From Ulota crispa (taxonomy: Eukaryota > Streptophyta > Bryopsida > Orthotrichales > Orthotrichaceae), in assembly GCA_963920765.1 (NCBI GenBank), contig OY987246.1, positions 498,501 through 562,500 of the forward strand: a stretch of 64,000 nucleotides of DNA, in the 5' to 3' direction. The position numbers and the translations under genes are program-made. Positions 1-64,000 of this stretch are shown here, one piece after another. Numbering within the stretch: the first letter of the stretch is position 1; each line of letters starts with the position of its first letter. The notes below the pieces were generated by a model that saw nothing but the letters and a program-made list of their open reading frames with translations, had not been told where the DNA came from and made no database searches.

Positions 1-1235
1 AAGCTGCAAAAGGGTGTTTTCATTTTTGTGCGCAATAAGTGACGGAATCTAAACTTTGAACATATTGGCACATCAATAATGCTGCAAGAGCAACACACAA
101 TTCCCATCTCAAAGATAGCTCAAATACTTTGCATGCTTCCCTTGCCATGAGATTAAAAGTGTGCCATATCTCAAAAACAAGTTTGTCCTTGAATGTATAG
201 AGCATGCAAAATAAACTCCATGATAAGCTCCTTTAGCCATAAGGTTACTAGCTGCCTTTTGTTGATAACCAGCTCATGCAAGACAAAGAAAGAATGCTAT
301 GGCATCTAGCTGCTCTTGTGCGGCTTGATCCACACTCTTTTCTTTGATCTCATGGACACAAGATTTTCTATTGCAACCTATAATTTTTTGTTTGTGCATT
401 GTTCATCATTGATAGTTGGCATTGTTAATATCTGCCTCAGCCTCCACGTCTATTTCCATCTCTTCTTCAATGATAAGCTCTATCGGCACTACTGTCATTT
501 TTAGCATCAAAAAATGTTCAGTAAAGAGTAAAGACTCCTGATCCAGTTGCTATTCAAAGTGCCTCTTTTTTTTGTCACGCACACTCTTGATGCAACTGCT
601 ATTTGAAGTGCCGCATCACGCACAATAAAGACTCCTAATCCAAAATGTTTAGTAAAGACTCCTATTCCAACGGCTATTTGAAGTGCCGCTTTTTTTTTGT
701 CTTTGCGTGCATTTTGAGGTGCCTACGTATCAAGAAGGTCTCTTAGATGGCGCACTTACAACAGATGTATGAAAAATGATTTCAATGTTCTCTACAACAC
801 CGTTGCTAGTCTCTACCTCCTTGTCACTTTTGTATCGATTGCCAATCTTCAACAAGTTGTTGTTTTCTTTCTTTTGAAAGCTTCTGCCCTCAACAAGCAT
901 GCTGTGAGGATCTTCATTCTTGACTCTTCTCTGTTGCAACGCGGCTGAAGCACAAACTGTCACCTTCTACATCTTCTTCTGCATCCTCCTTTGATGATGC
1001 TTGGTTGGTCACGGCATATTGAAAATAAAAACAACATAATGGTGGAATGGCGATGGTGGGAAACACACATAATACGTTACATATTTTATTAATGGATACG
1101 TGTGGGCAATACGTATCGACGCACAAGATACAAATGTGTTTTCAACCAATCTTTGATTATATTCGATTATTTTGCCAGAAAGATTTGGCCACTCAAACTG
1201 CGAAATTGCTGGTTATAAGTGTCACGCACCGTAGC

Positions 1236-1408
1236 ATAAGTTCCATAACTTTAACCCAAAATCCTCAATTTCAAGCACAGAGAAAAATACAATACAAACA
1301 AAAGATTACAAAATATTGTCATGCGCCTAGCAATAATGTTGACATCTTTACCAAAAGCTAAACAAAAGAGAAACACCAAGCATGTCTTTCTAAGCTTGGT
1401 GTCATAAA
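1236..1408 (+). pseudogene. Ty1/copia RNase H remnant
   Basis: The translation shows the C-terminal end of a copia polyprotein: a 'SITLTQNPQFQAQRK' segment, which corresponds to the family's ALA-NP-FHARTKH region, then 'CHAPSNNVDIFTKS'. The last part matches the hallmark ADIFTK motif. An in-frame TAA follows, but reading continues recognisably as 'TKEKHQACLSKLGV', the usual KHR..LGV tail, so the copy carries a nonsense mutation. The spacing between the two motifs is shorter than normal, so there is also a deletion. No protease, integrase or reverse transcriptase was found upstream inside the window. Function would have been RNase H digestion of the RNA strand during reverse transcription; the copy is certainly inactive. 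Confidence 0.72.
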
Positions 1409-1508
1409 GCCTTACTCAAGCTAACATAAAATACAGACTTTATTGATTAAGATTGTCCACCTCTATCAATAGAATAATCTAGCCAATAGAATGGTTTATG
1501 TAACTTAT

Positions 1509-1650
1509 GAGTGGGAGTATTAAAATAGCGTATGCAAGTACATGTAAACGTATTAGTGTAAAAGTTACATACAGAATATGTCACACCCTCTCAAGGGTGA
1601 CACATTTTGGTTCTATCAATAAAGAGCTGTAAATATTCTAGAAGGATGAT
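1509..1650 (+). mobile_element. Probable copia polypurine tract and 3' LTR piece
   Basis: Just downstream of the RNase H remnant lies a purine run (GAGTGGGAG, 1509-1517), followed by TATTAAAATAG, the position where a copia 3' LTR would begin (family start TGTT). The run resembles the usual GGGGGAGTGTTA junction with substitutions. An AATAAA-like signal (CAATAAAGAG) sits near 1616. I cannot see the matching 5' LTR, so the LTR end is approximate. Confidence 0.45.
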
Positions 1651-1683
1651 GGAACAACGTAACGTAAAATGAAAAACACATAC

Positions 1684-1920
1684 CTAGTTCTTGATCTTTA
1701 ACAGAACAATCCCACTGACCAACAAAACAAGAGCAAGCAGGCAAACAGGATGGGGATCACGAGCTTCACTTGGAAACTGGATTTCTTGCACCTCGAATTC
1801 TTCCCTTGTTCGATTCGCAAACAGGTCCAGAAGGTGTGCACGCACGATGAATGTGGCACCTCTCATGATGGCAACACCCTCCTTCATGCGCACCAGATGC
1901 ACGCTCTGGTCCCCCACTCG
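1684..1920 (-). CDS. Possible exon encoding a C-terminal membrane segment
   Basis: On the minus strand an open frame enters without an ATG near 1920 and runs about 77 codons to TAG. It carries charged, well-ordered text (for example 'HLVRMKEGVAIMRGATFIVR') and ends with a hydrophobic stretch 'CLLALVLLVSGIVLL' followed by Lys-Ile-Lys-Asn, as in a tail-anchored or single-pass protein. Composition is less AT-rich than the surroundings. An intron acceptor is possible upstream (polypyrimidine then CCGAG), but I could not join it in frame to an upstream exon in 2048-2260. I do not recognise the family. It could be the last exon of a real gene or a remnant. Confidence 0.3.
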   Translation of the reverse strand, partial: RVGDQSVHLVRMKEGVAIMRGATFIVRAHLLDLFANRTREEFEVQEIQFPSEARDPHPVCLLALVLLVSGIVLLKIKN

Positions 1921-3554
1921 GATAAATATAACCGGATGAATTACCAGAACCCTCAGTTGGTAAATGGATTGTATTTTTTATCATACAGCATTTCCTTATA
2001 CATAACAAAGTTAGTATCCCACGTGTTACACTAGAAAATGCTTTTTGTTAACGATTCCGACACTGGTCTTCATTGATCCTCACCAGCCATGTCTTTGACA
2101 TATGATCATGGCTCCTCTGCAACATCCGTGGCCATATTCGAGTTTGCAAGCAGAACCTCAATGCGAACAAACATGAACATACGTGCACCCGACAGATATC
2201 CATGCACGATACAACATTCTTGTACTGAATTGTAATCCGAAGGTTAGCTATACTACACACGCCAGTTTTGTGGACCCGGGGTGGAACGCTCCGATATACT
2301 CCTTACGAACAAGGATAAAGGTGGGACATTTGCCCCCTGCTTTGTAGTTAGTCAATTGTATCTCCTTTCGTTCACAGCACTCTGAATCAAACATGAATTA
2401 AAAACTTCCAAACTCGATCTTCTAGTGTGGTCAATTTTCTCTAAACTTTTACCTTTTCTGCCAGGTAATAAAATCTGAGCTTTTCCACCCCGGGGTGACA
2501 TTTGGCGTGTGCAATATACCAAGCCCAATTTGAACATCTCGTTGATCATTCTTCGGGAAAATTCAAAAGAAAATATGAGTGAGAATATCAGGTTCAGGGT
2601 AAAAATATCTTGAACGACATCATCTCAAACGATGTGAATCTAGGTCCTGGCCATTCGACGAGGGAATGTGGCAAAATGATCAAATGCGATGTCAGTTCTC
2701 ACCAAGGTGGGTTCCCCATTCACGAGTCGTTAGGCAGCCTGAAACAGGCTTGAAGTCGAAGTAGCGTAAACAAAGCCCAAAAGCAAAGTTTCACTCGCAA
2801 CTTCACAAATGCATTACTTGTTCATCGGGGTCCAAACATTTGACGTTATATTGCGTTGGAATTTTTTTGGAAGTGGCATCGAAGACCCAAATTTTTTTTG
2901 GATAGAAAATACACTCGGTAGCTGAGGACTGCGAGAATGGGATTCATCAGTGTGGAAGGGGAATCGGAAACACAGTAGTACCTTCAGCGACCCCAACGTC
3001 GTCCAACCGAGCTAAAAATAGCCTCTTCCCCATGTCCAAATCGACCTCCCATTCATAGGACACACATACACTAACCAACATGCACTGCACAAAAGAATGA
3101 TGTGATTAAGGTGCACGAATGAATTGAAACGCCGAAGTAAATTGCATCACGAGAATCCACATAAATTCCTTGTGCCAACGGATCCCGATTCTACACGCAG
3201 ATTCCCATTGTCGCCGCAGGCGGCGGCCTACAATGGATTTGCCTGCCTAGCTCATGCTCCTAGTGTCTAGCCGGCTTATCTCAAGCTTTGATGGAAGCTG
3301 CTATTCACAGAATATTGAATTAGTGAAAAGAAAGAGACCCAAACCACGGAAAGTGTTTGAGACCAGACGCAAAGCTGGTGGCAGTCACAGGTGCCCAAGT
3401 AGCGCCCAATTCACAGCTGCTATTGGGATAAAGACCAATCAGGTTTGCATCTCGAAGATCATGAGCCAGTTTTCTCCTTTGAGACTGCCAACTTGGGTGT
3501 GTCATGCGCAACGTAGGGAAGAAACTGCATTTCAAGGCCACAAGAACAAATCAG
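1921..3554. other. No gene assigned; mixed intergenic DNA
   Basis: Moderate composition with short open frames on both strands, none recognisable. A short inverted match around CCCGGGGTGG (2275-2285 versus 2487-2496) and a GCCGC-rich patch near 3210-3230 are visible. The right edge probably holds the 3' untranslated region of the mL41 gene. Confidence 0.4.
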
Positions 3555-4294
3555 TCACCTAAATTGCATTAATTCCAATTCTGAAACAGAAGCTGCAGCT
3601 ACATTGTATTGTAGAGGAACCAGAGGACAGAACCCAGCATAATTTACGGTTTCTTCCTCCAGACCCAATGCTTTGAAGACACCCATGACGACTCCAATTC
3701 CAACGTCAGAGTGCTCTTTAAAGACCCTCATTCTCGCTACAAATTCAACCTAACAGAGCAATTAGGGTTTGAGAAAAAGCCGGAATGGCCGCTATTCTGT
3801 GCAGGATGTCCCACTTGAGCTGGGTCAAAAATTTACGGGAAAAAGTACTCCTAAGAGTTGATGATCTCAACAACATCTGGTTTTTTCAAGGGCCATTATC
3901 CGATATACTACTACCGCAAAGCTGCAACAGAGTGGCCAAAGATTGTGTTCCAATAACGAAGCCAGAATGGTATTTACCTTGCAGTTGGTCAAATCAGGAA
4001 CGACGTACTTTGGAAGCTTCTCGTCCATCAACACATAACCACCTGCGTAAATCCTCACAACGATGCAACGTTTCATAAGAATCCGCCTCAGAATGTCAGC
4101 TTTGAATATTGAAAAATTTCACATGTTACCAGATAGAAAGAAACTGTACCTTTGCTGGTGTGACGACCCGTAGACTTACAGCCCTTTCCCTTGTAAAAAT
4201 TACGAGGACCACGCTTGGAGTTGAGGATCTTAATTCCTGTGCGGGGGACAGAACGCCCACCGCGCAAGAATTGAGTGAGAATGCCCAGCGCCAT
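3555..4294 (-). CDS. Mitochondrial ribosomal protein mL41 (bL27/MRPL27-like name in plants)
   Basis: Three exons join in frame: 4294-4150, 4042-3978 and 3749-3555 (405 nt, 134 residues). Introns start GTACAG and GTAAAT and end GCAG and TTAG. Exon 1 gives MALGILTQFLRGGRSVPRTG then 'KRGPRNFYKGKGCKSTGRHT'; exon 2 gives 'GGYVLMDEKLPKYVVPDLT', the family's signature block. mL41 is a structural protein of the large mitoribosomal subunit. Plant versions are usually about 90-110 residues, so the third exon (starting VEFVARM, ending MQFR) makes a longer, unfamiliar tail. The splice phase is correct, but a different last exon is possible. An acceptor at 4325-4324 just upstream of the ATG indicates a 5' UTR intron. 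The start is fixed by the conserved MALG N-terminus. Teloboxes upstream suit a ribosomal-protein promoter. Confidence 0.88.
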
Positions 4295-4633
4295 GGCTTT
4301 TGCGCTCCTAGTCGAGAGAAAACCTAATAGTCAAAGAGCAATGAAAAATACAACATAAACTCCTCAGGACAGAGAATCAAACAAAGCCCTAGGAAACGCG
4401 ATACACAAGCAGCTTCAAAAGCATTCATAATAAATTCTACATGGTTGAATCGCACTGTGAAACGAAGAAAACAAGGTAACAGAAATCTCACAACGCTGGG
4501 ACAAAGATGCTCCCTTGCTCGCTCAGTTGATCGCCCCCTTCCCCAAACCTAGTCAGAGGAGTAGGAAACAAAACAAGCAACTCAAAACCCTAAAACCTCA
4601 CAGTGTCAAATGTTCAAACTGGTAGTGACGAGG

Positions 4634-5340
4634 CTACGCCCTCGAGAAGCAATAGACCGACGCAGTAAAAATGCGAGCGAACATCGCAAAGCAGCACGGC
4701 TTATGACATGGAATAGTGCATTGTCTAAAAATCGACAAGAATGCAGAAATATCGCAAACGAGGCGGGCAGTACATTCTCAAGCATAAGAGAATACCGAGT
4801 GTTTTATAAAAATTTGCGTGACCGAGATATGGTGCAAATATTACTCCTCGCAAGACAACACACGTCTACGCATCTGTCTCCCTAATACCTAAACCCTAAA
4901 TCCTAAATTCGGCTTCCAAAATCGCACCTAAGACTATTAAAATGGGTCAAAAAGTATCCTCTGGCTTCACCTCTAAGACTTGTGTTTAGTTGAATGACTC
5001 CAGCTTCGTCAACGTTGCAGGGTCTTGCAAACGGAATGAAAGAGGGTGGGCGTATGCTAACCAGGAAAACCTCCCCGAATCCACCCTCGCCCAGCTTATT
5101 GTCCTTGTGAAAACCACGAGTCGCCTTCTTGAGCTCCTTGTACGTGAACAAATTGGTTGCTATCGATGCCTTCGCAAAATCTGAATAGAGAGATACGCAC
5201 CACCAAACCCTAATTATAATCGGTTGCCTTTTCCTCCAATTAACCATAAGTAGATTGAAACCCTAATCCAACTAAGCTAAGACGAGCACAGATCGCGAAG
5301 GAATAATTGGAGGTCCGCGTTGAAGTTCCGAGCTGCTGTT
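4634..5340 (-). promoter_or_regulatory. 5' leader module of mL41, shared with the gene at 20.55 kb
   Basis: Two blocks on this strand are homologous by eye to the plus-strand leader of the small gene at 20550: 5340-5281 (matches 19686-19755) and 4886-4634 (matches 19942-20195). The second block contains shared runs such as CATATCTCGGTCACG, ATTCTTGTCGATTTTTAGAC and CTCGAGGGCGTAG. Between the blocks this copy holds an ATG-led reading frame with a kinase piece. Teloboxes (CCCTAAACCCTAA-like) occur near 4890 and 4575. I infer that the module carries promoter, first exon and leader intron. Confidence 0.6.
5062..5247 (-). pseudogene. Receptor-like kinase N-lobe fragment
   Basis: An open frame from ATG at 5247 gives 'NLFTYKELKKATRGFHKDN' then 'KLGEGGFGEVFL'. 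This is the start of a plant receptor-like or cytoplasmic kinase domain, with the juxtamembrane FTYKELKKAT motif and the glycine-rich GxGxxG loop. Homology stops at a GTTAGC splice-donor-like site near 5062, and the frame ends at 4903 without the VAIK lysine, HRD or DFG motifs. A full kinase domain is about 270 residues and only about 30 are present. No other kinase exon lies nearby on this strand, where the mL41 gene follows. It is either a captured exon or the stub of a kinase gene whose 5' end became the mL41 leader. Not catalytic. Confidence 0.65.
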
Positions 5341-5450
5341 CCCATTCTTTTCCCACCGTCCTCAAAGTTCACAGACTCTCGGGAACATGTACGACATGCA
5401 GGGAACTAAATGCGGCTAGGTGGATGGGAATTGGAGGGATTGGAGTCATT

Positions 5451-5494
5451 GGACCCTCTTGGACCCTCTTGGACCCTCTTGGACCCTCTTGGAC
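5451..5494. repeat. 10-bp tandem repeat, four copies
   Basis: GGACCCTCTT is repeated four times without error, followed by GGAC. It lies at the boundary between the CpG-containing leader DNA and AT-rich repeats. Confidence 0.95.
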
Positions 5495-5499
5495 ATTTC

Positions 5500-7029
5500 A
5501 AGGCTTTTCATGAGAAACCTAGACGAGGGTGAGTTTGGAGTTTTTTAAATTTCTCCTAAATTTATTTTTAATTTTTTTGGTTTTTTTTTTTCATAGAGGA
5601 ATAACATAAGTTTGACTAATGAATTGAATAATATATTTAAGTCAAAGTTGTATGGAAATATTATTTTTTTGTGATTCCAAGTTTTCTAATTTATTTTATT
5701 GACAGATTTTATAAATTCAGAATTCTTTAATCAAGTTTTTATTTTATTTTTTGTGAAAAAAAAAATTGATTACTAGATACAATTGTACTTTTTATTAGTT
5801 TTGCATATGTTAAATATTATTATTATTATTTGGTAAATTTTTATATTTTCCTAGGACTTAACTCCTAAAAGTTTTTGACTAAATTTTCACCAAAATTGCT
5901 ACAAAAATACCATTACTAGTACAAGTATCAAATTTGTGATAAAAAAAACACTTTTGGACACATGTAACCCAAGATGTAACGTCAAGAACTTGTAGTAGAC
6001 TAGCTTTAAAAAATGCGGAAAAAAATTCAAAAGTTTCCACCATGTAGATTGTAAGATATTTGAGTTTAGATTGATAAAAAACCAATTTTTGTCCTTGCAA
6101 AAATCTGGGCAGCTGCACTTCTCAAGGTCATATTTATATGAATTTTTTTCCAAAATGATTGTGACTCTTTAGATTCATTCTTCAATGCAAGTTGGATACA
6201 TACATTACAAAAATAAAATCATTTGGAATTATACAACATACAGGGAAAAAATAGTAAGTAAAAAGAAGTATAGAATGATTCAAAACACTCAATAGTTAAG
6301 GATTTAATTATGGAAATGAAAAATGCTAATCCCAACAATTATAATGTTGTAATTGTAATTAAAAAGCTACATCCTTTGGTTTTATTATTTTTTCAAAATA
6401 TTGAAAATTGAGTTATATACAAGGCTTCAAAGTTTGTTTTAGAGGAGAGATTTCAAAACTACCTGCAAACTAAAAATTCTCATAACTTTCATCTCATTGA
6501 TCAAAATGGAATGATTCAAAGCATTCAACATCTACGTAAATTGAGAAAACCAATTTCAAATTTTTAATCTTAAAAAAATGATTTTTTGAAAGCTACCCAA
6601 GTTGCCCAAAGTTCAAACAAAACTACATATTGTGCAATAACTTTTGAACCTTTTAGTCAAAAGTTATGAAAATTGTTGGGCCTTTAAGCTACTCCTTGGA
6701 CACATCATATGTGTAACTTTCAAAGAAAAGAAATAAAAATTCCATTTGTAGTGAGTTGCCCAAAATTGCTATGTTGCCAAGAAATGCAATTTGGTCCTTC
6801 TGGGGTTAAAACAAAATAACTCAAAAATTCTAAAAAGTTTAGAACTCGGTTGTGTGTATCAATTTCAAGAAATTGAGAGTTAAGTAAAATTTTCATTACA
6901 TGATATTATTAACATAAAATATATTTCATGATAAAAATGAACATTCAAATTATTAAAAATGTTGAACACTACTTTATCATAACACAACATTTTTATTCAA
7001 AGTATTTTAATTACAAAAAAACACTATTT
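5500..7029. repeat. AT-rich DNA with a diverged copy of the palindromic TTAA-family element
   Basis: No gene. Around 6440-6620 the text 'CTCATAACTTTCATCTCATT...GAATGATTCAAAGC' matches one arm of the palindromic element at the window's right end (63735-63800). The stretch 6100-6330 resembles 63200-63350. It is an old fragment; ends are not definable. Confidence 0.5.
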
Positions 7030-7245
7030 TTTTTAATGCCACATGGGCATGGGGTCCCATCTACAACAGGGGTCTAGGCCCTACAACCTCCCCAAAGCCT
7101 AAAACAAGGGTGGGGGCTAGACCCCAAATTGAAAGGGATCCTAGACCCCAATCGGCATGGCAAGCATCAAAACAAGCACTAGACTAGAGGGGTCAAGGAT
7201 CTCGTACTATTGCCCCCATGGCAAGGTGCTCTAATGCCTTCAATT
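7030..7245. other. GC-richer patch with local inverted repeats
   Basis: A short segment stands out from AT-rich flanks and holds GGGGTCTAGGCCC, GGGGCTAGACCCC and CCTAGACCCC, partly inverted copies of each other. No coding content. Origin unknown; possibly the core of a decayed miniature element. Confidence 0.35.
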
Positions 7246-10200
7246 TTTACAATTTTTGTCGTAGAATTTTCTTGATATTTTTCAAATCCAAATAAGACCC
7301 CTATGTGGCCTCTTTGTTGGAATTGTATGGGCTCCCCCCTCCGTTGGAACTGTATGTACTACTCACAATTTAGTTGACCATGGTATACCAAATTTTGCTT
7401 CTCGCTAAGTTATAAATATCCCTAAATCTAATTCTCAATCTGTTTTTTCATGATAAAGGCCAGATTTTTATTTTTACAGAAATGTGAATTCAAACTCGCA
7501 ATTCTTTTACAATTTCAAGGTGATTAGGTTACAAATTTAATCGCTACGCACTTAATGCATTAAAATGCATAATACAAGAGAAGTTTCAGAGAGTGAGTTC
7601 TAAGATGACGTGTATTTATATTTTTAATCGCACTTGCCACTTATGAAAGACATAAATTATAAAAATGAGAGGATGAGCTCAAGAGGTACAATTTACACGT
7701 CTCTATGGGACATGTAAGAGTTCTTTCTAGTTTTTAAAAAGTAACTATGTTTTCTCACAAAAACTCGTCCTAATACACATGAAGAAGGACAAAGCACAAT
7801 TGTTCAGAAAATTTGCACGGTAACTTAGAATATTATCTTATATATAGAAATCTATGAAAATCTACTCAAAATTATATTCCAGTCACAATTCAAATGATAT
7901 TTGTTTCATTGCCTCTTTAGCAACATTTGCAAGTAAACTTTCATGTGAAAGTCGCATCTTTTTAATATGGAATCTATCATAAGGATCTATACCTTAAATC
8001 AGGCTGTTTGGATGGATGTTTGGATGTTTGTCACATTTAGATCTCCCAAACCGTGTGTCCCTCCATCTTGTGCTTGGTACCATTGGAAAGCTCTTGCCAA
8101 GAAGGGGTGCTCAGGCTTGGTTTTGTGGCATTTGGGCCTACAATGGGAAAGTTATTGAATTTCAAAAAAAAAATCAAAAAATTTAGAAAATTACTGATTG
8201 GCCAAAGACAACTTTTGTGTAAAAATAGGGTAGAGTACAAGTTTAACTAAAGTAAAATATGAATGTTCACTTAAAAATAAAGTAGAGTACAAGTTTAACT
8301 GAAGTAAAGTACAAGTTTAACCACAAGTGACATGAGGAGATGGCATGGGTGGTGAAAATTGGGCCAACGGCACATGGCCACACTAGTCATTATAAAATTT
8401 AACATTTGCGAATACAAGCATACGTTGCTTTTGTACTTTACAATAGTTGTGAAATATACTATACACCAAAATAACAAATAACAAGAGCCGCTTTATCAAC
8501 TGATATTGAAACTTTTAAAAATTTCTATTATTCTTCAAATCCCTAAATGCTTGTTTGATAATCAGTTTGCCACAACTAACTAAAAAACCAAACTTAGATA
8601 AGTTACACAAGCATTCTACTCAAAATACTCACTAAAAATAAAAATCAATAGACTTAAATAAACAAATATAAAGAATTTAAAAAAACTTCTACCTAATTTA
8701 ATATACTATTATTGGATTACTTGGCTTAAATTTCTTGGGCATATAAGGTTTGCTTGAATAAAGTGTATTATCAACTGAGTACGACTTAACATCCATTCTC
8801 ATCAAGCATATGATTGCACTTGCTAAAATCTGCAGTGTGTTCAATTGTGCAATAAGAAATGACATAATAAATTGTCTTGTATTTTGTATACCTCCAAGTT
8901 GCCTTGCACAAATATTTTAAAATGTCTTATTTATATTATATATTGCTTGTAAGTCAATATTATAAAATTCCTTCTTATTAAAATTGTTCTAGGTATAGGA
9001 GTGTATTGTTTATTTGACCGATATGTTAAAAGCATATGAGTGGCATTAATTGTATTAGTTATATTGGGTAATCTAGTAAGATTTTAAAAACACACTACTG
9101 AAGTTTGCAATTGATTGATTGCTATGACGAGTGGATAAATTGAAAAACAAACCTATATAGACAATTTTTAATGCTTGGCATACAATTAAAACATATTTAT
9201 GAAGAATATAATCATTGCACCTATACAAATTGTGCATCCTAACACAATTTACGTCTAATTGTAATTGATACAAAACAAGTATAATTTGTTTTCTAACAAG
9301 AATATTAGGTATAACAAAAGTAATTGCAATGAGACACTAATACAATGATAGTAAATCTATCAAAACCTTAAATGCTAAAATATCCATACAATAAATTTGC
9401 CAATACTTCAAATTTTGCCAAATATTTGTTTCCATAACATTATGGGAAACATATTGTTGTGGCTCAATTCACCACATTTGATGTGGAAATTGTTGTTTCC
9501 ACGTCATGACCAGAAGAACAAGAAGTAAAGTACTGTATTGAATGACCTCTAGATATGTGAATTCAAGTTATGGGCACATTATAGTGGCGTTTGTGTCAAC
9601 AGTAGATCAAAATCACAACAAAAAATGCAAAATAACTAAAAGGGCTTGGTTTCCCATCTTTGGAATATCTTGTGCTACAAAATAAACTTTTCAAATAAAA
9701 AAAATCCTGAATTACAAGAATTTTAATTTTTGCATCAATTTCTACAAAGTACAGTGGTGTAGCAGGCACTGCAAAGACTAATATACACGTGCTCTTCATA
9801 CCCTAAAATGTATGCACCCATAGGATCTAGGATACTTGTAGGGTTTAGAGAGAGATGCAAAAAATTTGTAGGATTACATTTTTGGAGGTTGGTAGTGGAT
9901 GTCAATTTTAAAAAAATGGTACAATGAAAAATCTATTGAATTTCAAAGTTAAGGTTCATGGGTTCCAAATGGTAACCATAGTGTCACAGTGAAGGTGCTT
10001 GCGCTTGTTCCTACAATGGAAGTTGTTTAATCATATAAATGACCAATTTAAAGACAATAAATGTCACCCCGTATCCTACCTCCAACCATATGATGCTAGT
10101 GTCACTGTGATTCAGAGTTCACAGCCGTGTTCAGCTTTGACCATTTAGAAATAGTTTAGCAACGCGGCTGCATGTAATCGGAGACACAACCGACTGTAGA

Positions 10201-11854
10201 CCCTTATCCCAACCTCTGGGAGACTCAAGTGCGTCTGCTATGGATCTGGCTCTTGATGGCGTGCAAACACATTTCTTGACTTGAGGAACATGATTTAGCG
10301 TCTATTTTGGATTGGCTAAGGTGCAAAGTGCACACCCATTTTCCAACTTGTCATTTACGATTTTACGCCTCCTGCAAATTAGTAACACATCTGATTGCAA
10401 GGCTTCTTCTGGCTACATAATACTATGATTTAGGGTGGGTGATATTATCATTTGATGCAAACTAAAAGCATGTCAAAAAAGTTCAGATAAGTAGAATCTA
10501 ATTCAGCCTGGAAACATATTTAAATGGATCTTTGAATGTCAACTATGATGGAAGCAGTAAGATGAGATTATGGGTGGCCGTCAATCTCAAATCCAGTTTA
10601 TGAATAAATTGGAATCTTAGATGTCAAAATTAGAAAAGAAAATAAGAAATTTGTATGGCTCATCAATCCCAAATATGGTCCGGTCCATTCATTGACTTTA
10701 GATCTTGTAGGAAAAATAAATTGTGCATCTCGTCAAAGCCGTAAATTTTGGAAATAAGGTTACAAGTGTTAAATACCTTGAAATTTTTAATTTCTTGGAA
10801 TTTGATTATGGAGGAAAAGAAGGAAAGGGCTTTTCTTTTACAAACCACAATAGTAGAAATTCTTTTTTAAACTTATATGTTTTGCCATGCGCTCATACAA
10901 TAAAATAGGGGAATTACTTTGATAAGCTTTTAAAACCAAAACCTAAAAATGCACAAAGCCCAAACCCTAACCAATATTTATATAGAAATCATTGTCATAA
11001 AGTTTGTGAAAATTGCTTAAAGGTATTAATCAAGGGATAAAATAATTTGTAGAAAATGTGCTATTCAAGATTCCATTGAAATGCATCTACTTTCTAAAAG
11101 GGAGATGAATTTATGGGTGTGTGGCGTATTTCCCATTTCAAATTTAGCCCAATTTTATAAGATATTTGAATAAACTTCCAAGTATATTGAAAATAAAAAA
11201 GAATCTACATAAATTGTACTTAATTGCAAATTAGAAGAAAATACTATTGTCAATAAAATGTTGCAACATTTTGGTATAGAAATAAAATTCTATTCACATA
11301 TGTTTTCTAACTTATCTACAAAATGTAAGCTTGAACACTATATTCATTAAAATGAGAGTTTTCCAGTGAAATGAGAGATCCTAGTACCTTCTTTTTGTTT
11401 TTTTGAGAGATTCCCATGAGAGGAAATTTGATTGAAATTTAAAAAAAAGACTTAAAATTGAAAGGTTTTAGGTCAATTCAACTTGATTTGAGCTAAATAG
11501 TCAAATTCATACTATCATTTTAATGAAAATTGGTGCTTTTAGTTGAGCTTTGATCTAAATCAATATGGTTATTTTGAGAGGTCTAGAATCTCTCAATTTA
11601 ATGAATATAAGGTTCTTGATGAAAAGCTTCATAAAAGCAAACAAAAAGTGAAAGAAAAAGAAAAAGATGAAGACATAGAATATCCTTTTTGAATTCATCC
11701 ACATATAGCGGTACTTGGGAGAGTAATTTTTCAATTGAATGCATCATAAGTACTACAAATGAGTCTTTGTTAGTTATTAATGGAGAGTTAATTATTAAAA
11801 ATCAAATTATGGATTACAATGAATTAATAATCAAATATGTTCTTTTATTACAAA
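7246..11854. other. Gene-free AT-rich intergenic DNA
   Basis: I see no supported gene on either strand. Minor structure: AGTACAAGTTTAAC repeated three times at 8229-8323, and clustered small hairpins at 9429-9510 (for example GTGGAAATTGTTGTTTCCAC). Confidence 0.6.
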
Positions 11855-12115
11855 CTAGTGGACCCTTGTACCCGCCGTTTTGGCAAAGGGTCATCACGGG
11901 AGGGGGTCCTTGCAAAAATATTAACATGACCTTCCTCATAATCACCTTCTTTAGGCTTCTTCTCCTTTCCGTTACAATGAGCTTACTTGTACTATGCGTA
12001 CCTACGCGCTTTGCCTCCTTTTCTAGGCATCCACCCCCTATTCCCGTGTATACCCCATCCCCAAGGACAACCATAACCGCCACATAACCATAGAAATAAA
12101 AATAACCGCCACATA
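11855..12115. other. GC-richer island of unknown nature
   Basis: Open frames exist on both strands across an abruptly GC-richer block that includes GTACCCGCCG and GGGAGGGGGTCC. Neither translation is recognisable. The sharp edges suggest an inserted fragment. Confidence 0.3.
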
Positions 12116-12139
12116 ACCACCATTTAATCTTCTTGGAGC

Positions 12140-12255
12140 AACACCCAACTACACAACTAATAGAGATTTTATTCTATTACAGACACCTAACTACCCAACC
12201 TATAGAGATTTTATTCTATTACTCTATTACAGACACCTAACTACCCAACTAATGA
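12140..12255. repeat. Tandem duplication of about 50-58 bp
   Basis: The block TAGAGATTTTATTCTATTAC ... GACACCTAACTACCCAAC occurs twice in succession with a short internal CTCTATTAC insertion in the second copy and a partial third start. Confidence 0.8.
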
Positions 12256-12642
12256 AACCAAGCCTATTATCAGTATAGATACTACACATCCTAGAAAAGC
12301 ATTTATATAACAATACATTGATTTTATTAAATGTTTATTATAAGAATTATTTTTATAAAAGCAAAATTTGCAAAGATGAAAAAAGAGGCGATTACAAATC
12401 TATTAGCCATGGTTATGATTCACATGGGTCCAAATGTTTATGGTGATGTTTGTTGATTTCATGTTAATTTTCAATCACATTCCAAAGAATATGCTGGAGA
12501 ACCATGAGCAATCTTATTGTAGGTAATATTTAGAAATAAGTATATGAATTTGATAATTCTATTAACAAAAAATTTTAGATCAATTTAGTTAATCAAAACG
12601 TGATGTAATTGGACAAGTGGATAATTTAACAATGTGCATTTT

Positions 12643-12813
12643 ATGCATATTTCTAGAAATTCCATAATTAAGCCACATATAGATGGAGGGGACAAAGAAA
12701 TCTCTTTGATTACATGGTTTAATATTGGAAATGTTGAAGGAGGCATTTTTCCCGTCCATCAATTATGGTATAAATTTTGCACATCCAATGGTGCTGAAAT
12801 TTTTTTGAGGTAA
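12643..12813 (+). pseudogene. Faint 2OG-Fe(II) dioxygenase-like relic
   Basis: A 56-codon frame from ATG reads 'PHIDGGDKEISLITWFN' then 'VEGGIFPVHQLWYKF' and 'NGAEIFL' before TAA. The HxD pair followed by a GG-x-F segment and a small-residue turn resembles the double-stranded beta-helix core of 2-oxoglutarate/iron dioxygenases (Tet/JBP- or prolyl-hydroxylase-like), where HxD binds iron. The distal histidine and arginine are not seen in frame, and the downstream text is broken by stops. This is resemblance only, with no alignment behind it. It could be chance or the remains of a transposon-borne gene. Confidence 0.22.
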
Positions 12814-15681
12814 AAAAAGTTAGTAAATGAAACTTTAGAAATTAATTCTCTAAATATAAAATTTTCCAAAATTTTCAAACTAGGAGTAGCACTTGTTATT
12901 AAAATAATAACTTGCACAAAACTAATCAATCAAAAGGTTGAAGGGAAAATATCTACATTTATCAAAGATTATTGGTAGTCTATTACTTCAAAATATGATG
13001 GGGATTTTTGAAATAATTTGTACCAGTAATCCATTTCAATATTTTCTTTTTATAAAGCAAAGTGGTTAAAACTAATATTATCCAGTGAACTTATATTTAC
13101 ATAGTCATCTAGTATACAAAGAAAAACTTGGCTTAACTTTTGAAAATATTACTTAAAATTGTAATATTACACTTAAATTTTTATTGAAATATTGAAAGCA
13201 ATACAAATTCATCAAATTTATATTCAAAATTAAATTGTTGATGCAATATTCAACCATATTAACTCCTAAAGGACTGAAGAACCTACTTTGGGCTTTTTGG
13301 ATATTCAAGCAAAGCATTTTTGTGTAAATACTTGAGATACTAATATGAAGATAAGGGTGTATGTGTTCATATTGAAAAGCTTGCATTCCTTCCAAAAAAT
13401 GATGGAATTTAATAATTTTTGAGTGAGATATGGTAAAGTGTGTGATTTAATTGTCAACATGAGCCTCTCTAAAAAAAATAAAAAACAAAGAGATTGGGAA
13501 AGAAGTTGCCCAAATACTATTCAAAAGCACTTTACAATGGCTTGATCACTGGGCAAAAATTGCAGTCAACTTTCCTTGACTATGTAATAATTCCTTTTAT
13601 TTTTGGAAAAATATTCCTTTGGCAAATATTCTACATGATGTTATGGGTTACAATGTACATATTTTGTAATTAAGATTTATTAATATAAGAATCTCTTCAA
13701 TGAGGTTTTTTTAGAGTAATGACAGTTTCAACAAAGTAGTTCTTGCTTCCAAATTTTTTCCACTATGTTTTAAGCATTGTATGGTCATGGAATTTGTGAG
13801 ACACATAGCCAACTTCATGCTCGACAAGAAATTTAAATTGCACAAGAAATTTATAAAGTGGAAGATATCATTTTGGATGACCAAATTAAAAGTTGACACT
13901 TTAAAGAAGCTTGGAAAAAGTTTTGATCCTACTATGAGTGTTATCACCTAATGGAATATGCCTTACAAAGTCTAGAATTTTGAGAGGTTGTACATAAGTA
14001 AGCAACAAAATAGATCTTAGGATTGAATTATTGAAAAAAATTCAAAAATTTGACCCCCTAGACATTTTATTGAGAGGTGTTAGTTTCAAGCCATTTGAGC
14101 ATTTAAACACAAAGGAATTTTAGGGGTTAATTGGCGGTTTGTACTACTAAGTGTTAGAGTCAAAGGATGTAGATAGATTATATAATGAATTTCAATAACT
14201 TTAGGATTATAGAGGCACTTAGATGTTATTTACTCATAACTCCTAAAAAGGAAAAACTGTAATAGATTAAAACTAATCAAAGTTTTTCATTTGATATATG
14301 CTTATAAATGTTGTATCAACTCATTTATATTAAATGATACAATTTCTTTATTTTATTTATTTAATTACATAATTTATTTATTATTTTAGATCTTAATGCT
14401 TTTAGTTGACAAATAAAAATAAAAAGTCTACAAGACAATCTGGACTTTCTCAATTGTCGCAAGTTTATCTTGGTAAAGTTACACTTCTATCACGTCTAAC
14501 ATAGATATACACCTAGATATATTCCAATAAACGGTGGTCTTAATAGTAAGGAATTACAACTTTGTACAATTATATTACACAAGAAATCAAAATTTATTAA
14601 TCCTATAAAGTTGGGTTTAACCCCTATAAGATTAATGCCTCCTTTTGGTCAAAGATTGCTCTAAATTGCCATTTCTAGTGCAAAGAGCAAAAAAGTTAAA
14701 TAGTTTTTTTTTGCATATTCAACCATGGGATCTTGTAGTAAACTAGTATATAAATAAGTGGGAAAATTTCAAATATGTGGATTACATATGTTGCAAGATA
14801 TTTGTGTTTGAAATATCCTAAATTGTTTTTTTGCAACTTGCACACCTAGAAATGCAAAATTAAATTAAATTCATGAATTTTCTAATCCATAAATAAAAAT
14901 TTTAAGTCAAATTAAGTACAAGATAAAAAGGAAAACTAAATTACCCACCAAATAAGAATCTTCATAACTTTCACATCAAATATCCAAGTGCAACTAGTTG
15001 AATAGTTTTACAAACCAAAATCATATAATATATACATATATAAATTTAGAAAAAAAAAGCTCAAGCTTATGTTCTTTTTGGTTGCCTAGTATCCTTTATT
15101 TTGAGCTTTTTGTGTCCTAACAATTGCTTCTAAGCACTCGTTGAAAAAAAACTGTATTCCTAAATAGCTAATCAGATTTTCTTTCTCAAAAAAAAGTTAC
15201 AAAATATCATGATGAAAATTGCGATTGTAGATACATGCCCAAATTCCCAATTGTCCCCCAAATAGACAATGGTCATTTAGGGGTCAATTCCTTCTAGGAA
15301 AATATAATCTAAAAACCACCAATTATGAAGAAAAAAGTACCATAAATCTCAAACCTACCTCAATGTACTTTTTTTCTTCTTTACTTGATCCAAAAAATAA
15401 AATAAAAAATAGGTGTTGAGGTAGGCTTGCATTCTCCTCAAACCTACTATAACCCTTGAGCTCCCCAATGTTCCAAATCTAGCATCTCTATATTCAACAG
15501 TTTGTTGTCTTTGATTGTAATAATCTTTTAATCCATGCAATAAAAACTTACCAAATTTTTCATACACCTACAGACCCTAAATCTCATACAATATCAATGG
15601 CTCTTTTTTTTTGAACTTGCAATGCCAAATTATTTGCAATGAGGTCCAACACGGCATGAATTTGGGTTGGGTGCTCAAGGG
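12814..15681. other. Gene-free AT-rich intergenic DNA
   Basis: No supported gene. Around 14940-15010 the phrase CTTCATAACTTTCACATCAAA echoes the arm of the right-end palindromic family, so parts are probably eroded repeats. Confidence 0.55.
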
Positions 15682-15974
15682 TTAACCCCTTAGCGCTCCA
15701 GCGCCTCATAAACCGCCTCCCATGATTTCAAAGCCTTGTTTGAGGCACTGGATCTAATTTTTTGATTGTGCTATAAACTACAATTATCAAGGCATTCAAG
15801 TTGTCCATGCCAATTGAGTAATGGTGAGGAAAACCAAATGTTCTACAACTGCTGCAAGAGATTTGATTGGGTGAAACTATGTACAAGGCGTGGTGGCAAG
15901 GAGCATTTTATCGGCTACAACTGGTCAATATCCCTTGCAAGCTTCCTTGTGTAAGCTTTGTGGTAGCTGGAAAG

Positions 15975-16053
15975 TGCATTAGCAAAATTATGAGCCCTCT
16001 AGAAGGCCCTTATGAATGCGTGCCTAATACATAACAAAGGTAAGAAAAAACAG

Positions 16054-16116
<63 letters not shown>

Positions 16117-16250
16117 TGGTTTGTACATGGTGTTATATGATCTGACTGCGTGACAAAGGTCAGATTTGACATTTGAAATCTTTTCTATATGCACATTGGG
16201 CACGGATTCATAAGGGCCCTCTAGAGGGCTCAAATTTCTCCTAATGTGTT
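15975..16250. repeat. Inverted repeat with an AT microsatellite in its loop
   Basis: Left arm GAGCCCTCTAGAAGGCCC ... ATGAATGCGTGCC (about 15975-16024) is repeated inverted at about 16198-16250. The loop carries the (TA)n tract. Confidence 0.8.
16056..16115. repeat. (TA)n microsatellite, about 30 units
   Basis: Uninterrupted alternating TA for about 60 bp. Confidence 0.97.
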
Positions 16251-16940
16251 GGCAAGGGTTCAAGCATATTCTAGACCCTTATTATGGCAACCATTACCAA
16301 CTATGCCGGTCATTGTTTTTTGTGCAATAGCAATTTGAAGCTTTAAACCATGACATAAAAAGAAGTGCAATCTTCAATAATTTACAAGTGTGTGCATTCA
16401 CATCTAATCTTGCTACCCACAAAATTTAAGATGATTCAAGGGGCTCATAGAATTTTGTAAAAATCAACAAATAGCAACTACCTACTAAAAATTAAGATTT
16501 TGCCATCACATGTTGTTTGATCAAATGTTATAATCTCCCATCTCCCATGGTCAATTGTTGCCAAAATTTGCAAGCCATTTTCTAAGTAGGTGTTCCATTA
16601 TTTTCAATGGTCACTTTTTGTGAATCATTCAATTGACCAAGAAATAATGCAACAAAATTGTCGGTCTCCAAAAACCTTAATTTTGATGGAAACAGCCTGG
16701 GCGCTCAGGGGTTAACCCCTAAATGTTTGAGTGTGCCGCTACAACCAGTAGAATATGGGGTGTTTTTTTTGTATTTGGAATAGATTCACGCCTTTACTAC
16801 ATTTGAGATCAACAAAGAAGTTGAAAAATAGATCAAAGCAATTCTAGTGGGCTACTTGAGATCCCAAATTAAAACTTCTTATTGGTAACAAATGCCAAAT
16901 ATTTGGTAGGTATATACTATGCCATGTGGTCATTTAAAGA

Positions 16941-17592
16941 TTAACCCTTCACCTCCCATGGTATTTTTGAGTATCTTAGAATTTGTTTGAAAGTGAACAA
17001 AATGCCGGCATTTTGATCAATCTCATCAATTTTCTCTAAAGCGCAATTGTACAAATTCAAAGTAGACATGTTATAGATCACATAGGAAAAGAAATCACAA
17101 AAATATCACTTGTGGATTGAAAGATCATAATGTTTGATCATGAGGGTGTTAAAACTGCAAATGTGATTTGAAGTCTTTCAATCCTCTTTTTGCATCTCAA
17201 ACCTAAAACTGAGGGTACCAAAAAAATATAAGTATGTCAAGCATAACATGTATAACCCCAATTAATTTACGGCTTCTCAAAATCTAATCTACAATTTTTT
17301 AAATTGTATTTTTAATGTGATTTTTTCTCCAAGTTCTAGTGTACTTCAGGCTCAATTCCAAGAGCCTTCAACTCTAGAAAGTGAAGATTTACAATAGACA
17401 CCCTTGCACAAAATCTTGAATAGACAAATAATTTTAATTCATTTTCAAAATCAGACTCTAATTGCTAAAACTAGGCTTCAATAAGAATTTAAAAATAATA
17501 ATAATCACTAAAAAATCTTGAAAAAAGGTTGAACATCTTTGAATAAAATTTAGAGAGGCCTGATTTGGACCCCTTGCATGGTGAGGAGTTAA
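16941..17592. mobile_element. TTAA-flanked miniature element, subfamily A
   Basis: TTAACCCTTCACCTCCCATG at the left matches TTAACTCCTCACCATGC from the right after reverse complement. Internal text (TACAAATTCAAAGTAGACATG, a region around GATTGAAAGATCATAATGTT, and CTCCAAGTTCTAGTGTA) is shared with 18717-19369 and 22549-23275, so the three form one family. Confidence 0.7.
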
Positions 17593-17790
17593 GGGCATCA
17601 TCAATGCAGCACGGGCATTTGGGCGGAGCCTAGGACGGCAAAAGCATTGCTATTTTTTGACTAGTGTATAATTAGAAAATGAGATTACTATCATTGGAAG
17701 CGTATGCAAAAACTTGTCAAACAAATAAAATGACATATGGTGTTGGGAATTGGACAAACAAACTAACGTCCATGATTGGGTGAGCTATAT
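17593..17790. mobile_element. Fragment of the GGGCAT(C)TTCAATGC Tourist-like family
   Basis: GGGCATCATCAATGCA, then GTGTATAATTAGAA and GAGATTACTATCATTGGAAG, match the left arm of the hairpin element at 25299-25799. The second arm is missing. It directly abuts the TTAA of the previous element. Confidence 0.6.
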
Positions 17791-17796
17791 GCAGAA

Positions 17797-18720
17797 AATC
17801 TTTATTTTTTCATGCTTGTGTGGTTTTGAATGTTAAAGCTTCATGCAAGCTTTGATTGAGAAGAGCCTTATATTCTAGAAAGCAGGGTTTCCCACCTTTC
17901 CAACAAGACTAGTTTCACACAAAATAGACAAATATAGCAACTACAAGGTGTAGCTAAGTAGACAAAAGGATGAAAAATCTCACTTTCTTTGCTACCCTAA
18001 AACGGTTCTACAAATGATTTGATTAATGTTATGGAAATTTTGATTGGTGAAAACAATCAAGAATTGACCTTAAATGTAGGATGACAAATTTTTACGATGA
18101 AATGATAGCACCATTTCAATAGATCTTCAAATATTACAATTATACTACTACCGTATAGAGAAACAATACAAGCGTATTTCTTGAGCAATTTGAATTTTTT
18201 TAGGATTGCACAATTGAAATTTGACATTTTTCTTGGATGTTTGACGTATTGTATTGTTGCTTTGATCCATCTTTGACCAAATATGGATACATGTTTTAAG
18301 GCCATGCTATATAAACATCATTATATATCAACCACTAGAAGAAAAACATGCCATAAACGACTGCCACAAATTGTCATGACTGGCTCACAATAACTACCTT
18401 ACAATTGCACAAACAACTGGATAACAACTGCACGGCTAGATTCTAGTTGTGAAAATGTTGTGCAGTTGTTGTACAATTGTATGTGCAATTGTAAGGCAGT
18501 TATTGTGAACCAGTCACGGCAATTCATGGCAGTTGTCTATCTTTGTTTTTCTTCTACTCACATGCCCAATTTCATTGTTTTTTATTTGGTTGGATGCAAA
18601 ATTATTATGGGCACAAGCGTTCTTCAAGACCGATTTCCAAATTGTTGAACAATTTTACTCTAAAAGCCAAAAACCACTCTTCCAAACCAAAATATGGTTC
18701 GGTGGTCTCTAAAGGGTTAA
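17797..18720. repeat. Repeat X, copy 1, ending at TTAA
   Basis: Homologous over its length to 55050-55758 (shared runs include CATTTCAATAGATCTTCA, AGAGAAACAATACAAGC and CTTTGATCCATCTTTGACC). Both copies end GGTCTxTAAxGGGTTAA. This copy is interrupted by a hairpin insertion at 18333-18558 that copy 2 lacks. The left boundary is unknown. Confidence 0.7.
18333..18558. mobile_element. CACTA-like hairpin MITE, about 225 bp
   Basis: The ends read CACTAGAAGAAAAACA and, inverted, AGTAGAAGAAAAACA, close to the CACTACAAGAAAAA ends of plant CACTA elements. Internal arms of about 78 bp (ACTGCCACAAATTG... / ...CAATTCATGGCAGT) pair across a short loop. The empty site is visible in repeat X copy 2 near 55590 (TATCAACTCACA). 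Confidence 0.72.
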
Positions 18721-19369
18721 TCCCTATATGCCCAAGGCTTTTTTTGAGCTTCTAGAAATTTGTTCTAAATTGAAAAAAAAGCTAATAGTTTGATAAGTTG
18801 TATCAATTTCTTTTAAATTGTGACTGTACAAATTCAAATTAGATATGTTAAACGTCACATACAAAAATAATACACAACAATACCACTTACGGATTGAAAG
18901 ATTACAATGTTTGATCAAGAGGGTGTTATAACTGTAAAAATGACTTCAGGTCTTTCAATCCTCTTTTCACATGTCAAATCTAAAATGTTGGTCACCAAAA
19001 AAGTATGGGGTTAAAAGACACAACATACATAACTCCAATCCATTCATAGAGTTTTAAAATCTCTTTTACAAATATTTAAGATGAATTTCTAGAATGAATT
19101 TTTCTCCAAGATCTAGTATATTTGAAGCTCATTTTCATGGGCTCTTAACACTAAAAAAGTCAAGATTGCAATGGACACCCTTGCACAAAATCTTAAATAG
19201 AAATTCACAATCAATAATTTTCAAAATCAGGTTTTTGATTCCAAAACTAGACTTCAAAAAGAATAATTCAAAAATACTAAATACTAAAAATAATAGCTAA
19301 ATTACATTTTATGAAACTTCAAAATATTATCAGCACCAAAATGTGGTGCCTTGGGCATTTAGGGGTTAA
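18717..19369. mobile_element. TTAA-flanked miniature element, subfamily A, 653 bp
   Basis: Left TTAATCCCTATATGCCCAAG and right (inverted) TTAACCCCTAAATGCCCAAG give near-identical 20-bp termini bounded by TTAA. The interior is shared with 16941-17592 and 22549-23275. Near 19011 it has an uninterrupted GGGGTTAAAAGACAC, the empty form of a site that is filled in the 22.5-kb copy. Confidence 0.78.
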
Positions 19370-19529
19370 CCCTTAAACATCCACAGGGAACCGTGTACAC
19401 GTTGACGTATAATTGTTATTTGCTATCGATAAGAAATTTTAATTTGAGATCTCAAGTAGCTCACTAGAACCGCATTGATCTATTCTTCAACTTCTTAATT
19501 GATCTTAAATATAATAGAGGTGTGGATCC

Positions 19530-19685
19530 ATTCCAAATACAAGAAAAATACCCCGTCCTGTACTGGTCACAGCGGCACCCTGGGACGTAGCCACTCCCAG
19601 CGGTTTTAAAAAACCACTCACGCCCCGCCACCTGGCCAGGCGGATGGCAGGTGGCGGGCCCTTTCCCCGTCATGTGCCCCTGCCC
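19530..19685 (+). promoter_or_regulatory. GC- and CpG-rich promoter region of the 20.55-kb gene
   Basis: An abrupt GC-rich stretch upstream of the shared leader holds a palindromic CGCCACCTG ... CAGGTGGCG (about 19624-19655) and GGTTTTAAAAAACC. A G-box-like or dimer-binding role for the palindrome is possible but unproven. No TATA box is obvious. Confidence 0.4.
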
Positions 19686-20549
19686 CAGTAGCTCGGAACC
19701 TCGACCCGCACCTCCAATTCTTCCTTCGCACAGTCGTCTGTGCTCGTCTTGTTAGGGTTTTAGTCTATGGGAGTGCGTTGGTGGACGGCCAGCCAACCAC
19801 GGAGGTGCTTCTCGTTGCTTCTTTGCTCCTCTATCTGGTAAGTTTTACGTGCTGTTGTGTGTCTTTTGTCTTTTCCAAAAAAGAATTCTGTACTATCACT
19901 GCCTTCTCTACTGTAAAGTTCGATGGCGATTTGCATAGACATTAGGGAGATAGATGCATAGATGTGTTGTCTTGTAAGGAATAAGATTTGCGCCATATCT
20001 CGGTCACGAAAATTGGAAAAACACTCGGTATTCGCTTGTGCTTGAGAATTTATTGCCCGTCTCATTTGCAATTTTTTTTTGCATTCTTGTCGATTTTTAG
20101 ACAATGTAGTTTTCCATGTCATAAGCCGTGCTAGGTTGGGAATTTGCTCGCATTTTTGCTGCGTCGATCTATTTCGTCTCGAGGGCGTAGTGAAAGTAAA
20201 TCGTCAGTATTCTGGTTCTTGATGCTTTCAACTGAGGAGCGATAATAACCTTTGTTTTTCGTGAAATAAAGTAACCTGGGAGAGATGTTCTCTCTTTCTG
20301 CAAATTTTGATCTGATGTATGATTGTTATTTGGATGCCTTAAGAGTTCTGTTTGAATGAATCAATATGTGAAGCATAAAATAGTTCGGCAGAGTTTTGCT
20401 TCGTGGCATTGATACAGCGTCCTGTCATGATTCCATTTTTTCTACTTTCAAATGCATATTATGAGGTCATTCCTTGTTGAACATGTTCATGATATTTTGA
20501 TTGTTGAGTCCACCGCAGAGAGACAACCGGCTTGAAGAATTCACGGACA
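19686..20549 (+). promoter_or_regulatory. 5' leader with intron and upstream ORF
   Basis: Exon 1 ends at 19837 before GTAAGT; the intron 19838-20518 ends CCACCGCAG. Blocks 19686-19755 and 19942-20195 match the mL41 leader. An upstream ATG at 19767 gives a 23-residue frame (starts MGVRWW) that becomes TGA across the splice, so the spliced message would carry a short upstream ORF before the ATG at 20550. TTAGGGTTTTAG just before that ATG is a telobox-like element. Confidence 0.55.
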
Positions 20550-20741
20550 ATGGTGAGGACATACACGTTTGCCGCCATGGTAGCAGTGACGTATGCTGTA
20601 ATCACAAGCGGCGATCATGTGTTTCGTTGGATGGCGGAGCGGCAGGAAAGCAAAATCGAGCAGATTAAATTAGACAGGCAAGCAGTGAAGATGCGGCGAG
20701 ATCTGCTTCAAGAAATGGACGAAAAACAATTGTCCTCGTAG
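20550..20741 (+). CDS. Small single-pass membrane protein, unknown function
   Basis: 63 residues. Residues about 5-19 (YTFAAMVAVTYAVIT) form one hydrophobic segment, followed by SGDHVFRWM and a highly charged helical tail (AERQESKIEQIKLDRQ ... MRRDLLQEMDEKQ). The length and layout (short N-terminal membrane span, basic and acidic amphipathic helix) recall small inner-mitochondrial-membrane assembly factors such as PET117, but I cannot confirm membership. ATG at 20550 is chosen as the first ATG after the acceptor at 20517-20518; the frame is open six codons further upstream without another ATG. The leader with intron and telobox supports a genuinely transcribed gene. The leader it shares with the mL41 gene hints at similar expression. 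Confidence 0.6.
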   Translation: MVRTYTFAAMVAVTYAVITSGDHVFRWMAERQESKIEQIKLDRQAVKMRRDLLQEMDEKQLSS

Positions 20742-21035
20742 TGCAAAACTCAATTGGTTCCAATAATGTTTTGTTTGAAACAGACGATCATCTCTAGGGC
20801 ATCCAAAAACCATGTATGTTGTTTTTTGGCCGCTTTGCAGCATGTCCAAGTACGACAGCTCTCCTCTGTCAGGTGCACTTGGATGTTTCTTGCTTATTCA
20901 GTAATCGTTTTTTAGTACTTCATACTCAGGATATCAATATTTGTGTTAATTTGAAATGAAGACCTTTCTCTCGATTTCTCGATTAATGTACACTGAATAT
21001 TGCATTTAGGTTGCCTTTGACAATTAGGTTGCCTT

Positions 21036-21258
21036 AAGGTAGGAGGTTCATGAATGGAGCACCTAAGCGCTGAAACTGAATTTTGGGTAGGTGAAACTCC
21101 TTGAAATGATTTTTAGTAAACTTTCCTTGAAAGATGAGAAGAATTGGCAGCTAACCCAAGTTGTTTCATATGTTTTGGAACATTGTGGAATTAGTTATGA
21201 ATATTTGAAGTGGAAAGGCCGTAGGGCTCTACAATGGAGCACCTCCTCAAATGTGGTT
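21036..21258. mobile_element. MITE family B fragment
   Basis: AAGGTAGGAGGTTCATGAAT followed by GAATTTTGGGTAGGTGAAAC and AAGTGGAAAGGCC matches the other family B copies (26281, 33345, 49520). The right terminus is missing. Confidence 0.7.
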
Positions 21259-21296
21259 GCCTTACCCTTGCATTTAGGTTACCTTGACAATTAGGT

Positions 21297-21500
21297 TGCC
21301 TTGCCCTAGAAATTTATCTCATAATGCATCTTTTGGTCATTTGGAGGCACATGCAACTCTCTAGATTCTCAGTTTTCACATGGTCACAACGTGATCGCTG
21401 CTATTTTTTTAAAAATATTGATGAATATTAGTGTAGCAGCAATAAATATTTGTACAGTGTTAAATGTCAAGGGGGGAACCTCAACGCAATATTCAGTGTA
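21297..21500. repeat. Repeat Y, copy 1
   Basis: TTGCCTTGCCCTAGAAA, GGCACATGCAACTC, AGTGTAGCAGCAATAAAT and GTGTTAAATGTCAAG recur in the same order at 23889-24250. No coding potential. Confidence 0.6.
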
Positions 21501-22548
21501 TTGCTGTCAAAGCTGGACAATGTTCTACCTTGTTACGAGGCCTTTCTTGCTGTTTGATTTTGAGGAACAAATGATCTCTAGGTTTAAGTTACTTGTAAGA
21601 ATATGCATCCACGAGATTTTTTTCCAGAGAAGTGTGAGACTATGAGGTGATGGAGTTGTTCTCGTTGAAGCTAGGGCCGCACATGGTTCGGAATTTCGAA
21701 GATGGATTCCAGATGGGCGGTTCGAGCGACAAAAGCATTCTTTAACTCTTTGGAAGATTCCAATTGGTCTTTGGAATATTCTCCTGTTAAGGATTGTTGG
21801 ACGGACCGACGTTCCCAAGGACAGGGATGACTTTCCTTTTTCTTCTGGACCCATTTGAAAGAACTCAAATCAACTCATGCCTTCCCTTTAGAGCATCCAT
21901 ATCTTTACTCATGAACAATGAATTGATCAATCACAAAGTGGAACACAAGATAAAGCATAGTAAATTTAGGATGAAAAGTGATTTTGAAAGTCATTGTTTG
22001 AAAAGTTAAGCTTGAGTGCCATGAAAATAACTTGTAGATAATTCACAAGGTCTAGAGCACTTATCACCCAAGTATGGCAGCGTTAGACCCTTGGTGCATA
22101 AGAGTGTAGATATTCTTGGAGAAACCAACTGCCAATTTGATTCTCGATGGGAAATCTATATTCTCAAGTTACGTTTTGCTTTAACAGATCAAATTTAAAC
22201 TTTTTTTATAATGTCCTGTTGTTACAAATAGTTTGCCAATCAAGTTTCCATAGTCTTTATAATAATTACAGGTTCTCAACTTGGCTGCGGATTTCTCATA
22301 CTTTTTCTTTTAGATTATTGACTTTCGATTTTATTGAAGAGACTACCACTTCCCCAATGTTTTAATCAATTTGTGTGTGAAAACAAGGACAAATGAAGGA
22401 AAATAGCACTTTCAAAGCAGTTTAGTGACTTTTTTGAGTAAAGTAGTGATTTCGGCACAACATAAGTCGTACGACTATACATGGTCAAGCCACATCGAAA
22501 TTAACCGGCGTTTCAAAACGTTGTTTTGGGAAAAACAAGTGGCTGCAC
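21501..22548. other. No supported gene
   Basis: Short open frames only. A CpG-containing patch at 21660-21860 (CTAGGGCCGCACATGGTTCGG) may be an old gene or transposon fragment, unrecognised. Confidence 0.4.
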
Positions 22549-23275
22549 TTAACCCCTAAATGCCCAAGCCTTATCTGAGCTTTTTGGAATTTCCATAAAA
22601 CATAACAATCAATCACCCTTTTCAAAAATTTCATCAAGTTTTTTCAATTGTAACCGTACAAATTTAAATTGAACATGTTAGAGATTACATGGGAAAAGAA
22701 AACACAACAATATCACTTATAGTTTGAAAGATTATAATGTTTGAACATGAGGGTGTTAAAACTGCAAAAGTGACTTGTAGATTTTTAATCCTCATTTCAC
22801 ATGTCAAATCTAAAAAGTTGGTTACCAAAAAAATATGAGGTTCAACCCCTCATTGCCGAAGGGGATGTTTTTGTCTCCAAAACCCATCTGTTTTGAGAAC
22901 AACCGGCGATGAGGGGTTAAGGTCATTACATGTTTAACTTTAATCAATTTATGACTTTCAAAATCTACTCCTATGTATTTTTAAAATGGATTTCTAATGT
23001 GATTTTTTCTCCAAGCTCTAGTGTATTTGGGGCTCATTTTCAAGATCTTCCAACACTAGAAAACTCAAGATTGTAGTGGATACCCTTGTACAAATTTTTG
23101 AGTAGGAAAATCATCAATTTTCATTTTCAAAATCAGATTTTTGATGTTGAAAATAGACTTCAAAACCAACTAATACTGAAAAAAAAATATTGAAAATAGT
23201 AATTTGATAAGATTTTTTTCATCTTCAAAGCTTTGTTGCGACCCAAATTTGGTCGCTTGGGCATTTAGGGGTTAA
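22549..23275. mobile_element. TTAA-flanked miniature element, subfamily A, 727 bp
   Basis: Both ends read TTAACCCCTAAATGCCCAAG (right end inverted), 20 identical bases bounded by TTAA. The interior is shared with 16941-17592 and 18717-19369. It holds a nested 80-bp insertion at 22841-22920. Confidence 0.82.
22841..22920. mobile_element. Nested 80-bp TTAA mini-element
   Basis: TTCAACCCCTCATTGCCG ... CGGCGATGAGGGGTTAA: the termini are inverted repeats flanked by TTCA and TTAA. The sister copy at about 19007-19020 has an unoccupied TTAA at the same place, so this is an insertion into TTAA. Confidence 0.75.
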
Positions 23276-23471
23276 CTTACTTCTTTGCGCAAAAGTCAAT
23301 TCTTTAAATATTTATGCTTTAATTTTTGGTCTATTCCAAACCGGTGATTTTTTGTGTTCACAAAATGTTATCTCCAACCTCTTGCTATGGAGGTTATTTT
23401 TAGTAGAATAATAGACGAACTATGAGAAAGTGATTGTCCCCTAGTTTTCTAAAATACAGATTACATAATTA

Positions 23472-23881
23472 GGGAATTGATATGTACCACACTCTTTCAA
23501 TTATTGTACCACACCCTTAGAGTAAATTTTAGATTTCTACCATCAAGAAGCTGAATTTGAGAATTTGGGATTCAGATTTGGACTTAGAGACCATGATTTA
23601 GCTCAGAACCACAAAAAAATTGCAATTCAACAACACCCAATGAAAAAGTTTAGCTTGGGAGAAAAGTGGCACTTTTACTTTTGATTGTAAAAAAAGATTA
23701 GCTTTTTCATTGGGTGTTGTTGAATTGCAACTTTTTTTTGTGGTTCTAGACTAAATCATGGTCTTTGAGTCCAAATCTGAATCCCAAATTCTCAAATTCA
23801 GCTTTATGATGGTAGAAATCTAAAATTTACTCTTGGGTGTGGTACAGTAATTGAAAGGGTGAGGTACACATATCAATTCCC
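23472..23881. mobile_element. Foldback element, 410 bp
   Basis: GGGAATTGATATGTACC at the left is mirrored by GGTACACATATCAATTCCC at the right; the arms pair almost throughout (for example AACAACACCCAATGAAAAAG versus CTTTTTCATTGGGTGTTGTT). Flanking ATAATTA (23465-23471 and 23884-23890) looks like a target duplication of about 7 bp. It is inserted in repeat Y. Confidence 0.85.
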
Positions 23882-23888
23882 CAATAAT

Positions 23889-24250
23889 TATTGCTGAAAT
23901 TTATTATAGCAGCATGAATTATTTAAATAGTGTAAAATGTCAAGAAATTTGTGTGGAGCAACCTTAATGCACTATTTGGTGTAGTGCATTTTGGTTGCCT
24001 TACCTTGGAAAGTTACTTCATGACTCATCACTTGGCCACTTGGAGGTGCATGCAACTCCTTAGATATTCTAATTTCATACAGTTTACCATCTAGACAGGA
24101 CTAGATTGTTATTCTCCATTTTTTTTTTGTTGCCAAGCCCTTTACAAATTGTTTATTGCAAAAAATATAGACAAAAATTACTGTAACAACAGGAATATTT
24201 ATATAATGGTAGAATGTTGAGAAATTAGTATGGGGCAACCTACGCACTAC
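23889..24250. repeat. Repeat Y, copies 2 and 3
   Basis: Two partly overlapping copies of the repeat seen at 21297-21500 (ATAGTGTAAAATGTCAAG, then TTGCCTTACCTTGGAAAG and AATGGTAGAATGTTGAG). Confidence 0.55.
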
Positions 24251-24257
24251 TTAGTGT

Positions 24258-24861
24258 AAGGTAGGAGGCTCAAATTCAAAGCAAGCATTTTGAACCAACC
24301 ATGTGAAACCTCCAAAAATATTGCATAGATTCTTTAATGGGTCACACTTTTTGTGGTCAGAAATTGTACTTGTGTATACACTGTTTTAGGAACTTAAGAG
24401 AGTGACATGAGCTACTTCCCAATGTGCTTATTGGTCATAATTGTGTTGAGATTTGTATATCAATAAAATATAGATATATGTCATACTAAAATAAATGAAA
24501 ATGTGTTTTCAATCATAATTTGAGTATTAGAATATAGAATGGGTGCTTGCACACTTTAAGGACCTTATTGGAGCATTCTTAGCTTTGTAGTGGTTGCTTT
24601 TTGGACTCATGTGCTCCATTTACAAACCGCCTTTGTATCATGAATGCTACCACCTATGATCAATAATAGCTACCTATGCACCTTTTGCTTTGATAAATTG
24701 TAATTAATTCATACTAACTCAAAAAAATTCAAATTAAACGGCCACATAAATGTCTCTTCTTTGGCTTTCTACCAAAAATATATCCATTTTACCAAGCTCT
24801 CTTGATTTTTCCACAAAACCGCACTTTCCCTTAGATGGTCCATTCACAAGCCTCCTACCTT
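24258..24861. mobile_element. Possible MITE family B pair of ends
   Basis: AAGGTAGGAGGCTCAAA at the left and CAAGCCTCCTACCTT at the right are inverted, but the interior does not resemble the other copies. It is either a distinct family member or two fragments. Confidence 0.4.
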
Positions 24862-25298
24862 AATGAGTGCCAGTTGTGTGGCCCGGCCTTCAAGATGGAC
24901 TAAGGTAGACATACCCATATCCGATTGTTTAAGGGTTTGGAGTACCTCAAGGTTTCAAAAAAATTTGGAATTTTTTTTGCAAGGCTAGCCTTTCAACAAG
25001 CTATCCTTGTGGAAAAACATATTGTAGATTATTTTATATTAAAGGGCAAAGTTGCACCTCATAGGGTCCCTATTAGCAATTCTAGACTAATTCTTGGAAC
25101 TACTTGGATATGTTCCCATAGTGGTAGTGGATGGTCCCAATCCCAATTGTCTCACAACAACTTGCAATTGATATATGGCAAAATTTGCGTGTGCAAGTGA
25201 CATTCACTGCTCCACTATGGGTTTAGCAGTATGTGGTGAAAGCCACAAATCTAGGGTGCTGGATTGGGGAGGGGTCGGGAATGGGTGTGTCTACCTTA
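24862..25298. other. No supported gene
   Basis: A 91-codon open frame at 24925-25200 has no recognisable motif; left unassigned. Confidence 0.4.
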
Positions 25299-25799
25299 GC
25301 TCATCTTCAATGCATTCATTGGGAATGGGGCGGCAATAGAGTTGCTATATTTTTGATTGATGTATAATTAGAATATGAGATTACTATCATTGGAAGCGTA
25401 TACAAAAACTCGTTAAACAAATAAATTAACACATGGAATTGGAAACTAGACAATTAAAATAACGCTTTTTGAAAGATAGCTAAAGGACAAACAACACGGC
25501 AAACCATGCCTAATAAAGAAAATCTAATGTAGTGGCACCCCAAATTCTGAAAATTTGGGGTGCCACTACATTAGATTTTCTTTATTAGGCATGGTTTGCC
25601 GTGTTGTTTGTCCTTTAGCTATCTTTCAAAAAGCGTTATTTTAATTGTCTAGTTTCCAATTCCATGTGTTAATTTATTTGTTTAACGAGTTTTTGTATAC
25701 GCTTCCAATGATAGTAATCTCATATTCTAATTATACATCAATCAAAAATATAGCAACTCTATTGCCGCCCCATTCCCAATGAATGCATTGAAGATGCCC
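25299..25799. mobile_element. Near-perfect 501-bp hairpin, Tourist-like MITE
   Basis: Arms of about 245 bp (25299-25547 and 25552-25799) are essentially identical reverse complements, meeting at CCCAAATTCTGAAAATTTGGG. Termini are GCTCATCTTCAATGC / GGGCATCTTCAATGC. TTA occurs immediately outside on both sides (25296-25298 and 25800-25802), the 3-bp duplication expected for PIF/Harbinger (Tourist) elements. The lack of divergence between the arms implies a recent origin. Confidence 0.88.
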
Positions 25800-25809
25800 T
25801 TACACAAAA

Positions 25810-26275
25810 GGAAATAGTTTCTGTTACGAGTGTCCCTCCTTCAAAGTTGGAACTTTTTTGACAGCTCTTCACAGAATAGTATTTTGGATCCCGAGTAGAT
25901 TCTGCCATTTCTACCTTCTGCCAGATGAAGCCTTCGCAGTTCAGAGCAGGAGGAGCAGTTTTTCAAGAGCCTCGGCCGTAGAGGCATGCAACGAGATACT
26001 TGAGTGAATCCCAGTATCCCACTCCAAGTTTGTGGCTCACAAGCTTCATACGTTGATTTAGTAACAAAGCTCGAGATCGAGGCGACCTGTCCAGACTTGT
26101 TGCTATTGGCCAATTAACTGGTACGTCTATGCCATTGCCACGTTGGAGGCAAAAATCTGCCAATATGAATCGGACCGTTGGATGCGGTCGTGGGTACGGG
26201 AGGGATTTCCCCCTTTCGATGGACGGACTAAGGTGCTCGAAGGATCAACGGTTCCAGTTCACCGAAAGTTACTTT
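25810..26275 (-). other. CpG-rich unassigned block, possible gene remnant or 5' end
   Basis: Composition changes sharply to CpG-rich, as in this window's gene starts. Minus-strand text such as 'SHKLGVGYWDSLKYLVACLY' and 'MAESTRDPKYYSVKSC' reads protein-like but in different frames with stops. I do not recognise it. Confidence 0.3.
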
Positions 26276-26280
26276 GAGGT

Positions 26281-26598
26281 AAGGTAGGAGGCTTATGAAT
26301 GAGGTATCTAAGGGCTTAAACTGAATTTTGGGGAGGTGAAACTTCTTGGTTTGAAATATTTTTCACTAAATTTAATTGGCATCTAATCCAAGTTGTTTCA
26401 TATTTATTGAAACTTTGTGAAATTATTGATGAAACTTTGAAGTGGAAAGGCCATAGGACTTTAAAATGGAACATCTCCTCAAATGTACATCCCATATATA
26501 TTGTTGAAAAGTTATAAAAACAACATGTACAAACAAAGTATATTTGAGAAAGTGCTCCATTTTAGAGCCTACTCCTCCAAATTAGAGCCTCCTACCTT
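26281..26598. mobile_element. MITE family B, 318 bp
   Basis: AAGGTAGGAGGCTTATGAAT at the left; the right end inverted is AAGGTAGGAGGCTCTAAT. The interior matches 33345-33648 in inverted orientation (GAATTTTGGGGAGGTGAAAC, AAGTGGAAAGGCC). Confidence 0.8.
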
Positions 26599-29500
26599 AC
26601 ACCAACGTGTTACCTCCCAAATTAGCATTCTCGGACACGTCAATGCTTGTATCTTTCATGGGGTCATTTCATACAAGCCAAACCAAGGGGGTATTACAAT
26701 TTTTAGGTGAGAAATTGTAATTGGAATTTTGGTAAGAGCCAAAAACCATAAGCATCCAAATTACTTCTTAAAACCACACCAAATCTATAACCAGCTCTGT
26801 TGAATCTAGTTATCACACAGAATACGCTCCAAAATTAATCCTGGTGGAGCATGCATAATACAACAAATATTGTGATTGAAAGAGTGGAGGGGCATTTGCA
26901 AATAGGACTGTATTTAGAAAATGTATACCGGCGTTTTTTGTAGCTACGATGAACACCGCAATGATAGTTTTCAGTTTTGAGTACATGTAGCAGTGTTTTT
27001 CTTTCGTTCTTTTATTCTCTTTCTTTCTTCTTTCTTCTTTTTATTTTGCCACATAAGCTACTTGTGAAAATCACAGTTCAAATCATTGGAGTGGAGGGGC
27101 TGAGGGGCTAATTATTTGGTATAGGATTGCAATCCACCAAACATGATTTTCAACAAAAATGCACATTTTAATGAAAACTGGAATTTCAAATTTGGCTTTT
27201 GAGGAAACTGAGGTCATTGTATTGTAAATATTGAATTATATCTTCCTCACAAATAGTCTAGAGATGTGAGGAAACATCATTTCAAAAAAGCAAACGTATT
27301 CTTTTCAAGAGATCAAATTCTGTTGACTCCAATTTTCACGGAAGTTCTACTTTTATCAAATTTCTCATTACCATTCCCCATGGTTCGATGTTTACTTAGT
27401 GTACTTGCAAGATCTAACTTTTTGATTGCAAGAGAGACAAAAGTAACTGTTTAGGTCAAATTCATGTTGTTGGAGAATGTAACAAAACCACTTGCACTTT
27501 TGCAATGATAATCAAGAAGAAGAGCAAATCAATTTCATAAGCAAAACAATATTGCAAGATATGTGTTTATAGTTGATTATATTGTACATAACTTTAATTC
27601 AAAGTCAATACACTCAACACCAAAAGAACATGTTCATGCAACAAAAGTATAATTGACCGGTTTTTAGAATTCAATCTTATAAAAAATAACCTCATTTAAA
27701 ACATTTGGTACTGGAATTCTAGCACAACGCACCACATTAGTACAATCAATCCAAATTCTTATTAATTAATTTTAAAAAATGAACCAAGATAAAACCAACT
27801 TTTAAGCAAGGTCATGAAGTGTTAGGTGTCAAGAATGTTCTTGTTCAATTATCACAAGGGAATGTTATTAGTATTAAGTTATTAATGTCATATTAGGAAA
27901 ATTGGGAAAAATAAAGGTACCATTTTGTACTCCACCTCAAATCCAAAAAGTCACCTCAAACCAAATTCAAAAGTATCATATTCAGTCTAAGCCACTAAGA
28001 TTTTTTCCCTCACAAATTCCTCCTCTCAAGTGAGGGCACGTATACAAAAAAAAAAAAAAGCTGGAACTTGGTTTGGGGTGATCACTTCAAACCTAAAAGT
28101 CCCAAAATGTCTACTTTTGCCCAATTTACCTAATATGAGGTTTATTTCTTGAGTCTTGCTTTTACCATCAGTTAGCAATTACAAAATTTTATATGAAAAA
28201 TATTGCATTTGAGAACGTACAATATGTGAGTTGATTTTGTACCTCAAAAAACTTTCATGATATTCATTGATTAGAAGAAATGTTATACTCTGCTAAGGAC
28301 AATTTAGTGGAAGTCTCAAACTTTACAAAAAATTATTTATGACAAAAGAGGCTCAATTACTATCACCACAACAACATTTGCAGCATAATAAGATATAGCT
28401 TTATGCTTGGACTTCTTGAGTATAAATGATTGCATTTTTTTGGGCCTTTGGCTTTCAAGGAAGACTCCTTCAAATCAAACTGTTGAAACAATATGTTTTA
28501 AAGTCAATTCATTTCTTGTTTTATTACATACCAATCTAAGCAGTCCTTTTAAGATGCATTTGTACAAGGAACCCAATATTTTATCACACTTATTGATGAA
28601 TTCTCTTGAAAAGTCAAATAGCTTACAAAGATTACATATTTGAAAAGAGTGATTTTTTGAAGGGAAGTATGAATCACTTTGATATAATATTTTTTTGGCA
28701 TTACAATATGATGAAGGTAGAAAAATTTAATCATTTTTGTTTAATTCAAGATGAAAACATAAAATATTAATTAATTCTCCTGCATAATCTCTAGCACAAT
28801 TGTATTGCAAAGAGTAGTAACTAAAATTTTATTTAATCGATTGCTATGATCAAAATTGATCATTGCATCTTTGAGCTAAAGTTGTTAAAGCAAAAGTTAT
28901 CATTATAAAATTGAGAATGCTAAAAATTAATCAAATTTGTCATCAGATGTATTGCTCATAAGACAAAAATCAGTTGGTGCATATCTTCAAGCTTTTGGCT
29001 CAATTGTTTCTGTACATCTACATTCAACTAATGAGAGCTCCATTTCATACAAGTAAATGTTTTTATTAAGGTTCAATCATTGTGTCAAAGGCATAAATGT
29101 TACAATCCATTTAAGAAAAAGAGTGCTATACCTCAAGATGTTTACAATATTGAAGGTGGACAAATTGACTTACAAATTCCAAAACTACAATTTTTTTCTA
29201 AAATTATAGGTAGTGCTCCACCTATTCTCTTTCCATTGCACAAGCCTTTCGATTTCATTACAACTATCAAGGCTTGTGACATTCTATATTTCTAAACCTG
29301 CAACTAGATTGGCTATTAAAAACTCATTCCATATTCCTTTATCCAAATCCTCTAAGCTAGCCTATTTAATCCATGATAGCTTTCATTAAATTTGTTGTAG
29401 ACTCTTGTTCCATTGTTGTTTGCTTTAATAACATTACTTACTCTAGTCACTTATCCACACCAACACCAAACATCTCACTTGGTTATTCTGCCACTTGATG

Positions 29501-30241
29501 CAACTTTGTTTTATGTATTTCTTCAGCTTAGTTGTCACAAGAAATATGTCCAAAGCATTTGCCTTGTAGTGGTTGCTCTGATGGTTTTGCATAGACACTT
29601 CTCATCTTTCTTGTTGATGACTACGAGGACTTTTACTAATTTGACGTTGTTCGTAATTTTCATTGACAAGCAATAATTGACTCTCAGTATTAATTTCTCA
29701 CAATGACTGAAACATGATTATACATTTACCATGTGAATGGTGCATTCAACTAGTTTTGGACTACATAAAACCTAAAAATAACAATTTATATTCAAAACAT
29801 TGCAAGATTTTTTGACGTTTTACACTTATGATATGAAAACAATTCGACAATCTAAGTGAAACATCGAGACACTTATGCCTATCTACATCATAAAATGTCC
29901 TTATGCTTTGGAAACAAAGTGTAGAATTACATGAGTAGTCCAGATTTAGTCGGAAATGGCACGAATGTTCTTTTTATCAACTTGTATTTGAAAAGTAGAG
30001 CACCCATTGCAAGGCATTAGCTTTTGACTTTGTACATTAAAAAAAAAGAACTGTTTCAGTCTCCCAAGAAGACTTTGAATATCGGCCTTTAATTCACAAC
30101 TTTTCAACCATGCCCAGGAATTCAAACCAGGGCTACCAAGGTAACCAGTGCCCCAACCCCACCAAGGCTTCGAATTTATCATGAATACCAGCCACACAGA
30201 ATTTGAATAATTGAACAGCACCACCCGCTTTTACTTTCAAG
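26599..30241. other. Gene-free AT-rich intergenic DNA
   Basis: No supported gene. A pyrimidine-rich TTCTTT run lies at 27000-27040. Several open frames of 60-90 codons between 28400 and 29680 are unrecognisable. Confidence 0.55.
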
Positions 30242-30262
30242 GCGAGCGAGCGAGCGAGCGAT
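30242..30262. repeat. (GCGA)n microsatellite
   Basis: Five units of GCGA at the start of the CpG-rich region upstream of the DnaJ gene. Confidence 0.9.
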
Positions 30263-30775
30263 CTGAAGCGGTCCCTCCATCGGACGGTGCACGGAGCTCC
30301 TCAGTTACTCCAATCGGACGTCCTTCCCGCCCTTGCATGCTGAGTTGCGAACATCCTACTAAGCTGATGCTAGAGCTCCACGTGTGCATCGATCATGGAG
30401 CCGAAGCTTGTGCTCCAAAGCCACAGACCACCGCCGATTTCGTTCCGGCCCATTTTCTTGCGCTGGTCCCTGATATTAGAATTTTGACGGACTTCAAACG
30501 GCTGAATTTGGTGGATAGGGAACTGGATTCCTATTAACGGCATACTTCTAGGGTTTCAAGGGATCGTCCGGCGGATTTTGAACGTCAGAGTTGACTTGAA
30601 TCGGAAAATTTGAAGCAGGGCTGGGGTGTAAGTTTTCTTTCGCTGACGATTCGGGAGCTGCTATGGCGCAATTTGTGGATCGGACGTGGAGGCGTATGTG
30701 CAGGTTAGGGTTTTGAGGTTGTCAAGGATCGTTTCGGTCTGGTGTTTGGAAGAGACGAGGGGAGTGGAGTGGAAC

Positions 30776-31399
30776 ATGGCAGCAGTGGGAGTGTCTGGAG
30801 CTGTCGTTACAGTGTCGCCGAGACCTTCTTTCGCTCTGACATTGAGACCAGGTGAGGGCGAGTGTTGTCAAGCGTCCACGATTTTGAATTCCGTGTCGTT
30901 GTTCTTTGGGCAAAAGTGTGGAGGGTTTGTGCTGTCTGGAGAATTGCGACGTCGAAGAAGAATCCGGGGGGCATCCGCTTCGTGGACGTACGCCACGGAC
31001 GCCGACCACGTGCAGGAGAGCTTCACCGCCAGCAATTCGGAGCATATTAGTGGTAAAACGCTGTACGAGTATCTCGGGGTGAGCCAACATGCGACGCTGG
31101 AGGAAATGAAGGCGGCGTACCGGAGTAAAGCGCTGAAGGTGCATCCGGACGTGGTACCCGAGGAGCAACGAGAGACGGCCACCAAGGCCTTTCTCGACCT
31201 AAGAATGGCGTACGGGATCCTTTCCAACCGACAACAGCGAGCAGCGTACGATTCGAAGCTTAGGTTTCGAGAACGGGGGACAATTTCGGGAACGCCCTCG
31301 CAATGGGGATTCATTTCGGTACCTTCTAGCCCTGATGATCCTTCCGGCCCTATCAAATTTAGAGGAAGGAAAAATTACGAGTCGGACTTTTTCTCGTAG
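30776..31399 (+). CDS. Plastid-targeted J-domain (DnaJ/HSP40) protein
   Basis: 207 residues, intronless. Residues 1-70 are rich in Ser, Val and Arg with few acids (MAAVGVSGAVVTVSPRPSF ... LRRRRRIRG), typical of a chloroplast transit peptide. Residues 95-160 form a J-domain: 'LYEYLGVSQHATLEEMKAAY', 'KALKVHPDVVPEE' with the HPD tripeptide at 123-125, and 'LDLRMAYGILSNRQQRAAYD'. HPD stimulates the ATPase of Hsp70. There is no Gly/Phe region, zinc finger or C-terminal substrate domain, so it is a class C/III J-protein similar to the small plastid DnaJ 11 type, usually also intronless. Residues 161-207 are a basic tail. The frame is open 30 codons upstream to another ATG at 30686, but MAAVG gives the better transit peptide. 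CpG-rich surroundings and TAGGGTTT elements (30550, 30707) mark its 5' region. Confidence 0.9.
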   Translation: MAAVGVSGAVVTVSPRPSFALTLRPGEGECCQASTILNSVSLFFGQKCGGFVLSGELRRRRRIRGASASWTYATDADHVQESFTASNSEHISGKTLYEYLGVSQHATLEEMKAAYRSKALKVHPDVVPEEQRETATKAFLDLRMAYGILSNRQQRAAYDSKLRFRERGTISGTPSQWGFISVPSSPDDPSGPIKFRGRKNYESDFFS

Positions 31400-32911
31400 A
31401 TTTTGGCGAATTTTGAGGAACTCTGAGTTCGCCCCCCTGCGATGTACAAAACCATGTATCATAGTGTAAATGCGAATAGGTTGTAGGAAGAGCAGGTTGT
31501 GGTTGAGTGAGTGCTGCTGCTCAACCATCCCTAGAATCTAGCCATACGATACATGATCCCGTAACAGTTGTAAATGCTTCTACAGGCACCCGATTTCTAG
31601 TAGCAGTCGCGGATTGAGAGTAATTTCTTGCTTTTCTTTTCAAAATTTATTCCATCCTATGATCCCAGCTTTCCACTATTTTCCATTCAGTGTTTGAGTA
31701 CTATCCCTTAGTTTACTTGCTTGATGTCGTCTATTGATTTGAGGAAGATGAAACTCCGAGTTTCATATATCTAGCACATCTAGATCATTATTTTCCGAGA
31801 GTTATCCTGATTTCACAGATCTAGGAGGGTTAAATCGATTCCGAAGATTTGCACATTCTCTGGTTACCAGTATGATATTCTCAACTTTCACATATTTGTT
31901 GTCTGTGAGTTGTTGTTTATAGAATATCCAATTTTTGTCTGAACTTCAGAAACTTGGCTGCTATCTCTGTCTCAGATTCTGACACTCGGGGTACTTTGGA
32001 TACGTGAAAGTGTATCACCTCAGTCACGTCGGTCGTCGTCGATTCATGCTGAGCATGCTGGATGGGAGTCATTGCATTACCTCATAAATTTAGTGTATTG
32101 GACAAGGAATTTGCTGCTGATCATAAGAGTTCCCCTCTTTTGGGGGGGGGGGGGGGGGGGGGGCTCAAATCGAAAAGTTGCAAGGTGTAAGATACGATAA
32201 AACACTCTAATCAGTGATGGGAAGAAATCATTATTTGCTCGGTTGACCTGGGTAGTGTGATGCTAAGGATCCGACCTTAACCCTCCTCCTTCAGGTAAGT
32301 CACATATTGAGTAACACTTCTACTACCAGTACCAGCAATAAGGAAGAGGCTATGAACACCCGTGACGTATCCCTTGCGTCATCTGCAACGACTTTGTAGA
32401 GCTGTCGTTTGAACTTGCACTCACAACGTCACCCCTGTATAGCACGTTTGTACAAATTTCGTACGAAAGCCTAATTGCCTTTAGGTTCGAAATTAAAAAG
32501 CTAAGACTGGCTTTGTCAGACGCTTTTTCTAAACCTAGTTTGAGGGACGTCAAAACTCAAAAGGGTTGGTTTGACTAATTAGCATGCAGCACGGTTCGTG
32601 TAGAAAGGTGACGTTTCAACCGGATTTTGACTAACATGCACCGTTTATTTTATGAAAAGCTTCTAAATTTCTACCATATAATGTTATATTTAGATTTTTT
32701 GAGGAAAAGGACCGGATTTTTATGTGGTAGTTTTTGGTTTCAACCGGATTTTTTGCAATTTGAACCGGCCGACAATACACTAATTGTCGGTTCTCCCCAA
32801 TCATTGGACAACGTTATCTAAAATGAAGTACGTGAATAACAAGGCTGACTAATGCACGCTAGTGAGTTCCACAAGCATGCATTGCAGACGGAGTTTGCCG
32901 TAATCACGTAA
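31400..32911. other. DnaJ 3' region and intergenic DNA
   Basis: No further gene recognised. Contains the poly-G tract and, at 32600-32780, repeated AACCGGATTTT words that recur loosely at 59100-59290. Confidence 0.45.
32142..32163. repeat. 22-bp poly-G tract
   Basis: Twenty-two consecutive G, flanked by CTCTTTT and CTCAAATC. Could form a G-quadruplex; length may be affected by sequencing error. Confidence 0.85.
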
Positions 32912-33334
32912 GAGCATTTCCACCAAGGGAGCTTCCCTATCATGTACCCGGATTTATTTCACCTCGATAGGGACGAACCCTCACCAAGAGCTTGTATTCC
33001 TAAAAATATAGAGAATCCATACGAGAGGGAGTCCCAATTCCCTATGCAAGAGGCCATATAAGGAACTCAAATGTGGTAAATTGTATCCTTGATTTTTCTC
33101 AAAAAGGTGCAATTTATTACCCCTTTCACTCCTAGTTACTCTCTTGACCCACCTCTCCCCATATTCTCACTCCTAGTTCCTCTCTTGGCTCACCTCTCCC
33201 AACCCATTTTAGTAACTATGGAGGGAAAAGCTCCCCTATGGGAAAGAACCAATGGGGCTTGCCTTTCCCTAACCCCATCTTTGCTCCCCTTCATCCAAAT
33301 GGGGATTGGGAAGCCCTTGGTGGAGGAGATGCTC
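32912..33334. mobile_element. Tourist-like MITE, 423 bp
   Basis: GAGCATTTCCACCAAGGG at the left and CCCTTGGTGGAGGAGATGCTC at the right are inverted; TAA flanks both sides (32909-32911, 33335-33337). TIR sequence and 3-bp TAA duplication fit PIF/Harbinger-derived MITEs. The interior has CACTCCTAGTT..CTCTCTT repeated. No coding capacity. Confidence 0.88.
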
Positions 33335-33344
33335 TAATCCCAAC

Positions 33345-33648
33345 AAGGTAGGAGGCTCATAAATTGTCCAAGCTCTAAAACCGCTCACCTTTTGAAATGT
33401 ACACAGTGTGTACATGTTATTTTTCATAGGTTTCAACAATATATAAGTGATATACATCTGAAGAGGTGGACGATTTTAAAGCCCTATGCCACTTCAACTG
33501 CAAATTTTTATAACTAATTCCACAAAGTTCCAAAAAATATGAAATAACTTAAATTAGATACCTCTTGTCTAAAAAATATTTCAAGAAGTTTCACCTCCCC
33601 AAAATTCAGTTCAGCCCTTAGATGGTTGGTTTATGAGCCTCCTACCTT
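33345..33648. mobile_element. MITE family B, complete, 304 bp
   Basis: AAGGTAGGAGGCTCAT and, inverted, AAGGTAGGAGGCTCAT: identical 16-bp ends. The interior is shared with 26281-26598 and 49520-49831. It sits 8 bp from the preceding MITE and about 320 bp upstream of the Cys-rich gene. Confidence 0.9.
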
Positions 33649-33732
33649 ACCTGAATCAAATTCCCACTTTCTTGGCACCAAAACTTTGTGGAAGCGTTCC
33701 CATGCTCATATCTCAGAGTGTCCCGGGACTTA

Positions 33733-33763
33733 GGACCTGGGACCTGGGACCTGGGACTTGGTG
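33733..33763. repeat. 7-bp tandem repeat in the leader of the Cys-rich gene
   Basis: GGACCTG repeated three times, with degenerate flanking units. Confidence 0.9.
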
Positions 33764-33966
33764 TGAAGCGCCCCCCTTCGATTGCTGCTGAAGAGTCGCT
33801 GTCCCGTCCGTGATGCGCTTGCAGAGTTCGAGAGCTTTCATACAAATTTTCGAGCCGAAGTTCCACTCCGGGATACTGTCTCCGATATTTTTGTTTGACG
33901 CCGTCCGTTGCGAGAAGGACATTCAAGCAGGATCGTGTTGCCCAAGGCTGGGAGGATCATCCGAGC

Positions 33967-35383
33967 ATGTGTTACCAGGTAGGATGCAGCCAGTGCGGGA
34001 AGACGACATGGGCCGGATGCGGCAAACACGTGCCCAGCGTGTACGACACCATCGTCGACAAGGAGAACGACCTTTGCTTGTGCAAGTCCTGGCCCGACGT
34101 CCACCTCCCCCCTGCCTTGGCCTCCAAGCTCGCTCCACCCACCCCCGCCACGGTCAGTAAAATTTCTCACCTCGCTCTCTCCTGCCCTGTTGACCTCATC
34201 TCCAGTCTTTTTAACTCCTCAATTTCGATTCTAAAGTTCAGATTATCATTCTTCTTTCCACTACTGAGTCATTGCCACTTTTACCACTGAGAATTTCTTG
34301 AAAGTAGACTCGTTTTGCATCTACCCATGAAAATTAGGGTTAAGGTTGGGACTCGCCATAGTTCTCATTACCGGTTCAGACCTGCAGAGGATGTCCTAGC
34401 GGATGAAATGCTTTGTCCAGTGTTTTGTTCATCTTCATTTGGTGGGCAACTGTCATGTCATCATTAATTTTGTCCATCTAGTGGAAGGTTTCACACTAGA
34501 AACCAATTGTGTGGTGGAATTATAGTTTTGTTCGCACTTGACATGATTTTGTCTTTACCTCACATGAAATGAGAGGGAATGTTTTGTTCAGTGGATAAGA
34601 TTTAGAGTCACCTTTGGAGGTGATTCCAAATCTTGTCCACTACAAATGCACTCCTCTTCAATTTTGACAAGAATGGATGATGATATGGCATTTACACCTA
34701 CCAGCTATCTGCTTCAAGCTCTAGTGCACAAAACTCTCAAACCGGCCAATGATAGGATTCTAAATCTTGTCCGCTTCCCAGTCTGAACCGGCCCTAGCAT
34801 GGTTAAACGTTTATTGAGACCAATGCTTCTTGGTGTTCTTGCTGGCGAGTTAAACCGGATTACCTGCTGGATAATATTATGAAGGGTCAAAGTTTTATTA
34901 ACAGATATTTTGAAGTAGGAAATTGACTAAGAGGATGTGCATCAGCTAAATCTCTGCCCAAGCGGTGCTTGGATTTGAAATGTTCTTACCTTGATGAGAT
35001 TTGCTTGACATGCGTTGCATTATTCTGCGATTCTGAAGCACGTTGGAAACGATGTTAAGAGGATAAACAGGTTTAGCGTACAATTATTTCATCTAGATGC
35101 GAATCTGTTTGATGTGATTCGGTTTTTGCCTTGCAATTCTCGCAAAGTCCATAACTTGGTTACAGGTCCTCTCTGTGATTGAACATCATCACATCATTGC
35201 ATTTGAACCTGCTTTTTGGCTCTCTGGGCAAGCTTAGCTTACGCCCTAAAAAGCTATGTATGTTGCTAATTGACGATTGCTCCGTATTCTGGGTTCTTTT
35301 TTGTTGTTAAATGTATTTTTTTTTATCTCGGAATGCAGGCTGACAGCGGGACTGGAGTGGAGCCAGATGTTGCAAGAAAGTGA
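33967..35383 (+). CDS. Small Cys-rich putative zinc-binding protein (plant/fungal MCY-x-V-x-C family)
   Basis: Two exons, 33967-34152 and 35339-35383, give 76 residues. Intron 34153-35338 starts GTCAGT and ends TGCAG, and is joined in phase 0. The N-terminus reads MCYQVGCSQCGKTTWAGCGK then HVPSVYDTI and LCLCKSWPDV. The C-x2-C ... C ... C-x-C layout with a GKTTW-GCG-H core is a widespread uncharacterised plant and fungal family, presumably zinc-binding; its function is not known. Residues 47-76 are low-complexity (LPPALASKLAPPTPATADSG) and end in VARK. The ATG is fixed by the conserved MCY start. The 5' region is CpG-rich. The 1.2-kb intron contains a hairpin at about 34592-34640 and an inverted pair around CCGGTTCAGAC (34371 and 34780), probably another small element. 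Confidence 0.82.
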
Positions 35384-36155
35384 TTGTTACCGCGCAGTTA
35401 TGATGGGTTGTGAAGTGACTACGTAGTAGACATTTTCTTTCGTAGAAGAGGCGAAATATATTGTTTACGGTACTGTGATGACAAAACCAAGGTACAAGTG
35501 GTCATCACGGTTGTATTTTTTATGTAAGTATGCCTTTCCGGTTGGAATTGAACTGTAATATTCAGAAAGGAATGAAGCATAAAATTTGTTCTGTTGATTA
35601 CACAACTCCTGGTTAGCAACTGCAGTAGAGAGCTGACTCTTCAGGCGCACATTTCTGTATTATAATAAGAGTCTTTTACATGCAATTGATGTTTTGAATG
35701 TGCATATTGGGCATTAGTGTCTGGTCACAGAACATGAGAAGTCTTCATGGTTTATCTCTATTATCAATAACAAACGTCTCCGGCATAAATAGTTTGTACT
35801 GATCAACACCGGTGATTTTCAAGGATAAAATTCTCTAACTATCTGTGTCAGTGTGATGGGATCTAATAACCAAAGGACAACATGATGAGCGGATACATGT
35901 TCAAAATGGCTTCCTTAGAGCCAGGACTCCAGATGCTATTACTTGGGGTTGCAATACATAGTCATACTGATGTTGGAAATGGTCGCGGAACATTTGCAGA
36001 AAGGGATACGTTACTTCATTGCAATCCTACACATTATCATATCCGTAATTATCAATGGATAGCAGTTCAAGTTTTCGGATTTTCAGCATCATCATGTTCG
36101 CTACGTCATTGCGTTTGACAATCATCTTATGGCGATTCACTTACCCTTTACAATT

Positions 36156-36306
36156 CACTACAAGAAATTGTGTCCTAATTGACATGTCCGAAGTGACTAA
36201 ATGCGTCCAAAATGACAAAAAAATTGTCAAATTGTACAATTTGTGTAAATCTAGCCATGTTGATTTGGATATACTTTTGTCATTTTGGACAGTTTTCCTT
36301 GTAGTG
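36156..36306. mobile_element. CACTA-type MITE, 151 bp
   Basis: Starts CACTACAAGAAATTGTGTCC and ends GGACAGTTTTCCTTGTAGTG, the canonical CACTACAAGAAA termini of En/Spm-like elements. No clear 3-bp duplication is visible. Confidence 0.75.
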
Positions 36307-36431
36307 CAAAGACGTCATTGAGGCAAATGTTTGAAGTCAGAGTTGAATGGAGCAGTTGTAGGATCTAAAAGAAGCATAGAAACACCATAAAATATATTTA
36401 GCAATCCAACAAGGAGTAAATTCTAGCATTG

Positions 36432-37598
36432 TTAACCCCTAAAGGACCAATTGTCCCCTCGAGGAACAGGTGGTACTTCAGGCATGTACCTACAGCTAAA
36501 CTAAATTTCATGATTTTTTGAAACTTTTATTGAACGTAGGGAATTTAAAAACCTACATGGGCATCTAATTTTTTCTTCATTCCAACATTTGACAAAAAAG
36601 TTATGCATGAATTTAAAAAAAAGAAGAGGTGCGGCAGTACGGGCAGCCCCTCTCCTTTGTATGTGAGAGTTGACTAGAAGAGGGGCAATTTGTGGAGGGT
36701 AGATTTATTGTTGATGTGGGCAGATGAAGCATGGGTGACATGCTATGCACCCGGCATGACACCTTGAATTGGCAAGGAAGTGGGGTGAAAAGATATCCAC
36801 ATGGCAGCTGGTAGTGTAGGGAAATTTGGGCACCAAAAGTTCCGATTGTTGAGGGGATTGGAAGTTAGCCACATGATTGAAACAGGAAGGCGGAAGGGTG
36901 CAATATTAGTAAGGTATCCAGGTTCAAGAAGGCTAGGTGGGGATTCTGAGTGAGGGGAGATGCATGGAGGTAGGGGATGGGCCCATCCTCCAAGACCCAA
37001 ACCCCCCTCATTTCGTTTGCCCATGTAAAATTTTCATATTTAATTATTTTGAGCAAGTTGAGTAGGGTTATTTTAGATTTTTTTTTCACACATGATATTA
37101 CACTAAGTTTCCTTAATTTTGAAATTTTGAATTATATTAATCTAAAGGGTCAAAATCTACATAAATCTCTAATTTTACCTAGTGTATTTGCAAATTTCAT
37201 GACCTTCCATCATTGCAAGATTTTTTGAAGTGTGTTGCACACCTCCAATTGATCTGAAAATTTTCCCACATGTACCTACCTTGGTGTTTTGCAAAGGAAA
37301 AATAAACCTCACATTTTTGTGGAGTAATTTTTTTGTTGTAGAAGCGGTCAAAGGCTTCTGAAAACTTTGGGCAGCAGTGAAAAAAACTTTTTGTCTTCAC
37401 TTCACATGTGAATATTTCACTTGTTTGAATGCAAAATGACCTAATTTTTTTCTTGCAAATAGATCTAGTAGTTTAGGCAAGATCCTACAGTTGGATTTTC
37501 AAAAAAAACTCTTTTTCTTACCTTTCTACTCATTCCCCAAAAAGTGGCAATTTTCAATGATTTTCACAAAGAAAAGGGCTTGATCCTTTAAGGGTTAA
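36432..37598. mobile_element. TTAA-flanked element, subfamily C, 1167 bp
   Basis: The left end TTAACCCCTAAAGGACCAA matches the right end inverted, TTAACCCTTAAAGGATCAA. The left 180 bp match the element that begins at 63361 (TTTTTTGAAAC..., CATTCCAACATTTG). Minus-strand open frames inside are not recognisable. Confidence 0.75.
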
Positions 37599-37687
37599 TC
37601 AACAAAAAATAGACAAAAGTTCCAACATTTTCTTTGGTACTAATAGCATAAAACATCAATTTTGTTAAATTGGCCGTATTCATGGGT

Positions 37688-37766
37688 TTAACCCATTAAC
37701 AACTAGGCAATCAAAATGTGGTCAATTTCTAGTGTATTTTTAGAACCTTGGTCGTTAATGAGTTGA
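37688..37766. mobile_element. 79-bp TTAA mini-element
   Basis: TTAACCCATTAACAAC ... GTCGTTAATGAGTTGA: inverted ends bounded by TTAA and TTGA. Its size matches the nested element at 22841-22920. Confidence 0.5.
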
Positions 37767-38017
37767 CTTACATCTTAAAGGTCTATTTTCAGTTCATGAT
37801 CTAGGATTGGTATAGATTTTGGGTTTAGGCCCTGCTTTGGTTGTTACGCTAGGATTGTGAAATACCACTATTTGACTCTTAGTGATATACATGGATTACA
37901 ACTTTTTGAACAAAATATTGCACGTGGTAAATAGCTTTGCAAGTATTACTGGCGTGCTACACATGTGGAAATATTGAAGATCATTACCTGAGTCATGTTG
38001 ACGGAAATGTCAGTGCA

Positions 38018-39192
38018 CTAAAAGTCGGATAGTGATGTAACCCTGGTATGCACACAAACACTTTTGTTTGTCGTCAGGGGCATGATCTGCAGGTTGTCGG
38101 TGATCTTGAAGGTGGTATAATCCTTTACAAAACCAAAGGTGTTGGGATCAAGCTCGTCCACAAAAGTACAATATGGACTCTCAGAGAAAGTGCAATTGCT
38201 TTATGCCGCTCAAGAAACAAGGTTTACATCTAGTTCTCTTCAAGTCGAGCTGGAGACGAACGCAGGAGTTGCATTTGTAATAAAGTCTAGGGAGACCCTG
38301 CTTCTGCAATGGACTGCGTAATATACGTCCCGTTTCCAGGGCCAGTTGCATTGGCAGAGTAAAAGATCGGTTAGAGCAACTGATGGCTGCAGGCCTGCGT
38401 TGCACAAGAAATCTCTTGACCTCTTGCGAATCAACATCAAAGAAATCCTGCACGCTCTTAATGACACTCCAGATTCCAGTACAAGTTGGCTTCACAAGGA
38501 TGCCTGCTCACAGGATTTCACTCCATTTCATGAGAAGCAAGGAACCACACGCCTATTGACATACGTTATATCTCAGCAACATCCAAGGTTAGTAAGCCAA
38601 AATAACATCACAGACTTAGTACTTTGATCATTACTCTCAATGCGCTACCTCATCAAAAACCATTGAAACCGGCCTAGCATGCAACAGAAAGAACTGTCTC
38701 CAATGACCTGCAACTTGATGAATTGAAATGAAAGCATTTTTACCAAAATTGATATTGGCATGTTATGTGTTTGCCAAAAATGACAAGCCAAGAAGAATGT
38801 GAAACAGAGATTTTCTTGATAATTTTTTATAAGGGAACTCGCATTAAAACAGTCGTTCTATTTTTGCAGCAAGGAGATTGAAGTTTGTTTCAAGAAGAGG
38901 GGTGGGATTCTGCACCTGTGGAGAGCATGTGGATGATGGTGCCTACGGACAAAATCAGGAAGCTGAGAAGCGTGTCAACGAAGTCTTTGCCAGCCTCTAG
39001 GTACAGCACTTGCCTCGACCTCTTGCTCCTGAACAGGCTCGCTTTAAAGGATTCGACGTGCACTTTCAAGCTCGTCAGTGTCTCTTCAAGTGTGCCGGAG
39101 GCAGCCTTTTCCAAAGCATTTTCCATGATCTCCACAAGAGCTTGTGATACTACCAAAGGCTTCTTCTTGCTGCCGACTAAAGTTATGTACAT
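38018..39192 (-). CDS. DUF674 family gene, probably with a frameshift
   Basis: Exon A 39192-38916 ends in GTGCAG donor context and carries 'VLYLEAGKDFVDTLLSFL' and 'SVGTIIHML', the DUF674 signature (AEAGKDFVDFLFSLL.LP.GTV). Exon B begins at 38503 after GAGCAG and joins in phase, giving 'GIWSVIKSVQDFFDVD', 'RRPAAISC' and 'LYYKCNSC' with Cys pairs typical of the family. Its frame stops at 38181. The next frame, open from 38200 to a TAG at 38018, gives 'FVDELDP', 'GFVKDYTTFKITDNLQIMPL', again DUF674. So either a one-base frameshift or an unseen small intron lies near 38200. About 255 residues in total, one domain copy. DUF674 proteins are plant-specific and of unknown function. An in-frame TGA just upstream supports the ATG at 39192, though the first 40 residues look atypical. 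Confidence 0.72.
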
Positions 39193-42100
39193 CGGTCACT
39201 TAGATTGAATTGTACATAAAAAAAAGTGAGAGCTTTGCCATGCAGGGCACTGAAGCAATAAGATACGTCTCATAGGGGTGGATGCATTGATCAATTAAGA
39301 ATATGTTGATCACTTATAAAGCAAAATAGTGCCGCAAATAGTGCCACGGCATGATCAAAACTTGATTTTACAGCAAACACGGAATGTCAATTGTTCAAAA
39401 TTCCAAAGGACATGAAAACTGTTCGATTCATTTTAATGTCGTGTAGCTTCAGAGTACAAAAGTGTGTCTTTTGAAGTGCATAAAAGCTCTTAAAACTGAG
39501 AGTGGATCAGACGTGTCAGACCTATCTAGGAGGGTAATCTAGGAATTTCGTCATTTCAACGATTTTGGCGATTACTGCAGTTCATCAAGCTAGAAGCGTA
39601 CCTAGAGCCACAAGCAACGTAAATCCTCTGACAAGAAACTTAATATACAAATGTATGATCATGTCAAGGTCCAAAATTTTGATAGTTAAGTTATCCTAGA
39701 ATCCTAGATCGTTGATCTTCCATTGTTCAGCTTAGTGGCGGCACAGCATTGACAGCAATGTAACTTACGCTAAGAAAGGTTGATTTGTAACGCATCAAAT
39801 TTTCTTTGACAGCCTTGACTCATTGTCAGGAAACAATAAGTTTTCAAATTAACTCTATCAAATTCCTGGAAATATAGGGGAAATCCAAAAACACTATTAG
39901 CATAGCATATTTCAAAATTAGAAAAGAACAAAGGCAATCAATATATCTTGAAAAATCCAAGTGGGTGGATGCATGGTCGGGTGGACCAAAATGTGTGTCC
40001 CATTCAATTTTCAGGAACATGTTTTGATTGCATGGCTTATTTCTTAAAGAAGAAAGAGCTTGGAAACATCTTAAATTAGTGCATGTATTCTATACTTGTT
40101 CATAAAACAAAACGTGTAATCAATGTTTGTTAAAATTAATAATATAAGAAACAAGGGATTTTTCAATGCATATATTTGGACTGTTCCATTCACAGCATCC
40201 TATGAAAATGATTGATATAATGTATCAAATTAGATATAATGTATCAAGTTAGCTATAATGCGTACATAGGGACTACATATGTGATTTAGCACCCTTTAAG
40301 TATTTCAAAAACATACTAAAATTTTAGAGAAGTGATATACAATAAAAGCTATGGACTTTTTAGTGCCCAAATTAAGGCTGAATGTTTAGGCGGCAATATA
40401 TTAATGATTTTAACATTTTTTTTGTTTATTTATTTTTCCTTTGCGAAAGCCTTTCTAATGGCTACATGGGCTTGGTCCTATTTTTTATAATGCATGTATT
40501 TTTATAAAGGAAAACAAACTCTTTATGATCCATACTTGCAGAAATCTCAAAATTATGAACTTTTTATGGTTTTTTATCTGCCGTTTTTGGTCCACTCAAC
40601 CATGCAAATGCCCAAGTCTAGATGTCATGTCCTACTATTCAATATTCTACAATTGCTACAATTGTTGGAGAATAGATCATTTGTTTATGATATTTTTGAT
40701 GAGCATTCTCCAATGTGTTACATGAGGCTTCCTTTTGGTAGATGTCTTGTTTGAATTACCTTGGCTTAATTCCAATTTTGTTAAAATGGCCAAATTTTGG
40801 TGCCACTTTCACACAAAGGAAAAGTGCAAAAAGAAGGGGGTCTAAGAAATGATTTGAAGTGCAAGATATGTAGGCCATGTTATAAGCATGCACCATCTAG
40901 TTATAGTTTCCTTTCCAACACTCCTTGCCTTCCAAAATTGTAGCGCTTTTTTTGCTTTTCCTTTTGTTTTCCCTTGTAAGCATTTGGACAATTTTAATGA
41001 AATACCTCCAAGTCAACAGAGTTGCTAATATATTGGAGGTGGAAAAACATTGCATTGATATTGTACAACATTGTAAGTGTCTCAATTGGTGGTATAATAT
41101 GTTGGATCACTTAATGTTGTTGCCATTGCCGCCATAGCTAAGCTTGGAAGTAAATAAGTAATGTTGGTGTCATCAATTGTCAAGTTAATTTCTTTATGAA
41201 ATCATTTCATCTCAAATTATCTATTTGGGCAATGACAAAGGCCAATTCAATTTGGGTCTCAGACCAGCCAGGCCAAGTTTAACTAGCATGTACTTGAATT
41301 CACTCATGATGTATCTTTACAAGCCTAGGACCCTAGGAGGAATTCATCAAACACCATATTTATTAATTTGGGAATCCCAGATTCCCAAATTGTATTTCAA
41401 CTAAAACCCAAACAGTCAACTAAAACTAGTGCTAGAAACATTTTGTTCCATATCCCACATTCATAGAAATTATTGGTCTCCCATTAGACCAAAATGTGCA
41501 CCTTGCACCTTCGTCCAAATTTTTCCTTCACTTCCACGTAAATAAACGGTATACCAAATATAATTATGAAAGGATTTGTAAGTAATACTCTATAATTGCA
41601 AATTCTAGCACAATGGATAATCACATACTTGTCTAGATTTCATACAATTTTTGTGGGTGCTTCAATGCCCTTACCGCACATTGTTGCCACTATGATTTTA
41701 ATAGTTTCCCAATATTGGCAATTAAAATCAAGCACCAATAAAATTACAAGTTCAGAGTATAGGGCGAGTATGACCTCTTGAAACTCATGGACGTTGTACA
41801 TAGCGTAACTCTCAAATACGTGGTATTTGGTATAAAACAATATGGAACAACATTCAGTGAGTCTAAGAGCCGGTGGTGTTTAATTCAAAGGCAATTCAAC
41901 ATTAGCCACTATACTGCAGAGAATTGTGTTCTATGCCTTGTAAATGCCGTCCATCCACACCTACATATGTCAACTACAATGCCTCTATCTTCTTCAAAAA
42001 TGGGTGATAGAGCTGTTTCATGAAATAAATGAATTCCACCACTCACACCTCCGATAACCTCTCGAGGGCAAACTAAATTGGACACATTCTGTCACTCAGA

Positions 42101-42694
42101 AAACCAAAAGAAAAAACCGTCTACTCTAGCGCTTTCTTTGTTAGCCTGCATGTAAGGTTGCACAATGATCTTGATAAAGAGTGTTAAAGTCATTCCTCAA
42201 ATTCATAAAATCATTAGGCAAACATGTTAATTCACTCTGTTGTACTAAAATTCAGTTCATCAGTTAAACTGAAATAGTTTTAACAATGTTGCTTATTGAT
42301 ACATGGATGTTATTGTCTGATATACACCTTGACAAACATTGATCAGACGAGGGTGCTCCTGTCTTCTTTAGATGTTGCTTTTGATGTTGCTACCAGTGTT
42401 TACTGTCTTGACTAAGCATTCAATGTAAGACCTTTATGGATGGAAGCAATCATAGTACAAATACAGAAGTCACTTAAGGAGAGTGAAACAAAATTATAGC
42501 CTCATGTATATTATAGACTTTGGTCATACATTGCTGGTAAACATAAATCATTCCAACTACAAAAACCAGCTACATGAGAAACTACTGAATATTATAACAT
42601 TTGTATCACAATATATGAATAGGACGTACACTCAACACATGGTTCAGATCCTCATGAAGATGCCTTTCCTCGCTAAAAAGGGGGCCTAGTACTG
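39193..42694. other. Gene-free intergenic DNA
   Basis: No supported gene. A roughly 20-bp tandem TATAATGTATCAAxTTAG lies at 40213-40262 and a palindrome AATTTGGGAATCCCAGATTCCCAAATT-like hairpin (given in part) at 41367-41394. Confidence 0.5.
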
Positions 42695-43075
42695 TTTTAG
42701 TTGATCAACAAAAACTATAGTGAATTCATGGGCAGCGGCGACCAACTATTACTCCTCATTGCTGGTATTGGTATTGTTGTCTACACATTGACTAAGGTTG
42801 TCTTTGGCTGCAATTATTTGCGCTATGGGGATTGAAATGTTCATTGCACTAGTTTTTGACTTCCAAGCTGTTAGGATGGAATCAATGTGCACCCAACAAG
42901 GCGGTTGACTTGAGTCCGCCTTCTACTTCAACAATGCTTTATCCACGGAGTCCCATCCACTATAAGTACTTTAGACATGTTGGTCTTTCTGAGTGGGCTT
43001 AAAATATTGCACCATAATGTTCTTGTAGTTCTCGCTAGAAGAAGAAAGTATTGGATCTGATAAAGCTATGGCCAC

Positions 43076-46000
43076 CTAAATTGGCTTCAGGACTTCATCA
43101 GCCTCTTCCAGACAAACCAAGAGCATAAAAGACTCTCTACAATCTTGCGCTATACAAAAAGAAGGTTGTGGATGTTGTCTTTGAGGTCCTATGAAGTGCT
43201 TGTCTACGTCAAACTCCTCCTGTGTTGTTCCATCAGCATTAAAAAGATCGACCACACTCTCTTGGATACGTGTTACAGGCCAGAAGCCTTCTACAAGGTT
43301 TGTCACCAACGTAGGACTGGGCATCTCAAGTGCCTCTTTAACATCTTTCCAGTGTTGTATAATGCCCCCTTGATTTGCCATATATATGCCTGTTCGGTCC
43401 TCTGCAGCTAATGCTTCCCAGTACTAAATCTATCTTGTCAACCCCTTCAAAACATCCTCTTTGTGTTTCATAGGAATAGGCTCTGCTACTAGAGGGATAC
43501 CCTGAGGCCATATTTGCTTTCCATCCGGGTCTACTCTCCACAGTTTAATTCCACTAGCAGATTTCCACGTCTCATCAGTGCACCTGATTTTAAACTACAT
43601 GATGGGATCAAGCTCTCTCATACAGAATTTGAATTGCTGTCCCCATGTGTGCCCAATCAATTTGTCACTATCTCTTGCCAAAAACGGTATCACAAAATTC
43701 TTGAAGTCCGAAACTTATCTATAAAATGTGGAATAACTTTGCTTGAATTTGGGTTGAGGTTCATGTAAGATTCCATGAGCACTGGAAGTGTTGGTTGGTC
43801 TTTCTCTCGGAGCTTCATGCCATCTCCTAAAAAAAACATCAATGTCTTCATGTGTATGACCAACTAATAGAAAAGATACCACTACCTCTTTGAAAATCCC
43901 GTTTGCCACTAATAAAGACCAAAAACTGAACACAAAGCTGCTCTTGTTATCTTTCTAGGAATTGTCGAGTTGTATGTTGAGCACTGGTGGTAACTGAGTT
44001 GGCAATGGATTTGGGCCAGTAGCGTGCACTACCCGCATGCAGTGCTTTTTTCCCTCCAATAGAGCACGTGATAGTGGATTCCTTCTAGAGTTCTAGAAAA
44101 GTAGGCCATTCACAAATTATTTTGGAAGTTTCAGGTCTTGCAAAAGTTTTGCAATGGAGCCAATTGTGTGGTAGGAATCAGCTTTTTAAAGATCCAATGC
44201 ATAATGGGCATACTAGACATTGCCATGGCCATGGGCAATCATGCCGGTCACAGATACTAGCAACTTGAATAATCCATCCGTGCTTTTGTTTCTCTTTGCA
44301 AGACTAGGTAATGCTGTTTTTGAGTAGTCCATCTTGTTGTGGATGATTGTCACGACTTGATCAGGCTTTTCAATAGATAAATATCAAGATGTATAGTAGG
44401 CTTGCCAATGCTCCTTTTGCTCAGCGAGGTGCTGCTGCAGTGCAAGGGCAAAAAAATTATATGATGTGGACCTAAATAGATGACCCTCTTGAAGTTGTTT
44501 TTGTTTGTTGCATGTTCCGCATTGGGCAAATATATCTCCTTGACGCTTCACAAGGCACTCACTAAATTTGTGACGGCAAAAATAACTAATTGTGGATGTT
44601 GAAACCTAGGGCAGACCTAGGGTGACGTTAACCTGATTGGAGTAGGCAAGTGAGTAACATATCGACGCGTAATTGGAGAGACTACATTTAGACGCCGTTG
44701 ACACTAACTCAAGATATGACCACAATATGAAAGAAGCACAATCATTGCCACACTGAGGTAATGGACGGTTGGTTCTATTGAACAATTGTTTTATAGCACT
44801 TATAGTTGGTCAACTTAAACCAGTAGAATGGATAGACACTTATGTATTGTGTGTATATCATGATGGAGGACCATGAATCAAGAATAATGTGTTTGTTATG
44901 TTTTAGTTGATCAACTAAAACCCCTTCATTACAAGCTACATTGATATTATTGTGATTTGAATATGATTGTATTATGAGTGAAACATTAAGAGCAAAGATC
45001 AAGACATTGTAGACTCAATTTATTCACATAGTCCTGTATGATTGTCCACTCTACAATAGAGGGCTAGAAATCAAAACATATTTGGGTGTTCTGTTTTAGT
45101 TGATCAATTCAAACTCCATCATTATAGGCTACAATGGTGTAGTCGTAAATTGAATTTGTATTGTTTCTATCACAACATTAAGAACAAAAACCATGACATT
45201 ATGAACTCAGTCCATTCACATGGTCATGTATGTCATTCCACTCTGTATTGATTGGCCAAAAATCTGGGCATCTCTACATGTTCATTTCTAGATGATCAAC
45301 TAAAACCGCTTCATTACAATTTCAGTTCATCCCCTAAAACCCTTCATTACTGCCTACAATAACTTCATGGAATTATAAATAACGTGAGATTTTCATTGGA
45401 ACAATAATAACGACAACAAGGAAAGTGTCGCCTCACCTCATTCACATGGTCACGTATGTCCGTCCACTTTGTTTTGGCCGAAAGCACTTGCTCTACTACT
45501 CTTTCACCGTTAGGAAGGGTTCGATATTTGTGTGGCATAATGTCCAATATTGCATCCAAGATGCATGCCAATGAGGCAAATGCTTGGCTAGTTCCTTGTC
45601 TCCGTTTCTTCAACCCTATGTTCCCGTGATGTGTCAATGTTCCACCCGCTACTACATTTATGCATTGCCTATAGAATTTGGTTTTAGAAACATTCATGAT
45701 TATCATCCACGCTTTTAAGCATACTTCTTGGTTGTGCAGCATCGCGTACTTTCCATTTTCTTGATACTGCACTCGCCTATGTACCTCAAGTTTGATATGC
45801 GTTTGCATGCAATGGTCAACTGTCCACATTTCCAGTCGGAGACCTTTCACTACATCAATATGCATACGTCGCGTGCAACTCTTAGAACAACATTCAGCAT
45901 TTACCACAGCACATGAAGCCTCATTGCTAATGAGTCGACTTAACTTTGTCACCTGCTGCACTCTGCAATTATGGATTGTTTTATATCTCCTCTCTAGTTT

Positions 46001-46275
46001 CTTGATGCCACTGCTACTACTCAACCGCAACTCCTCTTTATACGCCACACCAAAATCAAACAATGTGAAACCTTGATGTGTGGCTAACCTACAAGGCCAT
46101 CTCTTTAGGCTTAGCTTCCACTCTCTTGGAATAATGTTCGCCATAATAATTTCTAATATGATTATTCCAACGTCGTCGGGCCCAAGCTGTTTGTTGTCCA
46201 CGCAATCCATTGGACTAGTGTTTCTGACCACACTTGTTGTCACCACCACTCTTTTTGCGTTTAAAAGGAGTACAT
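43076..46275 (-). pseudogene. Dead DUF7869-type transposon-like gene
   Basis: The minus strand encodes, in pieces, a protein of the DUF7869 group common in plant and algal repeats. Part 1 (46249-45437) has 'CCSKSCTRRMHIDVV', 'NQEVCLKAWMIIMNVSKTKF' and 'GTLTHHGNIGLKKRRQGTSQ', then a GTGAGG donor at 45436. Part 2 resumes near 44615 with 'FAQCGTCNKQKQLQEGHLFR', 'IIHNKMDYSKTALPSLAKRN', 'VSVTGMIAHGHGN' and then 'VVVSFLLVGHTHEDIDVFF', the core family motif. Part 3 (43381-43076) is the C-terminal region. In-frame stops at 44386-44384 (TGA), 44215-44213 (TAG), 44188-44186 (TAA) and 43957-43955 (TAG), together with frame changes after 43715, show it is inactive. HTHEDID with nearby Asp residues suggests a nuclease or integrase-like fold, but the biochemical role is not established. 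Confidence 0.75.
44898..45480. repeat. About 190-bp tandem repeat derived from an exon-intron junction
   Basis: Units begin at about 44901, 45093 and 45287, each with the palindrome, a TTCATTACAxxCTACA block and an ATTCACATxGTCxxGTATG block. The third unit runs into the coding exon ending at 45437 (TTCACATGGTCACGTATG), so the array has duplicated the exon end, donor site and intron start into the intron. Confidence 0.75.
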
Positions 46276-49200
46276 CTAATTCCTTCCACTACTCTTGCGG
46301 TCATGTAGGACACTTTGGTGGTCCTGAGTCCTCGCTATCCAAAGGAAGTACATTGTTATCTTTGTCTTCACTAATGTCGGACCCTTCATTAATAGGATTG
46401 TCCTGATGCACATATCCTTGTCTAAGAGATGGATCTATACGAGACCACATACCAAAAATATCAATTTTGAGAAGGCAAATCAAACACAAAGTACGTTAGA
46501 TGATCTATTCACTATTACAAAAACATTCAATAATAAAAATTCAAACCAAATTTCTAATAAAACTTTACAACATGAATCCCTCACCGTCTAGTATCTTTGG
46601 GTACTCAATAGCTGCATCATTGATTTTGCTTTTGAATACGATCTGCAATTGACAAGAGCGGAATCAATAGGGGTTACTTGATACTTACTAGAAGAAATCC
46701 TTCCATTGTAAGTGATTCCAAAGTAAGGGACTCAATGTACTTCTTCTGAGTAATCATCCATACTGGAAATTCCACTTCTTCAATCCTTTTTTTGTCGCTG
46801 TAATCCCACATGGCATTGTCCGTATTAGTTCACGCTAACATTGCATTGATATTTTGACAGTATATTTGAGTTCTGACTAAAAATCATTTAATTTAGACAA
46901 GTCCCCTATATCTAAAGTTTCTTTGCTCTTCTATGTTTGTTTCCTTCTCTTGTCTTGCATTGTCTACTACCTGCACTGTGCAGAACTTTCCAATTTGGTT
47001 TCCACTTGACTGTAACCTAAGATGCCGAGTTATGGATTATATAACTCAAATTGCTTTGAGTTGATCTACTAGAACCACACCAAATCGCTTACTTATTCCC
47101 AAAATACTGAGGCTGTTCAAAAGACGTGGTAGAATAGAACAGAAAGGCTCTTTTTGGCCTTTCTGGGTTTGTTTGACATAGATACAAATATGATAAACAT
47201 ATGGTGAACTCTACATATATGTTCTTCATAATCCCTACACCAACCGCAATCATGTACCCTAAACCGATTTCATGTACCTGACATACCCATGCCCCGTGAG
47301 CAACAGAACCCCGGGTTTTTGGATTATATCACAGTATCTACAGCAATACGGCAACCCCAATCTATGTGGACACCCACATGGCAAGTACCAAACAAAATCC
47401 ATTGCTTTCAATTCACTATCCAATTCTTTGTAGGTCCAAGCTTCTAGTTGATCAACTAAAACCACATCCACCTTCTACATGCGCCTTCTCATTTTAAGGT
47501 GATGCCGACAAACCGAGTACATATTCACTAGCGCAATGCTGACTACAATGTTTGAATACTGGAACTAAGTTGCTGGGTATATGTTGCCATACAGTTCGAG
47601 GTTTTTATTTACCACTTTAGATTGAGGAGGCAACACAACCACCACTTCAAGTTGGTCTCCTCCAACAAAAAATCATAAAAACCGCAAACTATAATTCATG
47701 CTCCTCTACTTGGTTCCAGCTAGACACCCCTCAAATCAACATGGTTTTGGTTGACAAACTAAAACCATTTTCTGCATGCCAGAAAGGAACTAGCTATCTA
47801 GTACATTGAATTCTACGGATGCTACACTAACGGTTTATACTAAGTTTTGTCGTATTTTATATAACCTAATTCAGGATGATGTCCCCGTCTCTGGGGTTTA
47901 GGATTTTGCTGACCTTCACATTATCATACTTATTACACACTATTCATATACAACATTTCATACCTAAGAAACACATTTGAAGGCAAACATCAATCCTTTA
48001 TGTGAACAACACTGTAGGAGTCCATGGCATATTGCCTTACTTAAATAAAAAATCCAACTACAAATGTTTGACCTGCAGAGCAACAGTCACAACAAAATGT
48101 GACAGTTCCATTGCGGACTACCTCCAAGTATACTACATTCAATGGATCTCTTACAACCTGCATCATTACTTGTACAAGTATTAGCCCTATGTATAAAACT
48201 CCATGGTTCACTCTTGCTGTTCGTGGAGTTTCTACCCTACAAAAAAATTATGCATCTGGACACAACTGTTATAGTGTATTTGTAATGCTCAAACCTATAG
48301 TGACAGAATCTGCAAACAAAACCTCAATCTACCCTTGTGCCAGCACTTGCAATTTCAAAGTTTTAAATTTTGCCTCCTGCACTGTAACTAACGCCTCTGC
48401 TGCCACTGTGCATTTCTTTACAATGGGGACTACGCTCCTACTTCCTCTCTTGTTCTAAATATTGTAACGGTAGAAATCATTTTGCACAAAACAAACTTGG
48501 CATTACCGACTTCTACTACTACACTCCCCCCTAAAACAACACCTTTGCATCCATATCAAGAATCTGTTACAAGAAATATACATCATGTACACTTCAAATT
48601 ACACACTTATTCCACTATTGAACATCACATACACAAGTCGCGGCCTCCCCCTTCATTCACCAAAAAATTGAAGTAGCTAAACAACAGCCCCTCTCACACT
48701 AAGCTTCGCATCTTTGCATACCTTAGGCGCATCCTCAAGTAACCAATTCCTACAGCTACATTTCTTAACAGTGAGGCACTAAAGTCATTGTCTACTTAGG
48801 TTGACATTATCATCACTAAAAACTAGAACTGCTTTCTCTACTTAACTTGATGAATCTACAACCAAGCGCAACATGACAGTGTCACCATGGAGAACCAAAG
48901 CCAACCACATACAATGAGTTCTGCTCCACAATACGTTCCAACCTCCATAGCACACTTCCCTCTCTAATATGCTAACCATTGTAATAAACCACGCAAAATT
49001 CAACGCAATAGAGAGAGATGAACTGCTTACAAGGAATTGCAACCAAGATGCCTCGTCCAAGGTACATTGAGCACGACCGCAGTGGCTGAGGCAAAGGAAC
49101 GGGTACGGCAGAGCACTACCTTGAAGAAAACCCGCAGTAAGGCCTGAACATCTCCAAAGCCAAACAAAATCACAAAAACCCCACTGTCATTGAATCAGGC

Positions 49201-49470
49201 ATGGAAGAACTGGAGAGTGGCGCACCCTCTCATAAATGCAATGCCTTGACATCTAAGCCCTCCAGCCAGTCTTTTAAGTCTAGCATAAGTTCAGCTTAAA
49301 CATTGATTTAATCTCTAATGCGTACCGTCATGCTATAAAAATTGGTTACTAAAGAGCATGACATGATCAACCTCATTCCCAATCAAACACCAACTTTGCT
49401 GTTACTTGGGTCCATTATGAATTACTTACTTTGGTGAAAACATCAACAACTTTGTACATGGACTGACATC
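46276..49470. other. Probable 5' flank of the DUF7869 element and intergenic DNA
   Basis: Minus-strand frames at 46301-46489 and 47259-47471 read protein-like ('NEGSDISEDKDNNVLPLD', 'VWYLPCGCPHRLG') but are unrecognised and broken. They may be upstream exons of the element. No other gene supported. Confidence 0.4.
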
Positions 49471-50194
49471 TAGGGTCTTGATACTGCCATCCCCTTTTTG
49501 ATAAGATAGAAGGGTCAAATTTGGAGCTGGCTCTAAAATGGAGCACCTCCTCAAATGTACTCTTCTTGTATATCTTATTTTTCATAGCCCTTCAACAATG
49601 TACAGCTCATGTACAGTTGAGGAGGTGCTCCAATTTAGAGCCCTATGGCCTTTCCACTTCATATATTCATAACTACTTCGACAAAGTTCCAAAAAATGTG
49701 AAACAACTTGGGTCAGATGCCGATTCTTCTTGTCTTTCAAGGAAAGTTTATTGAAAATCATTTCAAGGAGTTTCACCTACCCAAAATTCAATTTCAGCCC
49801 TTAGATGCTTCGTTTCTAGGCCTCCTACCTTACTGCCACCCCATCTTTTACATCATCCTTCAATTTGTAGTGATTTCTAGGGACAATTTCTTTTTTAAAA
49901 TTTTATAACTAAATATGTATAAAACCAAGTGAGTTTTTGTTGGGGTTTTTCAAAATGATAAATTGCAACCAATGTTTTTGATAAGAAGAGATAATAGAGT
50001 GTTCTCTTTTCTTTCTTTTTTAATTGATTGCAATTTATCATTTTGAAAAACACCAACAAAAAATGACTTGGTTTGATATATATTTAATTCTAAATTTTCA
50101 AAAAATTGTCCCCAAAAATCACTAAAAATTGAACATTGATATAAAAGAAGGAAGTGGAATTATCAATAAGGTGGGTGGCAATATCAAGACCCTA
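49471..50194. mobile_element. Foldback element interrupted by a family B MITE
   Basis: TAGGGTCTTGATACTGCCA at the left pairs with TGGCAATATCAAGACCCTA at the right. The inner arms (CAAAATGATAAATTGCAACC / GATTGCAATTTATCATTTTG) flank a pyrimidine-rich loop. The left arm is split by the MITE at 49520-49831. Confidence 0.75.
49520..49831. mobile_element. MITE family B, nested copy
   Basis: Interior CTATGGCCTTTCCACTTCA, GAAACAACTTGGGTCAGATG and right end GGCCTCCTACCTT match the family. The left terminus is eroded or replaced by an inverted duplicate of GGAGGTGCTCCA-type sequence. Confidence 0.75.
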
Positions 50195-50299
50195 CATTTA
50201 TCCGTTACTCTTGCATTATTTCTTACTAGATTCCTTTTCCTTTATTGGGATCTTTTTTGGTGACCAGTTGGAAAAAGGAACTCAAAGGCAGTCAGCCCC

Positions 50300-51224
50300 A
50301 CATGCATTGATGTATGATACCCTCTAGAAACTCTTGCAACCCTTTTTGTGAAGCCATTCAAATTCTTTCTTTTATTTCCATTGTAAAAGTATTTTATCAT
50401 AACTATCTTGTTAATTGTATTGCTTTATAGAACCTTCACTAGCATGTGAAATGTCCATCATGTCTGAAAGTAAGACCTCTATTTTTGGTGAATTTTTTAT
50501 TTTGTTTTATAGGCTTCACATTAAAATTAATTGAAAAACATGTGTGATGATTTTCTAACATTTGATTGCACAAATATATAGGAAACAACACTGTTCAAAT
50601 CTTTTGTATTATAAAGATGCTCACTATGTAGGTAAAAATTTCCTCTATGTGGCTATAAAGCCTATAATGTGTTTTCTATTTTATTTTCATACAAAATTGA
50701 AGCTACAGAAATTAAACTCATGTTATGGTAGGCTAAGACTTGAACAAATATAGTCAAATAAAGTATCATTAGAAAGCTATAGTAATATAGAAGCCTACTA
50801 TAGCATGAGTTTGATTTCCTTAGCCTTAAATTTCTATGAAAGAAAATTTAAAAACACATTATAGTCTTTATAGCCATATAGAGGAAAATTTTACCTACAT
50901 AGTAAGCATCTTTATAATACAAAAGATGTGAACAATGTCGTATCCTTTATATTTGTGCAATCAAATGTTAGAAAATCATCACACATGTTTTTCAATTAAT
51001 TTTAATGTGAAGCCTATAAAACAAAATAAAAAATTCACCAAAATTAGAGGTCTTACTTTCAGACATGATGGACATTTCACATGCTAATGAAGGTTCTATA
51101 AAGCAATACATTTAACAAGATAATTATGATAAAATACTTTTACAATGGAAATAAAAGAAAAAATTTGAATAGCTTCATAAAAGGGGTTACAAGAGTTTCT
51201 AGAGGGTACTGTACAATGCACATG
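50300..51224. mobile_element. Large foldback, arms about 430 bp
   Basis: Left arm 50300-50733 and right arm 50790-51224 are inverted copies (CCCTCTAGAAACTCTTG / CAAGAGTTTCTAGAGGG; CATGTGTGATGATTTTCTAA / TTAGAAAATCATCACACATG) with scattered mismatches. The loop is about 56 bp. No coding capacity. Confidence 0.88.
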
Positions 51225-53421
51225 AATTTCTCCTTACAAATTAGTAAAACAAAAAGGAAAGGGAGATTACTATAATGGGGAATTGTGATTTTCATTGAAT
51301 GAATTTTAAATAGTTTAGATGCTAACTTCTCAATCACACACATTCACGTCTTTACCACAAACTCAATGATAGGAAGATATGGATTCCGGGCTTATTTTTG
51401 GAGTATGATTGAGCTTCTTCGTGGAGTTGTATTTGAACTAGACTCCTTCACCTTGGCTAAAGGATTAGTGAGCCCAATATGGCTAAAGGAGTTGCTTGCA
51501 GGTGTCAAAATATACTAAAACAAATTTTTCTCTAAAATAATGGTTTGCCACTCAAGTCCAACTGCAATTTGTAGTTCATGAATATTTACCAATTGACCTG
51601 TTCAGTCTTGAAGTGCGTCCCTTACTTCATATTTTGCTTGGAATATGGAAAATATTCTCTTTTTCAACAATTAGGAGAAGAATGTCAATGAACAAATGAA
51701 AAGAGTGGCTTAGACAGCTGATGGTACGACTCCTCTCATGTCTTGTATTTTACAAGAAATATGTTTGGTGTCATGCCACTTCCTTTTCCTTGATTATTTA
51801 GGACAGGGTTTTATAGCTCTAAATTCTGGAAGTATTGGAATCTAGCTACTTCAAGTAACCATATCTTTTGGAGTTTCTTTCCATTTCTAGATTTCTTTTT
51901 ATCCATCAAGTATAGCAAGAGAGAATCTCATGAGATAAGCCATTAGGTAAAAAAAAAATCTAGGAAATATTACATGAAAGTCCAAAAACCAAATTTCAAA
52001 TTGTTGACAACATTGGAGAACTTGAGATTCTCAACGGGGGTGACTTTGCAGATTCACTTGGAATTGAAATCAAATAGGTTTGAAACATTTCATTTATACT
52101 TGGGACCCAAGAATGATTGGTTTGGACTTTGTGATTACTTGTACAACTTTCTAGAAACACAAGGAATGTGTTCAAGGTTTCATGCTAGAAGTATGCTGAA
52201 GTCTCTTAGCAAGACGCCTAGGGGTTAATGGGAGGGAAAAAATTTTAGAATTTATTATTGCAAAATGAACTCAGTTTTATCCGTGTTAGTATTGTTTTGT
52301 ATTACGGGGAGGATAAATAGAACAACACGTTATACTAGCATTAACCCATAAAGGCTATTGTCCTATGAGTGAACACAACTTGTTTCTGGTATGTAAGAAA
52401 GCTAGCCTGACAACAATCCATGTAAGGGATCAATCCCCTTTTTCAGGGTCCTTTGTGCATGGGAATATTTCTATATCATTTTGTAGACAAAGAGAAATAC
52501 ATGCGGAATATAAAACAAGTTGTTTCACATATTACAAAGCACTTATGAGTTATTTATGAATTTTCAAAGGGCATCTGTTATAGGGCTCTTTTTATGACCC
52601 TTACACCTTCTAGAATCCATTCACTTAGAATTTCTGAAGACATTTGGAGAATCAATGAGGAGGACTAGTTGGGTGAGAGTACAATACATGTGTATCACTT
52701 TTGGCACAAATTTTACTACATTTAGTGAATAAGTACACATCAAAAACACAAAAATATTGGATAACTTCTATTAAAACCAATATTTTGGAAATTGAAATTT
52801 TAGTCATTCTAAAAATAGATGCAATCATTTATAATCTTAAATGCAATTAAAGAACACATGAATTTTCACAAAAATATCTCTCATCAGAAAACCAGCAAAA
52901 AATCAGCACTATTTCTATATATATTTGAAAATTCTATAATGTATTTAGAAATTGAATGCAAATTTGGAGAGAACAGCCTTACATGTCTTTTATTAAGTAA
53001 AGGTGGAAGAATATGTTTTCTCCAAGTCCAACTTTTTTGTACTTTTCCATACCTTTCTACTATTGTGACATTTTAGTAATGATCCACAAATGTACAAATT
53101 TAACAATTTCAGTAATTATGTTCTTTTAACAAATGTACTTATAATCTTATGTATTAAACGCATATACTTAATAGGTAAACATAATATATATCAAAAAACC
53201 CATTACACTTTTAGCAATTTCAAGTACAAAAACATGTTTATCTCCATTTTTGGATTCTGATGCCCAAAGTGGTATACCTCTAGTGTACTCTCACCTGGCT
53301 CTTACACCTTTTTTCCCATGCATTCAATGACTTTCACTATGTGACTTTAGTACCAACTCATGCTTGTTTTTCTAAAGTCTACATGAGCAATTCATATTGC
53401 CTAAATGAAATTCAAGCAATT
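51225..53421. other. Gene-free DNA with two lone TTAA-element ends
   Basis: GCCTAGGGGTTAA ends at 52228 and TTAACCCATAAAGGC begins at 52341; both look like single termini of the TTAA families without partners. Remaining sequence unassigned. Confidence 0.45.
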
Positions 53422-54291
53422 TACAATACTAGGTAGTATAGATCAGTAGTGCATGTTTAGGCATTTCCAACAAGTTTGCATAATTAAAAATATAAATTGT
53501 ACTATAGTCTCATATTGTTGGTATATAATTCTCATGCAATTCCAATCAACCGTACCAAATTTTGATTACTAAAAGCGAATATACTAGTTTTTGCCAAATG
53601 TTTTGTGTAAAAATCATGGTTTTACAAGAAATTTGATTAGAAAACATTGCTAATGAATATTAGAGATTTAATTGCATGGATGTGTTGGAGACCTCCATGT
53701 GCACATCTTTCCTTCTAACATGCATCTTTAGAAAGTTCATAATTCCTTCAATGGAGACTTAAATGTTAGTGTAATCATGACCAACTTTAGTAAAATAAAT
53801 ATCTCCATTTTTTTAATAACTTTTGGCAAATAAAACATTTTGTCATGCTCAAAGGTACAAACTCAATCATGATGTATGAGTCAAATAACTGAATCTAATT
53901 ACCATAAAGACAAATCTATTTTACTAAAGTTGGCATGATTACACCAACATTCAAGTCTCCATTGAAGGAATTATGAACTTTCTAAAGATGCATGTTAGAA
54001 AGAAAGATGTGCACATGGAGGTCTTCGACACATCCGTGCAATCAAATCTCAAAAATTCATCAGCAATATTTTTTAACCAAATTTCTCGTAAAACCATGAT
54101 TTTCACACAAAACATTTTGCAAAAACTAGTATATTTGCTTTTAGTAATCAAAATTTGGTAAGGTTGATTGGAATTGCATGAGAATTATAGACCACCAATA
54201 TGAGACTATAGTACCATTTATATTTTTAATTATGCGAACTTGTTGGAAATGCCTAAACATGCACTACTGATCTATACTACCTAGTATTGTA
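53422..54291. mobile_element. Large foldback, arms about 370 bp
   Basis: TACAATACTAGGTAGTATAG at 53422 pairs with CTATACTACCTAGTATTGTA ending at 54291. The arms continue to about 53802 and from about 53917 (CTTTAGAAAGTTCATAATTC / GAATTATGAACTTTCTAAAG). No coding capacity. Confidence 0.88.
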
Positions 54292-54782
54292 CCTTACCTA
54301 AGTGTACACTTCTATGTGTGATTTTGTAAAAAATTAGATAAAACATGAACTCACAAGAAGGTTCTCATGGAAGTTGGCTACATTGTTTTCAACATTTAAA
54401 TGCTACCCACTTTCAAAAATCACAAGAGGCTAATGCCCTAATTTCGCTTACAACTTCTAATGTAGTGACTACATTATTATTATTAATTTGGGAATTCTGT
54501 AACATTATGGGTTGAAAGTGACTGACTTAAACCAACCATTAGGGTATAATTTGGGAAATGGCTTTCCGTATCATTCTATTGAATATGGTGTTAGTTATTT
54601 ATAGGAACCGTTTATTTCACAATATTACACTCACTCCCTTTGTTTGGTGAGTGACCTTTCGTGATTCAAAATTATACTAATAGTCTACTCATTTGTTATA
54701 TTTCCAAACAATATGTTTTTGATAGGTAAAGTTACATGATTTCTTTTTTTAATATATCTTCTTCTAATGCATTAAGAAGAAA

Positions 54783-54990
54783 TTGAGCCCTCCAAAGGGC
54801 TGTGAATTTGGTTGTTCCCAATGATGGGAACCAATCAAAAAAATTTTAACAAAAAAAAAAATCATATCATCTAACGTGGTTGGACTTCAACTAGGCTGGC
54901 TTGCCCATGTGAAAGTGTTCCCCAAAGTTCCCATGATTTTGGGAAAGGGGCCCCTTCTTGGGCCCAAATCCCTTGTAATGCTTGTTGATT
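54783..54990. repeat. Repeat Z, copy 1
   Basis: TTGAGCCCTCCAAAGGG, GGCTTGCCCATGTG, AAGTTCCCATG and GGGAAAGGGGCCC recur in order at 60983-61215. Confidence 0.7.
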
Positions 54991-55049
54991 ATAAAGCATC
55001 AAGATTTTAACTAAATCTACCATTGGAGATGAAATATTATAATGATTGA

Positions 55050-55758
55050 GTTGTAGGCAAGAAATTTCTAGTTTTTGTGCTTCTGTGGTTTTAGATCACT
55101 GTTTCATATAAGCTTTGCTTCAAAAGAGCCTTACACTCATAAAAAGCTAGGTTTTCCATCTTTCTAATGAGATTGACTTCACACAAAATAGATGAAAATT
55201 GCAATCACAATGTGTAGCTAAGTGGACAAAAAGGGTCATAAATCCCACTTTCTTTGTTGCCCAAAAACAATTTTGCAAGAAACTTGATAAATGTTGTGGA
55301 AAACCCAATCAGTGAAAACAATAAATGATTAACTTTAAATGTAGGACAATTTTTTTAAAAGACGAAATGATAGAACCATTTCAATAGATCTTCATACACT
55401 ACAATTATACGACTATTGTATAGAGAAACAATACAAGCATATTTATGGAGCAATTGGAAAAACTTTAAGATTGTACAATTGAAATTTGGCATTTTTCTTG
55501 GATGTTTATGTATTGTGTTGTTGCTTTGATCCATCTTTGACCAAATATGGATGCATATTTTGAGGCCATACCGTATAAACACCGTAATTTATCAACTCAC
55601 ACACCCAATTCCATTGATTTTTTTTGGTTGGATGCAAAATTCTTGTGATCACAAGCAATATTCAAGATTAATTTTTAAATTATTTAGCAAATTTACTCTA
55701 TAGGCCAAAAGCCACTCTCTTAAATCTAAATTTGGTTCGATGGTCTTTAATGGGTTAA
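55050..55758. repeat. Repeat X, copy 2, ending at TTAA
   Basis: Homologous to 17797-18720 but lacking the hairpin insertion, so it preserves the empty site near 55590. Ends GGTCTTTAATGGGTTAA. Confidence 0.72.
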
Positions 55759-56211
55759 ACAATCTTTTGTTTCAAACGTTTTTGTGCTAACAAAGAGTAG
55801 TTATATTTTATTCACAATCTGGAGTAACAACATAATGATTCTTTAGTAGTATATAATCACTTTATAAAATTGAATTGCATTACTATTTACAAAAATACAT
55901 TTTTATTCAAGGCTACTATATAAGTAATATAACTCTCGTGTTTCTAGTACAAACAATGAAATTTCTTGGACACCAATTACAAAAGTCAGCAAAATCAAAC
56001 CCTAGAGGTCTCTTTCTACAAATCTATGATAGAACCATAAGCGATATAACCTACATAGCAGCGTAGCAATGGTTCCAACATTCCTACAAACCTTCTTTTT
56101 ATGGGGTTTGCTACTGAAGGGTTTTCAAAGAAGCCAAAAACTTTAAAACTCTTTAAAACTCATGAGGTGAATTCCATTTTGAGAGAAATAAGTGAGTTTT
56201 TTCACCAACTT

Positions 56212-56679
56212 GCTATAGTGCGTGCCACCATAAACCAACAAAGATGCAACAATCATATTAACTATTTATAGCAACCCTAAAAAGATCATATCGCTTCGTA
56301 ATTACAAGCAATGAGATGTTAGGAAAAATGTTACGAAGAGAAATTGGAATTATTGTTTGCCAAAAAAGAGTTATCATCATTCAAAAATGGTAACTATTGG
56401 ACATTTTACACTAGGAGGGCAAAGAATTGGCCACCCTAGCACTCATTGCCTCAATATTAATAATTGATTTGCATGAAATTGACAAGTTGACTAACTAAAT
56501 TGATAAAAATCCAAAGTGAATCATGCTACTTAGTCAATGCATTTGTGTCCATCGTGACAAGTCCATGAGGTGTCATCTTAGTAGTAGAGCAGATCACAGC
56601 TAAAAGCAAATAAAACAAACTACACAAGAATTTGGCCACTTTCCATAGTTTGTTGGTTTATGGTGGCACGCACTATAGC
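56212..56679. repeat. 31-bp perfect inverted repeat, 406 bp apart
   Basis: GCTATAGTGCGTGCCACC... (56212-56242) is exactly inverted at 56649-56679. Weaker matches extend outward on both sides. Possibly the termini of an unclassified MITE. Confidence 0.8.
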
Positions 56680-57244
56680 TTTTTCAACTTTAGTTGAGAG
56701 CTCTGTTATTGCTGTATTTGCAACATGCTCTCATATAAAAGCTTAGCCAAAATTGCTTCAAAAGCCTAGATCTAACCACTAGTGCATGTTGAAATCAAAA
56801 TTTTGATTTGAGAGTTCCACAAGTTTGAAGAAGAAAGTAGAAGATACTAAGCAAGTGCAAACTGTAAGCCTTAAATCGATCACAAGGTAGGATACCCCAA
56901 AAGTTGGTCCCTAGTAAATCTACATGATCAAAATATACCCATTGGAGAATATTCAATTATTAGTAGAAAATTGAGAGTAGAAATCGATATAATTTTAACT
57001 AAAAACAATGCATTTTTTCAATTGATTTGGTCACATTAGATACAATAGTTTTCAACAACACTCTCTTATTTTAAGTAGATTTTTTGTTGTGTATATATTG
57101 TTTATATGTTAATAATGGGTTCTTCACTTTTGTATAATAAGTACATGTTGTTTCTGAATTAATATTTTTTGATTGTATGTTGCAAATATGTAAAAGGTTT
57201 TACTCTTTGTTCACAAGAATGTCAAATTTCTAGAGTGTGGGATG

Positions 57245-57835
57245 TTGCACTCAAGGGTGGGAGACTGCCAATGCTAATTACCCAACAAAAATTTCCCACA
57301 ACCACAATTAACTTAATTATCTAATCTATGTGATTTGACATTCCTCTTAAAAACAAAAAATACAAATGAATTTCTAATTTAAGAGGGCAATGTGAATAAA
57401 TTGATAAGTTTGCAATTTTTCAATCTTGCTAGAAAGAGTCAAATCTCTATTAGTATGAATTAATGCACTTGTGGATGGGTTACACCACCGAGGCCTATTG
57501 CCCAATAGGAATTCCCGGCAACCACAACTAACTTAATCAACTCATTTGTGAGATTTGACAACTTTCTCAAAATACATATGTATATGTATATAAATGAATT
57601 TTTTTATTTAAGAGGGCAAAGTGAATAAGTTGATAGTTTTGCAATTTCTCACTTTTTCTAGAAAGAGTCAAACTATTAGTATGAATTGATGCACTCGTGG
57701 ATGGGTTACACCACCGAGGCCCATTACCCAACAAGAATTCCCCACAACCACAAATGACTTAATCAACTCATCTACAAGATTTGACATCCTTCTGAAAAGA
57801 GAAGACAGAAAATACAAAATGAGCTACACATGCAA
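57245..57835. repeat. Tandem array, about 222-226 bp units, 2.6 copies
   Basis: Blocks ACCCAACAAxAATTxCCCAC, AAGAGGGCAAxGTGAATAA and GAAAGAGTCAAA recur with about 221 and 226 bp spacing (for example 57277, 57498, 57724). The first unit is the most diverged. Confidence 0.85.
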
Positions 57836-58566
57836 AAATTAGGGTTTGAGAGGAAAAATGATGTAAAATGCAAGGATTTAAATTTGAACTCACCTCATTC
57901 AATCGGGACCACAATGTAAGAACAACAATAGAAGAACCACAATACAAGGAGCTATTAAAGACAAAACCTTAGCAGTACTGACAACACTAATCAAACACCA
58001 TAAACAAATAACGTACACCATAAATAAAAAACTTACCACCTCCAATTCCTACCAAGACTTCCAAATTGTATCATAAACCAATCATACCCCTCAAGTTGCC
58101 GCCAAACCTATACAAATGTCAATATTTTGCCTTGCACAAATTTAGAATACATGCCTTTTGAAAATAGATGAAGCTCTCGCGAAATTGCAAGCACACCACC
58201 AACAATATTATTGAGAACAATACAAATTCTATCATTTAAAAAGAACATTGCAATGCAAGACACCAATGCTTAAAGGTTTTATTGTGCCCAAAGCTTTTAT
58301 TGCGTTCAACTGAGTGTTTAAATTTTGACAAAAATAGTTAGCTCTGACAAGTTTCAGCCACTAATTTTCTTCCCTCGAAATATCTTCCATATGCACTAGA
58401 AAACGAAGTATTCTCTGTCAGGATTTAAAGGCTGGTCCAACGGCTTCATACACCATAAGCCAAGTAAGCTTAGTTCAAATGCGCTTGAATTAAAACACGA
58501 GCAAACCCCATGAAAAGCGCTGAGAGAGCCGTGCAGAAAAGTGGTAACGGCGGCGGGAGATCATAC

Positions 58567-58810
58567 CTTGTTGGAAGCGAGTTGACCAACCACGCACCAA
58601 GCAGGTCCAATGCGCTTTAACGAAGACACGAGGAACCCCGAGAAGAGCTCAGCCACGCACACAGGAGTTGTTAAACGACACCGATGTCACCCAAGTGAGG
58701 CGGAGGAGCAGCTGGAAGTTGAAAATGTGAGAAAGAAGGCAAAGGGCACGAGCAATGGGCAAAGCAGCCAACACCAATGCTGTGGCAGCCGGGGCGATTA
58801 GGGTTCTTGG
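58567..58810 (-). other. Probable first exon (5' UTR) of a minus-strand gene
   Basis: A CpG-rich block on the minus strand starts near CCAAGAACCCTAATCG and ends CCAACAAG before a GTATGA donor (58566-58561). There is no ATG in the likely leader, so it would be non-coding. Downstream exons were not recognised in the repeats to its left, so the gene may be broken or may have a long intron. Confidence 0.4.
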
Positions 58811-60180
58811 AGAAGGGGACGGAAAGAGACAGCATTAATGGTTGGGAGGGCTTGCTGTACCCTCATAAGCTTACATCCATGTGAGGTTACATCCATTTGA
58901 GGCCAGGGTAGAAACAGTTAAGTGGATAATTACATCCTTGTTATCATACTCCGGTGTTCTTGAGCAAGATCCCTAAATCCAAATGTGATCTCAAATATTT
59001 CAAACACAATCTCCTTATGGGAGAAATCTAAACTCTTACAATTTTTGGTGTGTCAGAAAATAGTGCTTCTCCACCATGGCCCCACCAATGTATGGGGAGT
59101 ACCGGCATTCAGTTACAAGCTAGCCGGTTGATTTTGAGAATTGTCAATTTGAATTCAAAGTTTAGGAAAAGAACCGACCATTTAAGAGGAAAAATGAGAA
59201 TATTCTTTATTTTCTATAGGCTTAGCTAGAAGTATACTCTAAACAACCGGTTGGCCCAAGAGAATGTTGGATATTGGCCGGTTAAGTTATAAAAAAATTC
59301 CCGGGCTGTGGGCCCTACATCAAAGTATGAGCAATAAATTAGGTTGTTGCGATTTTTATATGAACAATATATACACTTTAAGTTATGACAGTTAAGTTTA
59401 GTACAAGAAAAAGTGAAGAGTGGACAAAGGAAAAGAAAGAATAAAAGAGAAGGGCAGTTATAAAAAATAAAAAATAAAGGAAATAATTGAGTATGTCTAC
59501 CATCATCAGTAAGCTGTCATTCAATACACATGCAATTTGCCCTTCTTATCTTCAACTTGTAAAGGATGAAGGATATTTTTTGAGAAAATATCTCAAAAAT
59601 TGCCAACTTTTAGAGCTTTTCCCAAAACCAGATACAAATACTTCTTTTTTAAAATTCAACCATACATAACAATGTGTTAAACAAATAAATCAATGTGCAC
59701 CAAAAAAATCAGCCCATTTGACTGCATGGATTTTAGGATTATAATGTTTGAAATGGAAAATACAACAATGATTGATTCTTGCATAACAAGATTAGCAAAC
59801 TTCAAGTCATCTTGGAGTAAAATTCTTGCTCTACACAAAAATGAGGTTTCTAGCTATTCCTAAGAATATAATGTTAGATTCATTCATGAAAAATTCCAGA
59901 AGCAAACATTGAATCTACCTTATTCTAAATCACCCTACAATGCAAGGAGGTGAAGTGAATTGGCATTACACTAGTCATTTTTTCATGATCTCTTGTGCAA
60001 TGAGGAAGTCTTTAATTTCAATTTTTGAATGGTTAGATATTTGAGATAAAATTTTGGAATATGCAACAAAAAAATGAAGAGCTTTGAATTTATAGATTGA
60101 AAGATAATATGGCCAAAAGTTAGAAGAAATTAATTTTTCTTGTAATCACCCAAACACAATTAACAAAGTTTAACTCCTCC
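58811..60180. other. Gene-free intergenic DNA
   Basis: No gene. A purine-rich run lies at 59405-59480; AACCGG-containing words at 59100-59290 echo 32600-32780. Confidence 0.5.
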
Positions 60181-60309
60181 TAGGGGTATGTTCACACTTG
60201 GTGTTAAGAAGGGTAATAGCACAAGAAAATTAGATGCATTTGGACCCACCTTTAGACTACATTCACATTGCAAATATCCCTCCTAACACCAAGTGTGAAC
60301 ATACCCTTA
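60181..60309. mobile_element. 129-bp MITE with 26-bp termini
   Basis: GTATGTTCACACTTGGTGTTA at 60186-60206 (only its end differs from the mirror) is inverted at 60284-60304 as TAACACCAAGTGTGAACATA. Superfamily uncertain; hAT-like from the short ends, but no target duplication is clear. Confidence 0.8.
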
Positions 60310-60982
60310 GATTCTATTTTGAGACCTTAGTTTATTTTGTTCTTTTGACAATTGTGTACCATGTTTAATTAGTTACATACATGCCAAATTCACCAAATTT
60401 CATTAGTTATATACATGCCAAATTTTGAAAAGTTAATAAGAGTTTTAGCACAAGATTCTCCAAAGATGCCCAAACTCCCTAAGCTGCCAAAACTCTTTTG
60501 AGTAGCATACCTTTTGAATTGGGCATTTGATTGGAGAAAAGATTACATTCCCACTTGAGGGATACATATTTACACCTATTGTATTAATTTTGAGAACATC
60601 CAATTATTTTTTACTTCATATGATACTACTCAAGTTTTCAAGTGTTCATTGCACAAACACTTGGTCCTTTAGGGGTTAGAGAAACTCCTAAATTAGTGCT
60701 ATGTGGTGGATATAGCAAAAAAATTTGATGAATTTAAACCCTAAGCTCTCAATTGACCATTTTTTGGTCGTTATCTATTTTTTGCAGGTTGCCCAAGATG
60801 ATAATTTTTTTTCTATAAATTATAAAAACAAATAAAAAGAAAATCAAGTCAACTTTCCAACTCAACTTGAATCTTGTCAATCCAAGTTAGACTCCATCAA
60901 GGAGAAATTATCAAAGACAAACACTTCAATATTTGCTAGTATTATAGAATTTCCTATTTTTGGAAACTAACATTCAGAAGGA
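60310..60982. other. AT-rich DNA with a lone subfamily C end
   Basis: TTGGTCCTTTAGGGGTTAG at 60661-60679 is the right terminus of the element family seen at 36432, with TTAA decayed to TTAG. The left partner was not found. Confidence 0.5.
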
Positions 60983-61215
60983 TTTGAGCCCTCCAAGGGG
61001 TTGCAAGTTTGGTTTTTCCCAATGCTAAGAACCACCCCTTGCTGGTCGTCAAAAAAGAGTAATTTTATTTAATTTTATTTACTTTTTTAATTGTTTCATC
61101 TGACATGGTCAAGCTTTGACCAGATCAGCTTGCCCATGTGGAAGTGTTCCCATATTTTGGGGGAATGGGCCCAAAGTTCCCATGGTTTTGGGGAAGGGGC
61201 CCATTCTTGGGTCCA
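60983..61215. repeat. Repeat Z, copy 2
   Basis: Matches 54783-54990, with an internal duplication of the GGGCCCAAAGTTCCCAT-type segment. Confidence 0.7.
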
Positions 61216-61441
61216 AATCCTTCCTGATGTTCTTTCTCCGCAAGCTTTCTCTAAATAACAGTGAAGTATTGGAAGGTCATTAAATGCATATTGATTTACA
61301 TTAGCTAACATGAAATCTTAATTAGAGGTACTGAACATTGTAGTACCATAATTTTGTAATTTTTGTCAAGGAGCTTTAACAATTTCTGCTTTAGTTGTAC
61401 CTCCAACAATTTCTTTTGGAAATCCTGCTATAGAAATCGAA

Positions 61442-62026
61442 GGGAATTGATATGTGTACCGCACCCTTTGAACTACTATACCACACCCTTTGAACTATTG
61501 TACTACATCCCAGGATAAATTTTAGCTTTTTACCATCAAAAGCTGAATTTGAGAATTTGGAATTCAAAATTGGACTTAGAGACCATGATTTACTATAGAA
61601 CCATAAAAGAAGTTGCAATTCAACAACACCCAATGACAAAGTTTATATTTTTTTACCAAAAAAACAAAAGTAACGCTGTTCTTCCTATCTAGACATTTCA
61701 TTGGATGTTGTTGAATTACAATTTCTTTTATTGCTCTAGAGTAAATCTTGGTCTCTAAGTCCAAATTTGAATTCCAAACTCTCAAATTCAGCTTTCTGAT
61801 GGTACAAATCTACAATTTACCCTAGGGGTGTGGTATAGTAGTTCAAAGGGTGTGGTACAATAGTTCAAAGGATGTGGTACAATAGTTCAAAGGGTGTGGT
61901 ACAATAGTTCAAAGGGTGTGGTACAATAGTTCAAAGAGTGTGGTACAATAGTTCAAAGAGTGTGGTACAATAGTTCAAAGGGTGTGGTACAATAGTTCAA
62001 AGGGTGTGGTACACATATCAGTTCCC
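61442..62026. mobile_element. Foldback element with an internal minisatellite
   Basis: Same family as 23472-23881: GGGAATTGATATGTGTACC at the left, GGTACACATATCAGTTCCC at the right, and GCAATTCAACAACACCCAATG in the arms. The right arm is lengthened by a 22-bp tandem array. Confidence 0.85.
61826..62012. repeat. 22-bp minisatellite, eight full units
   Basis: Units start GGGTGTGGTACAATAGTT and continue CAAA; the start positions step by 22 from 61826 to 61980, then a partial unit follows. Units vary only at the second or third base (GGG, GGA, GAG). Confidence 0.95.
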
Positions 62027-63360
62027 AGAATCTTATTATCTCAAAACCTTTATATTTTTCAATTGAAATGGTTTTTTTTTAAAAGAACACGGTTCAACAA
62101 TTTATTCATGTGAATTGAATGTATATGAACAAGTTCATGAGGCCTGATTAACTTTAGCACATGAAAAAACACGCTCCGAAGCTGTTCGTGGTACTTCCTA
62201 TATTTTTTTAAATTCCTTGAATTCAATGCCATACATTACTTCCCATTTATTACAATTTTTTTATTTTTATTCTTCCTAACACACAAAGTTCAATTTAATA
62301 ATTTCTTAATTAATAAAAACATTGAATTATACAGTGTCAACTGTCTCAAACTTAATTGACATTTCTTCCCAAATTCCACAAGTTCCAACAGCGACTCCGC
62401 AAGGTTGCATTGAATGGTTCAAATACTCAAAACATAATGTTATTATTGCCGCAATATTTCTTGCACAAACTCACTGTCAACAGCTTAATTACTTAGGACA
62501 GAATTTCATGAACACATTAAAATATAATTTGAACCAAAACTTGCCTTCCTAATATATTGAATTACTCTTACAATGAGAAAATTTTAAATGCCTCGGCAAT
62601 AGCATAAACGTCATAATCATTAACAAAAAACAACATATTCGTTAAATTGGGAAAAATAGTACATTTAGAGACTTCCATAAGTTCTGGGTGGTCATTGAAA
62701 ACTTAGCTCGAAAGGTTTTTTCGCCCTCACATGACGGGAGGAATTTTCGAGGTAAAAAATTTTAGTGTCTCAAACTGAATCTGATATCTTTCAATAACTT
62801 TTTGAGTTTAAGGAGGAGTACAAAATGGTAACTCCGTCATTCCCAATTTAATGAAGATGATGTTGTAAGCAATGTCTACATCAGATACCTTCTAAAATCT
62901 GTAATCACAGATAATAAGTACATTACATTAAACTTTAGAGGCTTCAGCTAATATTTCACAAAATTTGCTCGAGCAATCCCTTTTCTAGTACATTATCAAA
63001 TTCAGTGAAATTAACATTTTAGAACGCATGAGACCATAAGATCTTGTATCACAATACTTATAGAGGATGCCATAATTAATTCATAAACTTTCATCATGTA
63101 CATTGTAAACATTATGACTGTGAGCTCAGAAAAAGGTCGTTCTCATCAATGAAAAAATCCCGGGATCTGCAGTTCATGCAGTGAAATTGTAGGGAGAGAA
63201 ATTCCAGAGTTCATGTAATTATCTAGATTGATTCTTGCATTCATGTGAATGTACACATGAATTTTTTTAAAGTCCATAAAAATTGCGGCACACTTGGAAA
63301 ATAGAACACAACTACAAAGTATAGAACGATTCAGAACACTTAATTGTCAGGAATTTACTC
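62027..63360. other. Gene-free AT-rich DNA
   Basis: No gene. The last 150 bp resemble 6100-6330, flanking sequence shared by the palindromic family. Confidence 0.5.
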
Positions 63361-64000
63361 TTAACCCTAAAGGACCACTTGTCCCTACGGGGGACAAATG
63401 GGATTTTGGGCATGTATTTATGACTAAACTATTTTGTGTAATTTTTTGAAACTGTTATGGAACATGGGGAATTCAAAAATTTGTGTGGGCATCTATATTT
63501 TACCTCATTCCAACATTTATTGAAGAAGTTAAGAATGTATTTATGATAATTTTAGTTTGGTGGGGAGCCCAAAACTTCTTCAAAAATTGCATTTTCTGAA
63601 AATAAAAATTTGAGGTTAATTCTTTAGACTTTGGTATATGTGGGAAGTTTTGAATCATTCAATTCTAATTGATGAGATGAAAGTTATGAGAAGTTTTAGT
63701 TTGCGTGTAGGCATAGTTTTGAGATTTTCCACACCTACCCACAAACTAAAACTTCTCATAACTTTCATCTCATCAATTAGATTTGAATGATTCAAAGCTT
63801 CCCACATATACCAAAGTCTAAAGAATTAACCTCAAATTTTTATTTTCAGAAAATGCAATTTTTGAAGAAGTTTTTGGGCTCCCCACCAAACTAAAATTAT
63901 CATAAATACATTCTTAACTTCTTCAATAAATGTTGGAATGAAGTAAAATATAGATGCCCACACAAATCTTTGAATTCCCCATGTTCCATAACAGTTTCAA
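63361..64000. mobile_element. Palindromic TTAA element, cut by the window end
   Basis: Begins TTAACCCTAAAGGACCACT, like the element at 36432. From about 63446 it forms an inverted repeat centred near 63724: AACTTCTCATAACTTTCATC is mirrored by GATGAAAGTTATGAGAAGTT, and the final bases CCATAACAGTTTCAA mirror TTGAAACTGTTATGG at 63446-63460. If symmetric, it should end about 85 bp beyond the window. Confidence 0.82.

Follow-up and report, generated by a model that had tools for sequence, protein, structure and literature searches.

The repeats of the stretch of Ulota crispa DNA analysed here (64,000 nucleotides, hereafter the window) are almost certainly non-autonomous, internally deleted DNA transposons (MITEs) of the piggyBac superfamily, carried by a land plant, probably a moss. 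An initial annotation had proposed this superfamily from the ends of the repeats, and the assignment is now supported by a TTAA duplication seen against an empty site, by thousands of ends across the genome, and by transposase-bearing elements whose termini are of this kind. More precisely, the features that define the superfamily were found: a 4-bp TTAA duplication, inverted termini starting with CCC, a DDE_Tnp_1_7 domain lying between same-kind termini, and an aligned DDD triad. The moss MITEs are a known kind of element in a poorly documented host.

Repeat families of the window

The elements located in the window are listed below; the agreement between inverted termini was scored over the 12 nt next to the TTAA.

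13259..14130, unstranded: possible further TTAA element (tentative), termini 8/12
14617..15287, unstranded: possible further TTAA/TTGA element (tentative), termini 9/12
15682..16715, forward strand: E-family MITE, 1034 bp with both TTAAs, termini CCCCTTAGCGCT / CCCCTGAGCGCC, inverted ends 10/12
15976..16246, unstranded: insert in the E copy, 271 bp, containing a TA run
16712..16944, unstranded: possible TTAA element X (tentative), 233 bp, weak termini 7/12
16941..17592, forward strand: A-family MITE copy A1, 652 bp, weak inverted termini 7/12
17781..18720, forward strand: B-family element, right end at TTAA 18717-18720, left boundary imprecise
18717..19369, forward strand: A-family MITE copy A2, 653 bp, ends 10/12, starting with TCCC instead of CCCC
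22549..23275, forward strand: A-family MITE copy A3, 727 bp with a nested element, termini 12/12
22842..22920, unstranded: nested miniature element in A3, reading TCAA-CCCCTCATTGCC ... GGCGATGAGGGG-TTAA, inserted into a single TTAA, termini 11/12
36432..37598, forward strand: F-family MITE, 1167 bp, termini CCCCTAAAGGAC / CCCTTAAAGGAT, ends 10/12
55047..55758, forward strand: second B-family copy, right end at TTAA 55755-55758
63361..64000, forward strand: F-family relative, left end only, the element being cut by the window edge; 63446-64000 is mostly one long palindrome

The TTAA and inverted CCC-type ends annotated at the outset were confirmed at 15682-16715, 16941-17592 (weak), 18717-19369, 22549-23275, and 36432-37598, as was the TTAA-CCC left end at 63361, the one end of that element that the window contains. 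In addition to these elements, we observed the nested insertion at 22842-22920, the B family (17781-18720 and 55047-55758), and neighbouring elements that abut through one shared TTAA (at 16712, 16941, and 18717).

Despite its weak ends, the body of A1 is ~74-80% identical to those of A2 and A3; its right end (17592) reads CTCC inwards. For the right half of the E family, 39 of the 40 matching rows (self included, the others at 88-90%) extend to 16715, the last base of the element, and for the left half 14/39 rows start at base 1, with most of the remaining ones starting at 43-55. Other scored E copies that span both sides of the 15976..16246 insert are near-contiguous without it (rows match query 1-294 and 566-1034 side by side). 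Most of the right-hand rows of the B family terminate at the same last base. The B element at 17781..18720 carries a palindromic insert at ~18336-18556, and the sequence at 17633-17768, near its left part, matches another repeat; an inverted relative of 16730-16947 is present at 19363-19581. Identity between the scored genomic copies and their window counterparts is about 72-95%, so recent insertions are in the minority.

Target sites and termini

TTAA is common in the window (431 occurrences), and TTAACCC sites could arise by chance in AT-rich DNA. The probability of this explanation is practically nil: the window holds 26 TTAACCC/GGGTTAA ends versus 10.0 +/- 3.3 in 200 dinucleotide shuffles (maximum 19), and four CC-starting inverted TTAA pairs agreeing at at least 10/12 versus a mean of 0.025 (maximum 1) in 40 shuffles, while homologous bodies end at the TTAA and the reversed-pattern controls are 0. 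Genome-wide, the 16-nt terminus CCCCTAAATGCCCAAG has 3,244 exact sites, 2,742 of which lie immediately after TTAA (reversed control 0), and the strict end pattern TTAACCCCTNANNGNCCANG occurs 12,632 times (control 0). An exact TTAA is missing at 502/3,244 A-type termini, presumably through mutation. No exact match to TTAACCCCTAAATGCCCAAG was present in the viral and prokaryotic contigs scanned.

A subtler objection is that TTAA is palindromic, so that terminus and duplication are indistinguishable at a single locus: it could be part of the inverted terminus, with a different target duplication (TA or TWA) or none. The nested insert of A3 is informative here, being missing from 27 other genomic A copies, 25 of which have a single TTAA at that junction. 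The empty site is typically GAGGT-TTAA-GGTC and A3 reads GAGGT-TCAA-CCCC...GGGG-TTAA-GGTC; at the insert A3 is longer than A1 by 75 bp, which corresponds to the 71-bp element plus 4. This comparison shows that the four bases TTAA are a genuine target-site duplication. Furthermore, both flanks of the F copy L060 read CTAA, a non-palindromic sequence, in direct orientation, a pattern not explicable by mutation of an inverted terminus, and the sequences beyond the TTAA appear unrelated among the tabulated copies when judged by eye. In light of this evidence, a TTAA belonging to the terminus is highly improbable. MITEs of the PIF/Harbinger or Tc1/mariner type have a 3-bp TWA or 2-bp TA duplication, which is not matched here, as the single empty site examined shows 4 bp.

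The initial annotation had also proposed checking for TTAA at both ends of the genomic copies, and most fetched copies pass: 25/30 A loci and 19/26 full-length F loci (window copies included, L043 left out of the F count), a share that is possibly flattering, the fetched copies being the best-scoring ones. One or both flanks are without TTAA in 5/30 A and 7/26 F copies.

As regards the termini themselves, CCCC is the usual start of the A, E, and F ends. The left end begins with CCC in 23/30 A and 20/26 F copies, and the fourth terminal base is mostly C, not T (26/30 A and 23/26 F); T is found at this position in the left end of A1, in B, and in L070, one of the transposase loci described below. 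A strict reading of the hallmark CC[C/T]T, published for piggyBac in PMC2872659, fails for most A and F ends, as it does for coral family III. The commonest piggyBac terminus is CCCTT (PMC10813416).

Transposases of the genome

The absence of a transposase from the window, already stated in the initial annotation, was correct within the scope tested: tblastn of the whole window with an insect piggyBac query gave a best E of 0.51 (chance level), and Pfam, with stops read as X, returned no transposase on either strand of 1-10, 14-24, and 30-40 kb, on the minus strand of 44-54 kb, or in a few further ORFs. The Pfam matches in the scanned stretches were DnaJ, DUF674, a weak MRP-L27, and a weak EF-hand. 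The window gave no hit when searched for tRNAs or for Rfam families at the gathering threshold.

The same assembly contains 120 DDE_Tnp_1_7 matches, all above the cut-off (best E 1.3e-73), 10 rows of which (8 places) are stop-free; in 14 control genomes the number of matches was 0. Five of these loci, picked by score or absence of stops, were extended. A search for a transposase gene of this kind with the same termini had been suggested at the outset, and it was successful: three of the five extended loci sit inside 5.0-5.7-kb TTAA elements with same-kind termini, versus 13/400 random 1.1-kb window placements showing such an end pair by chance. The three elements are the following.

L072: transposase element, 5,746 bp, termini 15/16 identical, A type
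L070: transposase element, 5,102 bp, termini 12/16
L069: transposase element, 5,027 bp, termini 12/16, of the type of the nested 22842-22920 element

A clean end pair is absent from L071 and L073. L071 was rejected as a clean case, its best-scoring end pair not being CCC-type. The B family matches the first 700 bp between the outermost ends of L073, which had given the idea that it was part of that transposase element; this reading was dropped because the same stretch (L073:307-1215) also adjoins the L070 element (L070:497-1409, 87.5% identical), and it more likely represents an independent B element.

The catalytic aspartates D268/D346/D447 are all aligned in L070, L071, and L072 (two frames). 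The third is replaced by N in L073, and the L069 frame stops upstream of it. One frame of L073 matches solved piggyBac (4.1e-20) as well as piggyBat (5.8e-17), and cysteine-rich tails are visible in the L071 and L072 frames by inspection.

These enzymes bear on two further superfamilies. Part of Sola has TTAA-like duplications. A Sola3-type origin would draw on this resemblance and on the annotation of Sola in Ceratopteris (PMC6890710); set against the presence of DDE_Tnp_1_7 transposases with these very termini, it is extremely improbable. The same low standing applies to Kolobok, the other well-known superfamily that duplicates TTAA: its termini are given as 5'-RR...YY-3' in PMC9587614, which also describes its TTAA duplication, whereas those found here are mostly 5'-CC...GG-3', and the transposases with these termini match DDE_Tnp_1_7, one tested frame matching solved piggyBac.

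Under the piggyBac assignment, longer elements elsewhere in the genome would provide a piggyBac-type DDD transposase, which would bind the CCC-type ends and excise the MITE; the excised copy would then be joined into a TTAA, whose four bases would become duplicated. We infer that the window families were mobilised in trans by the DDE_Tnp_1_7 transposases of the genome, and a hairpin intermediate with seamless excision may be expected by extrapolation from the insect piggyBac enzyme. The right end of L072 is matched by that of A2 over 49 bp and by that of A3 over 35 bp. None of the long elements emerged as the immediate source of the A, E, F, or B families, the sequence shared beyond the termini being short.

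Elements abutting through a single shared TTAA are in roughly 2.5-fold excess. We suggest, quite tentatively and as a picture that may well prove wrong, a large moss piggyBac radiation, with several subfamilies and on the order of 20,000 copies. Here resident ends would be favoured landing sites, new insertions would stack head-to-head via a shared TTAA, and some transposases would possibly still be active.

Comparison with known systems

piggyBac, a seamless, TTAA-targeting transposon, underlies a major tool of genome engineering, and what is known of its natural history comes mainly from animals, with some protists. The moss genome, with its many structurally verified piggyBac families and its transposase genes, moves the land-plant range of piggyBac beyond repeat-table entries, since termini, target sites, and enzymes now all provide evidence. 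This makes it testable whether plant piggyBac was inherited or acquired sideways, whether its enzyme is plant-adapted, and whether resident ends attract insertions.

The statement of the initial annotation that piggyBac is not standard in land-plant repeat annotation is mostly fair, with two exceptions: the repeat table of Ceratopteris richardii, with 1,230 PiggyBac copies over 122 kb (PMC6890710), and a Stipa genome, with one (PMC8319324). Phrases such as "piggyBac in plants" retrieved no paper in the literature searched, which lacks most subscription papers; among the listed papers combining piggyBac with moss, bryophyte, or land-plant terms, the Niphotrichum matches were the ordinary word "piggybacking", and a Physcomitrium transposon paper does not contain the word piggyBac. 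Ceratopteris is likewise a seed-free land plant, but its record, as far as the accessible text goes, is a repeat-table count, whereas here termini, target sites, and transposases are available.

The closest miniature counterparts are the CMITEs of the coral Acropora, described in PMC2872659 as TTAA-flanked miniatures with piggyBac-like ends. One family carries CCCCTCAGTGTCCG, and another trait reported there is their occurrence in tandem arrays, one family apparently deriving from a local piggyBac-like transposon. The coral elements are ~100 bp long, whereas those of the moss are mostly ~650-1,170 bp.

Finally, the superfamily typified by piggyBac of Trichoplusia ni shares with the moss elements the 4-bp TTAA duplication, the CCC-type inverted ends, and a DDE_Tnp_1_7 domain with three aligned aspartates. 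The moss elements differ in their land-plant host, in most ends being CCCC and not CCCT, and in size, the three clean transposase elements measuring 5.0-5.7 kb versus the 2,472 bp given for piggyBac in PMC10140906.

TTAA elements and host setting of the window

The initial annotation described TTAA-flanked elements with inverted ends of the CCC(C)TAAA type, and these ends are indeed present at the bases where it placed them. The window contains 26 TTAACCC/GGGTTAA ends against 10.0 ± 3.3 expected (maximum 19 in 200 dinucleotide shuffles), and four inverted TTAA pairs starting with CC and agreeing in at least 10/12 bases, against 0.025 expected (40 shuffles). The elements were assigned to four families, A, B, E and F.

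TTAA elements of the window
15682-16715: family E
16712-16944: X, a possible element with weak termini
16941-17592: family A, copy A1
17781-18720: family B
18717-19369: family A, copy A2
22549-23275: family A, copy A3
22842-22920: element nested inside A3
36432-37598: family F
55047-55758: family B
63361 onward: family F, cut off by the window edge

The three A copies share ~74-80% identity, and in the window self-comparison the sequence common to A2 and A3 begins at TTAA and ends at most one base from TTAA. The same comparison found no relative of E elsewhere in the window. A palindromic insert (18336-18556) divides the first B copy, and many other copies show an overlap of ~5 bp between the two B parts, which suggests a putative 5-bp target duplication by another transposon type.

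Other repeats are also present. Long near-palindromes, 79-99% self-complementary (25302-25796, 50318-51208, 53422-54291, 23465-23888, 61455-61881 and 49841-50151), are probably foldback-type repeats of other families, and a 22-bp tandem array, GGGTGTGGTACAATAGTTCAAA, occupies 61826-62023. Two inverted duplicate stretches (4634-5338 and 19686-20190, 80-85% identical) lie near a putative gene start; we read 19.7-20.7 kb as a small plant gene starting near them.

The window also contains a DnaJ gene, read as chloroplast-type, and an exon of the plant-specific DUF674 (~39 kb, minus strand, E 5.2e-8); the ORF at 4903-5262 was read as a receptor-kinase-like fragment, without confirmation by Pfam. 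Contig C157 of the assembly carries psaA and psaB over the full models and is thus plastid-like. Among solved structures, 7ksq, 7kux, 6l35, 7xqp and 8htu score best against them (1,681 bits for psaB, followed by 9lut with 1,643 and the rest with at most 1,603; the psaA order is identical), and we take the first entries of this series to be photosystem I from Physcomitrium patens, a moss. Judged from these sequences, the host is a land plant, most likely a moss. Outside C157 lie 46 of the 48 psaA/psaB matches, mostly short fragments that look like plastid DNA transferred to the nucleus.

Target-site duplication and abundance in the genome

TTAA is the target duplication of these elements. At the site of the nested element, 27 of the 30 fetched A loci were aligned (the window copy itself, L010 and L033 were left out): the insert is missing from all 27, with TTAA at that site in 25 and a variant in two (L015, L028). 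The commonest empty site reads GAGGT-TTAA-GGTC, and the filled site in A3 reads GAGGT-TCAA-CCCC...GGGG-TTAA-GGTC, so TCAA is the left TTAA copy with one change. A3 exceeds A1 by 75 bp, that is, the 71 bp element plus 4.

The initial annotation proposed checking genomic copies for TTAA at both ends; with a shift of at most 4 nt permitted, this was found in 25/30 A loci (window copy counted) and, with the mis-ended L043 set aside, in 19 of the 26 full-length F loci (30 fetched, window copy among them), shares that may flatter since the fetched copies are the best-scoring ones. Departures from TTAA are mostly one-sided. Two copies carry an identical variant on both sides: CTAA/CTAA in L060, in direct orientation, argues for duplication, and CTAG/CTAG in L031, an A copy, is palindromic and thus not decisive, reflecting either off-target insertion or matched mutations.

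Across the assembly (274.8 Mb, 157 contigs), the A terminus CCCCTAAATGCCCAAG occurs at 3,244 sites, 2,742 of them directly preceded by TTAA (reversed control 0), and the looser pattern TTAACCCCTNANNGNCCANG marks 12,632 ends (control 0). The pattern TTAACCCC has 53,617 sites, its reversed control 9,944; this excess of ~43,700 sites gives a rough figure of 20,000 elements, and some of the sites may not be element ends. Among the 40 candidates scored per DNA query, most rows for A, F and B extended to the outermost bases of the copies in the window. For the right half of E the last base was reached in 39/40 rows; for the left half only 14/39 start at the first base, the remainder mostly at base 43-55.

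Transposase genes and proposed mechanism

A profile search with DDE_Tnp_1_7 (PF13843), the piggyBac transposase domain, in which 116 of 527 candidates were scored, gave at least 120 matches in the assembly, all above cut-off and with 1.3e-73 as the best E-value; 14 control genomes gave no match. Among the matches listed, 10 of 120 rows, representing eight places, are stop-free. Five loci were extended, four from the eight best-scoring and one without stops, and in three of them the transposase is enclosed by a best TTAA pair of the CCC type.

Transposase loci with CCC-type ends
L072: 5,746 bp; termini 15/16, same type as family A
L070: 5,102 bp; termini 12/16
L069: 5,027 bp; termini 12/16, like the nested element

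In a control with a fake 1.1-kb hit placed at random in the window, an equally good pair appeared in 13/400 trials; by this one-window control, three of five is not expected by chance. The right end of L072 also matches that of A2 over 49 bp (80%) and that of A3 over 35 bp (86%). L071 and L073 are without a clean pair of ends. All three catalytic aspartates are present in L070, L071 and L072 (there spread over two frames), L073 has N in place of the third, and the L069 frame stops early. DDE_Tnp_1_7 transposases with termini of the same kind, for which the initial annotation had proposed a search, are present in the genome; the enzyme family is established alongside the duplication and the termini. 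Two lower-scoring piggyBac-type matches (G000:C1:1180709-1181995 and G000:C8:19570986-19572215) have long stop-free frames of 563 and 472 aa; these may be transposase genes adopted by the host, or intact copies that have diverged.

From the insect piggyBac reaction outlined in PMC7351741 we infer, by analogy, that these elements are mobilised in trans and that the same steps would apply: the transposase would cleave the element at its end and, using the flanking TTAA, form a hairpin and then open it; the ends would be joined into a new TTAA, and TTAA would be restored on excision.

Shared TTAA junctions and comparison with known systems

Neighbouring elements share a TTAA at 16712 (E/X), 16941 (X/A1) and 18717 (B/A2), with X, like the left part of B, weakly defined. 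The TTAA at 15682 has GGG before it and the one at 19366 has CCC after it, as additional abutting ends would give; no CCC end follows the right TTAA of A1 (17589). Of 57 A and F copies counted among those fetched, six have GGG before or CCC after an outer TTAA, including L043, whose ends are misplaced. Genome-wide, the junction pattern GGGGTTAACCCC has 1,074 sites against 3 for the reversed control, and GGGG stands directly ahead of TTAA in 463 of the 12,632 strict ends (3.67%). A neighbour-blind expectation, its TTAA site number extrapolated from one window, is 1.45% of ends and ~388 junctions, hence a 2.5- to 2.8-fold excess, which could reflect a preference for ends already in place, local transposition or segmental duplication. 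Tandem arrays are reported for coral CMITEs as well (PMC2872659).

The piggyBac terminus hallmark is given as CC[C/T]T (PMC2872659), and CCCTT as the most conserved start (PMC10813416). Here the first three bases of left ends are mostly CCC and the fourth is C in 26/30 A and 23/26 F; L070, B and the left end of A1 start with CCCT. One coral CMITE family likewise starts with CCCCT (PMC2872659). Kolobok-type elements, which also go with TTAA, would be an alternative source, but their termini are RR...YY (PMC9587614), and they are therefore disfavoured against piggyBac.

The claim of piggyBac-like MITEs (miniature non-autonomous elements) in a plant is supported by the TTAA duplication, the CCC termini and the DDE_Tnp_1_7 transposases of the assembly. 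In land plants, piggyBac was not unknown before: the excerpts retrieved list 1,230 copies in Ceratopteris (PMC6890710) and one in Stipa (PMC8319324), and three papers mention its presence in plants in passing; none of these excerpts gives plant termini together with target sites and transposases. The novelty is modest: the superfamily is a known one, found here on a large scale and in a host where it is poorly documented.
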